Shown here: positions 1 to 64,000 of the stretch, one piece after another | Position numbering within the stretch: the first letter of the stretch is position 1 | Layout of the letters: each line of letters opens with the position of its first letter | Assembly (NCBI RefSeq): GCF_963675585.1 | Contig: NZ_OY776414.1 | Span: 2,645,001 to 2,709,000 of the forward strand | DNA: 64,000 nt | Source: an uncultured Draconibacterium sp. | GTDB taxonomy: Bacteria > Bacteroidota > Bacteroidia > Bacteroidales > Prolixibacteraceae | Reading direction: 5' to 3' | Notes under the pieces: generated by a model | Told to the model about the DNA's origin: nothing | Databases searched by the model: none | Seen by the model: only the letters and a program-made list of their open reading frames with translations | Made by a program: the position numbers and the translations under genes

Positions 1-1
1 G

Positions 2-220
2 GAATTACTGGTTCTTCCGATGGATGTACGGCGAAAAAATCACTTTTATTCCACTTCTCTTCGTGCTGAAGTTTTAGATATTTTACACAAAAATCAAATC
101 AGGATACTCAAAAAATGGCGCGAAACAGCCTATGATTCAGACGATGACAAAGAAAAAGACTTGAATTTATTACTGATTTCGGTAAACGCCATATCAAATG
201 CGATGGGCACAACCGGCTAA
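2..220 (+). CDS. ppc: Phosphoenolpyruvate carboxylase, C-terminal fragment
   Basis: The reading frame is open from base 2, so this is the last ~72 codons of a gene that begins before the window. Its end, NAISNAMGTTG, resembles the conserved C-terminus of PEP carboxylase (usually NxIAxGMRNTG), and the preceding helix with NQIRILKKWRE fits the last helices of that family. PEP carboxylase makes oxaloacetate from PEP and bicarbonate in the cytoplasm, which suits the TCA genes that follow. The Arg of the usual RNTG ending is replaced here (GTTG). The identification rests on a short tail, so it is probable rather than certain. Confidence 0.65.
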   Translation, partial: ELLVLPMDVRRKNHFYSTSLRAEVLDILHKNQIRILKKWRETAYDSDDDKEKDLNLLLISVNAISNAMGTTG

Positions 221-545
221 GGTTTTTGGGTAAGTACTTCTAAAATAAAATCGGACAAAAAAACACATTTAACACTAATTACCAACACATTAAGATTATT
301 GCCTGTGAGTAAGAAAGGATGAATGCTTTGTTTCATCAGAATAATAAAAGCAATATACATTACATAATGTGATAATGGTTACAAACTACTTCCCTTTATT
401 TCCTTTTATTTATTGAAAAAACCATCAATTAAATTAATGCGTAATAGTTATTTTTTATAGGAAATCCGTCAACTTTTCGCGATATTTATTGTTTCTGAAA
501 ATGACAAGTAGTACGCAGACAAATTTAAAAAAAACTAAATATCTT
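221..545. other. Intergenic region upstream of aconitase
   Basis: AT-rich DNA with no convincing ORF or strong hairpin. It should hold the aconitase promoter, but I could not assign a clear TAnnTTTG element. A longer in-frame start for aconitase exists at 489, but the residues it would add do not look like the family. Confidence 0.4.
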
Positions 546-2807
546 ATGTTCGATTTAGACCTTATTAAAAAAGTGTATTCAGAACTCCCTGAGCGAGTAA
601 AAAAAGCCAAGAATGTTTTGAATAAGCCGATGACTTACGCCGAAAAGATTCTTTATTCTCACCTGTTTGCAGCACAGGAATTAGCTGCTTTTAACCGAGG
701 TGCCGATTATGTTGATTTTGCACCGGACAGGGTTGCCATGCAAGATGCAACTGCACAAATGGCATTGTTGCAATTTATTAATTCGGGTAAAAAAACAACT
801 GCTGTTCCTTCAACCGTTCATTGCGACCACCTTATTCAGGCGCAGGTAGAAGGCAAAACAGATTTGGGTGTTGCCAAAGACATAAACAAAGAAGTATACG
901 ACTTTTTAGAATCAGTTTCAAATAAATATGGAATCGGTTTCTGGAAACCGGGTGCAGGAATTATTCACCAGGTAGTTTTGGAAAATTATGCATTTCCAGG
1001 AGGTATGATGATTGGAACTGACTCGCATACCGTAAATGCAGGTGGACTTGGAATGGTTGCCATTGGAGTTGGCGGTGCCGATGCTGTTGACGTTATGGCC
1101 GGAATGGCATGGGAATTAAAAATGCCAAAATTAATTGGTGTTAAACTTACAGGAAAATTGAGCGGCTGGGCTGCTCCAAAAGATGTAATTTTAAAAGTAG
1201 CCGGTATTCTTACCGTAAAAGGCGGAACCGGTGCAATTATTGAATATTTTGGAGAAGGTGCAAAATCGCTTTCTGCAACAGGAAAAGGAACCATTTGTAA
1301 CATGGGTGCCGAAGTAGGTGCAACCACCAGTATTTTTGCCTACGACGAAAGTATTGAACGCTACCTGAAAGCAACCGGGCGTGCTCAGGTTGCCGAATTG
1401 GCAAACGAAATAAAAGCCGATCTGGATGCAGATGCCGAGGTTTACGAAAATCCGGAATTGTTTTACGACGAAGTTATCGAAATTAATCTTTCGGAACTGG
1501 AACCGCATGTAAACGGGCCGTTCACTCCCGATCGTGCAACACCAATTTCGCGCATGAAAGAAGTTGCCGTTGAAAATGGCTGGCCACTTGAAGTTTCGGT
1601 TGGCTTAATCGGAAGTTGTACCAACTCATCGTACGAAGATATTTCGCGTGCTGCATCAATTGCAAAACAAGCCGAAGAAAAAGGGTTGATTACCAAAGCA
1701 GAGTATTCAATCACTCCGGGTTCGGAACAAGTTCGATTCACCATTGAACGCGATGGTTTTATTGAAACCTTTGAAAAAATTGGAGGTAAAGTATTTGCCA
1801 ATGCCTGTGGCCCATGTATTGGACAATGGGCAAGACCGGGAGCTGAAAAAGGAGAAAAAAATACGATCGTTCATTCGTTCAACAGAAACTTCTCGAAACG
1901 TGCCGATGGAAATCCCAATACACATGCATTTGTAACATCGCCCGAAATGGTAACTGCGCTGGCAATTGCGGGTCGTTTGGACTTTAATCCGGCAACTGAT
2001 ACGCTTACAAACAAAAACGGAGAAGAAGTTAAATTGGATTTACCTACAGGCGATGAGCTGCCAACCAAAGGATTTGAAGTGGAAGATGCAGGTTTTCAGG
2101 CACCCGCTGCCGATGGATCAGGTGTTGAAGTTTCGGTTTCTGAAGAATCACAACGTCTGCAACTCCTTTATCCTTTTGCTGCCTGGGACGGACAAAATAT
2201 TACAGGTGCAAAATTATTGATTAAAGCGCTTGGGAAATGTACCACCGACCACATTTCAATGGCCGGTCCATGGTTGCGTTTCCGTGGTCACCTCGATAAC
2301 ATTTCGAATAATATGCTGATTGGTGCCGTAAATGCATTTAACAGCGAAACCAATAAAGTTAAAAACCAATTAACCGGTACGTACGATGCGGTTCCTGCTG
2401 TTCAGCGCGAATACAAAGCTGCCGGTATTCCTACTGTGGTAATTGGTGACCAAAATTATGGCGAAGGATCATCGCGCGAACATGCAGCAATGGAACCCCG
2501 CCATTTGGGAGTTAAAGCCGTAATTGTAAAATCGTTTGCGCGTATTCACGAAACCAACCTTAAAAAACAAGGAATGCTTGGATTGACTTTTGCCAACGAA
2601 AACGATTACGATCTGATTCAGGAAGATGACATTTTCAACTTTGTTGATTTGGTTGAATTCGCTCCCGGAAAACAGCTAACACTTGAAGTGGTACATACCG
2701 ATGGTTCGAAAGATACCATTAAACTTAACCACACGTACAACGAGCAGCAAATCGATTGGTTTAAAGCAGGATCTGCCTTAAATCTTATTCGAGAACAAAA
2801 CGTCTAA
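546..2807 (+). CDS. acnA: Aconitate hydratase
   Basis: Cytoplasmic 4Fe-4S enzyme that isomerises citrate to isocitrate. The 753-residue product matches the mitochondrial-type aconitase length. Cluster cysteines are visible: one in [10 protein letters not shown] (C358) and two in [11 protein letters not shown] (C421 and C424). The active-site stretch [17 protein letters not shown] follows. The swivelling C-terminal domain begins around residue 570 and carries [17 protein letters not shown] chose ATG 546 because the protein then begins [17 protein letters not shown], typical of Bacteroidota aconitases; the upstream frame to 489 adds 19 unlike residues. It leads a co-directional set with two isocitrate dehydrogenases and citrate synthase. 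Confidence 0.96.
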
Positions 2808-2848
2808 TAACCGGCAGAAGAAATAGATTCTTCTCGGTTTCGAAGATA

Positions 2849-2876
2849 TTAACCCCGGATATTACGCCGGGGTTAA
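2849..2876 (+). terminator. Hairpin between aconitase and isocitrate dehydrogenase
   Basis: A perfect 10-bp stem (TTAACCCCGG / CCGGGGTTAA) with an 8-base loop sits 42 bp after the aconitase stop. No T-run follows, so it may be a weak terminator, an RNA-processing or stabilising hairpin, or a partial attenuator. Confidence 0.5.
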
Positions 2877-3006
2877 ACTACCAAAAATACATAAAGGCGC
2901 AGTGTAAAAGCTGATTAAACAGCGATAACACAAGCACCAAATTTTTAGAAATAAATTTGAAAACCAATTTCAAAAATCAAAATAACCAGTAAATTAATTT
3001 AGAACG

Positions 3007-4233
3007 ATGCAAAAAATAAAAGTTCAAAATCCGGTCGTAGAGCTCGACGGTGATGAGATGACAAGAGTAATTTGGGATTTTATCAAGCAAAAACTTATCC
3101 TTCCCTATCTGGATATCGATTTAAAATATTACGATTTAGGTATGGAAAGTCGTGATGAAACAGACGATCAGATAACCATTGATGCAGCAAATGCAATAAA
3201 AAAGTATGGTGTTGGCGTAAAGTGTGCAACCATTACTCCCGATGAAGCACGAGTTGAAGAATTTGACTTGAAAGAAATGTGGAAATCGCCAAATGGTACC
3301 ATACGTAACATATTAGGTGGAACTGTTTTCCGCGAGCCAATTATTATAAATAATATACCACGCCTGGTTCCGGGATGGACAAAACCAATTTGTATCGGAC
3401 GTCATGCTTTTGGTGACCAGTATCGTGCCACCGATTTTGTATCAAAAGGAAAGGGAAAATTGACCATTACTTTTACTCCTGAAGACGGCAGCGAACCTGT
3501 TACACATAACGTATACGACTTTGAAGGAGATGGAATTGCAATGGCAATGTACAATACCGACGAATCGATTTACGGATTTGCTCATTCGTGTATGCAACAG
3601 GCAATTACAAAAAAATGGCCGCTGTACATGTCAACAAAAAATACAATTCTGAAAAGATACGATGGCAGATTTAAAGATATTTTCCAGGAAGTATACGAAA
3701 CTGAATACAAAGAAAAATTTGATGAACTGGGAATTACCTACGAACATCGTTTAATCGACGATATGGTAGCAGCAGCCATGAAATGGGAAGGTGGCTATGT
3801 ATGGGCTTGTAAAAATTACGACGGCGATGTACAAAGCGACACGGTAGCACAAGGTTTTGGATCACTGGGTTTAATGACATCGACGCTGGTTACTCCTGAT
3901 GGAAAAACCATGGAAGCCGAAGCTGCACATGGTACTGTTACTCGTCACTTCCGCCAGCACCAACAAGGTAAACCAACATCTACAAATCCAATTGCATCGA
4001 TTTTTGCATGGACAAGAGGTTTGGCTTTCCGTGGTAAACTGGATGAAAATGAAAAACTGATTGGTTTTGCCAATGCGTTGGAACAAGTATGTATTGAAAC
4101 CGTAGAATCGGGAAAAATGACCAAAGATCTGGCCTTGATAATACACGGCAAAGATTTAACGGATGCCGATTATTTAACTACCGAGCAATTTTTGGAAGCG
4201 CTGGATGAAAATCTTCAGGCTAAACTGAATTAA
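3007..4233 (+). CDS. icd: NADP-dependent isocitrate dehydrogenase (eukaryotic IDH1/2-like)
   Basis: Oxidatively decarboxylates isocitrate to 2-oxoglutarate. The 408-residue protein belongs to the homodimeric type found in mitochondria and many Bacteroidota: [16 protein letters not shown] at the N-terminus, [20 protein letters not shown] for substrate binding, and [15 protein letters not shown] near the C-terminus. The GTVTRHFR segment keeps Arg313 and His314, equivalent to Arg314/His315 that bind the 2'-phosphate of NADP in human IDH1, so NADP use is predicted. A second, differently built isocitrate dehydrogenase lies 525 bp downstream. Confidence 0.95.
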
Positions 4234-4237
4234 ATTT

Positions 4238-4305
4238 TCACGCAGATTTTGCAGATTTCGCTGAAATTTATACGCAAAAATCTGAGCCATCTGCGTAAAA
4301 GATTA
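4238..4305. repeat. CGCAGAT-type degenerate repeat, left of GxxExxY gene
   Basis: Short direct and inverted copies of CGCAGATTT and its complement (cgcagatttt, gcagatttcg, atctgcgtaaaa) make an imperfect palindrome just after the isocitrate dehydrogenase stop. A related stretch occurs at 4721-4750 on the other side of the GxxExxY gene, and another at about 24790-24820. Confidence 0.6.
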
Positions 4306-4336
4306 ACAATATATTGTAATTTAAGAGCAAAAATCA

Positions 4337-4719
4337 ATGGATAATGTTGAGAATCAAATTTCATACGATGTAAGGGGGCGATTTTCAAAGTATACAATAA
4401 TCTTGGACCTGGTTTATTTGAATCGGTTTATGAAACAGCATTAAGTTATGAAATTGAGAAACTGGGGTATTCGATAAAACGACAAGTTGTTTTACCCTTT
4501 GTTTATGAGGAAATATATTTTGAACAGGGATTCAGAATTGATATTTTAGTTGAAGACAAAGTAATTATAGAATTAAAATCAGTTGAATCATTGGCAAACG
4601 TTCACTACAAACAAGTATTAACTTATTTAAAGCTTTCGAACAAAAAGTTAGGAATACTCGTTAATTTTAATTCAGAACAAATTTCGGATTCAATTAAAAG
4701 AGTCGTAAACAATTTATAA
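4337..4719 (+). pseudogene. GxxExxY protein, frameshifted
   Basis: A 128-codon gene for the GxxExxY family (PDDEXK-like fold, function unknown) is broken by a single-base shift. The first frame reads MDNVENQISYDVRG and then stops making sense. The rest of the family sequence continues in the +1 frame: the signature GLFESVY, then RIDILVEDK and VIIELKS, which supply the Asp and Glu-x-Lys of the PD-(D/E)XK core, to a stop at 4717-4719. The break falls in a run of five G at 4374-4378; a sixth G would restore the frame. A sequencing error or slippage-driven phase variation cannot be excluded. It is flanked on both sides by CGCAGAT-type repeats. Confidence 0.8.
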
Positions 4720-4720
4720 T

Positions 4721-4750
4721 ATCAGCGGGAATCCGCGAAATCTGCGAGAT
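4721..4750. repeat. CGCAGAT-type degenerate repeat, right of GxxExxY gene
   Basis: Copies of atcagcgg, atccgcg and atctgcgaga run between the GxxExxY stop and the next start codon. It is the partner of the repeat at 4238-4305. Confidence 0.5.
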
Positions 4751-4757
4751 AAAAAAT

Positions 4758-6023
4758 ATGACAAATAAAACCAAAATAGTTAACGGGAAGCTGGTAGTAC
4801 CTGATTTTCCAACAATCCCGTTTATCGAGGGGGATGGCATAGGAAAGGATATCAGTGGCCCATCGCAAAGAGTTATTGATGCGGCTGTTGCAAAAGCATA
4901 CGGAGAAACTCGGAAAATTACCTGGAAAGAAGTTCTGGCCGGTGAAAAAGCGTTTCATGAAACCGGGACATATCTTCCGGATGAAACGCTGGAAGCTTTT
5001 AAAGAATATCTGATTGGAATTAAGGGACCATTGCAAACTCCCGTTGGCGAAGGTATACGTTCGTTAAACGTTGCACTGCGTCAAACACTTGATTTATATG
5101 TTTGTGTGCGACCGGTTCGCTGGTTTAAAGGTGTGCCCTCTCCCATTCGTTATCCATCCATGGTCGACATGCACATTTTCAGAGAAAACACTGAAGATAT
5201 TTATGCAGGGATAGAATACATGGTTGGCGAGGAAAAAACAAAGAAATTTCGCGATTTCCTCATCAACGAAATGGGAGTTGACAAAATTCGTTTCCCTGAA
5301 TCTTCATCATTTGGTGTTAAACCCATTTCGAAGGACGGATCAGAACGTTTAACAAAAGCTGCCATTGAATATGCCATTGAAAGAAACCTGCCTTCAGTAA
5401 CCATTGTGCACAAGGGTAACATCATGAAATTTACCGAAGGTGCATTTAAAAACTGGAGTTACGATTTGGCTGAAAACGAATTTGCAGAACAGACATTTAC
5501 CTGGCGTGAATTTGAAAAAATAAAAAAGAAAAAAGGACAGTTAGATGCCGACAAAGCGCTTGATGCTGCAAAAAAAGAAGGAAAGGTAATTGTAAAAGAC
5601 TGTATCACCGATGCGTTTTTACAAGAATCATTGCTTCATCCATGGGATCATTCGGTTATTGCCACGATGAACCTTAACGGCGATTACGTTTCAGACCAAC
5701 TGGCTGCCATGGTTGGAGGTATTGGAATATCTCCGGGAGCCAACATCAACTACCAAAGTGGTTATGCCATTTTTGAAGCGACACATGGTACCGCTCCTAA
5801 CATTGCCGGAACCGGGAAAGCCAATCCGGGTTCTCTTATTCTTTCAGGTGTTATGATGCTGGAATACATGGGCTGGGACGAAGCTGCCGAACACGTGTAC
5901 GATGCAATGGAACATGTATTTGCCCGACGAAAGGTAACATCAGATTTGCATGCGCAAATGGAAGGTGCCACGCTTTTAACAACTTCGGAATTTGCCGACG
6001 CGATTATTAAAAATATGCACTAA
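4758..6023 (+). CDS. icd: Isocitrate dehydrogenase, E. coli Icd type, predicted NAD-dependent
   Basis: A 421-residue homologue of E. coli Icd: YIEGDG-like [13 protein letters not shown] start, [13 protein letters not shown] (Ser102 equals the AceK-phosphorylated serine), [30 protein letters not shown] and [16 protein letters not shown]. The cofactor pocket differs from E. coli. K344, Y345, V351, Y391 and R395 are replaced by Asn348, Ile349, Ala355, Ser395 and Ala399. Loss of these NADP contacts, with Ile and Ala as in NAD-type enzymes, predicts NAD use. It lies 31 bp before citrate synthase and probably shares its transcript. Confidence 0.93.
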
Positions 6024-6054
6024 AACAGACAGTAATAAATTAATACCTATACAA

Positions 6055-7380
6055 ATGGAATATATTAAGTACAGATTTTATCAAAAGGCCAATAAATGCG
6101 CCAAGGAGTTTCAGCGACTCAAAAAAGAACATGCCGATGTTGTGCTGGGTGAAGTTACACTCGGACAAGTATTAACAGGGATGAAAGGTATACCTCTTTT
6201 GGTTACCGATACTTCTAAATTAGATCCTGCAGAAGGAATTCGTTTTAAAGGCTATACCATTCCTGAGCTACAGGAAAAACTTCCTAAAATTAATCCTGAC
6301 GGCGAACCTATTCCCGAAGGTTTACTTTATTTAATGCTAATTGGTGAGATTCCATCGCAGGAAGATGCATTAAACCTATCAAGAGATTTGGCAACAAGAG
6401 CCCACGTGCCGCAACATACTTTTGATGTGATTGATGCGATGCCAAAAACATCGAAACCAATGACACAATTTAGCGCTGCTATTCTTTCAATGGCAACTGA
6501 ATCCAGTTTCCAGAAAGCGTATCGTGCGGGAGTAAATAAAAAATACTATTGGGATGCTACGTACGAAGATGCAATGAACCTGATTGCACGTTTACCTCGT
6601 GTTGCAGCATACATTTATCGTCGTCAGTTTCATAACAGCAAACACATTGAACCAAATCCACATTTAGACTGGGCAGGTAACCTGGCACATATGATGGGAT
6701 TTGATTCGGAAGACATTCGTCGTTTGTTCCGCTTGTACATGATTATTCATGCTGACCATGAGGGAGGAAACGTTTCGGCGCATACTGCCCATCTTGTTGG
6801 TTCGGCATTAAGTAATCCATATTACTGTTACGCTGCTGCAATGACAGGTCTGGCAGGGCCTTTGCACGGTTTGGCCAACCAGGATGTTATTTTCTGGATG
6901 TTTGAAATGATTGAAGAACTGGATACCGACACGCCAACTGACGAGCAGGTTGCAGAATACTGTAAAAAAACACTGGAAGACGGACGTGTTATTCCGGGAT
7001 ACGGACATGCCGTACTTCGTAAAACCGATCCACGTTTTACTGCTCAGGAACAATTTGCCAACAAGTACATTAAGGACGACAAAATGGTAAATCTTGCCAA
7101 TCAGTTGTATCGTGTAGTACCACCAATTCTAGGTTCAGTTGGAAAAATTAAAAATCCATGGCCGAATGTTGATGCATACAGTGGATCGTTATTGTACCAC
7201 TACGGTATCAAAGAGTATTCGTTCTACACCGTTATGTTTGGAGTTTCCAGAGCGCTGGGTGTTTTAGCTTCGTTGGTAAACGACCGTATTTACGGTATGC
7301 CAATTGAGCGTCCAACATCGCACCCACTTAGCTGGTTTAAAGAACAAGCCGAAGGAAAAGGAAAAGGATCTGATTGTTAG
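6055..7380 (+). CDS. gltA: Citrate synthase (mitochondrial-like)
   Basis: Condenses oxaloacetate and acetyl-CoA to citrate in the cytoplasm. The 441-residue product resembles eukaryotic citrate synthase more than the hexameric E. coli form. Catalytic positions are visible in GPLHGLANQ (His), GYGHAVLRKTDPRF (His) and NVDAYSGSLLYHYG (Asp). ATG 6055 is preferred over an in-frame upstream start at 5992 because the latter would overlap the preceding gene and add an unlike tail. It ends the TCA block, with a bidirectional terminator 23 bp past the stop. Confidence 0.95.
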   Translation: MEYIKYRFYQKANKCAKEFQRLKKEHADVVLGEVTLGQVLTGMKGIPLLVTDTSKLDPAEGIRFKGYTIPELQEKLPKINPDGEPIPEGLLYLMLIGEIPSQEDALNLSRDLATRAHVPQHTFDVIDAMPKTSKPMTQFSAAILSMATESSFQKAYRAGVNKKYYWDATYEDAMNLIARLPRVAAYIYRRQFHNSKHIEPNPHLDWAGNLAHMMGFDSEDIRRLFRLYMIIHADHEGGNVSAHTAHLVGSALSNPYYCYAAAMTGLAGPLHGLANQDVIFWMFEMIEELDTDTPTDEQVAEYCKKTLEDGRVIPGYGHAVLRKTDPRFTAQEQFANKYIKDDKMVNLANQLYRVVPPILGSVGKIKNPWPNVDAYSGSLLYHYGIKEYSFYTVMFGVSRALGVLASLVNDRIYGMPIERPTSHPLSWFKEQAEGKGKGSDC

Positions 7381-7402
7381 TAACAACAACTTAGTATAAA
7401 AG

Positions 7403-7428
7403 AAAGCCGGTTTTTGCCGGCTTTTTTT
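7403..7428. terminator. Bidirectional rho-independent terminator
   Basis: An 8-bp stem, AAAGCCGG / CCGGCTTT, encloses TTTTTG and is followed by a T-run on the plus strand. On the minus strand it follows immediately after the stop of the gene fragment at 7427-7510 and also ends in T-rich sequence. Confidence 0.85.
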
Positions 7429-7510
7429 ATGGATATTCCAACCAGTTATCGTCTTTTGACTCAAAATTTCTTTCGAGCCATTTTCTCCAGTCTTGTTGCC
7501 GGTTTGTAAC
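7427..7510 (-). pseudogene. C-terminal remnant of an unidentified gene
   Basis: On the minus strand a frame entering from the attC-like repeat reads NRQQDWRKWLERNFES and ends WLEYP-stop, directly before the terminator hairpin. The residue composition looks like a real protein tail, but no start codon or upstream domain exists because the repeat element begins at 7510. This suggests a gene cut by arrival of the island. I cannot name the family. Confidence 0.4.
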
Positions 7511-7676
7511 GGTTGGTACATGTTGTCGTTGCGGATTTCGGAGAGCGTTCCTGTCCGCCAGCTGGCGGACACGGAACTGCGAAACGAGAATCCCTGTCTG
7601 ACTGCGCAGCCAGGCAGGCGCAGTTGGCGTACCACCGAACCCCGCCCTGCAATATGTACATGTTATGGGCTGGGTT
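7506..7676. repeat. attC-like palindromic repeat, copy 1
   Basis: About 165 bp bounded by GTAACGGTTGG (7506) and GTTATGGGCTG (7662). It shares blocks in the same order with the element at 8865-8997: GGTTGGTACATGTTG, GCGGATTTCGGAG, CTGTCCG, CACGGAAC, GAGAATCC, AACCCCGC and GTTATG. The complementary ends can fold into one long hairpin. This copy carries two extra internal palindromes, TGTCCGCCAGCTGGCGGACA and a near-perfect 26-bp inverted repeat around ACTGCGCAG. GTTATGG ends 8 bp from the stop codon of the minus-strand gene beside it. Confidence 0.7.
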
Positions 7677-8729
7677 TTATTCATTTTGTTTTATTATCAG
7701 TTCCAATTGATTCATATCCGAATCTGAAAGCGGTGATTTCCATAACTCATTTACTTGCCAAAGTCCGCTTTGTCTGATTTTTTCTTTTGGAGAATAATTG
7801 CCTAACCAATTTTTAGATGGGAAACATTCACTACATAAAGAAACCGTAGAAATTATTTTCGCTTCCAAATAAAGTCGTTCTTTTTTGTCCTCGACAGGAA
7901 ATATTGAAAAGAAAAAGCTCTCCTGAATATATTTCGTAACCTTTTTCTCAATTGATTTTTGTTTTTCAAAATCTATTGATTTAGAATAGTTTTCTCTTGC
8001 TTCTCTTGGAGTTAAATCGATTTCCCATTTTTCTAAAAATGAATCATTTTCTTTATTTAAAATTGCTCGACCAATATTTTTTCTAAAAATACTCCTGTCT
8101 TTATTTTCGTTTAAGAAATGCTGGGTCAAACGAGATGGAAGCTGATTTGCTCCAGTATGGCAGCCTATTCGAACTATTCTATTTGTCGAGTGTCCTAATT
8201 CCCCTTTTTCAAAAAGAATGTAAATCCCATTTTCAGGGATTTTATTTTTGTCAAATGGGAATGAATATTTTTTACATTGGTCAAACCAATTGTGTAACAT
8301 CAAGCAATGATTTTCCTTTTTTGTGTTTTTAGTCAACCATTGTAGTTGTTTCCCGATACGTAATCCATCCATGGGGATTTCGTAAAATTTTAGATGTGGA
8401 ATTAGGTATTTTCGGTAATTGTTACCTGCTAAAAAAGTGAATTTATCTTTTCTTAAATCTGTTAATTTTCTCAATTTGTTTAGTACCAACTCTGCCCATT
8501 CCTTACTTTCGAATGAACTCATATTATTCAGAGTTTTGTCATACGGTTCAATTGTTTCATCAAGTTCCACAAGTCCATATTTTGCGGATAAAATGAAAAT
8601 TAGAGAAGGATTTAGAGATAAAGCATATTCCAAATTTTTCTTGAAAAGAGTACTTATGTATAAATCCTTTGCTTTGGATTTAATTGTCAACTTTTGGCTT
8701 ACACATGATATTAATATTATATGCTTCAT
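7677..8729 (-). CDS. DUF6884/YaaA-like domain fused to a GIY-YIG nuclease-like domain
   Basis: Orphan 350-residue protein. The N-terminal ~150 residues carry ILISCVSQKL, then SLIFILSAKYGLVELDE and IEPYDKTLN, the pattern of DUF6884-type proteins distantly related to YaaA. The C-terminal part has ENGIYILFEKGE, RIVRIGCHTG, LPSRLTQHF and RSIFRKNIGRAIL, a GIY-YIG fold in which the YIG is VRIG. A nuclease role is inferred, not shown. I prefer the internal ATG at 8729 (MKHIILISC) to the one at 8753. The gene is AT-rich compared with its TCA neighbours, and a cassette-like repeat follows its stop by 8 bp. Confidence 0.7.
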   Translation of the reverse strand: MKHIILISCVSQKLTIKSKAKDLYISTLFKKNLEYALSLNPSLIFILSAKYGLVELDETIEPYDKTLNNMSSFESKEWAELVLNKLRKLTDLRKDKFTFLAGNNYRKYLIPHLKFYEIPMDGLRIGKQLQWLTKNTKKENHCLMLHNWFDQCKKYSFPFDKNKIPENGIYILFEKGELGHSTNRIVRIGCHTGANQLPSRLTQHFLNENKDRSIFRKNIGRAILNKENDSFLEKWEIDLTPREARENYSKSIDFEKQKSIEKKVTKYIQESFFFSIFPVEDKKERLYLEAKIISTVSLCSECFPSKNWLGNYSPKEKIRQSGLWQVNELWKSPLSDSDMNQLELIIKQNE

Positions 8730-8864
8730 CTTGTTCTTTTTAACCTTGCACACAACGGCAGTCTGTCTAATAACTATTTTTAACGGTCTGACGTTTCAAT
8801 ATTTGTTTCAAATTAAACTTACAGTCTGAATAAATTCCTCTTAAAAAAAGGTTTTTAGACAGTA

Positions 8865-8997
8865 TGACGGTTGGTACATGTTGCGGAGCGGATTTCGGAG
8901 CTTCGTTACTGTCCGGCACGGAACGATGTTGCGAGAATCCGCAGTTACAAACAGCACCAACCCCGCTCTGAAATATATTCTTTGTTATGCCCTGTTT
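8865..8997. repeat. attC-like palindromic repeat, copy 2
   Basis: About 130 bp bounded by ATGACGGTTGG and GTTATGCCCTG. GGTTGGT near one end pairs with ACCAACC near the other, and GCGGATT pairs with AATCCGC, so the element can form a long stem. Block order is the same as in copy 1. GTTATGC at 8984-8990 lies 7 bp from the stop codon of the adjacent minus-strand gene. No integrase gene is in the window. Confidence 0.7.
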
Positions 8998-9840
8998 TTA
9001 TTTATCCATATTCTTTAAAATTTTCCAGTCGAACTTTGACTTGATCGATATGGATTTGAAAATTAGAAATGCATATTCAACTAACAAATCCAAATTGTTT
9101 TTACAAATCTTGCGGTTGAGATTGATTACAAAGCTTTCATCATTTTCTTGAAATAGAAAATATTCCTCAAAATAACTTTTTTGAATGTTTGATAAATTTT
9201 TAAAATCTCTATCTGTTTTAAGAATTTCGTTATTTGAGTGTGTTATTTTGTGTCGTATCAAGGAAATGATCTGGTACCAGTCATAAAGATTTACATTTTT
9301 GTTATTCTCTTTTTCAGAGGAAGACAAACTCGGCTCTATTTTGTGTAAAATTTTAAAGAGTTCTTTGTGATTTCGCCCAGTCCTTAGTCCTCTAATTTTA
9401 TCGCTCCAATTGATATTGAGTAAGTCTATTTCGTTTTTAACTAGCTTAATATCAACTGCCTCTTTCGGAAATAATTTGAAATACTCAATTAGAGTGTTTT
9501 TTAGAAAAACGGAGAATGCTTCATAACCTTGAGCTAATATAAAACTTGATTCTCTGTTAATTAATTTTTCAACTTCTTTATCATTACTTGAAAATGTAAC
9601 CTTATAATTCGGTGCAGTAGGGTAATAATAGTTCCAACCATTATCTGTAGGTCCTGTTAAATCACAGATTACTAATTTGGTTCCAAGAAGAAAGTCAGGT
9701 AACTCTTCGTTGGATTCTTCGAATTTCTTCTTTAAAAACTTTCCATAATTTGTCAGTGCATAATCTAAATAAGAAAGAGTCCCTTGCAAAATAGAAATTC
9801 TTGAGAAAAGTGTTTCAATCGTATCTTGAAAAGTGTTCAT
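8998..9840 (-). CDS. Hypothetical protein with HEPN-like RxxxxH motif
   Basis: A 280-residue, AT-rich orphan gene. I do not recognise a named family. The middle of the protein contains IRHKITHSN, an R-x4-H arrangement after a hydrophobic helix, as in the catalytic motif of HEPN ribonucleases, and the protein is predicted to be mainly helical. There is no signal peptide or membrane segment. It sits upstream of the DUF6884/GIY-YIG gene on the same strand, with an attC-like repeat between them, so it may be one of two independently acquired cassettes. The HEPN assignment is an inference from one motif. Confidence 0.5.
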   Translation of the reverse strand: MNTFQDTIETLFSRISILQGTLSYLDYALTNYGKFLKKKFEESNEELPDFLLGTKLVICDLTGPTDNGWNYYYPTAPNYKVTFSSNDKEVEKLINRESSFILAQGYEAFSVFLKNTLIEYFKLFPKEAVDIKLVKNEIDLLNINWSDKIRGLRTGRNHKELFKILHKIEPSLSSSEKENNKNVNLYDWYQIISLIRHKITHSNNEILKTDRDFKNLSNIQKSYFEEYFLFQENDESFVINLNRKICKNNLDLLVEYAFLIFKSISIKSKFDWKILKNMDK

Positions 9841-10611
9841 AGGTCTTTTTTAAAATTGGGTATAACTTTTCTGTCTGCATACTAAAAGTATTTATAATCT
9901 CCCTGTACAGGAAGTAATGTGAACCTTTGGTATATTATAACTATAGCTCATCAAACATTATTTTTATGCTTTTTAATGTTTCTGCCGGGCCGGATGTATT
10001 ATGTGTTTTCAAAATTCGGATTTTATTTGCTGGTGCGTAGTCAATGGTTTTATTTTTAGTGTTTTAAAACTAAGCATAATTTTTATGTTTCAGGCACTTA
10101 GGCCCGGGCAATTATTAACATAAAAATGCACGATACGCTACAGCGCCATAAAAAATAAGCGTTCAGCTAGTTCGTACCCTGGTGTTTCATCAAAAAAAAC
10201 CATCCGTTTTCTTCGCACTGTACTGTTTCATCAAAATCTAATTTCAATTTTCTCTGCGCTGCGCAGAATAAGGGAAAAAAGTTTCTGGTTTTCTACCCGA
10301 CAGCTGTCGACAACAAAATAAGCTATGGTTTTTCTACTCCGACAGCCGTGGCAGAAAAGAAAAAACACCCCTTCGCCACTTGCAATAGCAGAATACAATT
10401 CGCGCCATTGACTAATTCCGGATTTATAAAAATATGGATCGGCGAAAACAGCAGGTAAAAAACATATGATTACGACCAAATAAATAAACCCAAACACGAA
10501 CAGTGTAACCTTAATCACATAAACTGCTCAATAACATCACATTAAAGTCTAAATATTTATAACTTTCATTCCAACTTTTTGTTAATCATAATAAACAAAA
10601 AATCAATACTT
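9841..10611. other. Intergenic region with palindromic repeats and a possible decayed ORF
   Basis: This 770-bp gap between the cassette-like genes and the SQR gene holds the inverted repeat at 9959-10129, a CGACAGCTGTCG palindrome near 10300 and a weak minus-strand ORF (10518 to 10231). The first ~49 residues of that ORF have a believable membrane-anchored start, VTLFVFGFIYLVVIICFLPA, but the rest reads through palindromic repeat DNA. It may be a truncated gene; I do not call it as a CDS. Confidence 0.4.
9959..10129. repeat. Imperfect inverted repeat enclosing ~110 bp
   Basis: A left arm (ATTTTTATGC, then TGCCGGGCC at 9983-9991) is mirrored by a right arm (GGCCCGGGCA at 10101, then CATAAAAAT at 10119). 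The ATTTTTATG word also occurs at 10078. It could be a miniature element, a structured RNA or another cassette boundary. Confidence 0.4.
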
Positions 10612-12066
10612 ATGAAAGTAGTCGTTCTAGGTGCCGGTATATCCGGGCATACCGCCGCAGCATTTCTCAAAAAAAAATTAGGAAAGAAACACGATGTAAT
10701 TGTTGTTTCACCAAGTAAATACTACCAATGGGTTCCGTCGAACATTTGGGTTGGCGTTGGAAGAATGAAAGCCGACCAGGTGCGCTTCGATCTGAACAAA
10801 GTATACAAACGTTGGGGGATCGATTTCAGACAGGCAAAAGCAACAGCCATTCATCCTGAAGGAGATGCAAATTCGGATACCGGTTTTGTAAGTATTGAAT
10901 ACACTTCGGCCGAACAAAAAGGAACCACCGATAAAGTGGAATACGATTACCTGGTAAACGCTACCGGACCACGTTTGAATTTTGAAGGAACAGAAGGTTT
11001 GGGCCCCGGAAAAAATACAGTTTCGGTGTGTTCGTACGACCATGCAGCACATGCATGGGAAGAGCTCGAAAAGAAAATAGAACTGATGAAAGCCGGAAAA
11101 AAACAAAAATTTCTTATCGGTACAGGGCATCCGATGGCAACTTGTCAGGGAGCAGCCTTTGAATATGCACTGAACATTGCTTTTGAATTAAAACGACGGA
11201 AGTTGTCGGATATGGCAGAAATCACCTGGATTTCGAACGAATACGAAGTAGGCGACTTTGGTATGGGAGGTGCATTTGTAAAACGAGGAGGTTACATTAC
11301 ATCAACCAAGGTATTTACAGAATCAGTTTTTGCCGAAAACAACATAAAATGGATAAAACGTGCCGGAGTGCACAAAGTAGAGCCCGGACTTGCGCACTAC
11401 GAAACACTTGACGGAAAGGAAAAAACTTCGGAATTCGATTTTGCAATGTTAATACCCGGTTTCTCGGGACAACCCATAAAAGCTTTTGATAAAAAAGGCG
11501 ACGACATAACATCGACGGTTTTTGCACCAAATGGTTTTATGAAAGTGGATGCCGATTACAATGCCAAACCTTACGAAGAATGGAGTATTAACGATTGGCC
11601 ACAAACCTATCAGAGCCCAAGTTATGCAAATATGTATGCGACAGGAATTGCATTTGCGCCTCCGCATTCAATTTCAAAACCCATGAAAAGCCCGGGCGGA
11701 AGAGCCATTTTCCCTGCTCCTCCCCGCACCGGAATGCCATCGGGTGTTATCGGGAAAATTGTAGCACAAAATATTTCAGAAGGAATTAAATCAGGTAAAT
11801 TCGAACACAAACATACGGCCAACATGGGACGAATGGGTGCAGCCTGTATAGTTTCGGCCGGTTACAGCATGACCAAAGGTTTAGGTGCCACCATGACCGT
11901 ATCGCCGGTTGTTCCCGACTGGGAAAAATACCCGGACTGGGGACGGAACATAAAATCAACTGTGGGAGAAATCGGATTAGCAGGTCACTGGATCAAACTC
12001 TTCCTGCACTATATGTTTTTACACAAAGCAAAAGGTTATCCATTCTGGTGGTTGTTGCCGGAGTAG
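10612..12066 (+). CDS. sqr: Sulfide:quinone oxidoreductase-like flavoprotein
   Basis: FAD-binding disulfide-reductase-fold protein of 484 residues. The N-terminal dinucleotide motif is VVVLGAGISGHTAAAF, and YQWVPSNIWVGVGRM is the usual SQR segment after it. Cysteines suited to the active site occur in MATCQGAAFEYAL (about residue 179) and GAACIVSAGYSM (about residue 414). SQRs oxidise sulfide at the membrane and pass electrons to quinone; the C-terminal ~60 residues contain amphipathic and aromatic stretches (KLFLHYMFLHKAKGYPFWWL) fit for membrane association. ATG 10612 begins directly at the Rossmann strand. Exact SQR type was not determined. Confidence 0.85.
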   Translation: MKVVVLGAGISGHTAAAFLKKKLGKKHDVIVVSPSKYYQWVPSNIWVGVGRMKADQVRFDLNKVYKRWGIDFRQAKATAIHPEGDANSDTGFVSIEYTSAEQKGTTDKVEYDYLVNATGPRLNFEGTEGLGPGKNTVSVCSYDHAAHAWEELEKKIELMKAGKKQKFLIGTGHPMATCQGAAFEYALNIAFELKRRKLSDMAEITWISNEYEVGDFGMGGAFVKRGGYITSTKVFTESVFAENNIKWIKRAGVHKVEPGLAHYETLDGKEKTSEFDFAMLIPGFSGQPIKAFDKKGDDITSTVFAPNGFMKVDADYNAKPYEEWSINDWPQTYQSPSYANMYATGIAFAPPHSISKPMKSPGGRAIFPAPPRTGMPSGVIGKIVAQNISEGIKSGKFEHKHTANMGRMGAACIVSAGYSMTKGLGATMTVSPVVPDWEKYPDWGRNIKSTVGEIGLAGHWIKLFLHYMFLHKAKGYPFWWLLPE

Positions 12067-12175
12067 TGAGTGAATGAGTGAATGAGTGAATGAGTGAGTG
12101 AGAAAGTGAGGAAGTGAGGAAATGAGTGAATTAGTAACTGAGAGAATGAGGAAGCGAGGAAATGGGTGAAGAAGC
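12065..12175. repeat. GTGAATGA-type degenerate short tandem repeat
   Basis: Starting at the SQR stop, about 110 bp of gtgaatga, gtgagtga and gaggaagtga words run in tandem with drift. There is no coding sense beyond the stop. It is one of several such tracts in this window. Confidence 0.85.
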
Positions 12176-12304
12176 AAATACAAATTCAAATCAAGTCCTT
12201 ATTAAACTCCGATTGCTATTCGGCAAACAGACTTTCGAAAGGTTTAAAAGCCCAAAATAAAATGGAAATCGATTATTGAAAGAAAAATTTAAAAACAAAA
12301 TAAA

Positions 12305-12469
12305 ATGGAAAAACAAAATAGAGTATCAAGTGCTTACAAGGATGAATTTTATCCGCCCATTCCAACCAAAGCGACAAAATTCTGGCGAACCTGTTTTATC
12401 GTCCAGCTCTATAACTTTTTTAAACTCAATTTAAAAATAATGCTGATTGTGGTTAAAGGGCACTCGTAA
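12305..12469 (+). CDS. Small hypothetical protein downstream of SQR
   Basis: A 54-codon ORF beginning MEKQNRVSSAYKDEFYPP and ending MLIVVKGHS. It has a polar N-terminus and a basic, aromatic C-terminal half with the amphipathic stretch FIVQLYNFFKLNLKIML, suggesting peripheral membrane association. It follows the SQR gene in the same direction after 238 bp and could be a partner. I do not recognise a named family, and real expression is unproven. Confidence 0.5.
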   Translation: MEKQNRVSSAYKDEFYPPIPTKATKFWRTCFIVQLYNFFKLNLKIMLIVVKGHS

Positions 12470-12536
12470 TAATCCAGCTAAAAGCGGATTCTGTCTTTCT
12501 TCATCAACTCCAAAAGGATGGGATCCGTTTTTAGCT

Positions 12537-13025
12537 TTAAAATTTAAGACTTCTTTTTTCGAGAAGAAGCACGTCGCGCCAAAATCCGTTCATTTGTCCA
12601 ATTTTTTCGCGCACTCCTATTTCCCGAAAACCAAGTTTTTTGTGTAAAAACAGGCTTCCTGTATTCTCCGGAAAAATTCCTGCTTGTAAAGTCTTGATTC
12701 CATTCTCCTCCGATTCGTCAATTAATTTCTGCAATAATAGTTTCCCCACACCTTGTCCGCGGGCTTCATTTGCTACATAGACGCTAATCTCGCAAACACC
12801 GGCATAAACACAACGTTGCGAAACGGGAGACAGCGCAGCCCAGCCAACAAGCTCATCATTTAGAACAGCTACGAACCGACAGTTTTTTTCATGCCCTTTA
12901 TCCCATTCATCCCAGGCAGGAGACACTTGCTGAAAGGTTGCATTCCCGGTGTCGATACCCTCCTGATAAATTCGGCTAACCGCCGGCCAATGTATTTTTT
13001 CAAGGTTTTGAATTGTAAGGCCCAT
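12537..13025 (-). CDS. GNAT N-acetyltransferase, phosphinothricin acetyltransferase-like
   Basis: A 162-residue GNAT enzyme that would transfer acetyl from acetyl-CoA to a small amine. The acetyl-CoA loop is EARGQGVGKLLLQKLI (about residues 97-112), preceded by the beta-4 strand EISVYVAN. The N-terminal region IYQEGIDTGNATFQ and FPENTGSLFLHKKLGFREIG match the Pat/MnaT subgroup, which acetylates phosphinothricin, methionine sulfone or related amino acids. The true substrate is unknown. It is transcribed after pirin, with a minus-strand terminator between them. Confidence 0.88.
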   Translation of the reverse strand: MGLTIQNLEKIHWPAVSRIYQEGIDTGNATFQQVSPAWDEWDKGHEKNCRFVAVLNDELVGWAALSPVSQRCVYAGVCEISVYVANEARGQGVGKLLLQKLIDESEENGIKTLQAGIFPENTGSLFLHKKLGFREIGVREKIGQMNGFWRDVLLLEKRSLKF

Positions 13026-13053
13026 GATTTTAAAGTTTCACTAAAAATAAAGC

Positions 13054-13084
13054 AAAAAAATACCCGGACGTAAAAGACCGGGTA
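13054..13084 (-). terminator. Rho-independent terminator after pirin gene
   Basis: The stem TACCCGG / CCGGGTA (13061-13067 and 13078-13084) reads on the minus strand into a run of seven T, 34 bp past the pirin stop. It would separate pirin from the GNAT gene. Confidence 0.75.
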
Positions 13085-13117
13085 CTATTTTGTATGAGGT
13101 ATTAAAGATATAATCTT

Positions 13118-13837
13118 CTAGTAACTCAATTCCATCGGAATTTCCATAATTAAAAGCTGAGAATCGATTGCAGCTTTAAACTGCACTTTTTCAATATCCC
13201 AAATTCCAATTGCATCTCGGGTGGATAAAACCTGGCCTTCAACTTCCATTTCTCCATCAATAACAATAAGGTATACACCATTACCGTCTTTCTTCAAACT
13301 GTAAGTATCCGATTTCCCTGCATCAAATTTACCCAAATGAAACCAGGCGTCCTGATGAATCCAAACTCCCTGGTCCTCCTTATTCGGGGAAAGAATCTGG
13401 TACAATTCATTTTCTTTTGCAACTTCGCGAATTGAAATTTGATCGTAACGCGGCGTAACATTCCGTTTATTTGGAAACACCCAAATTTGAAACAGTTTTA
13501 CAGCTATGTCAGGATTATTATTAAACTCGCTGTGGTAAACTCCGGTGCCTGCACTCATCACCTGAACATCGCCTTGTTTAATAAGCGATGCATTCCCCAT
13601 GTTGTCTTTGTGCGCCAAATCGCCCTCAAACGGGATGGTAATAATTTCCATGTTGTCATGCGGATGCATGCCAAAACCTTTACCACCAGCAATTGTATCG
13701 TCGTTTAAAACACGTAAAACACCAAAATTTATTCGCTCGGGATCGTAATAATTTGCAAAACTAAAGCTGTGTTTTGTATCCAACCAACCATGATTGGCAC
13801 TTCCCCTACTATCCGCTTTATATAAAATTGTTTTCAT
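13118..13837 (-). CDS. Pirin family protein (YhhW-like)
   Basis: A 239-residue bicupin protein. The N-terminal cupin holds GKGFGMHPHDNMEIITIP and, further on, GVYHSEFN, supplying the His, His, His and Glu that bind the metal. Family members such as YhhW act as quercetin 2,3-dioxygenases or oxidative-stress cofactors; the physiological substrate is generally unknown. The start SRGSANHGWLDTKHSFSFANYYDP is typical in spacing for pirins, and the length agrees with YhhW (231 residues). It is the last of a minus-strand run with two YceI genes. Confidence 0.93.
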   Translation of the reverse strand: MKTILYKADSRGSANHGWLDTKHSFSFANYYDPERINFGVLRVLNDDTIAGGKGFGMHPHDNMEIITIPFEGDLAHKDNMGNASLIKQGDVQVMSAGTGVYHSEFNNNPDIAVKLFQIWVFPNKRNVTPRYDQISIREVAKENELYQILSPNKEDQGVWIHQDAWFHLGKFDAGKSDTYSLKKDGNGVYLIVIDGEMEVEGQVLSTRDAIGIWDIEKVQFKAAIDSQLLIMEIPMELSY

Positions 13838-13900
13838 ATTTTTCTCATTTTATTATATCGAGAAATCGAATAGTTCCAGCTCGTCCGGCAAATGGTGCAT

Positions 13901-14521
13901 TTAATTTGATGCCAGATCTTCTACCGGTTTTGCTACCAATTCGAATTCGATCTCTATTTCATCATTTATTAACTCGTCGCCCAAATTTTTGAAAAATCTA
14001 CCCGAAGCAAATTTTATCCCCCATTGGGTGCGATCGATGGAAGCCGTTCCCAAAACCAACAATTTGTCGTTTGAAATATGAATTCGGGCCGGAAACGAAA
14101 TATCGTTTGTAATCCCTTTTAAACCCAGCTCCCCTTTTATTGTATAAACCATCGGATCTTCTGTTTTCTCAATCGTTGTCAGGCTGAATTCTGCACTTGG
14201 ATATTTATCCACTGCAAAAAAGTCATCCGATTTCAAATGGTCTACCAGCTGTTCATTCCAATCCTGAAATTCATAATTGCGACAATCAATAGTGTTTAGA
14301 TCCAGCTCAACGTGTCCTTCAACAAGTTTATCCTTTTGTGTTTTAAAACTACTGCTTCCAATTAACACATAACCGGTATGTCTGCCCGCCAGGCCACTTC
14401 CGCTCCAATGCACTACACTGCTTCTTTTGTCCACTTCATATACAGTTCCTTCTCCCTTTTTTGATGCAACAGCCGATTGTGTGAAGGCCATAACAACAAA
14501 AACAAAAAGCAAATACTTCAT
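13901..14521 (-). CDS. YceI family secreted protein (copy 1)
   Basis: A 206-residue protein with an N-terminal signal peptide (MKYLLFVFVVMAFTQSAVAS) and a YceI lipocalin-like beta-barrel that can hold an isoprenoid or other lipid. Motifs include VVHWSGSGLAGRHTGYVLIG, LKSDDFFAVDKYPSAEFSL and IDRTQWGIKFASGRFF. It likely works in the periplasm. A second YceI gene lies 268 bp upstream, probably a duplication. Confidence 0.92.
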   Translation of the reverse strand: MKYLLFVFVVMAFTQSAVASKKGEGTVYEVDKRSSVVHWSGSGLAGRHTGYVLIGSSSFKTQKDKLVEGHVELDLNTIDCRNYEFQDWNEQLVDHLKSDDFFAVDKYPSAEFSLTTIEKTEDPMVYTIKGELGLKGITNDISFPARIHISNDKLLVLGTASIDRTQWGIKFASGRFFKNLGDELINDEIEIEFELVAKPVEDLASN

Positions 14522-14676
14522 TCTTCTAAATTTTATATTGAAGCTGCAAACTTAAGAACCTTTTTGTTGCTGTAACAGATTTGTAATGTGTTTTAATACT
14601 TTTTAGTATTTTTTTAACTTACTGTTTACAAGTATATTACATAATTATTTTGTTATTAAAGCAATGTTAGACTAAA

Positions 14677-14711
14677 GTGAAAAGAGCAGTCGATTAAAAC
14701 TACTCTTTCAC
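14677..14711. terminator. Hairpin between the two YceI genes
   Basis: An imperfect stem pairs gtgaaaagag with ctctttcac, with one bulge, about 80 bp past the stop of the upstream YceI gene on the minus strand. There is no long T-run, so terminator function is tentative. Confidence 0.4.
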
Positions 14712-14788
14712 TATTAATGCTTCCCCTCTTTAAGACTTATCGTCTCCCTCAACATTCTCTTTTTCTCTATTTCAATCTAATTATTCAA

Positions 14789-15400
14789 TTATTTCATGCT
14801 CAGTTTTTCTCCTGCAACAGCTTTCAACTCAAATTTAATTTCAAACTCGTCGTAGATAACTTTATCGCCAAGACTTTCGAAAAATTTGCCCGAATTGTAT
14901 TTGATGTTCCACAAAGTACGATCGATTAAAGCTGTTCCGTTTGCGGTAAGAATTTCGCCGTTTACTTTAATATCTGCCGGAAATGAAATTTCGTGTGTAA
15001 TTCCTTTAATGGTTAAATCTCCCACAATCGTTTTTTTCTCCCCTTCACTTTTTACGTCTTTAATTGTAAAATTTGCGTTTGGAAATTTCTCTACCGAAAA
15101 GAAATCTTCCGATTTTAAATGGCCAACCAATTTGTCTTTCCACTCGCCCGTTAAATCGGTACATTCAATACTATTTAAATCGAGATTCAGATCGGCACTT
15201 ACAACTTTATTGTTGTCAACCACAACGTTTCCGTTTCCAATTGATAAATACCCGGTGTGCTCGCCGGTAACTTTTTTACCTGTCCAATACACTTTACTCT
15301 TTTGAGTATCTATTTCAAACGATTTTTTATCTTTCGCTTCTACTGAAGCTGCACTTAATACGAGTAATGCCAATGCTAAAATTCCTGTTAACTTTTTCAT
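14789..15400 (-). CDS. YceI family secreted protein (copy 2)
   Basis: A 203-residue paralogue of the downstream YceI protein, with signal peptide MKKLTGILALALLVLSAASVEA. Shared motifs are KVYWTGKKVTGEHTGYLSIG, LKSEDFFSVEKFPNANFTI and IDRTLWNIKYNSGKFFESLG. The barrel is predicted to bind a hydrophobic ligand in the periplasm. The Crp/Fnr regulator gene lies just upstream on the same strand, separated by 85 bp, and could control this pair. Confidence 0.92.
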   Translation of the reverse strand: MKKLTGILALALLVLSAASVEAKDKKSFEIDTQKSKVYWTGKKVTGEHTGYLSIGNGNVVVDNNKVVSADLNLDLNSIECTDLTGEWKDKLVGHLKSEDFFSVEKFPNANFTIKDVKSEGEKKTIVGDLTIKGITHEISFPADIKVNGEILTANGTALIDRTLWNIKYNSGKFFESLGDKVIYDEFEIKFELKAVAGEKLSMK

Positions 15401-15485
15401 TATTTCTGATGTTTAATTTATTTTCAGTGCAAACATAGCACCCGATACATTCAGAAAAAATAAACTAGTTTAAGAAAAACACCTT

Positions 15486-16061
15486 TTAATCTTTTTTACG
15501 TGCTCTTTTTGCCAAAATCTTGCTTAAAAACACGGGAGTAACCCCTAAATAAGATGAAATGTGATACTGAGGAAGACGTTGGATCAGATCCGGATCGTAC
15601 TGAATCAGATCTTCATAATTTTCCTCGGCAGTTTTAGAAAGTATGGAAACAAAACGTTTTTGCAGAAAGATGTACGATTTGCGAAAGTTACTTGCCACAT
15701 CCATGTACGAAGCTATTATTTGCGAAAATCCTTCGTCGTCAATCGAAAACACAGTACTTTTTTCGAGAGCATCAATATAATAAGGCGTTTCTGCGGGTGT
15801 ACCCAAATCGCCGATCCACTGTCGTTCTTTTGCAAACAAAACGTTAAACTCCTTGCCACTTTGATCGATAATATACAAACGCAACAATCCTGTTTCAATG
15901 TAGTAATGCCTGGTATTGCTATCTCCGGCATGCATTACCAATTGTTTCTTTTTGAACGACTCCTTTCGAAAAATACGGACGATCTCAGCCTTTTGATCTT
16001 CGCTAAGTTGTTGCTCATTAATCTTTTCGAAATAAGAAAAAAGTACAGAATAATCTTCCAT
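15486..16061 (-). CDS. Crp/Fnr family transcriptional regulator
   Basis: A 191-residue cytoplasmic regulator. The N-terminal cyclic-nucleotide-binding-like barrel spans about residues 20-120 (KKKQLVMHAGDSNTRHYYIE, GLLRLYIIDQSGKEFNVLF). A C-terminal helix-turn-helix (YHISSYLGVTPVFLSKIL, about residues 166-184) should bind DNA. It lacks the cysteines of FNR-type iron-sulfur sensors at the N-terminus, so the signal is unknown. This short form is common in Bacteroidota and often sits beside stress or detoxification genes, here YceI and pirin. Confidence 0.9.
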   Translation of the reverse strand: MEDYSVLFSYFEKINEQQLSEDQKAEIVRIFRKESFKKKQLVMHAGDSNTRHYYIETGLLRLYIIDQSGKEFNVLFAKERQWIGDLGTPAETPYYIDALEKSTVFSIDDEGFSQIIASYMDVASNFRKSYIFLQKRFVSILSKTAEENYEDLIQYDPDLIQRLPQYHISSYLGVTPVFLSKILAKRARKKD

Positions 16062-16313
16062 GAAACAATTCGTATTTAATTGGTGCTATTGTTCTTACAA
16101 ACTTAACAAGGATTGCTGACATAGCCATAGTTTCAAAAATAAATCAGCTTGAATTCGCTTCGTAAATACAATTGATTTTACGATTTCCAAAAAGTTTTAT
16201 ACAATTGGTAAATAAAGTGAGTAAATAATCATACTTCATCGGATTAAACGTATAACTGTAAAATCGAATGACAAACAATATGGACTAAGATCGATTTTTA
16301 GGCTTTTTATTTA

Positions 16314-16321
16314 TAGGTTTG
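16314..16321 (+). promoter_or_regulatory. Candidate -7 element for the DUF1080 gene
   Basis: TAGGTTTG matches the Bacteroidota TAnnTTTG element 42 bp before the start. No clear -33 TTTG was found at the right distance. The divergent 301-bp region 16062-16362 also contains CAAACTTA at 16098-16105, which reads TAAGTTTG on the minus strand, a possible -7 for the Crp/Fnr gene. Nothing else stands out there. Confidence 0.45.
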
Positions 16322-16362
16322 TCTTTAATCTAAATATCAATTAAACAAAAAATTATTTCGAG

Positions 16363-17100
16363 ATGAAAAAATCATTTTTTTTAAGTCTGACCGTTGCCAT
16401 AGCCCTTCTGACTGCTATGCCAACTTTTGCAAAAAAAGCAAACAAGCTAACTTCAAAAGAACAAAAAGAAGGATGGACTTTGTTATTCAACGGTGAAAGT
16501 TTTGACGGATGGAGACAATGCAATTCAAAAGTTATGGCTACCAACTGGACAATTGAAGACGATGCCATGAAAGTTCTTTTGGGCGAAGGAAAACAGCCGG
16601 GCCAGGGTTCGGGTGGCGACATTCTTTATGAAGTTAAAAAGTATACCGATTTTGAATTGTCTATTGACTGGAAAGCCAGCGACATGGCAAACTCAGGTAT
16701 TTTTTATTACGTTCGCGAAGTTCCGGGGAAACCCATTTATTACGCGGCTCCCGAAATTCAGGTGCTTGACAACGAAAATGCAAGCGACAACAAAATCGAC
16801 AGCCATTTGGCCGGCTCGCTTTACGACATGTTACCTGCCGATCCGAAAACAGTTCATCCTGCCGGAAAATGGAATACCTGTGTTATTAAAGCCAAAGATG
16901 GTCAGGTTACAATTACCATGAACGGTACGGAAGTAGTTTCGTATTCGCACTGGACCAAAGAGTGGGACAACCTGGTGCAGAATAGTAAATTCAAAGATTT
17001 TGATGGTTTTACCGAAGGAATTTCTAGAGGTGGTTACATTGGATTACAAGACCATGGTTATCCGGTTTGGTTCCGCAACATAAAAATCAGAGAATTATAA
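16363..17100 (+). CDS. Secreted DUF1080 (3-keto-disaccharide hydrolase-like) protein
   Basis: A 245-residue protein with a signal peptide (LSLTVAIALLTAMPTFAKKA) and one DUF1080 concanavalin-like beta-sandwich. Motifs are GWTLLFNGESFDGWRQC, SGGDILYEVKKYTDFELSID, SGIFYYVREV and GGYIGLQDHGYPVWFRNIKI, the last being the family's ending. Members bind or hydrolyse carbohydrates, including 3-keto-glycosides; the exact substrate cannot be told. It is monocistronic and ends at a terminator. A second DUF1080 protein is encoded at 53127. Confidence 0.92.
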   Translation: MKKSFFLSLTVAIALLTAMPTFAKKANKLTSKEQKEGWTLLFNGESFDGWRQCNSKVMATNWTIEDDAMKVLLGEGKQPGQGSGGDILYEVKKYTDFELSIDWKASDMANSGIFYYVREVPGKPIYYAAPEIQVLDNENASDNKIDSHLAGSLYDMLPADPKTVHPAGKWNTCVIKAKDGQVTITMNGTEVVSYSHWTKEWDNLVQNSKFKDFDGFTEGISRGGYIGLQDHGYPVWFRNIKIREL

Positions 17101-17125
17101 TTCGAATACAAACTGATTCAGAAAG

Positions 17126-17157
17126 AAGGATTTACACCAGTAAGTCCTTTTTTCTTT
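17126..17157 (+). terminator. Rho-independent terminator after DUF1080 gene
   Basis: The stem AAGGATTTAC / GTAAGTCCTT (one G-T pair) with a 4-base loop is followed by a T-rich tract. It lies between the convergent DUF1080 and HD-domain genes. Confidence 0.8.
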
Positions 17158-17158
17158 T

Positions 17159-17716
17159 TCACCTGCCCCACATCCTGATTTGTACCATTAATCGTCGGCT
17201 TTTAATTAAATCGCGCAGTTCTATTACCATATCGGCGTTTACCTGCTCAGCCATGGGAATCACATATTTTTCAGTTTCGTCGAGGTACCTCGAAATTTTT
17301 GATTTGGTGAAAATACTTCGGTTAATATCAGTGAGATTGCTAATCCGGTCGGCCACTTTTAAGGTTTTTGCATTTGTCGATCCGCTTTCCAAAACCCGCT
17401 TTAAATAGTTTGCTTTCGACTCATCCGCATGTTTGGTAACTTCTAAAACCAGTTGCGTTACTTTGTATCCGTCGGCATCTAAATCAATTAATGCATTTCT
17501 GTCTGTATCCGGAATATCTTCAAATAAATCGTGCACCAGTGCGGCTTTTAAAAGTACCGAATTTGAAAAATATTTATAATCCAAAAGAATACCTAAGGTT
17601 GCAAAAGCATGTCTGAACTGGTTGCCGCCAACCGATCGTGCTTCTCCTATTAAAGCCGTTGCTTTAATTAAATAAGGAGCCAGAGTTATCGATCTCAGTT
17701 TTTCTTCTGCGGTCAT
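17159..17716 (-). CDS. HD-domain phosphohydrolase (RelA/SpoT hydrolase-like)
   Basis: A 185-residue cytoplasmic protein with a metal-binding HD domain: His in QFRHAFATL (about residue 35), the His-Asp pair in LKAALVHDLFED, and a later Asp in TLKVADRISNLTDINR. This order (H...HD...D) and the sequence around VADRISNL match the (p)ppGpp hydrolase domain of RelA/SpoT and small alarmone hydrolases. There is no synthetase domain or TGS/ACT extension. Alarmone hydrolysis is plausible but unproven. Confidence 0.8.
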   Translation of the reverse strand: MTAEEKLRSITLAPYLIKATALIGEARSVGGNQFRHAFATLGILLDYKYFSNSVLLKAALVHDLFEDIPDTDRNALIDLDADGYKVTQLVLEVTKHADESKANYLKRVLESGSTNAKTLKVADRISNLTDINRSIFTKSKISRYLDETEKYVIPMAEQVNADMVIELRDLIKSRRLMVQIRMWGR

Positions 17717-17840
17717 TTGTCAGGTAAATTTTGGTATTAAAACCAGTTCCGAAGTTAAGGATAAATGAGATTGAATCTTATTGTAAAATCATATTTAGAT
17801 CTATTTTTAATATCAGACAATAAGAATTCATTTTGATATG

Positions 17841-17848
17841 TATATTTG
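17841..17848 (+). promoter_or_regulatory. Candidate -7 promoter element for GH92 genes
   Basis: TATATTTG matches TAnnTTTG and lies 33 bp before the first GH92 start. No strict -33 TTTG is seen 17-23 bp upstream. The three GH92 genes are co-directional, with 94- and 98-bp gaps, so this may drive all three. Confidence 0.5.
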
Positions 17849-17881
17849 CACTTCGTAATATTTTTAAAAACTAACAATTAA

Positions 17882-20134
17882 ATGGAAAGACTATTAAAAA
17901 GATTTTCAGGATTGATCTGTTTCTTAGCACTGATCTTTTTCGGTGTAAGTGAAACGGTTTCTGCACAATCGCCAAACAAATGGGTAAATCCTTTTATTGG
18001 TACCACAAATTACGGCACAACTAATCCGGGTGCTGTGGTTCCCCGGGGAATGGTATCGGTGGTTCCGTTTAATGTTAGTGGGAATTCGGATCTAAATAAA
18101 CGCGACAAAGACGACGGTTGGTGGTCGACTCCCTATTCGTGGGACAATAAATTTTTCACCGGCTACTCGCATGTAAACCTGAGTGGTGTTGGTTGCCCCG
18201 AACTGGGTGTTATTTTGCTTATGCCTACTACCGGCGAAGTAAATGCCAGTGTTTCGGAATACGGTTCCGAAACGAGTAAGCAGGTCGCTCATCCGGGATA
18301 TTATTCAACATTTCTGAACAAATACAACATTAACACGGAAGTTTCGGCAACTGAACGAACAGGAATCAGCCGTTTCACCTTCCCGGCCGGAAAATCAAAT
18401 ATTCTGCTGGATTTGGGGAACGGACTTACCAACGAAAGCGGTGCCTCTGTAAAAATTAAAAACAACCGGGAGATTGAAGGCTGGCGAATGACCGGAACTT
18501 TCTGTTACAACGACGGAACGGAACGCCCGGTTTATTTTGTAGCGCGTTTTAGCAAAGCCGCCGAAAGTTTTGGTGTTTGGAAAAAAATGCCCAAAATGGG
18601 GCCGGAAGCCAGTTGGTCGGCTACCAGCGACAAGTTTAAATATTACAACAATTTTAAGGCTGAAATGGCCGGCGACAGCATTGGCGCCTGGTTTACCTTC
18701 GACACCAAAAACAACGAGCAAATTATGGTAGAAGTGGGTGTATCGTATGTAAGTATCGATAATGCCCGTTTAAACTTGAACCACGAATCGAAAAATTTTG
18801 ATTTTGAAGCCACCCAAAAACAAGCCGAAGAAAAATGGAACGAAGCACTTTCAACCATTACAGTGAAAGGTGGAACCGATGATCAAAAAGCTGTTTTCTA
18901 CACCGCTTTGTACCACATGCAAATCCATCCGAATATTTTAAGCGACGTTAACGGCCAATACCCGGCCATGGAGTCGTTCGAAATAAAGGAGCACAAAAAT
19001 GGCGAACGTTACACCGTATTTTCATTGTGGGATACTTACCGAAACCTGCACCCTTTTTTAAGTCTGGCCTTTCCGCAGCAGCAGTTAAACGTTGTTACAT
19101 CGATGATTGAGATGTACGAAGAAAGTGGCTGGCTGCCCCGTTGGGAGCTAAACAGTACCGAGACACATGTTATGGAAGGCGATCCGGCCATCCCGGTAAT
19201 TGTGGACACCTGGTTTCGTGGAATCCGCGATTTTGATATTGACAAAGCCTACGAAGCTATGCGAAAATCGGCAAGCACTCCCGGTGCTGAAAATAAAATC
19301 AGACCCGACATCGACCATTATGTTTCACACGGCTACGTGCCTTTAATGAGTGAATTTGACAATTCGGTGTCGCATGCTTTGGAATATTACATTGCCGACT
19401 GGAACCTGGCGCAACTGGCAAAAGAACTGGGGCACGAAGAAGATTACGACCGCTTTCTGAAACAATCGCGTGGTTATAAAAATTATTACTGTCCCGAATT
19501 TGAGATCATTCGTCCGAAACTGGAGAATGGTGAATTTATGCCGGGTTTTAATCCACGGCAATGCGAGAACTTTGAACCAAGTCCGGGATTCCACGAAGGG
19601 AATGCCTACCAGTATACCTTTTGTGCGCAACACGATATGGACGGGATGATTGCTTTAAACGGAGGTAAAAAATCCTTCACAAAAAAACTGCAAACCATAT
19701 TCGACGACGGGCATTTTGATATGGCAAACGAACCCGACATTCATTATCCCTGGTTGTTTAATTACATAAAAGGCGAAGAGTGGCGCACTCAAAAAGAGTT
19801 AAACCGTTTAATGGCCACCTACTTTAAAAACACACCCAACGGATTGCCCGGAAACGACGATACCGGTACCATGTCAACCTGGATTGTGTATTCGATGATG
19901 GGAATTTACCCGGTTATTCCGGGCGATATGAATTATGCAGTTGCCTCGCCGGTTTTTGATGAAGTAATCCTTAAACTGGATCCGAATTTTTATCCGGGCG
20001 AACAAATAACCATTCGTAATTCAGGCCACTCGTCTAAAATTAAAAGCATCAAATTGAATGGGAAAACCACCAAATCGTTTTTTATTAATCACAGCGACTT
20101 GGTTAAAGGTGGTGTTCTGGAAATAAAACATTAA
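17882..20134 (+). CDS. GH92 family exo-alpha-mannosidase (copy 1)
   Basis: A 750-residue secreted glycoside hydrolase with a type I signal peptide ending SETVSAQ; no lipobox, so probably periplasmic. GH92 enzymes release mannose from N-glycans or mannans with Ca2+ and inversion. Visible motifs: WVNPFIGTTNYG at the N-terminus, SLWDTYRNLHPF, the presumed acid Glu572 in FHEGNAYQYTF, and the presumed base pair Asp659/Asp660 in GNDDTGTMS. It has NEPDIHYPWLF where the two downstream paralogues have GNEPSHH, so its linkage or substrate may differ. Confidence 0.95.
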   Translation: MERLLKRFSGLICFLALIFFGVSETVSAQSPNKWVNPFIGTTNYGTTNPGAVVPRGMVSVVPFNVSGNSDLNKRDKDDGWWSTPYSWDNKFFTGYSHVNLSGVGCPELGVILLMPTTGEVNASVSEYGSETSKQVAHPGYYSTFLNKYNINTEVSATERTGISRFTFPAGKSNILLDLGNGLTNESGASVKIKNNREIEGWRMTGTFCYNDGTERPVYFVARFSKAAESFGVWKKMPKMGPEASWSATSDKFKYYNNFKAEMAGDSIGAWFTFDTKNNEQIMVEVGVSYVSIDNARLNLNHESKNFDFEATQKQAEEKWNEALSTITVKGGTDDQKAVFYTALYHMQIHPNILSDVNGQYPAMESFEIKEHKNGERYTVFSLWDTYRNLHPFLSLAFPQQQLNVVTSMIEMYEESGWLPRWELNSTETHVMEGDPAIPVIVDTWFRGIRDFDIDKAYEAMRKSASTPGAENKIRPDIDHYVSHGYVPLMSEFDNSVSHALEYYIADWNLAQLAKELGHEEDYDRFLKQSRGYKNYYCPEFEIIRPKLENGEFMPGFNPRQCENFEPSPGFHEGNAYQYTFCAQHDMDGMIALNGGKKSFTKKLQTIFDDGHFDMANEPDIHYPWLFNYIKGEEWRTQKELNRLMATYFKNTPNGLPGNDDTGTMSTWIVYSMMGIYPVIPGDMNYAVASPVFDEVILKLDPNFYPGEQITIRNSGHSSKIKSIKLNGKTTKSFFINHSDLVKGGVLEIKH

Positions 20135-20226
20135 AAAAGATACAAGAATCAAGACACAAATATCAAGACAAAAAGATTCTTGATACTTGATACCTGATAC
20201 TTGATAATTGATACTTGCTACTAAAA
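20135..20226. repeat. TTGATACTTGATA degenerate tandem repeat
   Basis: The gap between the first two GH92 genes is almost wholly drifted copies of a ten-base word (gatacttgat, gatacctgat, gataattgat), preceded by inverted copies (atcaagacac, atcaagacaa). Direct and inverted halves could fold into a hairpin. Confidence 0.8.
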
Positions 20227-20228
20227 AT

Positions 20229-22436
20229 ATGAGACAAGTCACAATACTACTTTTAGCAACCTTTTTATTCGCGTGTAATGCATCAAAAGAACAGTCTTCA
20301 GAAGCAGAGAAACTGACTTCATATGTAAATACATTTGTGGGAACCGACGGCCCGGGAAATACGTACCCCGGCGCAGTTGTGCCTTTTGGCATGGTGCAGT
20401 TGAGCCCCGACAACGGACTGCCCGGCTGGGACAGAATTGCAGGTTATTATTATCCCGACTCAACCATTGCCGGTTTTAGTCACACCCACCTTAGCGGAAC
20501 CGGTGCCGGCGATATGTACGATTTATTACTTTTCCCATACAATTCGAAGTTTACCGATGACCTTTGGCCCAATCAAAAAAACTACCGGCCTTATTCCAAA
20601 TTTTCACACGATTCGGAAGAAGCAGCTCCGGGTTATTACAAAGTACTTTTGGAGAGTTCAGGAATTACGGCAGAACTAACAACAACTGAGCGCGTGGGAA
20701 TGCACCGTTATACCTTTCCTGAAGATACAGAGAGTAAAATAATCCTCGATTTGGGATATGCACTTAACTGGGACGCGCCTACCGAAACACGAATAAAGAT
20801 CGAAAACAATCATACCATTTCGGGTGTGCGCAAATCGCAGGGCTGGGCAGCTTTGCAGCACGTTTATTTTGTTGCTGAATTTTCAAAATCCTTTCAGTCG
20901 GCAGCCCTTTTTATGGACAACAAAAAAATGGGAGTAAACGAAGTACAAAGTAAAAACACAAAATTTGAAGCCACCTTTAACACAAGTGAAGGAGAACAGA
21001 TTTTGGTTAAGGTTGCACTGTCGTCGGTTTCGGTTGAAGGCGCCAGGGAGAATCTTCAGAAAGAAATAAACCATTGGGACTTTGATGCCGTTCGATTAGC
21101 AGCCGACAGCATTTGGGAAGAAACACTTTCGGCAATAAAAGTAAAAGGCAGCGAGTACCAAAAGGAAGTTTTTTACACCAATTTTTACCATTTGTTTTTA
21201 ACTCCGAGTGTTTTAAGCGATCAAAGCGGAAAATACAAAGGCGCCGACCAGCAAATTCACACAGCCAGTGGTTTTAAACGTTACGATACTTTTTCGTTGT
21301 GGGATACCTACCGGGCAGCCCACCCGCTTTATACGCTTGTTTGCCCGGGCAAAGTGGCGGATTTTGTACGATCGTTTTTGGCACATTACGACGAAACGGG
21401 CTTGTTACCGGTTTGGTCGCTGGCAGGAAATGAAACAAACATGATGATCGGTTACCATGCTGTTCCGGTAATTGTGGACGCCTATTTTAAAGGAATTCCA
21501 ATGGATGCAGAAAAAGCCTTTCGGGCATGCAAAGCTTCGGGAATGAATGACACCGAAGAAATGAAAAACTACCGAAAACTGGGTTATGTTCCTTTTAATA
21601 AAGAAGGCGAAAACTGGTCGGTTTCGAAAACGCTGGAATACGCCTACGACGACTGGTGCATTGCTCAATTTGCGTTAGCCTTAAATAAAACGGAAGACTA
21701 CAAACTGTTCTCGGAACGTGCAGATAACTGGAAGAACCTGTACGACAGCAAAACAAATTTCTTTCGCCCTAAAAATCAGTCAGGAGATTTTTTTGAACCT
21801 TTTGTGTCGAAAGAATACACCAATTTTTATTGCGAAAGTAATGCCTGGCATTATTTGTTTGCAGCCCAGCACAACATGGAAGCTTTTCGGGATACAATGG
21901 GAACTGAACGTTTTGAGGAATTACTCGACAGTATGTTTACCTACTACCCTGCCGCTAACGATAAATTACCCATTTTCAGCACAGGAATGATCGGACAATA
22001 CGCACACGGGAACGAACCAAGTCACCACGTTCCCTTTCTGTATAATTTTGTGGACAAACCTGAAAAAGGACAAAAATACGTACGCGAGATTATTGAGAGT
22101 CAGTACAGCAATCAACCCGACGGTTATTGCGGAAACGAAGACTGTGGCCAGATGTCGGCCTGGTATGTTTTTGCATCCATGGGATTTTATCCGGTAAACC
22201 CGGCCAATGGAGTTTACTACTTTGGAAGTCCGTCGCTAAACGAAGCTGAAATTAAACTTCCCAACGGAAAAGTTTTTAAAATGACAGCCGAAAACAATAA
22301 CAAGGAAAACATTTATATACAATCCGTAACTTTAAACGGCAAAGATTATCCAGAGCATTTCATTACACACAACGATATAATGAATGGCGGTGAATTGCGT
22401 TTTGTAATGGGTGCAGAACCCGGAAAAAATAAATAA
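20229..22436 (+). CDS. GH92 family exo-alpha-mannosidase lipoprotein (copy 2)
   Basis: A 735-residue lipoprotein. The signal MRQVTILLLATFLFAC ends in a lipobox, so it should be membrane anchored, possibly at the surface. I use ATG 20229 because it begins that signal; the frame is open to 20208. GH92 motifs: YVNTFVGTDGPG, DTFSLWDTYRAAHPL, presumed acid Glu536 in YCESNAWHYLF, GQYAHGNEPSHH, and presumed bases Glu637/Asp638 in GNEDCGQMSAW. SHLHLSGTG-type sequence (SHTHLSGTGAGD) is also present. The retained Glu argues for an ordinary glycosidic substrate rather than mannose-1-phosphate diesters. Confidence 0.95.
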   Translation: MRQVTILLLATFLFACNASKEQSSEAEKLTSYVNTFVGTDGPGNTYPGAVVPFGMVQLSPDNGLPGWDRIAGYYYPDSTIAGFSHTHLSGTGAGDMYDLLLFPYNSKFTDDLWPNQKNYRPYSKFSHDSEEAAPGYYKVLLESSGITAELTTTERVGMHRYTFPEDTESKIILDLGYALNWDAPTETRIKIENNHTISGVRKSQGWAALQHVYFVAEFSKSFQSAALFMDNKKMGVNEVQSKNTKFEATFNTSEGEQILVKVALSSVSVEGARENLQKEINHWDFDAVRLAADSIWEETLSAIKVKGSEYQKEVFYTNFYHLFLTPSVLSDQSGKYKGADQQIHTASGFKRYDTFSLWDTYRAAHPLYTLVCPGKVADFVRSFLAHYDETGLLPVWSLAGNETNMMIGYHAVPVIVDAYFKGIPMDAEKAFRACKASGMNDTEEMKNYRKLGYVPFNKEGENWSVSKTLEYAYDDWCIAQFALALNKTEDYKLFSERADNWKNLYDSKTNFFRPKNQSGDFFEPFVSKEYTNFYCESNAWHYLFAAQHNMEAFRDTMGTERFEELLDSMFTYYPAANDKLPIFSTGMIGQYAHGNEPSHHVPFLYNFVDKPEKGQKYVREIIESQYSNQPDGYCGNEDCGQMSAWYVFASMGFYPVNPANGVYYFGSPSLNEAEIKLPNGKVFKMTAENNNKENIYIQSVTLNGKDYPEHFITHNDIMNGGELRFVMGAEPGKNK

Positions 22437-22439
22437 TAA

Positions 22440-22530
22440 AAGGAAAGTCCGGACGGTTTTCAGTAGTTATACTTCAACTACGAGTAGTATGACTTCGATC
22501 TTCCGTCTTCCGACTTCCAACTAATCTTAA
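22440..22530. repeat. CTTCGACTTCC-type degenerate repeat
   Basis: Between the second and third GH92 genes, words such as acttcaact, acttcgat, cttccgtcttccgacttccaact recur with drift. No ORF or terminator is obvious. Confidence 0.6.
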
Positions 22531-22534
22531 TATA

Positions 22535-24787
22535 ATGAAACAGTTATTCAATCTTGCTTTTATAGCACTTCTGATTTTTTCGGTTTCGAGTTGCAACAAC
22601 AAAGCCACAGAAACCAACTTAGCAACCGATTACACTCAATTTGTTGATCCGATGATCGGCAGCGATTACCACGGCCACGTATTTGTGGGGGCAAACGTAC
22701 CATTTGGTGCGGTTCAGCTGGGTCCCAACAATCCAACGCAAGGCTGGGACTGGTGCTCCGGTTATCATTTTTCCGATTCGCTTTTGATCGGATTTGCACA
22801 CACACATTTAAGCGGAACCGGTATTGGCGACCTCGGCGACATTTTGTTTATGCCACTGGCAGGCGATTTTACTCCGGCAATAACGGAAGAAAATCCTTAC
22901 GACTGGCAGGCCAAATACACCCACGCTGACGAAGTGGTAAAGCCGGGTTATTATTCCATCGACATAAAAAAGTACAATGTACAGGTTGAATTAACCGCTT
23001 CCGACCGGGTTGGTTTTCACAAATACAACTACAAAGGCGAAGGCAATTCAAAAGTTTTGATCGATTTAAAATACGGTACCGGCTGGGACAAAATTGACAC
23101 AGGCGAAATTAAACAAGTGGATAAAAACAGCATCGAAGGTTTTCGTTTTTCGGTGGGTTGGGCAAAAGACCAGCGTGTATTTTTCCACACTCAGTTTTCG
23201 AAAGACATTACAAACATCGAAATCATCAGAAGTGACGATAAAATGGGCGATCTGACTGCGGTCATCGAGTTTGAAGGAAACGGCGAACTGATGGCAAAAA
23301 CGGCCCTGTCGCCGGTGAGCGAAGCCAATGCAAAGAAAAACATGAATGCCGAGGTTGATGAAGAATTTGGCCTCTGGAACTTCGACGGTGTGTACGAAAT
23401 AGCCAAAACAAAGTGGAACACCGAGTTGGGTAAAATAAACATCGAAACCACCAACAAGTCGGATAAAACCATTTTTTACACCGCACTTTACCACACCATG
23501 ATTGCACCATCCTTGTTTAACGACAGCGATGGAACGTATCGCGGAACCGACAAGGAAGTGTATCCAAATCCGGGATTTGACAACTACTCGGTATTTTCGC
23601 TTTGGGATACCTATCGTGCGGCACATCCGCTTTTTACGCTGGTTCAGCCCAATCGTGTAAACGACTTTGTAAACTCCTTACTGGCTGCTTACGACCAGCA
23701 GGGCACGCTTCCGGTGTGGCATTTAAAAGGAAACGAAACCGATTGTATGGTGGGCTACCACTCTGTTCCGGTGATTGTGGATGCTTACTTTAAAGGTTTT
23801 AAAGGATTCGATCCGGAGAAAGCATTTGCAGCCATGAAGGCATCGGCGCTTATCGATGTAAAAGGACTTGATTTTATACAAACACAAGGCTACATTCCGG
23901 CCGACTCGCAGGTAGAATCGGTTGCCAAAGCACTTGAATATGCCATTGACGACTGGTGCATTGCTGCCATGGCGAAAGATCTTGGAAAAACGGACGATTA
24001 CGAATTGTTTTCGAAACGTGCCCAATACTACAAAAACTATTTCGATACCAACATTAAATTTATGCGTGGTAAACTGGCCGACGGCAGCTGGAGAACACCT
24101 TTTAGCCCCATTCATTCACAACATCAGAAAGATGATTTCTGCGAAGGAAACAGCTGGCAGTACTCGTGGCTGGTTCCGCAGGATGCAGAGGGTTTGATCG
24201 AAATTCACGGTGGCGAAGAAACATTTATTGCCAAACTCGACAGCTTGTTTACCATTCCGTCTGACCAGGTGGAAGGTGCATCGAGCGACATTTCGGGCTT
24301 GATTGGCCAGTATGCACACGGAAATGAGCCAAGTCACCACATTACTTATTTGTATGCCTACGCCGGGCAACAATGGAAAACAGCCGAAAAAGTGCGCGAG
24401 ATTTGCAACACCATGTATACCGACCAGCCCGATGGAATTTGCGGCAACGAAGACTGCGGACAAATGTCGGCATGGTACGTACTTTCGTCAATGGGAATGT
24501 ACCCGGTAAACCCGGCGGCAGGTGCTTATGTTTTTGGCAGCCCGCTGTTCGACAAGGCTGAAATTGGCCTGCCCGGTGGCAAACATTTTACCTTTGTTGC
24601 CGAAAACAACAGCAAAGAAAACATTTACATTCAGTCGATTACCTTAAACGGCGAAGCGTACACCAAAAGTTTTATCACCCACAAACAAATTATGGAAGGT
24701 GGCGAACTGGTGTACTCCATGGGAAATACGCCCAACAAAGAATTTGGGAAAGCCATGGAAAACCGGCCGCAATCGGTGGTTTATTAA
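22535..24787 (+). CDS. GH92 family exo-alpha-mannosidase lipoprotein (copy 3)
   Basis: A 750-residue lipoprotein; the signal ends FSVSSC, a plausible lipobox. It is closest in motif pattern to copy 2: FVDPMIGSDYHG, HTHLSGTGIGD, VFSLWDTYRAAHPL, presumed acid Glu537 in FCEGNSWQYSW, GQYAHGNEPSHH, and presumed bases Glu639/Asp640 in GNEDCGQMSAW. It lies 98 bp after copy 2 and is followed by a strong terminator, so it likely ends the operon. Three non-identical copies suggest division of labour on a branched mannose substrate such as high-mannose N-glycan. Confidence 0.95.
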   Translation: MKQLFNLAFIALLIFSVSSCNNKATETNLATDYTQFVDPMIGSDYHGHVFVGANVPFGAVQLGPNNPTQGWDWCSGYHFSDSLLIGFAHTHLSGTGIGDLGDILFMPLAGDFTPAITEENPYDWQAKYTHADEVVKPGYYSIDIKKYNVQVELTASDRVGFHKYNYKGEGNSKVLIDLKYGTGWDKIDTGEIKQVDKNSIEGFRFSVGWAKDQRVFFHTQFSKDITNIEIIRSDDKMGDLTAVIEFEGNGELMAKTALSPVSEANAKKNMNAEVDEEFGLWNFDGVYEIAKTKWNTELGKINIETTNKSDKTIFYTALYHTMIAPSLFNDSDGTYRGTDKEVYPNPGFDNYSVFSLWDTYRAAHPLFTLVQPNRVNDFVNSLLAAYDQQGTLPVWHLKGNETDCMVGYHSVPVIVDAYFKGFKGFDPEKAFAAMKASALIDVKGLDFIQTQGYIPADSQVESVAKALEYAIDDWCIAAMAKDLGKTDDYELFSKRAQYYKNYFDTNIKFMRGKLADGSWRTPFSPIHSQHQKDDFCEGNSWQYSWLVPQDAEGLIEIHGGEETFIAKLDSLFTIPSDQVEGASSDISGLIGQYAHGNEPSHHITYLYAYAGQQWKTAEKVREICNTMYTDQPDGICGNEDCGQMSAWYVLSSMGMYPVNPAAGAYVFGSPLFDKAEIGLPGGKHFTFVAENNSKENIYIQSITLNGEAYTKSFITHKQIMEGGELVYSMGNTPNKEFGKAMENRPQSVVY

Positions 24788-24820
24788 TCGTTCACGCAAA
24801 TAACGCGGATAAGCGCAGAT

Positions 24821-24859
24821 AAAAAATGGCATCTCAGTTTTTGAGGTGCCATTTTTTTA
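24821..24859 (+). terminator. Rho-independent terminator after GH92 genes
   Basis: An 11-bp stem, ATGGCATCTCA / TGAGGTGCCAT with one G-T pair, is followed by a run of T. Just before it, 24790-24820 carries CGCAGAT-type words like those flanking the GxxExxY gene. The remaining gap to 25129 shows nothing I can name. Confidence 0.88.
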
Positions 24860-25129
24860 TGGTTTTTATAATTCGTGCAAAGCCAAAACCAGTTGTTTAA
24901 AAAAAACAGGCTGCTCCCCCAAAAAGAAAGTTATACTATTATGTTTATTTTTCATAAATTAGTGTCCGCTTGTAAACACGAACATCTGTTTCCTTGTACA
25001 AACAAACACTTGCAAAAATTATGATTTACGCCGGCCACACATTGTATGGATTTTATGGGATCTTGGGTGGTGATGTTAAAAATAAATTGCCGGTAATAAT
25101 GAATTAAACAAACTACTCGAAATAAACTA

Positions 25130-27034
25130 ATGGAAAATCAAGTTATTGAAAAAATTGAAATAAGTAATTTCAGGTCAATTCATCATCAAATTATTGACTG
25201 TAAAGCATTAAATATTTTTTCAGGGCTAAATGATTCTGGAAAGTCAAATGTACTTAAAGCTCTAAACCTATTTTTCAATAATGAAACTGACTTTCAAAAA
25301 AAAATAAACTTCACTGAAGATTTTAGTAAAATAGAACTTGCAAAAGCGCAAAAATCTTCAAAAAGTAAACAGCTCATTAGGATTAAAGTGTTTTTTAAAA
25401 TTCCCAAAGGATATAAAACTTTAAAAAATGAAAAGGAGTTATTTGTTGAGAAACTATTTGATAGGGATAATAACGTATTCATAAAATATTCCAATGAATC
25501 AACCACTACAATCAGAACATCGATATCGAAGCTGTTAAACAGGATTCAGTATATCTATATTCCTGCACTAAAAGGAGAAAATGTTATTCAATATCTTTTG
25601 GGATTACTTGGTGAATATAAGTTAATCGAACAAAAAGATATTGAAGAATTGAATGAAAAGGTGAATACAAATACAATCGACCTTTCTGACCTTTTAAATA
25701 AATCAAAGATTGCAATAAATACTTCTTTTGGATTACCTGTATTACTAAACGATTTTTGGCAAAAATTGAATGTTGCAACGTTATACGAAGATTTTGAGAA
25801 ATTAGATGATGAATTTAAAGCATCTTCAAAAGCAAAACTAAAAAAACTAAATCCTTCATTTTATCAAATTCCTTTAGGTTTTAGAGGAGAAGGTGTAAAG
25901 TCAAAATATATTCCCCCTATTCTTCAGTGGTTGCAGGACAAGAATAATTCAAAAACTTTTATTTGGGGGATTGATGAACCGGAGAATTCATTAGAATTTA
26001 GAGCAGCAGAAGAGTTGAGTTCTTTGTTTTGTAATGTATATTCAAATCAAAATCAGATATTTCTAACATCACATTCATTAGCGTTTATAAATCCGAGGTC
26101 GGATGTTAAAAATAATCCAAATCTTTTTAGATGCTTAAAAGGTAAATTGGGAGAAACCGTGACCAAAAATTTCAATGATTTATTCCTTGAACAGAATAAG
26201 CTTGAATTATTTGAAGAACTTGGAGTTTTAAAAGTTCAACGAGAAGTTATTGAAAAGTGGAGGAAAAGCGAATCACAGCTCAAAAAAGAAATTGTTGAAT
26301 ATCAAGAAAAAGTAAAAGATGTAAGTGAAAGATTAACAAGTCTTACAAAACCGTTAATAATAACTGAAGGCAAAACTGATTGGAAGCACATGAAAGCTGC
26401 TTTAAATTATTTTAAATCTAATGATGAATATAAGAACCTTGACTTTGATTTCTTCGAGTATGAAAGTATAGACATGGGTGAGAGTGAGTTAGAAAAAATG
26501 TGTGAAAAATACTCACTTGTAAATCAAACAAATAAAATAATCTTCATTTTTGATAGAGATGTAGAAAAGCACCTCAAGACTAAAGGCAACGGAAAACGAT
26601 ATAAAAAATGGCAAAACAATGTGTTTAGTTTTTGCATACCTAGCCCTTCTCATAGAGGTCGTTATAAAAATATAGCTATTGAATCTTACTACACCGACAG
26701 CGACTTAAAAATCAAAGATTCAAATAATAAATGTTTATTCTTTACTAATGAGATTGAAAGCAAACTTATTGTCACTAAGAATTTAACGACTGGAAAGAAA
26801 GTTAATACAGAGACTTTTATTGTTTTGGATGCTCCAATTAATGAGAACGAAAAAGAGAAAAAGATATATGACCATGACGCCTCAAAAATATTGGATAAAA
26901 ACGGAAACCAAGTCGCAATTTCTAAAAGTGTTTTCGCAGAAAATGTCATAAACAGGGTGGACAATTTTGCAAATGTCGATTTTAACGAATTTAGATTAAT
27001 ATTCGAGGTAATAGAATTGATTATAAATGAATAA
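25130..27034 (+). CDS. OLD-family ATP-dependent nuclease (AAA ATPase plus TOPRIM)
   Basis: A 634-residue protein. The N-terminal ABC/AAA-type ATPase has Walker A GLNDSGKS (residues 32-39) after EIEISNFRSIHHQ, and Walker B FIWGIDEPENSLE (Asp282/Glu283). The C-terminal TOPRIM domain has IITEGKTD (about Glu413) and IIFIFDRDVEKH (about Asp474/Asp476), the metal ligands of a nuclease. This is the layout of OLD proteins and Gabija GajA, used against phages. No UvrD-like GajB, reverse transcriptase or toxin lies beside it, so it looks like a solitary (class 1) OLD. The gene is more AT-rich than its neighbours, consistent with transfer. Confidence 0.85.
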   Translation: MENQVIEKIEISNFRSIHHQIIDCKALNIFSGLNDSGKSNVLKALNLFFNNETDFQKKINFTEDFSKIELAKAQKSSKSKQLIRIKVFFKIPKGYKTLKNEKELFVEKLFDRDNNVFIKYSNESTTTIRTSISKLLNRIQYIYIPALKGENVIQYLLGLLGEYKLIEQKDIEELNEKVNTNTIDLSDLLNKSKIAINTSFGLPVLLNDFWQKLNVATLYEDFEKLDDEFKASSKAKLKKLNPSFYQIPLGFRGEGVKSKYIPPILQWLQDKNNSKTFIWGIDEPENSLEFRAAEELSSLFCNVYSNQNQIFLTSHSLAFINPRSDVKNNPNLFRCLKGKLGETVTKNFNDLFLEQNKLELFEELGVLKVQREVIEKWRKSESQLKKEIVEYQEKVKDVSERLTSLTKPLIITEGKTDWKHMKAALNYFKSNDEYKNLDFDFFEYESIDMGESELEKMCEKYSLVNQTNKIIFIFDRDVEKHLKTKGNGKRYKKWQNNVFSFCIPSPSHRGRYKNIAIESYYTDSDLKIKDSNNKCLFFTNEIESKLIVTKNLTTGKKVNTETFIVLDAPINENEKEKKIYDHDASKILDKNGNQVAISKSVFAENVINRVDNFANVDFNEFRLIFEVIELIINE

Positions 27035-27151
27035 TGTACTTCCACCAACAATTGTATATGGTAGGCATTTTTTCGATCTGACTAGCATTCTTTTTTAAAT
27101 CTGCAGAAAACATACTAATCATTGCAAACAAAATTAAACACCCACAAAATC

Positions 27152-27898
27152 TTGACTAAAAAAATCATACTTCACATACCTCATTCTTCCACTAAAATCC
27201 CAATCATGGAGGGTTTTGTTGTGGACGAAGCTGCGCTAAAACAAGAAATAGGAAAACTAACCGACTGGTTTACGGATGATTTATTTTATTCGGCCAGTGA
27301 TGAAATGATAATTGCGGACTTCTCAAGAATTTTTTGTGATCCGGAGCGATTTACCGACGATTCGTTGGAAATAATGGCGCAATACGGAATGGGTGTTCTT
27401 TACGAAAAAAATGACGATGGTAAAAGAATAAGAACCGTCACCCCGGATTTACGCGAACGAATATTGAGAAATTACTACCGGAAACATCACGAGCGTTTTA
27501 ACCGGGCCGTAAACGAACAACTACAATTACACGGGAAAGTTATTATTATCGACTGTCATTCGTTTCCAAACCATCCGCTAAAACGAGACCTCGACCAAAA
27601 CAGCAACCGTCCGGATTTTAATATTGGCACCGATCCTTTTCACACACCTCAACAATTAACCGATGTTTCGGTGGATTTCTTTAATCGTTTGGGATATTCG
27701 CTGGGTGTTAACCGCCCCTATTCAGGCTCCATTGTTCCAATGGATTACTACCAAAACAACAAAAATGTGCAAACCATAATGTTAGAAGTAAACCGCAAAC
27801 TTTATTTAAAAGAAGGGAGCACTGAAAAGTCGGATAACTACTCTGAAATAAAACGAATTACCAATGAATTTATAAAAACCATAAAAACCTGCTGGTAA
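27152..27898 (+). CDS. N-formylglutamate amidohydrolase family protein
   Basis: A 248-residue enzyme of the family that removes formyl from N-formyl-L-glutamate at the end of histidine breakdown, though many members have other roles. It begins with the family motif KKIILHIPHSSTKIP and carries FSRIFCDPERF, VIIIDCHSFPNHPL (metal His) and VNRPYSGSIVP. No ATG precedes the motif; the likely start is TTG 27152, with another TTG at 27122. No histidine-utilisation genes are nearby, so the substrate is uncertain. Confidence 0.82.
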   Translation: MTKKIILHIPHSSTKIPIMEGFVVDEAALKQEIGKLTDWFTDDLFYSASDEMIIADFSRIFCDPERFTDDSLEIMAQYGMGVLYEKNDDGKRIRTVTPDLRERILRNYYRKHHERFNRAVNEQLQLHGKVIIIDCHSFPNHPLKRDLDQNSNRPDFNIGTDPFHTPQQLTDVSVDFFNRLGYSLGVNRPYSGSIVPMDYYQNNKNVQTIMLEVNRKLYLKEGSTEKSDNYSEIKRITNEFIKTIKTCW

Positions 27899-27944
27899 AT
27901 AATGTGTTTTAATGAAAAGGAGGCCCCGCAAAGCGCTAAATAAT

Positions 27945-28007
27945 GCATATGTAACCATAAGGAATGCATGTGAAACCATAAGGAATGCAAGGAAAACCAT
28001 TGCGAAA
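27945..28007. repeat. Three tandem 21-bp repeats
   Basis: Units start GCATATGTAACCATAAGGAA, GCATGTGAAACCATAAGGAA and GCAAGGAAAACCATTGCGAA at exact 21-bp spacing. They lie in the short gap before the methyltransferase gene, with drift between copies. Confidence 0.75.
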
Positions 28008-28040
28008 CTCAACTAAAACAACAATACAAGAATTTTATTG

Positions 28041-28706
28041 ATGAATACGTTGATAATGAAAAATAAAAACATGACAGAATTTTGGGAAGAAAGTTTTAAG
28101 GATAAAAAGGAAATGTGGGGTTTTGAACCTGCCGATTCGGCCATTGCTACTTTAGAACTTTTTAAAAATAAAGGATTAAAAAAAATATTAATACCCGGAT
28201 TTGGATACGGAAGAAATGCGAAAGTATTCATAGACCAGGGATTTAGTGTAAGCGGAATTGAGATTTCAGAAACTGCAATTAACCTCGCGAAAAAACATTA
28301 CGGCGATGAGTTAAAAATTCATCATGGTTCTGTTAACCAGATGCCATTCGACCGGGATTTGTATGACGGAATTTATTGTTATGCTTTGCTTCATTTGTTA
28401 AACAAGACGGAAAGAGCAAAACTGATCAGTGATTGCTACAATCAGCTTAATCCCAATGGATACATGGTTTTTATAAGCATTTCGAAAATAGATGCCCGCT
28501 ACGCAAAAGGAGAAGAAATAAGCAAAGACACTTTTAAAACCAGCCATGGAGTTAACTTGTTTTTTTATGATTCCAACTCGGTACAAAATGAATTTGGAGC
28601 TTATGGATTGATTGCAGCAGAAGAGATTAGTGAATCGGTTAAAAATCCCGGGAACAAACCTTCACAAAAATTTATTCAGATAATTTGCAAAAAAGAACAA
28701 AAATAA
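28041..28706 (+). CDS. Class I SAM-dependent methyltransferase
   Basis: A 221-residue cytoplasmic methyltransferase. The SAM-binding motif I is KILIPGFGYGRNAKVFIDQG, the acidic end of strand 2 is VSGIEISETAI, and motif IV is DGIYCYALLHLL. The N-terminus, TEFWEESFKDKKEMWGFEPAD, resembles small-molecule methyltransferases such as TehB or thiopurine methyltransferase, which detoxify tellurite or thiols. The true substrate is unknown. ATG 28041 is used; ATG 28056 or 28071 would also be in frame. Confidence 0.85.
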   Translation: MNTLIMKNKNMTEFWEESFKDKKEMWGFEPADSAIATLELFKNKGLKKILIPGFGYGRNAKVFIDQGFSVSGIEISETAINLAKKHYGDELKIHHGSVNQMPFDRDLYDGIYCYALLHLLNKTERAKLISDCYNQLNPNGYMVFISISKIDARYAKGEEISKDTFKTSHGVNLFFYDSNSVQNEFGAYGLIAAEEISESVKNPGNKPSQKFIQIICKKEQK

Positions 28707-28746
28707 AATACCAGAGGATTAACCACTTTAAACCCGATTGAATGTT

Positions 28747-29487
28747 ATGAAAAAAACCCTGTATTTTTTACTGATTGTTGTGGCATTTGTATCGTGTTCC
28801 AAAGCAAATATTTCTGTCTCGCCACAACCGTTTCCTTCAACCAGTTTGATAAATCACTATGAATATTTCGAAAAAGGAAACAAGTTTAACGAACTGGGAA
28901 CTGCCTTTTTGCTAAGTTATAAGAACGACACTTTTGCAATTACGGCCAAACACATTCTTGCCGTACTTAAACCCGATAGTTTAAAAAATCTTACGCTCGA
29001 CAATTTTATAAAAGGCTGGACAATGAGTCCTTTAAACAAAGAAAATGAAAGAGTTGTTTTGGGCAAATTGCTGAATGAGGATAAAAATGAAAGCTTAAAA
29101 TCGAAAACACTCCTTACAAAAGACTGGCTGGTTTTTTCGATCAAAGAAAATACTTCAAAAGTGGTTCCACTCGAATTTCGGGAAAAACCCTTGCCAAAAG
29201 GGGAAAAATTGTATGCCATAGGTTGGACCCGCCACATGAAAGATGGAGACCAACGTGTGTATGAATTTGAATACTATAAAACCAGGGGAACACATCATTT
29301 AATGAAAAAACGTATGATCCCCGAAAAAATGGGCGGACTGAGCGGAGCCCCGGTGGTTGACAAAGACGGCAAGTTGGTTGGAATTGTATCAAATAGTAAA
29401 TTCAGCGTACTTGCCATGCAAGAAATGTTTGCTCCGGTTGGCACGGCCGATTTAAAAGCATTTTTAGACAATTATTTAAGCGAGTAA
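28747..29487 (+). CDS. Trypsin-like serine protease lipoprotein
   Basis: A 246-residue lipoprotein: MKKTLYFLLIVVAFVSC gives a signal with lipobox Cys. The chymotrypsin-fold triad can be read as His69 (AITAKHIL), Asp126 (LTKDWLVF) and Ser199 (GGLSGAPVVDKDGKLVGIVS). It would act outside the inner membrane. The N-terminal protein region GTAFLLSYKNDTFAI fits the first strands of the fold. ATG 28747 is chosen for the signal sequence. Whether it degrades proteins or has a regulatory role like DegS-type sensors is unknown; no PDZ domain is seen. Confidence 0.8.
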   Translation: MKKTLYFLLIVVAFVSCSKANISVSPQPFPSTSLINHYEYFEKGNKFNELGTAFLLSYKNDTFAITAKHILAVLKPDSLKNLTLDNFIKGWTMSPLNKENERVVLGKLLNEDKNESLKSKTLLTKDWLVFSIKENTSKVVPLEFREKPLPKGEKLYAIGWTRHMKDGDQRVYEFEYYKTRGTHHLMKKRMIPEKMGGLSGAPVVDKDGKLVGIVSNSKFSVLAMQEMFAPVGTADLKAFLDNYLSE

Positions 29488-29552
29488 TACATGCGAAATT
29501 CTAGCACTGAATATACCCATAACAGATGTGAACAGATTTGAAATTAATACAA

Positions 29553-29804
29553 ATGAAACAAAAGCATTTAACCAAATTAACAGACGAAGAGTTGTTACAG
29601 GAAGCAAAAAAAATGAAAACAACCTACCTGTACGATGCAGGTATATTTGGGGTTTTACTTGGAATTGCGATTTATTCCACGGTTAAAAATGACTTTGGGC
29701 TTTTAACCTTTCTTCCCTTAATTTATATTCCGCTTGCCGCTAAAAACAAGGCAAAATTTAAGGAGCTGGAAAAAATCCTAAAGGAGAAAAACCTCTCTTT
29801 GTGA
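29553..29804 (+). CDS. Small two-helix membrane protein
   Basis: An 83-residue protein beginning with the helical, charged HLTKLTDEELLQEAKKMKTT, then two hydrophobic stretches (AGIFGVLLGIAIYSTV and FGLLTFLPLIYIPLAA) and a lysine-rich tail. This suggests an inner-membrane hairpin with both ends in the cytoplasm. I do not recognise a family with a known role. ATG 29553 follows the protease gene by 65 bp. Confidence 0.6.
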   Translation: MKQKHLTKLTDEELLQEAKKMKTTYLYDAGIFGVLLGIAIYSTVKNDFGLLTFLPLIYIPLAAKNKAKFKELEKILKEKNLSL

Positions 29805-29942
29805 AGACAAAATTCAGAAAAGACTGTTCGCAATTTATTTGAAAATGAGGAAATTACTTGATATTGAAAACTGGCAAATAAAAATCGCTACGAACTTATG
29901 GAGCAAATCAATTGTTTTCTTAGAAACTAAAACGTAGAGAAA

Positions 29943-30353
29943 ATGAGTGAAAAAATTACAGTTATTGCGAATGTGAATGCCGGATTAAAAAAAGTTTGGA
30001 ACTGTTACACCAGCCCTGAACACATTACACAGTGGAATTTTGCAGATCCGTCGTGGCATTGTCCGAATGCCGAAAATGACATGCAAATTGGCGGAACATA
30101 CAAAGCAAGAATGGAAGCCAGAGATGGCAGTTTTGGCTTTGATTTTGAAGCTGTATATACTGATATAATCAACGAAAAAGAATTTACCTATGAGTTTGGA
30201 GGACGATTTGCAACTGTAAAGTTCAAGCAATTGCCGGCACAAACCGAAGTGATTGTCAGATTCGATCCTGAAACTGAGAATCCTGTTGAAATGCAAAAAA
30301 ATGGTTGGCAGTCCATTCTGAACAACTTTAAAAAGTACGTTGAGTCAAACTAA
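29943..30353 (+). CDS. SRPBCC (AHSA1-like) domain protein
   Basis: A 136-residue single-domain START/Bet v1 fold protein. It begins KITVIANVNAGLKKVWNCYT, followed by SPEHITQWNFADPSWHCPNA, GGTYKARMEARDG and the C-terminal helix GWQSILNNFKKYVES, typical of the AHSA1/YndB group. Such proteins bind lipids or other hydrophobic ligands in a cavity. The ligand is unknown. Confidence 0.88.
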   Translation: MSEKITVIANVNAGLKKVWNCYTSPEHITQWNFADPSWHCPNAENDMQIGGTYKARMEARDGSFGFDFEAVYTDIINEKEFTYEFGGRFATVKFKQLPAQTEVIVRFDPETENPVEMQKNGWQSILNNFKKYVESN

Positions 30354-30477
30354 GCACAATACCAAATTCCCTTAAATAAAATTAGCTACAACCTGATAAA
30401 ACAACAATAAAATTGAGACAAGCCGGGCACTGAAATGGGAATCGTTTTGGCAGATTTTCAAACATAAAAACCGCAGT

Positions 30478-32538
30478 TTACATCAGTCCTTTCTCTTCCA
30501 GCGATTTTTTCAACCTGGCCTGATTCTCCCAAAACCGGCGTTCAATTTTTTGCATAACTTTCTCAAACTCCGGATGGCTTTTTAAAGGCTCAACCAGTGG
30601 ATCGATTTTCATAAATACCAAAATCCAGTACTGGTAATTATTTTGTGCTGCAAATAGTTGAAGCTGTTCAATCGCCTTTTCTTCCTTACCTTCATTTGCA
30701 TATTTCATAGCCAGACTAGCACTTTTGTAGATGGATTCATCTTTTTCACAATAGTGAGTATAAGAAGCATAAAAATCAGAAGCCTGCCGATCCAGTCCCA
30801 TTTTTTCGTACACCTTCCCAATTCGGATATCTTCTTGCAGATAAATATCCAGGCGATTTTTTTCCCGGGTTCGGGCAAATAGCTCATAGTAATAAAAGGC
30901 CTTTTCATACTCCTCATCGTAATAATGAAATTTTGCCACTTCCTGCAAAATATCCAGTCGGGTTGTATCCTTGTTCCAAAGCTCCAGTAGCTGATTTTTG
31001 GTTTGCTCTACATTGAGATCTTTTGAGAACAAAATCAGCTCTTTTAAATAGGGTGCATAATAATTATCGGGAGCAAATGCCAATGATTTATTGATGTAGG
31101 TAAGTGCCAGATCTACAAAACCGTTTTGAATTAGCGCACTGCCCAGGTTTAAACAAATATAGCTCTGCGTGACAGAATCATTGGCGGCAATATTTAGCTG
31201 AACTCCCTTTAGGGCATATTCTAGGTATTTATTGGAATTGGGACTCAAACGAAAATAGAAATCCGCAAGCATTTGTACGGCCAGAACCGAGTTCGGATTA
31301 TATTCCAGTGCCTTATTAAGATAGGGCAAAGCGAGCTTGTACTCCTCTGTTTGTATGTAATAAAAAGCTTTGGCAATTAAACTGGCGGCCGATTTTGGAT
31401 CATAAAGCAAGGCCTTATCTGCATTGCTGTTAATCTTTTCGGTGTATTGTTTCTCCATTTGAAACATTTCGAGCAGATAGTACGATATTGCGATGTTAGC
31501 ATAAGCCAAAGCGAATTCAGGATCCTGTTCAACCGCTTTTTCGAATAAGCCAATCGCTTTTGTTAGTCCTTCGTTTGTTCTGGATAAAAATGGGTCAAGT
31601 GCTTGTAAATAGTAGTCGTATGCCACTAGATTTTCAGTGGGTTTTTTCTCAATTTGTTCAAGTTCAGCGGGGGTAACAATGGCTTCAACCGAGCTAACAA
31701 TTTTTAGTGCCACCTCATTCTGCAATTCAAAAATATCGACCACTTTGCGGTTGTATTGTTCTGCCCAAATCTGCCTGTTGCCGGAAGCTTCAATCAGCTG
31801 AATAGTAAGTAATACCTGATCCCCTATTTTCTGCCCACTTCCTGTTACAAAGTAGTTAACGTTAAGTTCTTCAGCCAACTCCGGAATTGTTTTATCCGTT
31901 TTTTCGTATCCTTCTACCGAGATTCTGCTAATCACACGAAGATCTTTTATTTTCTGTAATTTGCTTAAGGTCGATTCCATTAGGCCATTGACAAAATAGA
32001 GGTTTGAAGAATCGCTGCTTTCATTTTTGAAAGGCAAGACTGCGATCGATTTTTCCATTTCAAGCTCAGCGGAAACTTCGCCTTTTTTACTGGGAAACAC
32101 AAGCAACAAAACCACCACCAGAAAAAGCACTCCGCCTATGATGTGCCACTTGTATTTATTCAAAAAAGGAATTTCGTCATCTGTATTTTCAAACGGGATT
32201 GTTCCTTTTTTTACTTCACCGGGAGAATAACCATACTGCTCGCGAAAACATTTTATAAAGTAAGACGTGTTGCCGAAACCCACCTGGTACGAGATCTCCG
32301 AAACACTTAATGCCCCCTCCTGAAGCAGCTGCATACTTTTAGCAAGCCGCACCTGACGAATAAACTGACTCGCAGAAAGCTGGGTCTGCATTTTTATTTT
32401 TCGGAGCAAACTCGAGCGACTCATGTTCATCAATTCTGCCAATTCGGAAACCCCAAATTGTTCGTTCGAGATATTCTCCAGAATAATCGCTTCTGCCTTA
32501 GTTATAAAATCCGAGTTGTTTATTGCTGTGTTCGACAT
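30478..32538 (-). CDS. Membrane AraC-type regulator with TolB-like and TPR domains
   Basis: A 686-residue one-component regulator. Residues ~1-110 form an AraC-type DNA-binding domain with two helix-turn-helix units (VSELAELMNMSRSSLLRKI and VSEISYQVGFGNTSYFIKCF). A single membrane helix (WHIIGGVLFLVVVLLLVFP, about residues 132-150) follows. The rest should lie outside: a TolB-N/FlgO-like domain starting SIAVLPFKNESSDSSNLYF, then TPR-type helices (FALAYANIAISYYLLEMF, LPYLNKALEYNPNSVLAV). It may sense an envelope signal and regulate the divergent ankyrin lipoprotein and serine hydrolase genes. Confidence 0.88.
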   Translation of the reverse strand: MSNTAINNSDFITKAEAIILENISNEQFGVSELAELMNMSRSSLLRKIKMQTQLSASQFIRQVRLAKSMQLLQEGALSVSEISYQVGFGNTSYFIKCFREQYGYSPGEVKKGTIPFENTDDEIPFLNKYKWHIIGGVLFLVVVLLLVFPSKKGEVSAELEMEKSIAVLPFKNESSDSSNLYFVNGLMESTLSKLQKIKDLRVISRISVEGYEKTDKTIPELAEELNVNYFVTGSGQKIGDQVLLTIQLIEASGNRQIWAEQYNRKVVDIFELQNEVALKIVSSVEAIVTPAELEQIEKKPTENLVAYDYYLQALDPFLSRTNEGLTKAIGLFEKAVEQDPEFALAYANIAISYYLLEMFQMEKQYTEKINSNADKALLYDPKSAASLIAKAFYYIQTEEYKLALPYLNKALEYNPNSVLAVQMLADFYFRLSPNSNKYLEYALKGVQLNIAANDSVTQSYICLNLGSALIQNGFVDLALTYINKSLAFAPDNYYAPYLKELILFSKDLNVEQTKNQLLELWNKDTTRLDILQEVAKFHYYDEEYEKAFYYYELFARTREKNRLDIYLQEDIRIGKVYEKMGLDRQASDFYASYTHYCEKDESIYKSASLAMKYANEGKEEKAIEQLQLFAAQNNYQYWILVFMKIDPLVEPLKSHPEFEKVMQKIERRFWENQARLKKSLEEKGLM

Positions 32539-32863
32539 GCTTCCTTTTATTAAAAACGAAAGTAGAAAAATTTATGAAAATGTTTACATCAATGCAAATC
32601 CGGAAAGCCGAAAACGGGACCACTTGCTTCATAAATTGCATTTTTGAAGCATAAGTTTTATCCCTACTTCAAACTTAACACTTTTAGCTGCATAGCTCTT
32701 AAACCTTGCTTTTATAAATGATTCACCTTTGTAAAACAATTTTTTAAAGTCGAAATAATTAAAACTTAAAATGATGAAACGAGCATCTAAAATTTTTCAA
32801 TTAAATCAGAACCATCAAAAACGAGTTACATCGAATACGGTTAAAAATTTAAATTCTAATGAG
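32539..32863. other. Divergent intergenic region
   Basis: About 325 bp between the AraC-type gene and the ankyrin gene. It should hold both promoters. CACCTTTG near 32726 is one base off a TAnnTTTG element. A short in-frame extension of the ankyrin gene to 32771 exists, but it lacks signal-peptide character. No other feature was seen. Confidence 0.35.
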
Positions 32864-33463
32864 ATGAAAACATTAAAAACGAATTCCATTAAAATGTTGT
32901 TAAACTTTTCGTTTGTTGTCCTTTTACTCACAAATGCATGTGCCCAACCGGGCAACAGTAACAATGCAAAACAGGTAAATAATGCCACGGCAAAATCAAA
33001 AGTGGAAGCACCGGCCATCGACATTCAATCGGCCATATTGGCCAACAACCTCGAAATAGTAAAACAACATATTGAAGCAGGATCTGACCTGAATGAAAAA
33101 GAAACAATGAGTGGATCGACGCCATTAATTACTGCGGCAACTTTTGGACATATTGATATTGCCAAAGCATTAATTGACGCAAATGCAGATTTAGACATGA
33201 AAAACAACGAAGGATCGACTGCCTTGCATGCCGCTGCATTTTTTTGCCGTATTGAAATTGTTCAAATGCTGCTTGATGCCGGTGCGGATAAAAACTTACG
33301 CAACAACCACAATGCCACTCCACGGCAATCGGTTACCGGGCCGTTTGCTGATATGAAACCCATTTACGGAATAATTCAGCAACAACTTGAGCCGCTTGGG
33401 TTAAAACTGGATATGCAGGAACTGGAAATAACGCGCCCTGTAATTGCAATGATGCTGCAGTAA
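32864..33463 (+). CDS. Ankyrin-repeat lipoprotein
   Basis: A 199-residue protein. From ATG 32864 it has a signal sequence (MLLNFSFVVLLLTNAC) ending in a lipobox, which decided the start over ATG 32774. After a low-complexity Asn/Ala linker come about three ankyrin repeats: SAILANNLEIVKQHIEAGSD, STPLITAATFGHIDIAKALI and STALHAAAFFCRIEIVQMLL. Ankyrin repeats mediate protein binding, here probably in the periplasm. It faces the AraC-TolB-TPR regulator across a shared promoter region and may belong to its regulon. Confidence 0.8.
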   Translation: MKTLKTNSIKMLLNFSFVVLLLTNACAQPGNSNNAKQVNNATAKSKVEAPAIDIQSAILANNLEIVKQHIEAGSDLNEKETMSGSTPLITAATFGHIDIAKALIDANADLDMKNNEGSTALHAAAFFCRIEIVQMLLDAGADKNLRNNHNATPRQSVTGPFADMKPIYGIIQQQLEPLGLKLDMQELEITRPVIAMMLQ

Positions 33464-33659
33464 TCCATTCCATCCGCAAAATTCAGGTTAACGAAAAGAC
33501 CTTCTATGCTTCTTGCGGATTGATCTTCCCCCTGCACATTTTTCAACTTTATATCGGCGTAAAAACAACGATGAATAAATAAATCAATACAAGAACAAGC
33601 CCTTTCGCGCGAAAACAAAAAATGAATTACTTGTGTTTAAATATTTTGATGTAAACGAA

Positions 33660-34364
33660 ATGAGCATGCAAAACAAAGAGAGAAAACAAGGAATTACAGC
33701 TGGTATTTCGTTGGTAATTATGGCCATTGCTGCCGGATTTTCATATGGATATGCACACACTACTCTGGTGGCTGACTCTGCTGAAAATACGATGCAAAAC
33801 CTGCTGGCTCAAAAATCACTGTTCTTTGCCGAATTGAGCGGCTGGAGTATCATTTTTATTACCGACCTGATTGTTGCGATTGCATTGTATTTTTACTTTC
33901 GCAGTACATCAAAGCAAATAGCAGGTATTACTTCACTCATCAGAATTGGTTACACGCTGGTGTTGGGAGTTGCCATTCTGCAGCTTTTTAAAATCATTCC
34001 TGCATTGGCATCAAACAGTTCCTTACAGACCTCAGCTGTTGCGTCTGAAATCAATTCTCATTTTCAACTCTTTGAGAAACTATGGTCAACTGGCCTTATT
34101 CTATTTGGTTTTCACCTGATCGGGCTGGGATATTTATCGCTTAAATCGAAGTTGACACATCGTCTGCTGGGTTATTTACTGATATTTGGCGGGATGAGTT
34201 ATTCATTTATACATGGCATCCGTCAATTGAATTTATTGGATACCAACTTGATAAACTTACTGGAGAATGTTCTTGCCATACCGATGGCACTTGCCGAAAT
34301 CCTCCTTGCTTTCTGGTTAATCTACAGTGGGTTCCGAAAATCATCCCCGAAATTAAAATCATAA
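33660..34364 (+). CDS. DUF4386 family membrane protein
   Basis: A 234-residue inner-membrane protein with about six hydrophobic segments, starting GITAGISLVIMAIAAGFSYG and including GWSIIFITDLIVAIALYFYF, GLILFGFHLIGLGYLSL, LLGYLLIFGGMSYSFIHG and PMALAEILLAFWLIYSGF. This spacing and the sequence FHLIGLGYL fit DUF4386, of unknown function. It lies 3 bp before the first serine hydrolase gene, so it is probably co-transcribed with it. Confidence 0.8.
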   Translation: MSMQNKERKQGITAGISLVIMAIAAGFSYGYAHTTLVADSAENTMQNLLAQKSLFFAELSGWSIIFITDLIVAIALYFYFRSTSKQIAGITSLIRIGYTLVLGVAILQLFKIIPALASNSSLQTSAVASEINSHFQLFEKLWSTGLILFGFHLIGLGYLSLKSKLTHRLLGYLLIFGGMSYSFIHGIRQLNLLDTNLINLLENVLAIPMALAEILLAFWLIYSGFRKSSPKLKS

Positions 34365-34367
34365 AAA

Positions 34368-35606
34368 ATGAAAAAAGTACTTATTTCAATCCTTATAACG
34401 CCAATACTACTTGTGGCGCTTTTTCTGGCTGTTTTATCCATAAAATATTCGCCGGTGTATGTTTACCGATTGATTACACAAAATGTAGCAGATGTGTATG
34501 ATTACCGGCTTTACGAAAACAGAATTATAAAAGGGGCAGATAATTCGTTTGCTTTTATTCAAAGTCCGGACACAAAATATGTGGAGGATTTGTTTCAGGA
34601 ACGGGTTGCAAATTCGGGTTTTCAAACATTTGACGAGTGGGCTGAAAAATCGCAAACCACAGCCCTGATTTTTATTCGTAAGGATACAATTTTATACGAA
34701 AAATACTTTAACGGATTCTCAAGAGATTCTTATTTCCATTCGCAATCCATGGCAAAATCGTTTATTTCGTTTTTAATTGGCGCTGCCATCGACGACGGGT
34801 TAATTGCAGGTGTTGACGATCCGATGACAAAGTACATCCCTGAACTTCTGAAAAGAGATACAAGGTTTGGAAAAATTACCATTAAACATTTACTGGAAAT
34901 GCGCTCGGGACTGGACTACAATACCAGTTATCTTCCGGGAACATACATTCACGCCCCCTGGCACGACGAGGCCGTTGGATACTACCACCCCAATGTTCGG
35001 AAACTGCTGTTTAAAAAGGTAAATATTGCCACTGAGCCGGGTGGTACTTTTCAATATAACAATTACAACACCAGCTATTTGGGATTAATAATTGAAAGAG
35101 CTACGCAGAAAACAGTTTCCGCTTATCTTGAAGAAAAACTATGGTCAGAAATTATGGAGTACGATGCATTATTTTCAATCGACAGTAAAAAATCGGGGTT
35201 TGAATACATGCCCAGTCGTTTGATTGCACGGGCAATTGATTATGCCCGCTTTGGACGACTTTTTCTTAAAGATGGCAATTGGAACGGAGAGCAAATCATT
35301 TCTAGAGATTGGGTAGTGCAATCAACCCGTGAGAACAAAACCATACCCCGCAATATCTATCCCGACTGGTTTGGTGAGGGATGTAAAAGAGTTTATTATG
35401 GCTATCAGTGGTGGGGACATGCCAACTGTGATTCTACTTTCCAATTTGCAGCTTCGGGAAATTTAGGACAGAACATTTATGTTATTCCGGATAAGGAAAT
35501 AATTATTGTTCATTGCGGAAACTCTTTGGAACACTACGGAGATTTTGACTTGTGGAATGTGGCTGAGCTGTTAAACCAGCAGGAGGAAGAAGATTACTTG
35601 AATTAA
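34368..35606 (+). CDS. Serine hydrolase, beta-lactamase/CubicO family (1)
   Basis: A 412-residue protein with an N-terminal membrane anchor (VLISILITPILLVALFLAVL) and a class C beta-lactamase fold facing outward. The nucleophile motif is S127-MAK130 in HSQSMAKSFISFLIG, and the second is YNNYN (Y-x-N type). These enzymes act as D-alanyl or other peptidases, esterases or lactamases, so the substrate cannot be assigned. It follows the DUF4386 gene by 3 bp and precedes another serine hydrolase by 12 bp. Confidence 0.88.
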   Translation: MKKVLISILITPILLVALFLAVLSIKYSPVYVYRLITQNVADVYDYRLYENRIIKGADNSFAFIQSPDTKYVEDLFQERVANSGFQTFDEWAEKSQTTALIFIRKDTILYEKYFNGFSRDSYFHSQSMAKSFISFLIGAAIDDGLIAGVDDPMTKYIPELLKRDTRFGKITIKHLLEMRSGLDYNTSYLPGTYIHAPWHDEAVGYYHPNVRKLLFKKVNIATEPGGTFQYNNYNTSYLGLIIERATQKTVSAYLEEKLWSEIMEYDALFSIDSKKSGFEYMPSRLIARAIDYARFGRLFLKDGNWNGEQIISRDWVVQSTRENKTIPRNIYPDWFGEGCKRVYYGYQWWGHANCDSTFQFAASGNLGQNIYVIPDKEIIIVHCGNSLEHYGDFDLWNVAELLNQQEEEDYLN

Positions 35607-35618
35607 TGAAAGCGAAAC

Positions 35619-36683
35619 ATGAAAAATAAAAAACGAATATTCAGAATAATAGTGCTGATGGCAACAATAGTCTCCTTGTTTTTTGTCCCCTGGATTATTT
35701 TGAAAGCGATATTAACGCCTCTTCCCGACACGGTGCAGGCACAAGTGCACAAAGCCATAAACTACAAATTAGACGGTATAATTGTATATGTCGATCAGGC
35801 GGGCAAGCCACCGGCATTTTATGCAGCCGGCTATAACAACAGAGAAAATAAAGTTCCGGCCGATCCGCATACCTTATTTAAGATTGCAAGTATCAGCAAA
35901 TTGTATATTGCCACTGCTGTTGCTAAATTGGTTAACAAGCAAACTTTGGATTTGGATAAAACACTTGCCGCTTACCTTCCGGAGTTTGCCGAAAGAATAG
36001 AAAATGCAGATAAAATTACCCTGAGAATGTTGGTACAACACCGCAGTGGTATTCCAAATTACACCGACCATCCGGATTACCCGTGGGACCATCCCTTCAA
36101 AAATAACAGCGATACCTACCAATTGGTACTGGATATGCCTGCCGACTTTGAACCGGATGAAAAGTACAGTTATTCAAATTCAAATTATTTGCTTCTTGGC
36201 GAAATTATGGATAAAACACTGGGATATAGTCATCACGATTACATCCGAAACGAAATTTTGAAACCACTAGAATTGACCCATACTTACAGTTTGTTGAGCG
36301 AAGTAAGTTTAGTAGATGTAATGAGTGGATATTTTGTTGGATACGAACCCGACATAAAAGGCAACGACTTTATTCAGCCCGGCGGTTCAATGGTGGCCAC
36401 AGCACAGGATGTAGGTGTTTTCCTTCGGGCGCTAAACGATGGCTCGCTGTTAAATGATGATGAACAAGCCATCTACTCCGCAATTTATGAATACGGACAT
36501 ACCGGATTGTTGCCCGGATATTCCAGCATTGCACGCTACCACAAAGACATTGATGCCGTAGTTGTTCAGTTTGTAAATACAAGCGGTGGCAAAACATGGT
36601 CAATAACAGAAGTTATTTATAAGAAAATTTTAAAAATTCTGCGGAAGAAATTAAAGTCGGAAAAAGAGGGCGGTGGCAATTAA
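35619..36683 (+). CDS. Serine hydrolase, beta-lactamase/CubicO family (2)
   Basis: A 354-residue relative of the preceding protein with an N-terminal anchor (IFRIIVLMATIVSLFFVPWI). Its motifs are S91-ISK94 (FKIASISKLYIATAV), YSNSNYLLLGEIM and HTGLLPGYSS, a full S-x-x-K, Y-x-N, H-x-G set. The fold belongs to class C beta-lactamase-like enzymes of the cell envelope. The pair differs strongly in sequence, so this is not a recent duplication. It ends the operon at a 17-bp stem terminator. Confidence 0.9.
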   Translation: MKNKKRIFRIIVLMATIVSLFFVPWIILKAILTPLPDTVQAQVHKAINYKLDGIIVYVDQAGKPPAFYAAGYNNRENKVPADPHTLFKIASISKLYIATAVAKLVNKQTLDLDKTLAAYLPEFAERIENADKITLRMLVQHRSGIPNYTDHPDYPWDHPFKNNSDTYQLVLDMPADFEPDEKYSYSNSNYLLLGEIMDKTLGYSHHDYIRNEILKPLELTHTYSLLSEVSLVDVMSGYFVGYEPDIKGNDFIQPGGSMVATAQDVGVFLRALNDGSLLNDDEQAIYSAIYEYGHTGLLPGYSSIARYHKDIDAVVVQFVNTSGGKTWSITEVIYKKILKILRKKLKSEKEGGGN

Positions 36684-36697
36684 TTCATAAGCAATAA

Positions 36698-36743
36698 AAA
36701 GATCCGATCCTTCTAATTTTTATCTGAGAAGGATCGGATCTTT
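36698..36743 (+). terminator. Strong rho-independent terminator
   Basis: A perfect 17-bp stem: AAAGATCCGATCCTTCT (36698-36714) pairs with its complement at 36727-36743, followed by a T-rich tract. Confidence 0.93.
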
Positions 36744-36814
36744 CTATTTTTCAAGGAGTAAAAATGTATCTAATCCAGTTAAAATAAGGTCCACCAATCC
36801 CAATTCATCAGTTT

Positions 36815-36880
36815 TTCATTTTCTCACTTTTACAATTCATCAATTTTACAATTTTACAATTTACCAGTTTACCAGTTTCT
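36815..36880. repeat. ACAATTT/ACCAGTTT degenerate tandem repeat
   Basis: Words such as acaattcatca, acaatttt, accagttt recur with drift for about 65 bp between the serine hydrolase terminator and the terminator of the decarboxylase operon. It is non-coding. Confidence 0.7.
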
Positions 36881-36883
36881 ACC

Positions 36884-36918
36884 ACCAAAAAAAGGGAAGC
36901 TCCTAACGAAACTTCCCT
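36884..36918 (-). terminator. Terminator of the decarboxylase operon
   Basis: On the minus strand AGGGAAG / CTTCCCT (36893-36899 and 36912-36918) forms a stem followed by a run of seven T, 45 bp beyond the beta-subunit stop. Confidence 0.8.
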
Positions 36919-36962
36919 CATTCTAATATTCGAATAACTATATTCTAACTAAAAATATAATT

Positions 36963-38168
36963 CTATCCTAAAAACGAGATCAATACTCCGGCAGCAACGG
37001 CAGAACCAATTACACCCGAAATATTACTTGCCATACAATACTGAAGTATGTGGTTTTGTTTGTCGTATTTTAAAGCCAGCTCGTTGGCAACACGCGATGC
37101 CATTGGTACAGCGCTTAATCCTGTAGCTCCAATAAGCGGGTTGATTTTCTTTTTGGCAAAGGCATTGTAAATCTTCACCGCAAAAATTCCACCTGCAATA
37201 GAAATAGCGAAAGCCACAAAACCTCCAACAATAATTCCTAATGTTTTAGTCGATAGAAATACCTCTGAAGTCATGGTTGCTCCAACGGTTAAACCAAGGA
37301 AAATAGTAGCTGTATTCATAATCGGACCTTGAGCAGCATCAGCCAAACGACTGGTGGTTGAGCCAATTTCCTTGATTAAGTTACCAAACAAAAGCATACC
37401 TAAAAGCGGTACCGATGAAGGAACCATAATAGCCGCCATTGTTCCCAATGCAATCGGGAAAATGATTTTAGCTGTTTTCATATCCTTAATCTCATGCTTG
37501 GCTGGATACTGTTTCTCCATCTGTTTCATGTTGATCTTGAATTCTTTTTTCGTAATCAACAGTTTAGCCACCAAAGGAACAATTACAGGTACCAAAGCCA
37601 TGTACGAATACGCCGCAATAGCAATAGGCCCCAACAAGTGTGGTGCCAGTTTAATGGTAGTATAAATGGCAGTAGGGCCATCGGCTCCACCAATAATACC
37701 CAGCGATGCAGCTTCTTTAGGAGTAAAACCTACAGCAATTGCACCCAACAAAATGGTGAAAATTCCGATTTGTGCAGCGGCACCAAAAAGTGCCAGCTTC
37801 AGGTTACGAAGCATCGGTCCAAAATCGGTTAGAACACCTACTCCCATAAAAATAACAGGAGGCAGCAAACCCGTTTTAATCAACGAATAATAGAGGTAAT
37901 TCATTATCCCGAATTCGTGTGCAATTTCAAACAGGTTCATGTATCTATGGCCATCCAGCTCTATCAATTCAGAAGGAACAATTCCCATTTGTCCTCCCGG
38001 AAAATTGGCAAGCAAAACGCCAAATGCAATGGGAACAAGCAACAGTGGTTCGTACTGTTTTTTGATACCCAGGTAAAGCAACACAAACGCAATCGCCCAC
38101 ATTATTAATGTTTGCCAGGTGATTGCGCTGAGCGCCGTCATATTAAATAATTCTCTTAGAATATCCAT
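36963..38168 (-). CDS. oadB: Na+-translocating decarboxylase beta subunit
   Basis: A 401-residue inner-membrane protein with about nine or ten hydrophobic segments. Hallmarks of OadB/MmdB/GcdB are PVIFMGVGVLTDFGPML, LGIIGGADGPTAIYTT (the Na+-binding GADGPT) and LLGMLLFGNLIKEIG. The beta subunit decarboxylates carboxybiotin and couples this to Na+ export. It is last in a gamma-alpha-beta operon on the minus strand, 9 bp after the alpha gene, and ends at a terminator. Confidence 0.95.
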   Translation of the reverse strand: MDILRELFNMTALSAITWQTLIMWAIAFVLLYLGIKKQYEPLLLVPIAFGVLLANFPGGQMGIVPSELIELDGHRYMNLFEIAHEFGIMNYLYYSLIKTGLLPPVIFMGVGVLTDFGPMLRNLKLALFGAAAQIGIFTILLGAIAVGFTPKEAASLGIIGGADGPTAIYTTIKLAPHLLGPIAIAAYSYMALVPVIVPLVAKLLITKKEFKINMKQMEKQYPAKHEIKDMKTAKIIFPIALGTMAAIMVPSSVPLLGMLLFGNLIKEIGSTTSRLADAAQGPIMNTATIFLGLTVGATMTSEVFLSTKTLGIIVGGFVAFAISIAGGIFAVKIYNAFAKKKINPLIGATGLSAVPMASRVANELALKYDKQNHILQYCMASNISGVIGSAVAAGVLISFLG

Positions 38169-38177
38169 AAATTCCGA

Positions 38178-40061
38178 TTATCCTAATTGAACCAAAACGT
38201 CATCTTCGTCAACGTTGTCGCCATTCGATTTCAAAATTGCAGTAACAGTTCCTGCAGTTTCAGCAACAATGGCATTGTATGTTTTCATCGATTCGATGTA
38301 ACAAATCAGGTCACCTTCTTTTACTACGTCACCCACTTTAAGGGCAGTTTCGGTATTGTCTTTGGTAAGCATAAATTTACCTTCCAGCGGTGCAATTACT
38401 TCGGCAGCAGCACTGGCAACAGCAGCTGGAGCAGGAGCAGCAGCAGGAGTGGCAGGAGCAGCAGGAGTTGTTGCAACTGCATCGCCATACGATACACCTA
38501 CTGTAAATTTCTCACCATTTACATCAATAATCATTGATTTTGGCTCGAAAGAACCAGCAACTACCGGAGCTGGAGTTTCTTTGTACTCCTTTTTCTCTTT
38601 TGCCTCTTTTTTGCGTGCCAATTCTTCTTCGAATTCTTGTTTTGCTTTGCCCGATTTGTACGCACGGTATTGTTCCGGGTGCATTGCCAATTCGAACAAT
38701 TCTTCATCGTCCTGACCAAAGTCCCAGTTGTTATCCTTCATCTCTTGTTTGTACAAATCAAGATTGTCAGGATATAAATCTTGTGGCACACCAGTGTAGA
38801 ATATTTTTCCGTTCTTTTCTGCCAATTTAATAATTTCAGCATCCAGTTCTCCAGGCAATTTACCCGATTTCCCGCGGATCATATCCCAAATATTATCAGC
38901 AATCATACTCCAGCGTTCGCGTCCTTTAATCAGCTGAACAACATTCATCAGCGCTAAGTTTTTAACGTACTGACTGAATGGAGTTACCAATGGAGGATAA
39001 CCCAACATTGGCCATATATATTCTACTTCCTCAAATAATTTAATCAGCAGATCATCTTGCGATAAAGTTGGTTTATTGCGTTTCTCCAACCATTTGTTCA
39101 AACTTTTCAGGTTGGTATCCAGGTCAGCCATTAAACTACCCATCATTCCACCGGGAAGACCCGAACCGATCAACAATGAGTTCATCTGACGGTTTTTCGA
39201 GCTAATCCAGTATCCAAGGAAATCGTTCATAAACTCCTGAGTTAAGGAACGAACTTCCATATAGGCTTTCATATTGATGTCTTTTACTTTGAAGCCGGCA
39301 TCTTTTAACATTCCCTGCACAGCTAAAACATCAGCGTGACCCGTTCCCCACGAAAGTGGTTCCATTGCCACATCCACATAATCAACACCGGCGCGGGCAG
39401 CTTCTAAAATACTTGCCATAGAAAAACCAGGACCAGAGTGACCGTGATACTGAACAATAGTTTCAGGGTGTTTGGTTTTAATGTTTTTGATGATCTTGCC
39501 AATAAAAGCCGGACGACCAATACCCGCCATGTCCTTTACACAAATTTCATCAGCACCCATCTCAATTAACTGGTTCGCCAAATTGGTGTAGTATTCAACC
39601 GTGTGTACTTTCGAAATTGTTAAACTCAAAGCAGCCTGAGAAATCATACCGCCTTCTTTAGCAAATTTAATCGAGTTTTCAAGGTTACGCGGGTCGTTCA
39701 ATCCACAGAAAGAACGTGCAATATCGGTACCTTGCAATTTTTTTACTTTGTACATTAACTTACGAACATCGGCAGGAACCGGGCTCATTCTAATTCCATT
39801 CAAAGCACGCTCTAACATGTGTGTTTGAATACCCGCATCGTTGAACGGCTGTGTCCAGCGGCGGTTTGCCACGTTTGGATTTTCTCCAAAAAGTAAGTTA
39901 ATCTGTTCAAATCCGCCACCGTTGGTTTCAACCCTGTCGAAACACCCCATATCGATAATTGCCGGCGCAACTTTTTCTAATTGTTCTACTTTGGGAACGT
40001 ATTTTCCCGACGACTGCCACATATCTCTATACAGCAAACTAAATTTAATCTCTCTACTCAT
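38178..40061 (-). CDS. oadA: Biotin-dependent decarboxylase alpha subunit (OadA-like)
   Basis: A 627-residue cytoplasmic subunit. The N-terminal carboxyltransferase TIM barrel has LLYRDMWQSS (metal Asp), ICVKDMAGIG (Lys) and VQYHGHSGPGF (metal His pair). A conserved carboxylase domain follows to about residue 500. Then come a charged stretch, a Pro/Ala linker (residues ~535-560) and a biotinyl domain with IESMKTYN, Lys593 being the biotinylated residue. It transfers CO2 from oxaloacetate, or possibly pyruvate-derived substrate, to biotin. The gamma gene lies 39 bp upstream. Confidence 0.95.
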   Translation of the reverse strand: MSREIKFSLLYRDMWQSSGKYVPKVEQLEKVAPAIIDMGCFDRVETNGGGFEQINLLFGENPNVANRRWTQPFNDAGIQTHMLERALNGIRMSPVPADVRKLMYKVKKLQGTDIARSFCGLNDPRNLENSIKFAKEGGMISQAALSLTISKVHTVEYYTNLANQLIEMGADEICVKDMAGIGRPAFIGKIIKNIKTKHPETIVQYHGHSGPGFSMASILEAARAGVDYVDVAMEPLSWGTGHADVLAVQGMLKDAGFKVKDINMKAYMEVRSLTQEFMNDFLGYWISSKNRQMNSLLIGSGLPGGMMGSLMADLDTNLKSLNKWLEKRNKPTLSQDDLLIKLFEEVEYIWPMLGYPPLVTPFSQYVKNLALMNVVQLIKGRERWSMIADNIWDMIRGKSGKLPGELDAEIIKLAEKNGKIFYTGVPQDLYPDNLDLYKQEMKDNNWDFGQDDEELFELAMHPEQYRAYKSGKAKQEFEEELARKKEAKEKKEYKETPAPVVAGSFEPKSMIIDVNGEKFTVGVSYGDAVATTPAAPATPAAAPAPAAVASAAAEVIAPLEGKFMLTKDNTETALKVGDVVKEGDLICYIESMKTYNAIVAETAGTVTAILKSNGDNVDEDDVLVQLG

Positions 40062-40100
40062 TTCAGTCTTATTTTTAGTTCTAATTGGATTAATAATTAT

Positions 40101-40358
40101 CTACTGGTTCTTCAATTTTTCAATCGAAGTAACTTTTCCTTTTCCTAAAGTTGTGATTTCAACTGCCGAAATAATAGCAGCAAGTTTTGAGGGGCTTATC
40201 GTTGGGCTTGCCTTGCCTGCAGCTACTGTGGGCGCTACCGGTACCGGGGCAAATTTATTGGTTAATCGTATGATTATATTACCGAGCACTACCACCATTA
40301 TCAGAATAAAAAATACGGTGCTCATCCCTGTCAACATTAATTTTAAAGCTTCGTTCAT
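40101..40358 (-). CDS. oadG: Decarboxylase gamma subunit
   Basis: An 85-residue protein: one membrane helix (LTGMSTVFFILIMVVVLGNI), a Pro/Ala-rich linker with APVPVAPTVAAG, and a cytoplasmic tail. This fits OadG, which holds the alpha and beta subunits together. ATG 40358 (MNEALKLMLTGM) is preferred to the upstream in-frame ATG 40400, which would overlap the promoter. It is the first gene of the operon. Confidence 0.85.
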   Translation of the reverse strand: MNEALKLMLTGMSTVFFILIMVVVLGNIIIRLTNKFAPVPVAPTVAAGKASPTISPSKLAAIISAVEITTLGKGKVTSIEKLKNQ

Positions 40359-40397
40359 AAGATTTTGATTAAAATTTTCCTGTAAAAAAGAAGGTTG

Positions 40398-40405
40398 CAA
40401 ATATA
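40398..40405 (-). promoter_or_regulatory. Promoter of the decarboxylase operon
   Basis: On the minus strand TATATTTG matches TAnnTTTG, with TTTG 17 bp further upstream as a -33 element. This is the best full Bacteroidota-type promoter in the window. It sits about 40 bp before the gamma-subunit start. Confidence 0.7.
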
Positions 40406-40914
40406 GAATTGTGCATTAATCACAAAATTATTTCGCTTACAAATTGAAATAAAAGAACAAGATTTAACAATGATTTGTAAGCTTAAATAAAGAATTATTT
40501 CTCTTTTGCTACTCAACAAACTGTTTTTTAAACATTTATACCAAATATCTAAAAATCAGACAAAATAGTATTAATAATTTGATAACATTAATGAGTTAAC
40601 ATTGGAAGAGAATCAGGATAAAATCCCTTCGAAAAAGCCCAATTAAGCACAAATATCAAGGATTTTGAAAATTCAATTAGAGAACTTTTTCTTTTATAAA
40701 ATCAGGCAATATTTAAGGACTACTTTTTAGAAGCTGATGAAATCAAAAAAATAAGATGCGATTTAATGTTGGTGCATACTTTTCGGAATTAAATAAAATT
40801 ATTGGCTTCTGTTCATCAATAAAACTTTTTACCAAACAATAGTGAAACAAAATAAACAATTATCATCAGGTAGCGTCAATCATTTGATGTACCTTTAAAA
40901 CCAATAAATAAATT
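40406..40914. other. Long AT-rich divergent intergenic region
   Basis: About 510 bp between the decarboxylase promoter and the NYN gene. I see no ORF with coding character, no tRNA-like fold and no clear repeat. It may hold a decayed gene or a long leader for the NYN gene. Confidence 0.35.
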
Positions 40915-41673
40915 ATGGACAAAGATTTAAAATTAGCCGTCTTAATCGACGGCGATAATATTCCATCTGCTTATGTAAAAGAGATGATGGAGGAGATTGC
41001 CAAATACGGGAATCCAACGATAAAACGAATTTATGGCGACTGGACCAAACCTACACTTTCGAAATGGAAAAACCTTTTGCTGGAAAATGCAATTACACCT
41101 ACCCAGCAGTACGCTTACACTTCGGGTAAAAATGCTACCGACTCGGCAATGATAATTGATGCAATGGACATTTTGTACAGCGAAAAGGTGAATGGATTTT
41201 GCCTGGTATCGAGCGATAGCGATTTTACACGACTTGCAACCCGTTTGCGCGAAGCCGGCATGCATGTAATTGGGATTGGCGAAAAGAAAACACCGGAACC
41301 GTTTATTGTAGCGTGCGACCGTTTTATATATATTGAAATATTACGCAACCGCTCAAAAGAAAGCGAAAGCGAAAATGAAAGCAGCACTACTCCCGACAAA
41401 ACGGAAAAGAAAAGCGGCGTTGATAAAATCACTCCAAAGGTAATTCGTCTAATTTCTAAAACCATTTCGGATTTAGCCGACGATGACGGTTGGGCATTTT
41501 TGGGAGACGTTGGCAGTTTGCTTCAAAAGAAACAACCCAATTTCGACTCAAGAAATTACGGCTTTGAAAAACTTACGCCGCTAATTAATTCCATCGGAAA
41601 ATATGAAATCGATCAGCGCGAAAGTTACAAAGGGAAGTTTAAGTTGATTTACGTACGCATTAAAAAGCGTTAA
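40915..41673 (+). CDS. NYN-domain (PIN-like) protein with OST-HTH/LOTUS-like tail
   Basis: A 252-residue cytoplasmic protein. The N-terminal NYN domain of the LabA/DUF88 group carries the acidic residues expected for a metal-dependent RNase: AVLIDGDNIPSAYV, KNATDSAMIIDAMDIL and CLVSSDSDFTRLATRLREAG. A charged linker (about residues 146-170) leads to a winged-helix-like C-terminal domain (FLGDVGSLLQKKQPNFDSRN, FEKLTPLINS) that fits OST-HTH/LOTUS, which binds RNA. It is likely an RNA-processing nuclease; the target is unknown. Confidence 0.9.
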   Translation: MDKDLKLAVLIDGDNIPSAYVKEMMEEIAKYGNPTIKRIYGDWTKPTLSKWKNLLLENAITPTQQYAYTSGKNATDSAMIIDAMDILYSEKVNGFCLVSSDSDFTRLATRLREAGMHVIGIGEKKTPEPFIVACDRFIYIEILRNRSKESESENESSTTPDKTEKKSGVDKITPKVIRLISKTISDLADDDGWAFLGDVGSLLQKKQPNFDSRNYGFEKLTPLINSIGKYEIDQRESYKGKFKLIYVRIKKR

Positions 41674-41696
41674 AGCAATAAATTAAAACATAAAAA

Positions 41697-41774
41697 GAGG
41701 CTGCATCAAAAGTTAATTACTGCGTCATTCTGAAACACGGACCAATTCAGTAATTCTACTTAAGAAACAGCCTC
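41697..41774. repeat. Nested inverted repeat, also minus-strand terminator
   Basis: Outer arms GAGGCTG (41697) and CAGCCTC (41768) enclose inner arms AATTACTG (41715) and CAGTAATT (41748), with GTCATTCTGAA inside. On the minus strand the outer stem is followed by TTTTTATG, so it can terminate the Hsp20 transcript. The form resembles dispersed Bacteroidota intergenic repeats. Confidence 0.7.
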
Positions 41775-41783
41775 CGTACTTGT

Positions 41784-42233
41784 TTATGAAATTTTAATTT
41801 GTTTTGCCGGCTTTGGCTTTATTTCTTCACGTTTTGGCAATGTTACATGTAAAATACCATTGTTGTACTTTGCCGATATTTTTTCGGCATTCACAAAAGT
41901 TTCCGGCACTGTAAAAGTACGTTGAAACGATTGATAACTGAACTCTTTGCGCGTAAGCACTTCTCCCTCTTTTTCTTCTTTGTTCTCACTTTTCTCTGAC
42001 GAAATGGTCAGTCGGCCATTGTCGTAGTTCAGTTTAAAATCGTTTTTTTCCAAACCAGGAGCAGCAACGTCAATTAAAAATTCGTTGTCGTTTTCTTTTA
42101 CATTCACAGCAGGTAATGTTGAATTACTTCCTGCGTAATTCCTGGTATTCCAGTCCATCAAATTTCCTCCAAAGAACTTGTCTAGTAACGAAGGAAGTGA
42201 TGTGTAATCGTTGTTAAATAATGTGGGTGTCAT
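41784..42233 (-). CDS. hsp20: Hsp20/alpha-crystallin small heat shock protein
   Basis: A 149-residue chaperone that holds unfolding proteins in the cytoplasm without ATP. The alpha-crystallin domain runs from about residue 45 (PAVNVKENDNEFLIDVAAPG) to 140, with FKLNYDNGRLTISSE, the strand RTFTVPETFVNAEKISAKYN and GILHVTLPKREE. A short I-x-I-like tail (AKQIKIS) ends the protein, which usually drives oligomer formation. No CIRCE-type element was recognised in the upstream DNA. Confidence 0.95.
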   Translation of the reverse strand: MTPTLFNNDYTSLPSLLDKFFGGNLMDWNTRNYAGSNSTLPAVNVKENDNEFLIDVAAPGLEKNDFKLNYDNGRLTISSEKSENKEEKEGEVLTRKEFSYQSFQRTFTVPETFVNAEKISAKYNNGILHVTLPKREEIKPKPAKQIKIS

Positions 42234-42540
42234 AATTTAATCCTCCATTTTTTAATTAGACTTTACGTTATTTCTCTCAGCATTTATTTTACAAACAAAA
42301 TGCCAGCAAACATTATTTTAAAGCGTGTAATAAAGTAACTTTTTGAACGACAAATATTTAGAAAAACCACTACAAAAACCGCCACAAACCAAACCCAAAC
42401 AACTCTGAAACAATGACATACACACCAAAACATCGACTTACATTTTGACATTTCAAACTGAAAAACTGACACTATGAAAAGGGAAATTTAATAGATAAAG
42501 ATCCTGTATGAGCTGACGAACCGGACGACAGATCCGCCCC
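42234..42540. other. Intergenic DNA upstream of Hsp20
   Basis: About 300 bp that should include the Hsp20 promoter. A minus-strand ORF here (62 codons) is V/F/C-rich low complexity and unlikely to be real. The composite heptamer array begins at its right end. Confidence 0.35.
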
Positions 42541-43047
42541 CTGAACTCTGAACCCTGAACCCTAAACTCTAAACTCTGAACCCTGAACTCTAAACTCTTT
42601 CTTCCTGAATACATTTAAAACCACAACAGAAATTTAGATCCTGAAATAAATTCAGGATGACACTCCGAACTCTAAACTCTAAACTCTGAACTCTAAACAC
42701 TTTCTTCCTAAATACAGTTAAAACCACAACACGAATTTAGATCCTGAAATAAATTCAGAATGACACTCCGAACTCTGAACCCTGAACCCTAAACTCTGAA
42801 CTCTAAACTCTAAACACTTGCTTCCCGAATACATTTAAAACCACAACAGAAATTTAGATCCTGAAATAAATTCAGGATGACGCTCCGAACTCCGAACTCT
42901 AAACCCTAAATTCTGAACACTAAACTCTGAACCCTGAACTCTGAACACTTTCTTCCTAAATACAGTTAAAACCACAACAGAAATTTAGATCCTGAAATAA
43001 ATTCAGGATGACGCTCCGAACTCTAAACTCCGAACTCAAAACCCTGA
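42541..43047. repeat. Composite array of heptamers and hairpin modules
   Basis: Blocks of the heptamer RAACYCT (gaactct, aaactct, gaaccct) alternate with a ~68-bp module. The module holds cttcctaaatac, ttaaaaccacaac and a hairpin, ATCCTGAA-ATAAA-TTCAGGAT. Module hairpins start at 42637, 42740, 42857 and 42988, so the spacings are 103, 117 and 131 bp, each larger by 14. I count 8, 5, 7, 9 and 4 heptamers in successive blocks. The array runs up to the SNF2 helicase stop and has no convincing ORF. Confidence 0.92.
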
Positions 43048-43048
43048 T

Positions 43049-45991
43049 CTACTTAAACAGCTCCACAATTTCTTCCTGAGTAATTTCCTGAAACGGATTA
43101 TTCGAATTAATAAACTTATCGGCCAGCGAACTTTTGCGGTCTTTCAGTTTTTGAATTTTTTCTTCGATGGAGTTTTCGGTGATAAAACGGTACACAAAAA
43201 CATGTTTGTCCTGTCCAATCCGGTGAGCACGATTGATGGCCTGGTTTTCGGCTGCAGGGTTCCACCATGGATCGATAATAAATACATAGTCGGCTTCGGT
43301 TAAATTTAGTCCTACCCCACCCGCTTTTAGCGATATCAGAAAAATACGGTTATCCGGATCTTCCTGAAAAGCTTTTATCACTTTTTCGCGTTTGGTAGTT
43401 TGCCCGGTGAGCTTGCTGTACTTCCACTTTTGTTCGTCAATTTTTTGCTGAAGCAATTCGAGGTGACTTACAAACGAAGAAAATATAAGTACCTTGTGTT
43501 TTTCGGCCACCAGGTTTTTTAGCATTCTGAAAATCTCATTAAACTTTCCGGATGATTCCTCCACGCCTTTTTCAGCCAAAGAGGGGTGGTTGGCCAGCTG
43601 CCTTAATTTTGTCAGCCCCTGTAAAACAACAAACGACGATTTTTTTACACCATCCTGTTCAATGGCTGTTAATATTGTATTTCTGATGATCGACTTTTCC
43701 TCTTCATACATTTTGTGCTGCTCACCAGCCATCGGACAAATCCGTATTTCTTCCATTAATGGAGGCAGATCCTTTGCCACTTCATCCTTTTTTCGGCGCA
43801 AAACAAAGGGACGGATCATCAACTGCAGTTTTTCCATTTGTTCCTGATTGGCATGCTTTTCAATGGGTGTAATAAACGAACGCCGGAAAAAAGCCAGGTT
43901 TCCCAAAATACCGGGATTAAGGAAATTCATTTGCGACCACAAATCGGAAAGCGAGTTTTCGATGGGAGTGCCGGTAATAACCAGTTTATGTTGCGCCTGC
44001 AAGGTTAAAACTGCCCTGTACGTTTTCGAAGTCGAGTTTTTAATGGATTGGCTTTCATCCAAAATCAAATAAAAAAAGTGGTTTTTTGTGAGAATCTCAA
44101 TATCATTTCTCACCGTACCGTAGGTCGTAATAATTACATCGTAAAAACGGGCGATCTTTTCAATGTCTTCTACTTTTTTTCGCTGTGTTCCAATGTATTG
44201 ATACACTTTTAGTGCAGGCGTAAATTTCTGAATTTCGTTGCTCCAGTTGTGTACCAGCGAGGTAGGCACAACAATTAAACTGGCCGGCTGTACATGTTCT
44301 ATCTCTTCTGTATCATTGGCAAACATATCCAACTGTCCTTTGGCTGCAATCGGATTTTGCACCTTAATTCCCTGTCTGCTTCGTTTTAGTTTCAGCAAAA
44401 GAGTGAGCGTTTGTAAGGTTTTACCCAAGCCCATATCATCAGCCAAACAACCGCCCATCCCACTTTTGTACAAACCATACATCCAGTTAAATCCTTCCTC
44501 CTGATACGCTCTTAATTTAGCATGCAATTTTGACGGCAAAACAACCTGCTCGTTTTCTGCATTTACCAACTCTTCGAATTTCTGTTTTACCAGTTTATCG
44601 GTTGATTGTATGGTATCCTGCAATAAGGTAAAGTGGTGTTTTTCAAATTGAATCCGATCACCCCGGCTTTTTCCAAATGGCAATAATCCTTTGTACCGCG
44701 CAAACCACTCTTCAGGCAAAACCGCCACTTCGCCATTGGGCAACTCAAACTCCCGAATATCGTTTAAAATGTATTTTTTTAGCTGAATAAACGGAATGCT
44801 GAATTCGCCAAAACGAACAACCGCATACACATCAAACCAATCGCCTTTGGTTTGTGTTTTAAGCTCCAGGTTCTGACTTCCTGTGAAATATTTTTTATCC
44901 AGTTGCTTCTGCCTGATTTGTATTCCGCTTTTTTCAAGTTCCGGACGATGCTCGTTCAACCAGTTTATAAAATAGTAGAGTGCATTTTGTTGTTCCAACA
45001 AATGCAAACCGTTTAACGTAAAAGAGCCATTCTCTTCAATCAAACCGGCTTTAAATATTACTTCTATAATTTGCTTTTCCCAATTGAAATTCCGGACCGT
45101 TTTCCGGAATTCAAACGATGCGTTTTTCTTTTGTAAGCTAACTGCAATTTTCCTCCCCGAACTGGGTAAAAACTTTTCGTCGCCGTACTTGAAATGCAAA
45201 ACCAGGCAAGGCTTGTATTGTAAATTCATTTCCAAAACCAATTCCGCCTTCCGATCCGCATCGGCAAGTTTAATTTCAAATCCACTTGCATTTACTTCAT
45301 AATCGCGAATGGTATTTAGAACAAAACCCGAATAATATTTATCTTCAATGCTATTGGGAACCGAAACATAATCCTTCTCAAAAAAGGGCATCAGCTTTTT
45401 GGCATTCAAATTTTCAAACGCCAGCAGCTGGTTTCGGTACAGCATCAAACACGGATCGTTGGTAACAATTTTACACGTTCGCGCCGACAAAACCAACTCC
45501 TGCTCCTCCAAAAACACCTTTAACTGATAGCGTGTTTGTGTTGAATTGCGTTCGAAATAAAACCTTGGATGTGCAAACAAGGGATGAACACCAATCTCAT
45601 CCTCGTCGTATAAATTGGAATATTTTGCCTCCTTTTTAAACAAGCGAACCGGACTTAACATTAATATTGAAGTCACCTCCATCATACATTTTTCAATGTA
45701 CGGAGTAATCTGTTTTTCGAAATAACCCGGTTTGAGCGTTGCAAAAAATTCGGAAACACTTTTTGCCCTCGAAAACTTTTTCACCAAAGCTTCATCGCTG
45801 TATTTTTCAATCAGGTTAACCAGCTCTTTTTCAAAGGGCCGCCAATTGTATGAGGAATCATTTAAATCGCGGGGTTTTACCAATCCCGACACAGTATAGA
45901 ACCTCTTTTGTTTTTTAATCAAAAAAGGTTGAAATACCAATCCCAGAAACCGGTGCTCGGTTAATCCTATTATAAATTCAAATTCCTCCAT
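43049..45991 (-). CDS. SNF2-family DNA helicase/ATPase
   Basis: A 980-residue protein. The first ~470 residues are a poorly conserved region seen in bacterial RapA/HepA-like SNF2 proteins. The helicase core follows: Walker A DDMGLGKTLQTLTLL (about residue 519), the DExx box LILDESQSIKN (about 645), TGTPIENSLSDLWSQ, and in lobe 2 SLKAGGVGLNLTEADYVFI and NRAHRIGQDKHVFVYRF (about 925). Such ATPases move along double-stranded DNA and remodel protein-DNA complexes or RNA polymerase. No methyltransferase or nuclease partner is adjacent, so I see no defence context. Confidence 0.93.
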   Translation of the reverse strand: MEEFEFIIGLTEHRFLGLVFQPFLIKKQKRFYTVSGLVKPRDLNDSSYNWRPFEKELVNLIEKYSDEALVKKFSRAKSVSEFFATLKPGYFEKQITPYIEKCMMEVTSILMLSPVRLFKKEAKYSNLYDEDEIGVHPLFAHPRFYFERNSTQTRYQLKVFLEEQELVLSARTCKIVTNDPCLMLYRNQLLAFENLNAKKLMPFFEKDYVSVPNSIEDKYYSGFVLNTIRDYEVNASGFEIKLADADRKAELVLEMNLQYKPCLVLHFKYGDEKFLPSSGRKIAVSLQKKNASFEFRKTVRNFNWEKQIIEVIFKAGLIEENGSFTLNGLHLLEQQNALYYFINWLNEHRPELEKSGIQIRQKQLDKKYFTGSQNLELKTQTKGDWFDVYAVVRFGEFSIPFIQLKKYILNDIREFELPNGEVAVLPEEWFARYKGLLPFGKSRGDRIQFEKHHFTLLQDTIQSTDKLVKQKFEELVNAENEQVVLPSKLHAKLRAYQEEGFNWMYGLYKSGMGGCLADDMGLGKTLQTLTLLLKLKRSRQGIKVQNPIAAKGQLDMFANDTEEIEHVQPASLIVVPTSLVHNWSNEIQKFTPALKVYQYIGTQRKKVEDIEKIARFYDVIITTYGTVRNDIEILTKNHFFYLILDESQSIKNSTSKTYRAVLTLQAQHKLVITGTPIENSLSDLWSQMNFLNPGILGNLAFFRRSFITPIEKHANQEQMEKLQLMIRPFVLRRKKDEVAKDLPPLMEEIRICPMAGEQHKMYEEEKSIIRNTILTAIEQDGVKKSSFVVLQGLTKLRQLANHPSLAEKGVEESSGKFNEIFRMLKNLVAEKHKVLIFSSFVSHLELLQQKIDEQKWKYSKLTGQTTKREKVIKAFQEDPDNRIFLISLKAGGVGLNLTEADYVFIIDPWWNPAAENQAINRAHRIGQDKHVFVYRFITENSIEEKIQKLKDRKSSLADKFINSNNPFQEITQEEIVELFK

Positions 45992-46252
45992 TTAACTTTC
46001 TGAAAAAGAAACCACTCGTATTTTTTTTCTTATTGAACAAAATCATTTGGCTCAAAAGAACCTCAAATATACAAAGTGTAAATTGAAAAATGGGCGTTAT
46101 TCGTCATTTCATAATGGATTAAATAAATGCATAGACAAATTCATCGCTTCCGGCAGTGAGCGAATCAAATAATTTTGGGAATAATATTCCATTTCCTCCC
46201 GTCTTCAACAAGAATGAGTATTATCTTTACCGACACAATAAACGTCAGCAAT

Positions 46253-46903
46253 ATGAAAAATCTGTTTGTAAAAAAAATAAATGCGCAGGAATCTATCACA
46301 CTTGAAGAAGCAGACCATTTGATTGAAACGAAAACGGTAACACATTCAATTGATATATTAAACTGGGAAAAAGCTTTCCCATACAAACCCGATCTCAGGT
46401 TCAGAATTGCACACACAGGAACAGAAATCTGGTTAAAATACTACGTAAAAGAAAAAAGTATACTTGCGCAGGAAACAGAGATAAACGGAGATGTTTACAA
46501 AGACAGCACGGTTGAATTTTTTATTTCGGCAGATGGAACAAACTACTATAATTTTGAGTTCAACTGCATTGGCACCCCTCATGTTGGGTATGGCCCGGGT
46601 CGCGGAAACCGTACTCCGGTTGATCCTGAAATCTTAAAAACCATAAAAATAAAATCAAGCCTCGGCAATGAACCTTTTGACGAAAAAACGGGAAATTTTG
46701 AGTGGGAAATGATGATTCGTATTCCCATTACCTGCTTTACATTTGACAAACTAAAAACTTTTAATGGTTTAAAAGCCAGCGCAAATTTTTACAAGTGTGG
46801 CGATGCAACTTCCGAGCCGCATTTTGTGAGCTGGAATCCGATCCAATCGGAAAGTCCGGATTACCACCGTCCGGAGTTTTTTGGAAAAATTGAGTTTGAA
46901 TAA
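46253..46903 (+). CDS. Carbohydrate-binding family 9-like protein
   Basis: A 216-residue protein matching the CBM9-like DOMON-type sandwich: LRFRIAHTGTEIWLKYYVKE, YKDSTVEFFISADGTNYYNF, EFNCIGTPHVGYG, WEMMIRIPITCF and the ending ASANFYKCGDATSEPHFVSW. No signal peptide is seen from ATG 46253, and the upstream in-frame start at 46175 gives a poor one, so it may be cytoplasmic. Many homologues lie in glycan-use regions. Ligand unknown. Confidence 0.82.
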   Translation: MKNLFVKKINAQESITLEEADHLIETKTVTHSIDILNWEKAFPYKPDLRFRIAHTGTEIWLKYYVKEKSILAQETEINGDVYKDSTVEFFISADGTNYYNFEFNCIGTPHVGYGPGRGNRTPVDPEILKTIKIKSSLGNEPFDEKTGNFEWEMMIRIPITCFTFDKLKTFNGLKASANFYKCGDATSEPHFVSWNPIQSESPDYHRPEFFGKIEFE

Positions 46904-47144
46904 GTTCAGTCAGACTTAAATTCATTTCGTCTCCCCCACAAAACCGATCATCAGCAAACAATTGATTTTTGCCCACATTTTATATGTTTAAAAACAACAG
47001 GCATTTATCAATACAATTTGCTTTCCAATTAGGTATTATTTAAATTTATGTTCGTCTCCATATAAAGGGACAAAACGGAAATAACAGTTTATTTTTTACA
47101 AAAAATCAATTCCGAACAAACAGATCTAAATCCAATAAAACTAA

Positions 47145-48650
47145 ATGGAACAATTTATTTTATCATTCGACCAGGGAACTACCAGCTCCCGCGCCATTGT
47201 TTTCGACCAACAGGGAACCATAAAATCGGTAGCTCAAAAAGAATTTGAACAACTATTTCCGAAACCCGGCTGGGTGGAACACAATCCAAATGAAATATGG
47301 TCGTCGCAAGCTGCGGTAGCTGCTGAAGCAATAACAAAAATTGGAATAAACGGGAAAAACATCTCGGCAATTGGAATTACCAACCAACGCGAAACAACCA
47401 TTGTTTGGGACCGAGAAACGGGCGAGCCGGTTTACAATGCCATTGTGTGGCAAGACCGCAGAACTGCCAAATATTGCGATTCGCTGAAAGAACGCAACCT
47501 GGAGAGTATGATTCGCGAAAAGACCGGACTTGTTATCGACGCCTATTTTTCTGGAACAAAGGTGAAATGGATTTTAGACAATGTGAAAGGTGCTCGCGAA
47601 AAAGCGGAAGCCGGGAAACTGGCTTTTGGAACAGTTGACTCGTGGCTGATCTGGAAATTAACCCGGGGCGAAAAACATGTTACCGACGTCACTAATGCCA
47701 GCCGGACTTTGCTTTACAATATAAACGATTGCTGCTGGGACAACGAACTTCTCGAGCTTTTTACCATCCCGGCAAGTATGTTGCCCGAAGTAAAAGCGTC
47801 GAGCGAAGTTGTTGGCCACACAAAAACGACCATATTTGCGCACTCTATTCCCATTGCGGGAATTGCCGGCGATCAGCAGGCTGCATTATTCGGACAGCAG
47901 TGCACACAGCCCGGAATGGCAAAAAATACCTATGGCACCGGTTGTTTTATGTTAATGAATACAGGAAATAAAGCCATTGTATCAAAAAATAATTTGCTCA
48001 CAACCATCGCCTGGAAAATAAATGGAGAGGTTACCTACGCATTGGAAGGATCGATTTTTATTGCCGGCGCTGCTGTGCAATGGTTTCGCGACCAACTGGG
48101 ATTAATAAGTAATGCAGCCGACATTGAAAAACTGGCAAAAACAGTTGAGGATAACGGCGGAGTGTATTTTGTTCCGGCCCTAACCGGTTTGGGCGCACCA
48201 CACTGGGATCAGTACGCACGCGGTATTGTGGTTGGAATAACACGTGGCACCTCACACGGACATTTTGCGCGTGCAACCCTCGAAGGAATTGCATTCCAGG
48301 TTATGGATGTTTTAAAAGCAATGGAAGCCGACTCCGGCATTCAGATAAAAGAATTACGTGTTGACGGTGGTGCAGCAGCCAATAATCTTTTGCTACAGTT
48401 TCAATCAGAAACACTGCAATCGCCGGTAATCCGTCCACGCCAACTTGAAACAACTGCATTGGGAGCTGCTTATCTGGCAGGCCTGGCCGTGGGTTACTGG
48501 AAAGATCTGGATGAATTACAAAACCAGTGGGCCAAAGATCAGACTTTTACTCCTGAAAACGATCCGGCAATCGTTGCCAAGATGATTCGCAAGTGGGGAA
48601 AAGCACTGGAGAGAGCCAAACAATGGATTGATGACGACGACGACGAATAA
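47145..48650 (+). CDS. glpK: Glycerol kinase
   Basis: A 501-residue FGGY kinase that turns glycerol and ATP into sn-glycerol-3-phosphate. It starts [19 protein letters not shown] and has [39 protein letters not shown], and [13 protein letters not shown] with the catalytic Asp. The C-terminal ATP region [19 protein letters not shown] is intact. It ends in an acidic DDDDDE run. glpD follows by 23 bp and a macro-domain gene follows that, giving a three-gene operon. No glycerol facilitator gene is in the window. Confidence 0.97.
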
Positions 48651-48673
48651 ATTACAACATAAAGCAAAATGAG

Positions 48674-50233
48674 ATGAAAAGAGATGTTCAACTACAAAAA
48701 GCAAAAGACGAGAAAGAATGGGATATGATCGTTATTGGAGGCGGCGCAAGTGGACTTGGAGTTGCTTTGGAATCGGCCACCCGAAAATACAAAACCCTGC
48801 TGCTGGAAGGTGCTGACTTTGCAAAAGGAACATCGAGCCGAAGTACAAAATTGGTGCATGGCGGCGTTCGTTACCTTGGGCAGGGAGATATTTCGCTGGT
48901 ACTGGAAGCCTTGCGCGAAAGAGGATTGCTTCGTCAGAATGCACCTCACCTGGTAAAAAATCAATCGTTTATTATTCCCAATTACGAATGGTGGGATGGC
49001 CCGTTTTACACCATCGGCTTAAAAGTGTACGATATGATGGCCGGGAAATTGGGACTGGGACCTTCCATTCACCTTTCGAAACAGGAAACACTGGAAGCCT
49101 TGCCAACCATACGTGAAGACGGACTTACCGGAGGTGTAATTTATCATGATGGTCAGTTTGATGACGCGCGTTTATCGGTAAATCTTGCACAAACACTTAT
49201 TGATTATGATGGAGTTGCTGTAAACTATGTAAAAGTTACCGGGCTTTTGAAAGGAGAAGACGGATTGATTTGCGGTGTAAAAGCCAGGGATATGCTCAGC
49301 GGCGAAGAATTTGAATTTAAGTCGAAAGCTGTAATAAATGCCACCGGAGTTTTTACCGACGATATTTTACAGATGGACGAACCCGGATCGCCCAAAAAGG
49401 TAGTACCCAGCCAGGGAATCCACCTGGTTTTGGATCACGAGTTTTTACAAGGCGACCACGCCATAATGATTCCTAAAACCGATGACGGGCGGGTTCTTTT
49501 TGCCGTTCCCTGGCATGGAAAAGTTGTAGTAGGAACAACCGACACTTTGATTGCGGAGGCAAGTCTGGAACCACGCGCACTGGAAGAAGAAATTGAATTT
49601 GTTTTAAATACTGCCGGTCGCTACCTGACCCGCCCACCCAAACGCAGCGATGTAAGATGTATTTTTGCTGGCTTGCGTCCATTGGCTGCTCCGGAAGATG
49701 ACAGCAAAAAAACCAAGGAAATTTCGCGCAGTCATAAAGTGATTATGAGCCTTTCGGGATTAATTACAATTACCGGCGGCAAATGGACTACCTACCGAAA
49801 AATGGGACAAGACACTGTGGACAAAGCAGTAATATTAACCGGTTTGGAAGAACGGCCCTGCATTACTGAAAACCTGTCGATACACGGTTACATTAAAAAC
49901 GTTAACCTTGATGATCACTTTTATGTTTATGGTTCAGATGCCAAAGCCATAAAATCAATCATCAAAAAGAATCCGGAATTGGGCGAAAAACTGCACGAAC
50001 GACTGGAGTTTACAAAGGCAGAAGTGGTTTGGGCTTGCCGCGAAGAAATGGCAGTTACTCTGGATGATGTTCTTGCCCGCCGGGTACGCGCACTTTACCT
50101 CGATGCCCGTGCTGCAGAAGAAATGGCAGCTGAAGTTGCAGGCTTAATGGCTAACGAATTGGGTAAAGATACCAACTGGGTAAAAGAACAGATAGCTGAA
50201 TTTGGCGAACTTGTAAAAGGCTACTATTTATAA
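48674..50233 (+). CDS. glpD: Aerobic-type glycerol-3-phosphate dehydrogenase
   Basis: A 519-residue FAD enzyme that oxidises glycerol-3-phosphate to dihydroxyacetone phosphate and reduces quinone at the inner membrane. FAD motif: MIVIGGGASGLGVALESATR (residues ~17-36). Other hallmarks are SSRSTKLVHGGVRYLG, VVGTTDTLIAEASLEP and TGGKWTTYRKMGQDTVD. The C-terminal helical domain (AEVVWACREEMAVTLDDVLARR) is complete. Length agrees with GlpD (about 500). Co-transcribed with glpK. Confidence 0.97.
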   Translation: MKRDVQLQKAKDEKEWDMIVIGGGASGLGVALESATRKYKTLLLEGADFAKGTSSRSTKLVHGGVRYLGQGDISLVLEALRERGLLRQNAPHLVKNQSFIIPNYEWWDGPFYTIGLKVYDMMAGKLGLGPSIHLSKQETLEALPTIREDGLTGGVIYHDGQFDDARLSVNLAQTLIDYDGVAVNYVKVTGLLKGEDGLICGVKARDMLSGEEFEFKSKAVINATGVFTDDILQMDEPGSPKKVVPSQGIHLVLDHEFLQGDHAIMIPKTDDGRVLFAVPWHGKVVVGTTDTLIAEASLEPRALEEEIEFVLNTAGRYLTRPPKRSDVRCIFAGLRPLAAPEDDSKKTKEISRSHKVIMSLSGLITITGGKWTTYRKMGQDTVDKAVILTGLEERPCITENLSIHGYIKNVNLDDHFYVYGSDAKAIKSIIKKNPELGEKLHERLEFTKAEVVWACREEMAVTLDDVLARRVRALYLDARAAEEMAAEVAGLMANELGKDTNWVKEQIAEFGELVKGYYL

Positions 50234-50243
50234 CTTACCAATT

Positions 50244-50750
50244 ATGCAAAAAACGGAACTGGTTAAAGGCGACATTACCAAACTTAAAGTAGATGCAATT
50301 GTAAATGCAGCAAATAATTCGCTTTTGGGAGGAGGAGGCGTCGACGGCGCAATTCACCGCGCTGCGGGCAAAGAACTTTTGGCAGAATGCCGCACACTTA
50401 ACGGTTGCGATACCGGTGATGCAAAAATAACCAAGGCTTATCTGCTCCCTGCCCGGTTTATAATTCATACAGTTGGTCCGGTTTATAACGGAGGCAACCA
50501 CAATGAAGCCGACAAGTTAGCTTCCTGTTACAAAAGGTCTCTGGAAATAGCAGAAAGTAACAAACTCGAAACCATTGCCTTTCCAAACATTAGTACGGGA
50601 GTTTACGGTTATCCCAAACAGGCAGCTGCCGAAATTGCCATTCAAACAGTACAAACATATTTGTCAACATCAGCAATAAAGAAAGTAGTCTTTTGTGTGT
50701 TCGATGAGGCCAATTATTCCATCTACAAAAGCCTGCTGGAAAAGATTTAA
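50244..50750 (+). CDS. Macro-domain ADP-ribose-binding protein (YmdB-like)
   Basis: A 168-residue single macro domain. Key segments are VDAIVNAANNSLLGGGGVDG (residues ~13-32, ADP-ribose pocket), FIIHTVGPVYNGG and FPNISTGVYGYPKQAAAEIA. This is the MacroD/YmdB type, which removes acetyl from O-acetyl-ADP-ribose or ADP-ribose from proteins. It starts 10 bp after glpD, so it shares the glp transcript; why is not clear. Confidence 0.94.
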   Translation: MQKTELVKGDITKLKVDAIVNAANNSLLGGGGVDGAIHRAAGKELLAECRTLNGCDTGDAKITKAYLLPARFIIHTVGPVYNGGNHNEADKLASCYKRSLEIAESNKLETIAFPNISTGVYGYPKQAAAEIAIQTVQTYLSTSAIKKVVFCVFDEANYSIYKSLLEKI

Positions 50751-50896
50751 AAACAAGGACAATATCTGCAAATGTTTAATTTTTGGATTACTAAATGAAT
50801 GTAAATTTTACTGTTGTTTTTTATTCGTATACTGATAATAAATGCATTAAATACCTTACTCCTAAAAATTAACACTCTAAAATCTAAAAGAAAGCT

Positions 50897-50904
50897 TATC
50901 TTTG
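50897..50904 (+). promoter_or_regulatory. Candidate -7 promoter element for cold-shock gene
   Basis: TATCTTTG matches TAnnTTTG and lies 117 bp before the start, implying a leader of roughly 110 nt. Long leaders are common in cold-shock genes. No strict -33 element was seen. Confidence 0.5.
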
Positions 50905-51020
50905 CAAAATATCAGATTTGAGAATTCGTGCTTTTAGCAGCTAATTCCTCCCAACTTTAGTTTTTAACTGCCTTTTTTTTAGATCTTTTAATTCATTCAC
51001 AAATTAGTATATAAATATTT

Positions 51021-51476
51021 ATGGGTAGATCGCAAGAAACATTTAACAAAAAAGAAGTTAGAAACAAAAAAGAGAAGAAAAGAAAAGAGAAAGCAGAAAA
51101 AAGAAATGCTCGCAGAGACGGTGAGAAAAAATCAAGTCTTGACGATATGATTGCTTATGTTGATGCCAATGGAAATATAGTATCAACCCCTCCTCCTGAA
51201 AGAACAAAAAAAGATGAAATAAAATTGGAAGATATCGAGATCAGCGTGCCCAAAGGTGGTTCTGTATCCGATGAAGATCCGATTAAAAAAGGGATTGTTT
51301 CATTCTTTAACGATTCAAAAGGTTTTGGATTTATCAAAAATTCAGATACCAAGCAAGACGTTTTCGTTCATATTAACAACGTTATCGACGACATTAAAGA
51401 AGGTAACAAAGTTACATATGAAGTTGAAATGGGACAAAGAGGCCCAACTGCAGTTAATGTTAAAATCGACAAATAA
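51021..51476 (+). CDS. Cold-shock domain protein with charged N-terminal extension
   Basis: A 151-residue nucleic-acid-binding protein. The C-terminal ~65 residues are a cold-shock domain with RNP1 SKGFGFIKN and RNP2 DVFVHINNV, starting KKGIVSFFND. The first ~45 residues are rich in Lys, Arg and Glu (KKEVRNKKEKKRKEKAEKRN) and look disordered or coiled. This arrangement is frequent in Bacteroidota; the basic tail probably adds RNA contacts. Likely an RNA chaperone. Confidence 0.93.
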   Translation: MGRSQETFNKKEVRNKKEKKRKEKAEKRNARRDGEKKSSLDDMIAYVDANGNIVSTPPPERTKKDEIKLEDIEISVPKGGSVSDEDPIKKGIVSFFNDSKGFGFIKNSDTKQDVFVHINNVIDDIKEGNKVTYEVEMGQRGPTAVNVKIDK

Positions 51477-51496
51477 GCCGGTTTTAATCCCTATTT

Positions 51497-51520
51497 CATC
51501 CACCTGACTTTAGGTGGATG
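51497..51520. terminator. Convergent hairpin terminator
   Basis: A perfect 9-bp stem CATCCACCT / AGGTGGATG with a 6-base loop lies between the convergent cold-shock gene and the gene at 51533. The following T-run is weak on either strand. Confidence 0.6.
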
Positions 51521-51532
51521 ACATTCAAATTT

Positions 51533-52225
51533 TTAATTTAATTGATTGTCTTTATACATCCTTTTCATGTTACGATGATAAGTATTTGTCATGCGTGTAT
51601 GAAAATACGGATACAAAAAATGGTCGCGTAAAACCGATTCACTTTTAAAGTAGCTCCGGTGCACAATTTTCGTATAACCTTTTGGTGTTTGAATAAACGT
51701 CAGCTGCTGTTTTCCACTTGTAATATTGTCATCAATGTAACTAAACTCAATCACTTTATTCCGGTCATCAACTTTTATAATTTCGAATGCAGTAGCAATA
51801 TTTTTGAGTTTTAAAAGATGAAGATTTAGGTAAACAAGTTGTCCGGGCTCAATTTTTTCCACTTTATCATCGGCATAAACCAATTCATTCGCCTCTTTCG
51901 AAAACAAAAACCCAAAGTTTAACTTACCCGCATTCCAGGCATCTCCAGGATTGGTGTGAACGTAATAATTCCACACATTATCCAAACTATCTTTTAATAC
52001 ATATTCGCCCTCATGCAAGCGAAATCCTTCGATACTGGATGTTGAATTCAGCGAGGGTTTTACATCTGAAAAGGTTTGTTTGTTGTTGTCGATTTGCCGG
52101 TGAAGATACTCTCCCACCGACACCTCACTCACTTTATCCATCTGAACATCAGTTAGATAAAATTGCCCCCAACCATTTAAAGCAAGCAGAGACATTAAAA
52201 CAACGAATAGGAAATGCTTAATCAT
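51533..52225 (-). CDS. Secreted hypothetical protein
   Basis: A 230-residue protein with a signal peptide (HFLFVVLMSLLALNGWGQ). The mature part alternates beta strands and ends in a basic helix (FHTRMTNTYHRNMKRMYKDN). Segments such as AFEIIKVDDRNKVIEFSYID and GKQQLTFIQTPKGYTKIVHR suggest an SRPBCC/DUF1990-like cavity fold, but this is weak. I cannot assign a function. It is monocistronic and convergent with the cold-shock gene. Confidence 0.7.
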   Translation of the reverse strand: MIKHFLFVVLMSLLALNGWGQFYLTDVQMDKVSEVSVGEYLHRQIDNNKQTFSDVKPSLNSTSSIEGFRLHEGEYVLKDSLDNVWNYYVHTNPGDAWNAGKLNFGFLFSKEANELVYADDKVEKIEPGQLVYLNLHLLKLKNIATAFEIIKVDDRNKVIEFSYIDDNITSGKQQLTFIQTPKGYTKIVHRSYFKSESVLRDHFLYPYFHTRMTNTYHRNMKRMYKDNQLN

Positions 52226-52476
52226 TTTAAAACCACTTTGCGATAAAAATAGAGTAAAATATCCAATATTATCCCGCTTTAATTCATCATTTTTATTAAA
52301 AAAAGTGAATCACAGTCTTTTTGCTGCATACATATACGATAAAAATGGGGTGCAGTTGCTGCTCAGGCCCGCCTTGATCGCATGAGAATTTATATCAATT
52401 TAAAGATTATGTTTAATCAATTCGCGTTCAAGGACTTAAAAATTGCAACTTTCAAATTTATTTTTATATTAGCGAC

Positions 52477-52602
52477 ATGGACTCTTCTGAAAAAAAACAA
52501 AAAAATACCCTCAGAATTGTTTTTTACGTTATCCTCGTAACAATACTCTTATTTCTTACTCTTTACTTTGGCCTGCGCCTGTTGGGAATTGATATTCTCT
52601 GA
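52477..52602 (+). CDS. Small single-pass membrane protein
   Basis: A 41-codon ORF: a short charged start (MDSSEKKQKNTLR) and one strongly hydrophobic helix (IVFYVILVTILLFLTLYFGL), ending at TGA. The positive-inside pattern suggests the N-terminus is cytoplasmic. It is 52 bp upstream of the DUF1456 gene and could be co-transcribed. The 250 bp before it show no other feature. Confidence 0.5.
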   Translation: MDSSEKKQKNTLRIVFYVILVTILLFLTLYFGLRLLGIDIL

Positions 52603-52654
52603 GTTTTCAGCCGGAATTTTATTAGCTTGCATACCGTATTAAACCTGTTTATAT

Positions 52655-53125
52655 ATGGACAATAACGATATATTACGCCGACTCCGCTACGCCTTCGACG
52701 TTAGCGACACTAAAATGATGGAAACTTTTGCATTGGGCAGTTTACAAACCAACCGGGCAGAAATTAGCAGTTGGTTAAAAAAAGATACCGATCCTGATTA
52801 TGTTGAGCTAAACGATTTTCAACTTGCGGCTTTTCTTAACGGATTAATCAGCGATAAACGGGGAAGCAAAGAAGGGACAAAACCAATTCCCGAAAACCGT
52901 TTAAACAACAACATCATATTTCGAAAATTACGTATTGCTTTAAATTTAAAAGACACAGATATTCTGGAAATTCTTCAGATTGCCGGATTTAAAATAAGTA
53001 AACACGAGCTGAGTGCCTTCTTTCGGAAACCGGGGCAAACACAATTTCGCGAATGCAAAGATCAGATACTCCGGAACTTTTTAAAAGGCCTACAAATGAA
53101 ATACCGCGAAAACAAAACACTTTAA
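52655..53125 (+). CDS. DUF1456 family protein (YehS-like)
   Basis: A 156-residue cytoplasmic protein made of two repeats of the DUF1456 unit: NDILRRLRYAFDVSDTKMME with ISSWLKKD, then NIIFRKLRIALNLKDTDILE with LSAFFRKPG. E. coli YehS has the same two-repeat layout. Function is unknown. The next gene starts 1 bp after the stop, so they are co-transcribed. Confidence 0.92.
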   Translation: MDNNDILRRLRYAFDVSDTKMMETFALGSLQTNRAEISSWLKKDTDPDYVELNDFQLAAFLNGLISDKRGSKEGTKPIPENRLNNNIIFRKLRIALNLKDTDILEILQIAGFKISKHELSAFFRKPGQTQFRECKDQILRNFLKGLQMKYRENKTL

Positions 53126-53126
53126 C

Positions 53127-54023
53127 ATGAAAACCATAAGCCTGCTACTCATTTTACTAGCTATATTTACATTTAGTGTAAATGCCCAAAATTCGGATAC
53201 AGAAGATTGGATTTCGTTGTTTAACGGAGTAGATCTTGAAGGATGGACAATAAAAATTACAGACTCTGAGCTTGGTGTAAATCTCAACGAGACTTTTATT
53301 GTTGAAGACTCAATGCTTCGAATTCGTTACAACAAATACAAATCTTTTAACAACAACTTTGGACACCTGTATTATCACACTCCCTTTTCGTATTACAAAT
53401 TGAGTTTTGACTATCGTTTTGTAGGTGAGCAATTAACAGGTGGCGCCAGTTGGAATGTACGTAACAGTGGCATAATGTTACACTCGCAATCGGCCGAAAG
53501 TAATGAGTTTGGGCAACACTTTCCTGTTTCGATTGAACTTCAGCTTTTGGGTGGGCTTGAACAGGGAGAACGCCCCACTGCCAATGTTTGCACACCGGGT
53601 ACAGCGGTTGAAACAAACGGGATGGTGAACTACGATCACTGTATAAATTCAAAATCGAAAACTTATAATGGCGATCAGTGGGTACACTGTGAAGCAATTG
53701 TTATGGGTGGCGATTACATGACATTTATTGTTGAGGGTGACACCGTTTTACATTTTAAAAAGCCACAAATAGGGGGCGGTTTTATTTCGAATAAAGAAGG
53801 TGCCGTTGACTGGAATAACTATGGAGTGGAGCGCGATGAGGAACTGTGGATGGCAAAAGATGGGGAAATACTTACCAAAGGTTACATTGCCTTACAAGCC
53901 GAAAGTCATCCCATCGATTTCAAAAACATTAAACTCCTTAATCTGTGTGGTTGCAAAGACCCGAAAGCAAAAAACTATAAGTCGTATTTTATTACCAACG
54001 ATCAATCGAAATGTAAATATTGA
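53127..54023 (+). CDS. Secreted DUF1080 protein with C-terminal Cys motif
   Basis: A 298-residue protein with signal peptide (ISLLLILLAIFTFSVNAQ) and a DUF1080 sandwich: DWISLFNGVDLEGWTIKI, YYKLSFDYRFVGEQL, NVRNSGIMLHSQSAESN and the ending GYIALQAESHPIDFKNIKLL. It lacks the close similarity to the DUF1080 protein at 16363. The last ~26 residues, CGCKDPKAKNYKSYF then SKCKY, resemble the Bacteroidota GCxDPxAxNY...C repeat found at the ends of exported proteins. The start is 1 bp after the DUF1456 stop. Confidence 0.9.
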   Translation: MKTISLLLILLAIFTFSVNAQNSDTEDWISLFNGVDLEGWTIKITDSELGVNLNETFIVEDSMLRIRYNKYKSFNNNFGHLYYHTPFSYYKLSFDYRFVGEQLTGGASWNVRNSGIMLHSQSAESNEFGQHFPVSIELQLLGGLEQGERPTANVCTPGTAVETNGMVNYDHCINSKSKTYNGDQWVHCEAIVMGGDYMTFIVEGDTVLHFKKPQIGGGFISNKEGAVDWNNYGVERDEELWMAKDGEILTKGYIALQAESHPIDFKNIKLLNLCGCKDPKAKNYKSYFITNDQSKCKY

Positions 54024-54127
54024 AGTAAAATATTGATTGCAGCTAAATCTTCATGAGCCTATTTTGCAACCAAATTAATTAGCTGCAAGGGAATTTTGTA
54101 ATTTGCCAAAACGAAAAATTCTAATTT

Positions 54128-55381
54128 ATGAAATTCATACTCGTTTCTGTTGGAACACGTGGCGACATGGAACCTTTCCTTACCCTTGCCGGTTTATTGA
54201 ATAAAAACGGGCACCAAACACTTTGCGCTTTTCCCGAACAATTTCGTAAGCTGGCTGAAGATGCCGGAATTCCTTTTTATGGACTTAGTCCCAAATTCCT
54301 TGAATTAATTGAAGGAGACGATGCTGTAAATTTGATGGGTGGCAAAATATCTGCTCTAAAAAAACTAAAAATTTTAATCAAGCTTTATAAGCTGGGCATT
54401 GTTGTAAATAAGGAATTGGTTGAGCAACAAGAACTACTATTCAATAATGAAAAGCCCGACCGGGTAATTTTTAACGGCAAATCAACCTATCCAATAATCT
54501 GGGAGTTTTTAAATCCGGGAAAATCATTTCTGCTCAGCCCTGTTCCTTGTCTGATTCATTCACTTAAAGAGTATCCTCATATTGGATTTAAAGGCGATTA
54601 TGGCCCATTTTTTAATCAACTCACTTACAAACTAAGCAACTTTGGGCTTCTGAAAAACATTCAGGATACAACTAAAAGCATACGTAAAAAGCACGATATA
54701 AAAGGTTCGGATGTAAAAAAAGCACTTTTTGGCACTAAGATGATTTACACCATTTCGCCAAGCATTTTTAAACAACCCGATTACTGGCCGGAACATGTAA
54801 AAGTTGTTGGATACCACGAAAGAAACAAAGCCGGCAATTGGAAACCCGATGACAAACTGCTTCAATTCATAAAAGATCACGACAAACTTTTGTTCTTTAC
54901 ATTTGGCAGCATGACAAATCCTGAACCTCTGGAAAAAACAAAAATCATTTTGGAGATTCTTGAAAGAAATCGAATTCCTGCCATTATAAATACAGCGTCG
55001 GGAGGGTTAATACAACCGGAAAATTACGATTCTGACCTTGTTTATTTTGTTGAAACGATTCCTTACGACTGGGTGTTTTCAAAAGTTTTTGCGGTTATAC
55101 ATCATGGTGGTTCAGGCACTACACACGCTGCCATAAAAAATGGCTGTTCTACTATGATTTTGCCGCATATTATTGATCAGTTTTTGTGGAACAACCTAAT
55201 GTTTAATGCCGGTGTGGGTCCCAAAGGCATTGCCGTTGATAAATTAACAACTGAAAATCTAGAACCTAAAATTCTGGATATTTTCAAAAACGAGGAATAC
55301 AATAAAAAAGCCTGTGATCTTGGAGAAAGTATGAAGCAGGAAGATTTAAGCAAAGAACTCTACGATATTCTTATTTCGTAA
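54128..55381 (+). CDS. GT1/UGT-type glycosyltransferase
   Basis: A 417-residue GT-B enzyme resembling sterol or macrolide glucosyltransferases. The N-terminal acceptor domain starts FILVSVGTRGDMEPFLTLAG. The C-terminal nucleotide-sugar site has FTFGSMTNPEP and HHGGSGTTHAAIKNG (about residues 321-335), then PHIIDQFLWNNLMFNAGVGP, the UGT signature with an Asp-Gln ending. No signal peptide or membrane helix, so it acts in the cytoplasm on a lipophilic acceptor. The acceptor is unknown. Confidence 0.9.
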   Translation: MKFILVSVGTRGDMEPFLTLAGLLNKNGHQTLCAFPEQFRKLAEDAGIPFYGLSPKFLELIEGDDAVNLMGGKISALKKLKILIKLYKLGIVVNKELVEQQELLFNNEKPDRVIFNGKSTYPIIWEFLNPGKSFLLSPVPCLIHSLKEYPHIGFKGDYGPFFNQLTYKLSNFGLLKNIQDTTKSIRKKHDIKGSDVKKALFGTKMIYTISPSIFKQPDYWPEHVKVVGYHERNKAGNWKPDDKLLQFIKDHDKLLFFTFGSMTNPEPLEKTKIILEILERNRIPAIINTASGGLIQPENYDSDLVYFVETIPYDWVFSKVFAVIHHGGSGTTHAAIKNGCSTMILPHIIDQFLWNNLMFNAGVGPKGIAVDKLTTENLEPKILDIFKNEEYNKKACDLGESMKQEDLSKELYDILIS

Positions 55382-55435
55382 TAGAAATTAAATCAGAAAA
55401 TAATATTTTTAATACCATAAACTAAACCAATTGAC

Positions 55436-56296
55436 ATGAATAAATTATCCTTCCTTTTTGTAGCCTTGATTTTTGCAGTTACAGCATTGGCACAAGACAG
55501 TAAAGTTTTTGATAATCTCACAGTAAAAAGCGAGATACTTGGTATGGAACGCAACTATGCCATTTATCTTCCGCCCGGCTACGAAACTTCAGAAAGAAGT
55601 TACCCGGTACTTTATTTGCTGCACGGCGCCACTGACAACCATACGGGGTGGGTGCAATTTGGCGAAATTCAGCACATAGCCGACAAAGCCATAAAAGATG
55701 GCACCGCAACTGCAATGATAGTTGTAATGCCCGACGCCGACACAAAACAAATGGGATACACCAATACTCCAAATGGCTGGCGTTTCGAAGACTTCTTTTT
55801 TGAAGAATTAATACCGCATGTTGAAAACAAATACCGAATTCGGAAAGAGAAACGTTACCGTGCTATTGCAGGACTTTCGATGGGTGGAGGTGGAACATTC
55901 TATTACGCACTTCACCGACCCGATTTATTTTCATCGGCTTGCCCTTTAAGTGCTTCAACCGGACCATTAACCCGCGAAGATGTTGACCGGCAAATGCAAC
56001 GCCGGGGAATGGGCGAAACAACAGAAATACAAAAAGATGAATGGTACAAAAATTACAGTGTGCTCGAGTTGGTAAAAACTCTGCCCGAAAAAGACCTTTC
56101 GTCGGTGCATTGGTTTATTGATTGTGGCGATGATGATTTTCTTTACGAAGGAAATTCGCTGGTACATATCGAATTAAGAAAACGTAATATTCAGCACGAA
56201 TACCGTGTTCGCAACGGCGCACACAACTGGACCTATTGGCGGGATTCTTTGCCCGTTGTTCTTGGTTTTATTTCCGATACTTTTCATCAACATTAA
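55436..56296 (+). CDS. Secreted alpha/beta-hydrolase esterase
   Basis: A 286-residue esterase-D-like protein with signal peptide (LSFLFVALIFAVTALAQ). Motifs: oxyanion segment YLLHGATDNHTGW, nucleophile Ser148 in AGLSMGGGGTFYY, an acidic CGDDDFLYEG and His263 in NGAHNWTYWRDSLP. These match Bacteroidota feruloyl/acetyl-xylan-type esterases, which remove acyl groups from polysaccharides. The substrate is unknown. The DUF1460 gene follows 12 bp later. Confidence 0.92.
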   Translation: MNKLSFLFVALIFAVTALAQDSKVFDNLTVKSEILGMERNYAIYLPPGYETSERSYPVLYLLHGATDNHTGWVQFGEIQHIADKAIKDGTATAMIVVMPDADTKQMGYTNTPNGWRFEDFFFEELIPHVENKYRIRKEKRYRAIAGLSMGGGGTFYYALHRPDLFSSACPLSASTGPLTREDVDRQMQRRGMGETTEIQKDEWYKNYSVLELVKTLPEKDLSSVHWFIDCGDDDFLYEGNSLVHIELRKRNIQHEYRVRNGAHNWTYWRDSLPVVLGFISDTFHQH

Positions 56297-56308
56297 TTTG
56301 CATTCTAC

Positions 56309-57151
56309 ATGAGACAAGTAAAAACTATATTTCTGGCTCTTTTTCTTTTGTGCTCCTATTACGGTCAAAGCCAAATAAAATTCGAGCCTGAGGACAAAAA
56401 GATCCTTCAAAATATTTTCAGCCAATTCGAAAACAAGAAAGAATTAAGTACAGCCGAGTTGGTAGCTCTGGTTGGAAAATATTTCATAGAAACTCCGTAC
56501 GTTGCAAGTACGCTCGAAACAGAGCCCGAACAGCTGGTAATTAATTTGCGCGAGCTGGATTGTACAACCTATGCCGAAAACTGTCTGGCAATAGCGCGCA
56601 TCCTAAAAAGCGGGCAACTTACTTTCGAATCATTTAAAAAAGAGTTGATGGGGATTCGTTACCGCGATGGTATTGTTAACGGTTACCCTTCGCGTTTACA
56701 TTATTTCAGCGACTGGATTTATGTGAATGAAGAAAAAGGTTTGCTAAAACAGGTATCGAAAGAAATAGCCAATACACCTTATCCGCTCAACATAAATTTT
56801 ATGAGTACGCATCCCGACAGTTACAAACAACTAGAAACAAATCCCGGGTTTGTTTCCCCACTCAAAAAAACGGAAGCAGAAATAAGTTCGAGGAAGATGT
56901 TTTTTATACCAAAAGACAAAATTGCCGGGTTTGAAAAGCAGATGCACGAAGGAGATATTATCGGACTTACAACATCGATTAAAGGGCTGGACATTACCCA
57001 CGTTGGTATTCTTGTAAAAAAGAACGAAAGAATACACTTAATGCACGCCTCGTCGAAAGCTGAAAAGGTGGTAATTTCGGAAAACACTCTGGAAGAATAC
57101 CTGGCCGGGAGAAAAACTGTAAATGGAATTATGGTAGTTCGCCCAAACTAG
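56309..57151 (+). CDS. DUF1460 secreted amidase-like protein
   Basis: A 280-residue protein with signal peptide (TIFLALFLLCSYYGQSQ). DUF1460 is an NlpC/P60-like fold; structural members act as N-acetylmuramoyl-L-alanine amidases or gamma-D-glutamyl peptidases on muropeptides. The catalytic Cys85 is in LRELDCTTYAENCL and His231 in GLDITHVGILVKK. It likely trims or recycles peptidoglycan in the periplasm. It follows the esterase gene by 12 bp. Confidence 0.9.
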   Translation: MRQVKTIFLALFLLCSYYGQSQIKFEPEDKKILQNIFSQFENKKELSTAELVALVGKYFIETPYVASTLETEPEQLVINLRELDCTTYAENCLAIARILKSGQLTFESFKKELMGIRYRDGIVNGYPSRLHYFSDWIYVNEEKGLLKQVSKEIANTPYPLNINFMSTHPDSYKQLETNPGFVSPLKKTEAEISSRKMFFIPKDKIAGFEKQMHEGDIIGLTTSIKGLDITHVGILVKKNERIHLMHASSKAEKVVISENTLEEYLAGRKTVNGIMVVRPN

Positions 57152-57263
57152 GAGGTTTGTACTTAAATGATACCAATACTTTTTGTGGTTAACTAAATAT
57201 AAAATAAATTACGCCTGAGTAATACAAAGCAGTTCAAGAGCAATCGAAAAAAAACAATCATTC

Positions 57264-57271
57264 TATATTTG
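57264..57271 (+). promoter_or_regulatory. Candidate -7 element for the beta-barrel gene
   Basis: TATATTTG matches TAnnTTTG 30 bp before the start. The -33 region is A-rich without a clear TTTG. Confidence 0.5.
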
Positions 57272-57301
57272 CAATCTGTTAAACCAGAAAATACAAAAGA
57301 A

Positions 57302-57751
57302 ATGAAGAAAAAAATTACAAATCTACTTGCCTTAATGGCTCTGATTTTCGCATCGGTCTTTACCGCAAATTCACAGGAAATAGGTGCTCGCTTTGGAGAA
57401 GTATCAGCCGGAAATATTGCCATTGACGGCATATTTAGCACCGGGCAGTTTAGCCGTGTGCATGCCGATATTTCTTTTGGCGATGGAGCGGCTTTCGATG
57501 TTCTTTGGGATTTTTTATATCGTCCGCTGGGAGATGAAGCCTTCCACTATTATGTTGGTGTTGGACCATACATTTGGATCAACGATCCGTTTTGGTTGGG
57601 TGCTGCCGGCGAAATCGGATTGGAATATCATTTTAACGAAGTGCCAATTGCACTTGGTTTTGACTGGCGACCTGCCATTAGTATTGTGGAAGAAACCGAC
57701 ATTCATTTTAGTGGATTTGGATTCAACATTCGTTATGTAATAGGCAACTAA
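57302..57751 (+). CDS. Small outer-membrane beta-barrel-like protein
   Basis: A 149-residue protein with signal peptide (LLALMALIFASVFTANSQ). The rest is alternating hydrophobic strands rich in Gly and aromatic residues (AFHYYVGVGPYIWI, FWLGAAGEIGLEYHF, IALGFDWRPAISI), ending FSGFGFNIRYVIGN. This looks like a small eight-stranded outer-membrane barrel. ATG 57302 gives the signal peptide. Function unknown. It ends at a strong bidirectional terminator. Confidence 0.75.
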   Translation: MKKKITNLLALMALIFASVFTANSQEIGARFGEVSAGNIAIDGIFSTGQFSRVHADISFGDGAAFDVLWDFLYRPLGDEAFHYYVGVGPYIWINDPFWLGAAGEIGLEYHFNEVPIALGFDWRPAISIVEETDIHFSGFGFNIRYVIGN

Positions 57752-57770
57752 AAACAAGTACTTAAAAAGT

Positions 57771-57808
57771 AAAAAGCCGGTAAAACTCCATTGTTTTACC
57801 GGCTTTTT
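57771..57808. terminator. Bidirectional rho-independent terminator
   Basis: A perfect 16-bp stem, AAAAAGCCGGTAAAAC with its complement at 57793-57808, encloses tccatt. It serves the convergent beta-barrel gene and the gene at 57835. Confidence 0.92.
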
Positions 57809-57834
57809 AGTTGGTATGTACAACTTTTAAAATC

Positions 57835-58242
57835 TTACTTATCAATTTCCAAATCGCCCTTATTTTCTGCTGCATCTTTCATTTTAAAATACCTTCTTAA
57901 AAGCACTTTTTTAAGATCCCGCACAATCACCTGGTGCGCAATAATTTCAATGTGTGAATAATGAGGTAATTCTTGTTCCGCTTTGCGAATTTCGCGGTCG
58001 GTAATATCAACCTGGTACAAAACCGAAAGTAAAAGATCGTAGTTACGCTCAACCAACAAAGTAATCTGATCAATCAACTGTCCGTGCAATTCGTTATAAG
58101 CATTCTCAATATTCCCTGAGAAAGAAATTTCGACACCAAACATTCCAAAATCTTTCATGATCTGCTCGGCAGTTTGCTGCACAATTTCAGCCTGATCGAA
58201 ATGTTGTGCTACGTTGTTGTTGTTTATTTGCGGAAGATTCAT
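57835..58242 (-). CDS. Conserved-looking hypothetical protein
   Basis: A 135-residue cytoplasmic, mainly helical protein beginning MNLPQINNNNVAQHFDQAEI. It has no signal peptide. The long helix region HGQLIDQITLLVERNYDLLL and a basic RDLKKVLLRRYFKMKD tail suggest a helical bundle. I prefer ATG 58242 to an upstream ATG at 58305, which adds aromatic-rich, unlikely residues. Family and function unknown. Confidence 0.7.
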   Translation of the reverse strand: MNLPQINNNNVAQHFDQAEIVQQTAEQIMKDFGMFGVEISFSGNIENAYNELHGQLIDQITLLVERNYDLLLSVLYQVDITDREIRKAEQELPHYSHIEIIAHQVIVRDLKKVLLRRYFKMKDAAENKGDLEIDK

Positions 58243-58364
58243 TTGATTGTTTTTCGAAAGATACAAGAAATAGATGTGAAAGTTGATTTTTTCTCCGTAA
58301 TCCAAACTCTTTTCGCAATTTGATTAACTTTACCCGACCTGTAAATCAATTAAATTAAAACCAA

Positions 58365-58871
58365 ATGAAGAAAAGTTTATTCACTATCGCTTTTGTACTA
58401 TCAGTATTACTTTCAATGGCACAAAGCCAGTTTACGCATCCCGGAATTTTTGTTGGAAGTGTGGTTGAAGACCTGGATAAGTCGATTGAATTTTACACCG
58501 AAGTAATTGGGATGGTAAAAACCGGTGAATTTTCGGTTGACAAAACAACTGCATGCGAACTGGGTTTAACCAACAAATATCAGTTGGATGTTACCATTTT
58601 AAAACTGGAGGACAGCCCCAATGCAACCGAGTGGAAATTAATGAGCCTGGGAACGAAAGCAAAACACCCAAAACAAAATTACATGAGCGACGACACCGGA
58701 ATGCAGTACATTACCATTTTAGTGAACGACATTAAGCCGGTTATTGAACGCTGCAAAAAGCACAATGTAAAAATTCTGAGTGGTGTTCCTTCAAAATTAG
58801 GCGATGGACGTTCATTTATTTTGGTTCAGGATCCTGACGGAACGTTTATCGAAATGATCAGCCCTAATTAA
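58365..58871 (+). CDS. Secreted VOC (glyoxalase-like) family protein
   Basis: A 168-residue protein with a signal peptide (SLFTIAFVLSVLLSMAQ), unusual for this fold. The VOC domain follows: THPGIFVGSVVEDLDKSIEF and, at the end, GRSFILVQDPDGTFIEMI, typical of metal-dependent lyase or dioxygenase members. The first metal His is likely in the HPG segment and the last Glu in FIEMI. Function is unknown. Confidence 0.87.
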   Translation: MKKSLFTIAFVLSVLLSMAQSQFTHPGIFVGSVVEDLDKSIEFYTEVIGMVKTGEFSVDKTTACELGLTNKYQLDVTILKLEDSPNATEWKLMSLGTKAKHPKQNYMSDDTGMQYITILVNDIKPVIERCKKHNVKILSGVPSKLGDGRSFILVQDPDGTFIEMISPN

Positions 58872-58988
58872 TCACTTTTTTTACTTCCCCTTCTAACTTG
58901 CCCATTCAGCAAGAATGGAATTTCTATGTTCTAAAACAAGTTTTTACTTTTATTCGAAAGCCATATTACTTTCGTTTGAAATTTATCT

Positions 58989-58996
58989 TATTTTTG
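58989..58996 (+). promoter_or_regulatory. Candidate -7 element for the glycyl radical operon
   Basis: TATTTTTG matches TAnnTTTG and lies 30 bp before the activase start. A TTTG at 58975 is too near to be a -33 element, so the assignment is tentative. Confidence 0.45.
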
Positions 58997-59026
58997 TAAT
59001 ACTAAATTTCACCAACAAAAAAGCAA

Positions 59027-59917
59027 ATGATTTTCAACATCCAGCGGTTTTCAACACACGACGGAAATGGTGTGCGAACAGTTGTTTTCTACAAGGGCTG
59101 TCCGTTAAGTTGCTGGTGGTGCAGTAATCCTGAAAGTCAATCATTTAATTACAGCTTCCTGTACGACAAAAAGTTTTGTAAAAACTTTGAAGATTGTATG
59201 CTCATCGAACCCAAATCGATTTCACGTTCTTCGGATGGCTCGCGTCAAATCAATCGCGAACAAATTCAAAATCCTGAAAATTTGAAAAACACCTGCATCT
59301 CGAAAGCATTAACGGTTTCGGGCGAACAAAAAAGTGTTGATGAAATTCTTTCAGAAATAGAAAAAGACAGGGTATTTTATGGTAAAAACGGAGGAGTTAC
59401 ACTTTCCGGTGGCGAACCACTTTCGCAGGGAAGCGATTTAGATGAATTGCTACACGCGCTAAAAGTCCGGAAGATTAGTGTGAATATTGAGACTACGCTT
59501 CATGTTCCCTGGCAAAAGATAGAACGTTGTATTGGACTGGTTGACACTTTTTTAGTTGATCTGAAACACACTCAAAAAGACAAATTAAAAAAACATACGG
59601 GTGGAAATGTTTTACTTGTGATGTCGAACCTTGTTCGACTGGATAATGCAGGTGTAAATTACATTGTTCGAATACCTGTAATACCAGAGTTTAATCATTC
59701 GGAAACAGAAATCTCAGAACTCATTTATTTTGTATCAACACTAAAAAATGCCAGAGAAATTCATTTTCTGCCCTATCACACTTTTGGCAAAGAAAAATAC
59801 CAGATGCTGGGATTAACATACAAAATGGGAAGCATTACCGCAGTAAAACACACTGAACTTGAACCGTACATTGCCCTGGCTCAAAACAAAGGTTTTAAAA
59901 CAAAAATTGGAGGTTAA
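59027..59917 (+). CDS. ybiY: Glycyl radical enzyme activase (YbiY-like radical SAM)
   Basis: A 296-residue radical SAM enzyme that installs the glycyl radical on its partner. It begins IFNIQRFSTHDGNGVRTVVF, then the cluster motif C25-PLS-C29-WW-C32 (CxxxCxxC), and GGVTLSGGEPLSQG for SAM binding. The extra ferredoxin-type insert is reduced: only Cys51, Cys57 and Cys90 remain instead of two full four-Cys sets. E. coli YbiY, as I recall it, shares its start, the LHVPW and EIHFLPYHT segments and a similar reduced insert. The next gene starts 1 bp after its stop. Confidence 0.93.
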   Translation: MIFNIQRFSTHDGNGVRTVVFYKGCPLSCWWCSNPESQSFNYSFLYDKKFCKNFEDCMLIEPKSISRSSDGSRQINREQIQNPENLKNTCISKALTVSGEQKSVDEILSEIEKDRVFYGKNGGVTLSGGEPLSQGSDLDELLHALKVRKISVNIETTLHVPWQKIERCIGLVDTFLVDLKHTQKDKLKKHTGGNVLLVMSNLVRLDNAGVNYIVRIPVIPEFNHSETEISELIYFVSTLKNAREIHFLPYHTFGKEKYQMLGLTYKMGSITAVKHTELEPYIALAQNKGFKTKIGG

Positions 59918-59918
59918 A

Positions 59919-62339
59919 ATGATAAGCGAAAAACAAACAAGCAAAATTACCGACCGAATTGCACATTTGCGTGAAAAAGTTTTGAGTACAAAACCATCGG
60001 TTTGTACCGAACGCGCTCGTTTTTACACCACTGTTTATCGCGAAAACGAAGAACAACCCATAATTATAAAACGCGCCCTGGCTCTTGAAATGACCTTAAA
60101 AGAGATGACCATCTTTATTGACGAGGGAGAGTTGATTGTAGGAAATCAATCGAGTCAACACCGTGCAGCTCCTATTTTTCCGGAGTATGCAGTGGATTGG
60201 CTGCCGGAAGAAATGGACGAGCTGGACAAACGACCCGGCGATGCATTTTTCATTACCGACAAACACAAAGAGGAACTCCTTGAAATTGCCCATTGGTGGA
60301 AAGGAAAAGTATTGTGGGACAAAGGCCGGGCGCTGATGTCGCAAGAGTTAAGAGACTTGCAGGATTCAGCCATAATTAAAGCAACCGGGAATCTTACATC
60401 GGGCGATGCACACATTGCCGTTGACTTTTATAAAATACTGGACCAGGGTCTAGATGCTTATTTGGACGAAATTTCATATTACAACACACAAATCGATCGC
60501 ACAACAATTGAGGGCGTAAAAAAGGATCATTTTTACAATGCGCTCCACATTTCCGTAAAAGCGCTCCGGATTTTTATCGAACGATACAGTACGCTTGCAC
60601 TATCGGAGAGTTTACTGGAAGAAGATTCGACACGCGAAGAAGAGCTGAAAATCATTTCGGGAAACTGCAGGCACATCGCACATCATCCACCAAAAAACTT
60701 TTACCAGGCCTTACAACTCACTTATTTCATTCAACTTGTTTTGCAAATTGAAAGTAACGGGCACAGTGTTTCACTGGGAAGAATGGACCAATATCTTTTT
60801 CCATTTTATCAGCAGGACAAACTAAGTGGCAAAATAACAGAGGAAGAAGCTTCAGAACTGCTTGAAAACACCTGGATCAAATTAATGTCGATAAATAAAA
60901 TTCGACCATGGTCGCACACACGGTTCTCTGCCGGCGGGCCACTCTACCAGAATGTGACCATAGGCGGACAAACTACCGAAGCCAAGGACGCAGTAAACGA
61001 ACTTAGTTTTCTTATTCTTGATTCGGTGGGTAAAATGAAACTAACCCAACCCAATCTTTCAGTACGGTTTCATAAAAACATCGACCAAAAATTTATGATG
61101 GAATGCATGCGTGTAATTGAAATGGGATTTGGAATGCCATCATTCAACAACGACGAAATTGTAATTCCAGAATTGATCAACCTTGGTGTGGAAAAGGAAG
61201 ATGCCTATAACTTTTCGGCTATCGGATGCATCGAAATTGCGGTACCCGGCAAATGGGGCTACCGATGCACCGGCATGAGTTTTCTAAACTTTATGCGCGT
61301 ATTTTTAGCATCGATGTACGATGGTTTAGACAAACAAACCGGAAAAACGTTTCACAAAGGAACAGGCCATTTTAAAGATTTCGAAAGTTTTGAGCAGGTT
61401 TACGAAGCCTGGCAAAATCAGGTGAAATTTTATGCAAAAAAAACCATTGAGATTGACACAGCCGTTGATACTGCACTTGAAATATATGTTCCCGATATCC
61501 TTTGCTCCACTTTTGTTGACAGTTGCATTTCCCGGGGAAAAACAATAAAAGAAGGTGGCTCGAAATATGATTTTGTTTCCGGCTTACAGGTGGGAATAGC
61601 CAACCTTGGCAATTCATTGGCTGCCATTAAAAAACTGGTTTTTGAAGAAAAACGAATTACAAAAGAGCAGTTGTTACACGCCATTGAAACTGATTTTGAA
61701 GGCAAAGATGGCGAAAAAACCAGGCAACTGCTTCTGAATTTTGCACCAAAATATGGCAACGACGACGATTATGTTGACCTTTTGCTTCGAGATGCTTACA
61801 ATGAATTTATTGATGAAATAGACAAGTACCACACCACGCGTTACAATCGCGGGCCAATTGGATGTCGCTACTACGCAGGCACATCAAGTATTTCAGCGAA
61901 TGTTCCGAACGGCGCAGTGGTTCCGGCAACTCCTGACGGACGAAAAGCCTTTACACCGGTGGCCGAAGGAAGCTCTCCATCATCGGGAACAGACTTACTT
62001 GGGCCAACTGCTGTATTTAAATCGGTTGCCAAACTTCCTACCGAAAGAATAATGGGAGGTGTTTTATTGAATCAGAAACTTTCGCCGGCAACCATTGCAA
62101 ACGATGCAAATAAAGAAAAATTAATATCAATAATAAGCGCCTTTTTTGCCGACCTAAAAGGCTGGCATGTGCAGTACAATATTGTATCGAAAGACACGCT
62201 GCTGGCGGCCAAAAAGAATCCCGAAAAATACCGCGACCTGATTGTTCGTGTGGCCGGATATTCGGCGTTTTTTACTACTTTATCACCTGATACACAAGAC
62301 GACATTATAGCAAGAACAGAACATTCATTAAACCATTAA
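59919..62339 (+). CDS. ybiW: Glycyl radical enzyme, YbiW/PflD-like (predicted anhydrohexitol-phosphate lyase)
   Basis: An 806-residue glycyl radical enzyme. The thiyl Cys437 lies in AIGCIEIAVPGKWGYRC; the Glu two residues on (Glu439) is the GCxE pattern of the dehydratase/eliminase branch, not the CC of pyruvate formate-lyase. The radical Gly780 is in VRVAGYSAFF, 26 residues from the end. Segments SNGHSVSLGRMDQYL, FGMPSFNNDEIVIPE and LTSGDAHIAVDFYK agree closely with E. coli YbiW. YbiW and PflD are reported to open the ring of 1,5-anhydrohexitol 6-phosphates. ATG 59919 has GGAGGT 5 bp upstream. Confidence 0.94.
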   Translation: MISEKQTSKITDRIAHLREKVLSTKPSVCTERARFYTTVYRENEEQPIIIKRALALEMTLKEMTIFIDEGELIVGNQSSQHRAAPIFPEYAVDWLPEEMDELDKRPGDAFFITDKHKEELLEIAHWWKGKVLWDKGRALMSQELRDLQDSAIIKATGNLTSGDAHIAVDFYKILDQGLDAYLDEISYYNTQIDRTTIEGVKKDHFYNALHISVKALRIFIERYSTLALSESLLEEDSTREEELKIISGNCRHIAHHPPKNFYQALQLTYFIQLVLQIESNGHSVSLGRMDQYLFPFYQQDKLSGKITEEEASELLENTWIKLMSINKIRPWSHTRFSAGGPLYQNVTIGGQTTEAKDAVNELSFLILDSVGKMKLTQPNLSVRFHKNIDQKFMMECMRVIEMGFGMPSFNNDEIVIPELINLGVEKEDAYNFSAIGCIEIAVPGKWGYRCTGMSFLNFMRVFLASMYDGLDKQTGKTFHKGTGHFKDFESFEQVYEAWQNQVKFYAKKTIEIDTAVDTALEIYVPDILCSTFVDSCISRGKTIKEGGSKYDFVSGLQVGIANLGNSLAAIKKLVFEEKRITKEQLLHAIETDFEGKDGEKTRQLLLNFAPKYGNDDDYVDLLLRDAYNEFIDEIDKYHTTRYNRGPIGCRYYAGTSSISANVPNGAVVPATPDGRKAFTPVAEGSSPSSGTDLLGPTAVFKSVAKLPTERIMGGVLLNQKLSPATIANDANKEKLISIISAFFADLKGWHVQYNIVSKDTLLAAKKNPEKYRDLIVRVAGYSAFFTTLSPDTQDDIIARTEHSLNH

Positions 62340-62357
62340 AACCAAAATACTAAACAA

Positions 62358-63317
62358 ATGAACAAATACCTTTGCGGAGTAGATATTGGTGGCACAAAAT
62401 GCGCCATCGCGCTTGTAGATCAGGATGGAAAAATGCTCGATAAAATATCGACTTGTGCTCATGTGGATCGTGGCGAAGATGAAATGATAAAATTTATTGC
62501 TGACCAGATCAAAATACTATTTAAACGAAACAACCTGCAACAATCAGATGTGGAGGGAATTGGCATTGGATGCGCCGGACACATTCGATTTAAAGATGGC
62601 GTAATAATTACTACTTCAAATTTAAAGGGATTCAAAAATTATCCCTTGCGTGCTACCATGCAGCAATATTTTGAAATTCCGGTAATTGTTGACAACGATG
62701 CCAATGCACAGGCTTTTGGCGATTTTATGTTTGGTGCCGGCAAAGGATACAACGACATGGTTTTTCTTACCATTAGCACCGGGATTGGTGCGGGTTTGGT
62801 TCTCAATAAAAAAATGTACCGGGGAGTTACCGGAACGGCCGGCGAATTTGGGCATACAATTGTTGAAGCGCACAGTGATTTAACCTGTTCGTGCGGGAAC
62901 AAAGGATGTTTAATGGCGCATGCATGTGGAATGGCTCTTCCCTACCTGTTTCAGAAAAAGTTAAACGAAGGGAAAAAAACAAAGCTGCGCATGCCGCCCA
63001 ATTTTGATGTTTCGAAAATAAGTGGACAGTACCTGAAAAAAGGATTGGAAATGGACGATCCATTATCAAAGGAAATCATTTCGGATAGTGCATATTATGT
63101 CGGACTTGGAATTTATAATATCTTTCAAACCTTAAATACGCCTTTGGTTGTACTTGGCGGCGGCCTGACAAACTGGGGCGACTTTTATCTCGACAAAATA
63201 AAAGCGACCTTTTATGAACTGGCGCGAGACATGATTTTTGATCCGATGGAAATTGTAATCTCAAAAATTGGTGCAGATGCGGGAGTTATTGGTGCGGCTG
63301 CTTTAACACTGGAATAA
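62358..63317 (+). CDS. ROK-family sugar kinase
   Basis: A 319-residue ASKHA kinase. The ATP motif is YLCGVDIGGTKCAIALVDQD, the catalytic Asp114 lies in IVDNDANAQAFG, and TISTGIGAGLVLN is the second phosphate loop. The structural zinc site has GEFGHTIVEAH and TCSCGNKGCLMAH; the ROK signature usually ends GCxE, but here Met186 replaces the Glu. It starts 18 bp after the glycyl radical enzyme gene. In this context it is the likely source of the phosphorylated substrate (1,5-anhydroglucitol or -mannitol 6-phosphate), an inference. Confidence 0.92.
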   Translation: MNKYLCGVDIGGTKCAIALVDQDGKMLDKISTCAHVDRGEDEMIKFIADQIKILFKRNNLQQSDVEGIGIGCAGHIRFKDGVIITTSNLKGFKNYPLRATMQQYFEIPVIVDNDANAQAFGDFMFGAGKGYNDMVFLTISTGIGAGLVLNKKMYRGVTGTAGEFGHTIVEAHSDLTCSCGNKGCLMAHACGMALPYLFQKKLNEGKKTKLRMPPNFDVSKISGQYLKKGLEMDDPLSKEIISDSAYYVGLGIYNIFQTLNTPLVVLGGGLTNWGDFYLDKIKATFYELARDMIFDPMEIVISKIGADAGVIGAAALTLE

Positions 63318-63318
63318 T

Positions 63319-64000
63319 ATGTTGAACGAACGACAAAATTTAATTCTAAAAACTCTGGGAGAAAACGATCAAACTTCGGTAAATGTTCTCTCCGAAAAGT
63401 TAAATGTTTCGTCGGTTACAATCAGACAAGACCTTAAATTTTTAGAAGCTGAAGGTCTTTTAAAGCGGGTGCACGGTGGCGCAGTTTTAAAAGATGCCGA
63501 CGACCTAACCAACCGGCTTGGCGTTAACTACGAAAAAAAACTACGCATTGCACGAAAAGTGGCAGCGCGTGTAAACGAAGGCGAAACTATTTTAATCGAA
63601 TCAGGTTCGGTAAATGTTCTTTTGGCGCGCGAGCTGCTTAAAATAAAACGGGTTACGATTATCACTACCAATGTTTATATTGCCCGCCAATTCAGAAAAA
63701 ACGAACAGGCAAACATTATTGTACTTGGTGGCATTTACCAGCACGACAGCGAAACGCTGGTGGGCAAAATAACACGAGCCTGCATCGATCAGTTAAACAT
63801 CGACAAAGCCTTTATTGGCATTGACGGTTATTCAAAAGAAGCCGGATTTACACTGCGCGATCTGTTCAGGGCCGAAGTATCGAGCCATATAATACAAAAG
63901 GCCAAAGATGTTTTTGTAGTCAGCGATTCGAGCAAATTCGGGAAGACTCATCTGACCAATATTTGTTCAATAAACGACATTCAGCACATTGTGACCAACA
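63319..64000 (+). CDS. DeoR-family transcriptional regulator, partial
   Basis: Runs past the window end; 227 codons are visible. The N-terminal DeoR winged helix-turn-helix is clear (LSEKLNVSSVTIRQDLKFLE, then GLLKRVHGGAV), followed by the sugar-phosphate-binding domain (ILIESGSVNVLLARELLKI, VTIITTNVYIARQF, KAFIGIDGYSKEAGFT). DeoR/GlpR proteins usually repress sugar operons and respond to a phosphorylated intermediate. It begins 1 bp after the ROK stop, so it is in the glycyl radical operon and probably controls it. Confidence 0.93.
   Translation, partial: MLNERQNLILKTLGENDQTSVNVLSEKLNVSSVTIRQDLKFLEAEGLLKRVHGGAVLKDADDLTNRLGVNYEKKLRIARKVAARVNEGETILIESGSVNVLLARELLKIKRVTIITTNVYIARQFRKNEQANIIVLGGIYQHDSETLVGKITRACIDQLNIDKAFIGIDGYSKEAGFTLRDLFRAEVSSHIIQKAKDVFVVSDSSKFGKTHLTNICSINDIQHIVTN

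Follow-up and report, generated by a model that had tools for sequence, protein, structure and literature searches.

The window, meaning the whole stretch of 64,000 nucleotides of DNA from an uncultured Draconibacterium sp. that was analysed, closes with four genes on the + strand, in the order activase, YbiW-like glycyl radical enzyme, ROK kinase and DeoR regulator, separated by gaps of 1, 18 and 1 bp. The gene content and spacing described in an earlier note on this DNA are borne out by the coordinates, with the families assigned by Pfam and NCBIfam. The first gene (59027..59917) encodes a radical SAM glycyl-radical-enzyme activase of 296 amino acids (YbiY/PflC-like), which scores well above the TIGR02494 cut-off (307.7 vs 174.35 bits) and carries its CxxxCxxC motif at Cys25, Cys29 and Cys32. 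It is followed by a glycyl radical enzyme of 806 amino acids (59919..62339), the start of which is placed at the ATG at 59919, the mechanically called open reading frame beginning earlier at a TTG (59859), and by a ROK-family kinase of 319 amino acids (62358..63317; PF00480, 220.5 bits). The last gene, encoding a DeoR-family regulator of 248 amino acids (PF08220, PF00455), occupies 63319..64000 and continues to 64065, 65 bp past the window (L003:8319-9065). Beyond the operon lie genes for an HlyIII/TrhA protein and a rhamnulokinase on the other strand, and further on a defence island; these were rejected as candidate transporter, aldolase or reductase genes, for which they are not suited.

The order activase, glycyl radical enzyme, ROK kinase and DeoR regulator was found again in 12 other Bacteroidota loci (L008-L013, L015, L089-L093), among which L009 has an additional small open reading frame and L008 and L089 possibly derive from one genome. 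Because the order recurs in this way, the four-gene arrangement is not attributable to chance. Two more loci (L014 and L017) possess the activase, enzyme and ROK genes without DeoR. Upstream of the activase gene, 58948..58981 on the + strand is a predicted DeoR operator, comprising two TTTYRTNYGAAA half sites spaced 22 bp start to start with 0 mismatches. Among 14 Bacteroidota sequences taken from upstream of the activase gene, 11 contain this tandem motif with three or fewer mismatches (2 in L011), as judged with a pattern derived from the same upstream sequences on which it was scored; L009, in addition to these, has a copy with a 9-bp gap and 1 mismatch, and the motif is missing at this position in L014 and L017, the two loci that lack DeoR. 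Six operon-bearing genomes were scanned for further operators that might trace a co-regulated transporter, and at 0-1 mismatch the operon's own copy was recovered in each, with one extra 1-mismatch match in G031. Excluding the 10 rows that represent own sites (both strands), the scan returned 27 rows, vs 27 for a reversed control pattern.

The glycyl radical enzyme contains both of the motifs noted previously, GCIE with Cys437 and RVAGYSAFF with Gly780, and it is 55.4% identical to YbiW over 803 positions, 38.9% identical to glycerol dehydratase and 37.4% identical to PflD. In a phylogenetic tree it falls within a YbiW clade of 87 sequences with an SH-aLRT value of 100, and all 42 signature positions of that clade are retained. 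PflD, glycerol dehydratase, CutC, HypD and PflB are among the 29 rows outside the clade (PflB being counted twice), and because of this placement HypD, CutC, glycerol dehydratase and PflD were ruled out as identities for the enzyme. For benzylsuccinate synthase, hydroxyphenylacetate decarboxylase and the sulfolyases, which lie outside the scope of the tree, the known structures reach no more than 436 bits, vs about 1000 for YbiW. The earlier note had set its YbiW-like reading against the prospect of the enzyme clustering with a different characterised clade, and the reading is upheld by the position within the YbiW clade, in a tree from which sulfolyases are absent. The enzyme is therefore predicted to be a YbiW-type glycyl radical lyase that cleaves 1,5-anhydroglucitol 6-phosphate.

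According to a review, YbiW and PflD of Escherichia coli convert the 6-phosphates of 1,5-anhydroglucitol and 1,5-anhydromannitol to 1-deoxyfructose 6-phosphate, and their cleavage is preceded by phosphorylation by the phosphotransferase system (PTS) (PMC12441222). Neither PTS enzyme I (PF05524) nor an EIIC component, the latter sought as PF02378 alone, was detected in any of six operon-bearing Bacteroidota genomes, and each of these searches gave matches in 7 of 14 control genomes. Across the 87 members of the YbiW clade, ROK is a neighbour in 30 and FsaA in 38, none being counted with both; the FsaA loci are not invariably PTS loci, since, of the 30 flanking proteins chosen for scanning, 10 come from FsaA loci and 5 of those 10 are not PTS proteins. 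ROK genes adjoin YbiW-clade enzymes in Bacteroidota, Bacillota and Spirochaetota, and also on a Chloroflexota plasmid.

The kinase possesses the DxGGTK, ExGH and CxCGxxGC motifs and the catalytic aspartate of the ROK family, and has no HTH domain, ROK alone exceeding the Pfam cut-offs. The catalytic aspartate and its preceding asparagine, ExGH and the cysteine-rich zinc motif are common to this protein, Streptomyces griseus glucokinase (3vgk) and Plesiomonas shigelloides NagK (7p7i), and the three differ in the residue that follows GCx, which is Glu in 3vgk, Asp in 7p7i and Met186 here. N113, D114, E163 and H166 are retained, and Met186 replaces the acid that binds the C1 hydroxyl. Methionine occupies this position in 30 of 34 enzyme-linked ROK sequences, the remainder being one truncated protein (L082) and three ROK-like proteins without the zinc motif (L055, L057, L061), in which the position is A, Q or C; an acid is present in all 60 background ROK sequences (E in 58, D in 2). 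The 30 methionine-bearing kinases form a single clade (SH-aLRT 82), and the substitution may therefore reflect only one ancestral event. The top solved-structure matches of the kinase are ROK glucokinases, and a general glucokinase or fructokinase that is in the operon by chance, with the substrate of the radical enzyme coming from elsewhere, would account for this, as it would for one cited NagK in which the C1-contact acid is not a conserved residue (see below). Such an identity is nonetheless improbable, as the protein scores 221 bits against the ROK glucokinase model TIGR00744, under the cut-off of 260.35, belongs in the tree to a distinct ROK subfamily of its own, and has lost the acid. 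Moreover, it was found in 8 of 393 genomes of the host's order (E 1e-50 or better), and in all eight it keeps the methionine and adjoins the glycyl radical enzyme, at 33 bp or less in seven and about 650 bp in L213. The proposal of the earlier note, that a kinase stands in place of a PTS, gains support from this linkage, from the methionine at the C1-hydroxyl contact, and from the lack of enzyme I and PF02378-type EIIC in all six genomes.

A study of P. shigelloides NagK describes D187, the residue corresponding to Met186 (numbering verified here), as engaging the 1-OH of the sugar, and reports that a D187N change raises the Km for GlcNAc from 98 to 430 uM; D187 is also described there as not conserved in Pseudoalteromonas, so that the acid is not universal among NagKs (PMC10031466). 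Since 1,5-anhydroglucitol has no C1 hydroxyl, Met186 would suit it, and the change is compatible with a substrate that is missing the usual first hydroxyl. In itself, the methionine says only that the acid is dispensable, and the same layout could serve a different sugar without a free C1 hydroxyl, such as 1,5-anhydromannitol, another anhydrohexitol or a C1-substituted sugar, on which both kinase and lyase would act. The related enzyme PflD is described in the review as active on the mannitol form (PMC12441222); the beta-glucoside kinase 4htl, a candidate comparison for C1-substituted sugars, appears among the structure matches. This alternative is considered rather unlikely, given that the enzyme groups with YbiW rather than PflD in the tree, in keeping with its identities to the two.

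It is thus probable that the four genes serve the anaerobic breakdown of a free 1,5-anhydrohexitol, with 1,5-anhydroglucitol the likeliest, through an ATP-dependent kinase followed by a radical lyase. In this scheme the sugar would enter unphosphorylated through a permease and be phosphorylated at its 6-hydroxyl by the ROK kinase, a predicted ATP-dependent 1,5-anhydrohexitol 6-kinase. The activase would place a radical on Gly780, to be passed to Cys437, and the enzyme would cleave the C-O bond in the ring of the 6-phosphate, yielding 1-deoxyfructose 6-phosphate. DeoR would repress the operon through the tandem operator upstream of the activase gene. A repair pathway, removing toxic 1,5-anhydroglucitol 6-phosphate formed accidentally by hexokinases, is highly improbable, because the operon's own dedicated kinase would produce the very compound to be cleared, and because, in other phyla, several ROK loci include ABC sugar transporters, which suggests uptake for use.

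FsaA or FsaB is the aldolase, and GldA the reductase, of the E. coli anhydroglucitol pathway. The downstream search for a transporter, an FsaA-like aldolase and a GldA-like reductase that had been proposed earlier revealed none beside the operon, nor does any adjoin the other Bacteroidota operons. Elsewhere in the window's genome, an FsaA-like protein (L159) retains Q59, K85, Y131, R134 and S166 of FsaA and scores under the NCBIfam cut-off (191.7 vs 245.95); none was found in the five other operon-bearing genomes at E 1e-5. Five other PF00923 proteins were rejected on their residues at FsaA positions, four (L160, L161, L163, L164) having Phe at Tyr131 and Glu at Gln59, and the fifth (L162) having Met at Tyr131 and Gln at Gln59. 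No GldA-like protein was detected in the six operon-bearing genomes at E 1e-10, in a search run without a positive control. Separately, Gfo/Idh/MocA oxidoreductases near L052 and L015 were considered, as a lead only, as possible 1,5-anhydrofructose reductases; the matches of the former include 2glx and 4koa, ranked beneath two uncharacterised members, and neither is among the matches of the latter.

More broadly, and more tentatively, the methionine-marked proteins may constitute a dedicated ATP-dependent 1,5-anhydroglucitol 6-kinase family that replaces the PTS in Bacteroidota, Spirochaetota, Bacillota and Chloroflexota, with 1-deoxyfructose 6-phosphate possibly degraded in FsaA-less Bacteroidota by an enzyme new to this step. 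If true, this would add a kinase activity, extend radical anhydrosugar cleavage to bacteria without a PTS, and link substrate selection within a large family of kinases to a single residue, testable by one mutation. A literature search found no description of an ATP-dependent anhydrohexitol kinase activity; it may be mentioned in the original 2024 account of the YbiW/YbiY anhydroglucitol pathway of E. coli, reportedly by Ma et al. (JACS 146:26187).

Two E. coli systems provide the closest comparisons. The PflD/PflC-Frw locus likewise encodes a related lyase and its activase, but it includes PTS genes, fsaB and gldA, and PflD belongs to another clade. The YbiW/YbiY pathway uses a lyase of the same clade with an adjoining activase gene, and differs in that fsaA adjoins ybiY, whereas the operon described here has no adjoining fsaA, includes a ROK kinase and DeoR, and resides in a genome in which no PTS was found. 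From its sequence, the operon looks like a kinase-based variant of this already known E. coli pathway.

The window covers positions 2645001-2709000 of contig C4 in a genome of 6.03 Mb on four contigs. The four-gene layout described in the earlier note, with gaps of 1, 18 and 1 bp, was borne out by gene coordinates, and the operon (59027-64065, plus strand) encodes an activase, a glycyl radical enzyme, a ROK kinase and a DeoR regulator, the four family names being in accord with Pfam and NCBIfam. Downstream of the DeoR gene lie an HlyIII/TrhA protein on the plus strand and a rhamnulokinase on the opposite strand. Three of the four operon proteins had no match in a defence library, and the DeoR protein had two weak matches, confined to its first ~50 residues. 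The activase (59027-59917) possesses Cys51, Cys57, Cys90 and Cys168 in addition to CxxxCxxC, and equivalents of the first three occur across 14 Bacteroidota activases (the window's included); E. coli YbiY has eight cysteines beyond this motif. Elsewhere in the region, a 3-keto-disaccharide hydrolase family protein (PF06439) is encoded 5 kb upstream of the operon (53127-54020), an island with DndC, DndD/PbeC-like, PbeA and restriction-enzyme-like proteins lies ~12-24 kb beyond the window end (L004:1337-13073, a locus of the same genome), and two genes at another of its loci, L003:17731-19999, resemble an IS21-type IstA/IstB pair.

Among named relatives, the one nearest to the radical enzyme (88% identity) is found in a Draconibacterium MAG, and the host therefore probably belongs to that genus or its vicinity (Prolixibacteraceae, Bacteroidota). 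The solved structures that score highest against the window's enzyme are 6xs4 and two YbiW entries, 8id7 and 8yjn (993-1010 bits), followed by glycerol dehydratase (603), 9rco (545), a diol dehydratase (531) and PflD (511 bits). In a 116-row tree (LG+G4, quick search), a comparison of the kind proposed in the earlier note, the enzyme clusters with E. coli YbiW in a group of 87 rows (SH-aLRT 100), apart from the 29 other rows, which include PflD, glycerol dehydratase 1r8w, CutC, HypD and PflB, of which PflB is counted twice. Within this YbiW clade, it belongs to a 39-row group (99) containing the gammaproteobacterial YbiW set and Bacteroidota, and most Bacillota enzymes form a separate group. 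Forty-two positions are shared by at least 97% of the clade but are rare among 24 contrast rows, and the window's enzyme keeps all 42; the contrast is uneven, with two thirds of its rows HypD-like and PflD-like rows left out. The sole other PF02901 match in the genome is a trans-4-hydroxy-L-proline dehydratase, above its NCBIfam cut-off, which together with an adjoining activase makes up a second glycyl radical system (L005:7436-10975; enzyme at 970932-972875 of contig C1).

A review passage (PMC12441222) describes conversion of the 6-phosphates of 1,5-anhydroglucitol and 1,5-anhydromannitol to 1-deoxyfructose 6-phosphate by E. coli YbiW and PflD, the polyol in both pathways being first phosphorylated by a PTS. 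Of 61 genomes, made up of the window's own and 60 relatives, six carry a close copy of the radical enzyme (81-100% identity), and no match to it at E 1e-150 was found in 394 other genomes from the phylum. In line with the earlier note's remark that Bacteroidota often lack such systems, neither enzyme I (PF05524) nor an EIIC of family PF02378 was found in any of the six, searches that each matched in 7 of 14 control genomes. Other EIIC families should not work in these genomes, because enzyme I is missing, and another phosphorylation route would therefore be needed.

A ROK kinase gene is a recurrent neighbor of the lyase. Among the 87 YbiW-clade rows, a ROK gene (>100 bits) lies within 3.5 kb in 30, an FsaA-like gene is present in the locus of 38, and 19 have neither; the two were counted together in none, where FsaA could be missed at ROK loci (2.5 kb on both sides is present in only 13 of 29), a locus with FsaA and a truncated weak ROK match (L082) was scored as FsaA, and three with weak ROK-like neighbors (L055, L057, L061) as neither. 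The ROK label requires eight changes on the enzyme tree, seven of them forced by starred branches, and the ROK and FsaA contexts thus seem to have been swapped or lost on several occasions. At FsaA loci, 10 flanking proteins were tested, of which five are PTS proteins (L054, L058, L079) and five are not. In the window's order, the kinase occurs at E 1e-50 or better in 8 of 393 genomes (weakest 7.8e-120) and adjoins the radical enzyme in all eight, within 33 bp in seven and at ~650 bp in the eighth (L213).

The residue expected to contact the sugar C1 hydroxyl sets these kinases apart. The report on Plesiomonas shigelloides NagK states that D187 engages the sugar 1-OH, that in D187N the GlcNAc Km climbs from 98 to 430 uM while kcat drops from 202 to 110 per s, and that D187 is not conserved in Pseudoalteromonas (PMC10031466); E588 of human GNE kinase, which lies in the same zinc motif, is put forward as a putative sugar-binding residue on the basis of E. 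coli glucokinase (PMC2742894). N104, D105, E154, H157 and D187 of the NagK sequence used here agree with the published numbering. The alignment comprised 94 rows, 34 linked to a YbiW-clade enzyme and 60 background (25 loci, 29 phylum-sample ROKs, E. coli NagK, Mak, NanK and AlsK, and two solved kinases). Linked rows have Met in 30 cases, Ala, Gln and Cys once each (L055, L057 and L061, poorly aligned and lacking the zinc motif) and one gap (truncated L082), against 58 Glu and two Asp in the background; Fisher values from this analysis take related rows to be independent of one another and should not be read as probabilities. A ROK protein at E 1e-45 was found in 34 of 395 phylum-sample genomes (the window's included); of the 33 others, the 29 whose sequences were retrieved all have Glu. 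Met is present in all eight kinases of the window's order, and the window's kinase, with Met186, retains the remaining contacts N113, D114, E163 and H166.

The 30 Met rows form one group even when the C1-contact column is removed (SH-aLRT 82), so Met is probably a fixed mark of one subfamily and not a repeated event. They derive from Bacteroidota (14, window included), Spirochaetota (nine), Bacillota (five), an unassigned bacterium and a Chloroflexota plasmid. The plasmid (CP069395, 179,736 bp, cold seep) bears the kinase, lyase and activase (L117:464-7325), as well as genes for an ABC permease annotated as allose-type and for a ribulose-phosphate-epimerase-family protein, and D-lyxose isomerase family proteins lie near Clostridia ROK-lyase loci (L049:6881-7558, PF07385; homologue L052:7989-8675). 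1,5-Anhydroglucitol is glucose minus the C1 hydroxyl, and an acid at this position would therefore have nothing to hold. The methionine is the strongest new evidence, of an indirect kind, for the proposed anhydrohexitol kinase.

A tandem operator, TTTTATTCGAAA-N10-TTTCGTTTGAAA, is predicted upstream of the activase gene (58948-58981). With up to three mismatches it is present in 11 of 14 Bacteroidota upstream regions (L011 among them), several of which are close relatives, the fit being partly by construction since the pattern was derived from the same sequences; in another region, L009, the half sites are 9 bp apart and one mismatch occurs. It is absent near the operon, in every gap variant, from L014 and L017, which are the two loci that lack a DeoR gene (L014 has a lone three-mismatch match ~780 bp before the activase), and this co-occurrence with DeoR is not by construction. 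No clear second copy was found in the six operon-bearing genomes.

FsaA or FsaB and GldA act after the E. coli lyases, consistent with a gene order in which ybiY adjoins fsaA, and fsaB and gldA lie near pflD. The window's genome encodes an FsaA-like protein (C1:147859) that keeps FsaA Q59, K85, Y131, R134 and S166; an FsaA-like protein is also encoded by 19 of the 28 other genomes searched, and by none of the other five operon-bearing genomes; four of these have one PF00923 protein each, lacking the FsaA tyrosine, and the fifth has none. GldA-like proteins were found in none of the six, in a search run without a positive control, and no transporter is linked to the Bacteroidota operons. Hence, either housekeeping enzymes serve the lower pathway or that pathway is a different one. 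Outside Bacteroidota, recognized ABC transporter genes occur in 7 of 16 Met-kinase loci, several others being short contigs or outside the scan; they are of ribose type at L016, L043 and L047 (Pfam), with a homologous ATPase at L022, of annotated allose type on the plasmid, and of another type at L018, with homologues at L021.

Taken together, the enzyme's clade, the missing PTS, the cross-phylum linkage of kinase and lyase and the C1-contact residue support the earlier proposal of an anhydrosugar pathway with a ROK kinase in place of a PTS, and at the level of sequence the operon is best read as a kinase-based variant of the recently described pathway. Whereas phosphorylation in the E. coli YbiW pathway is carried out by the PTS, the window's operon provides a candidate ROK kinase for this step.
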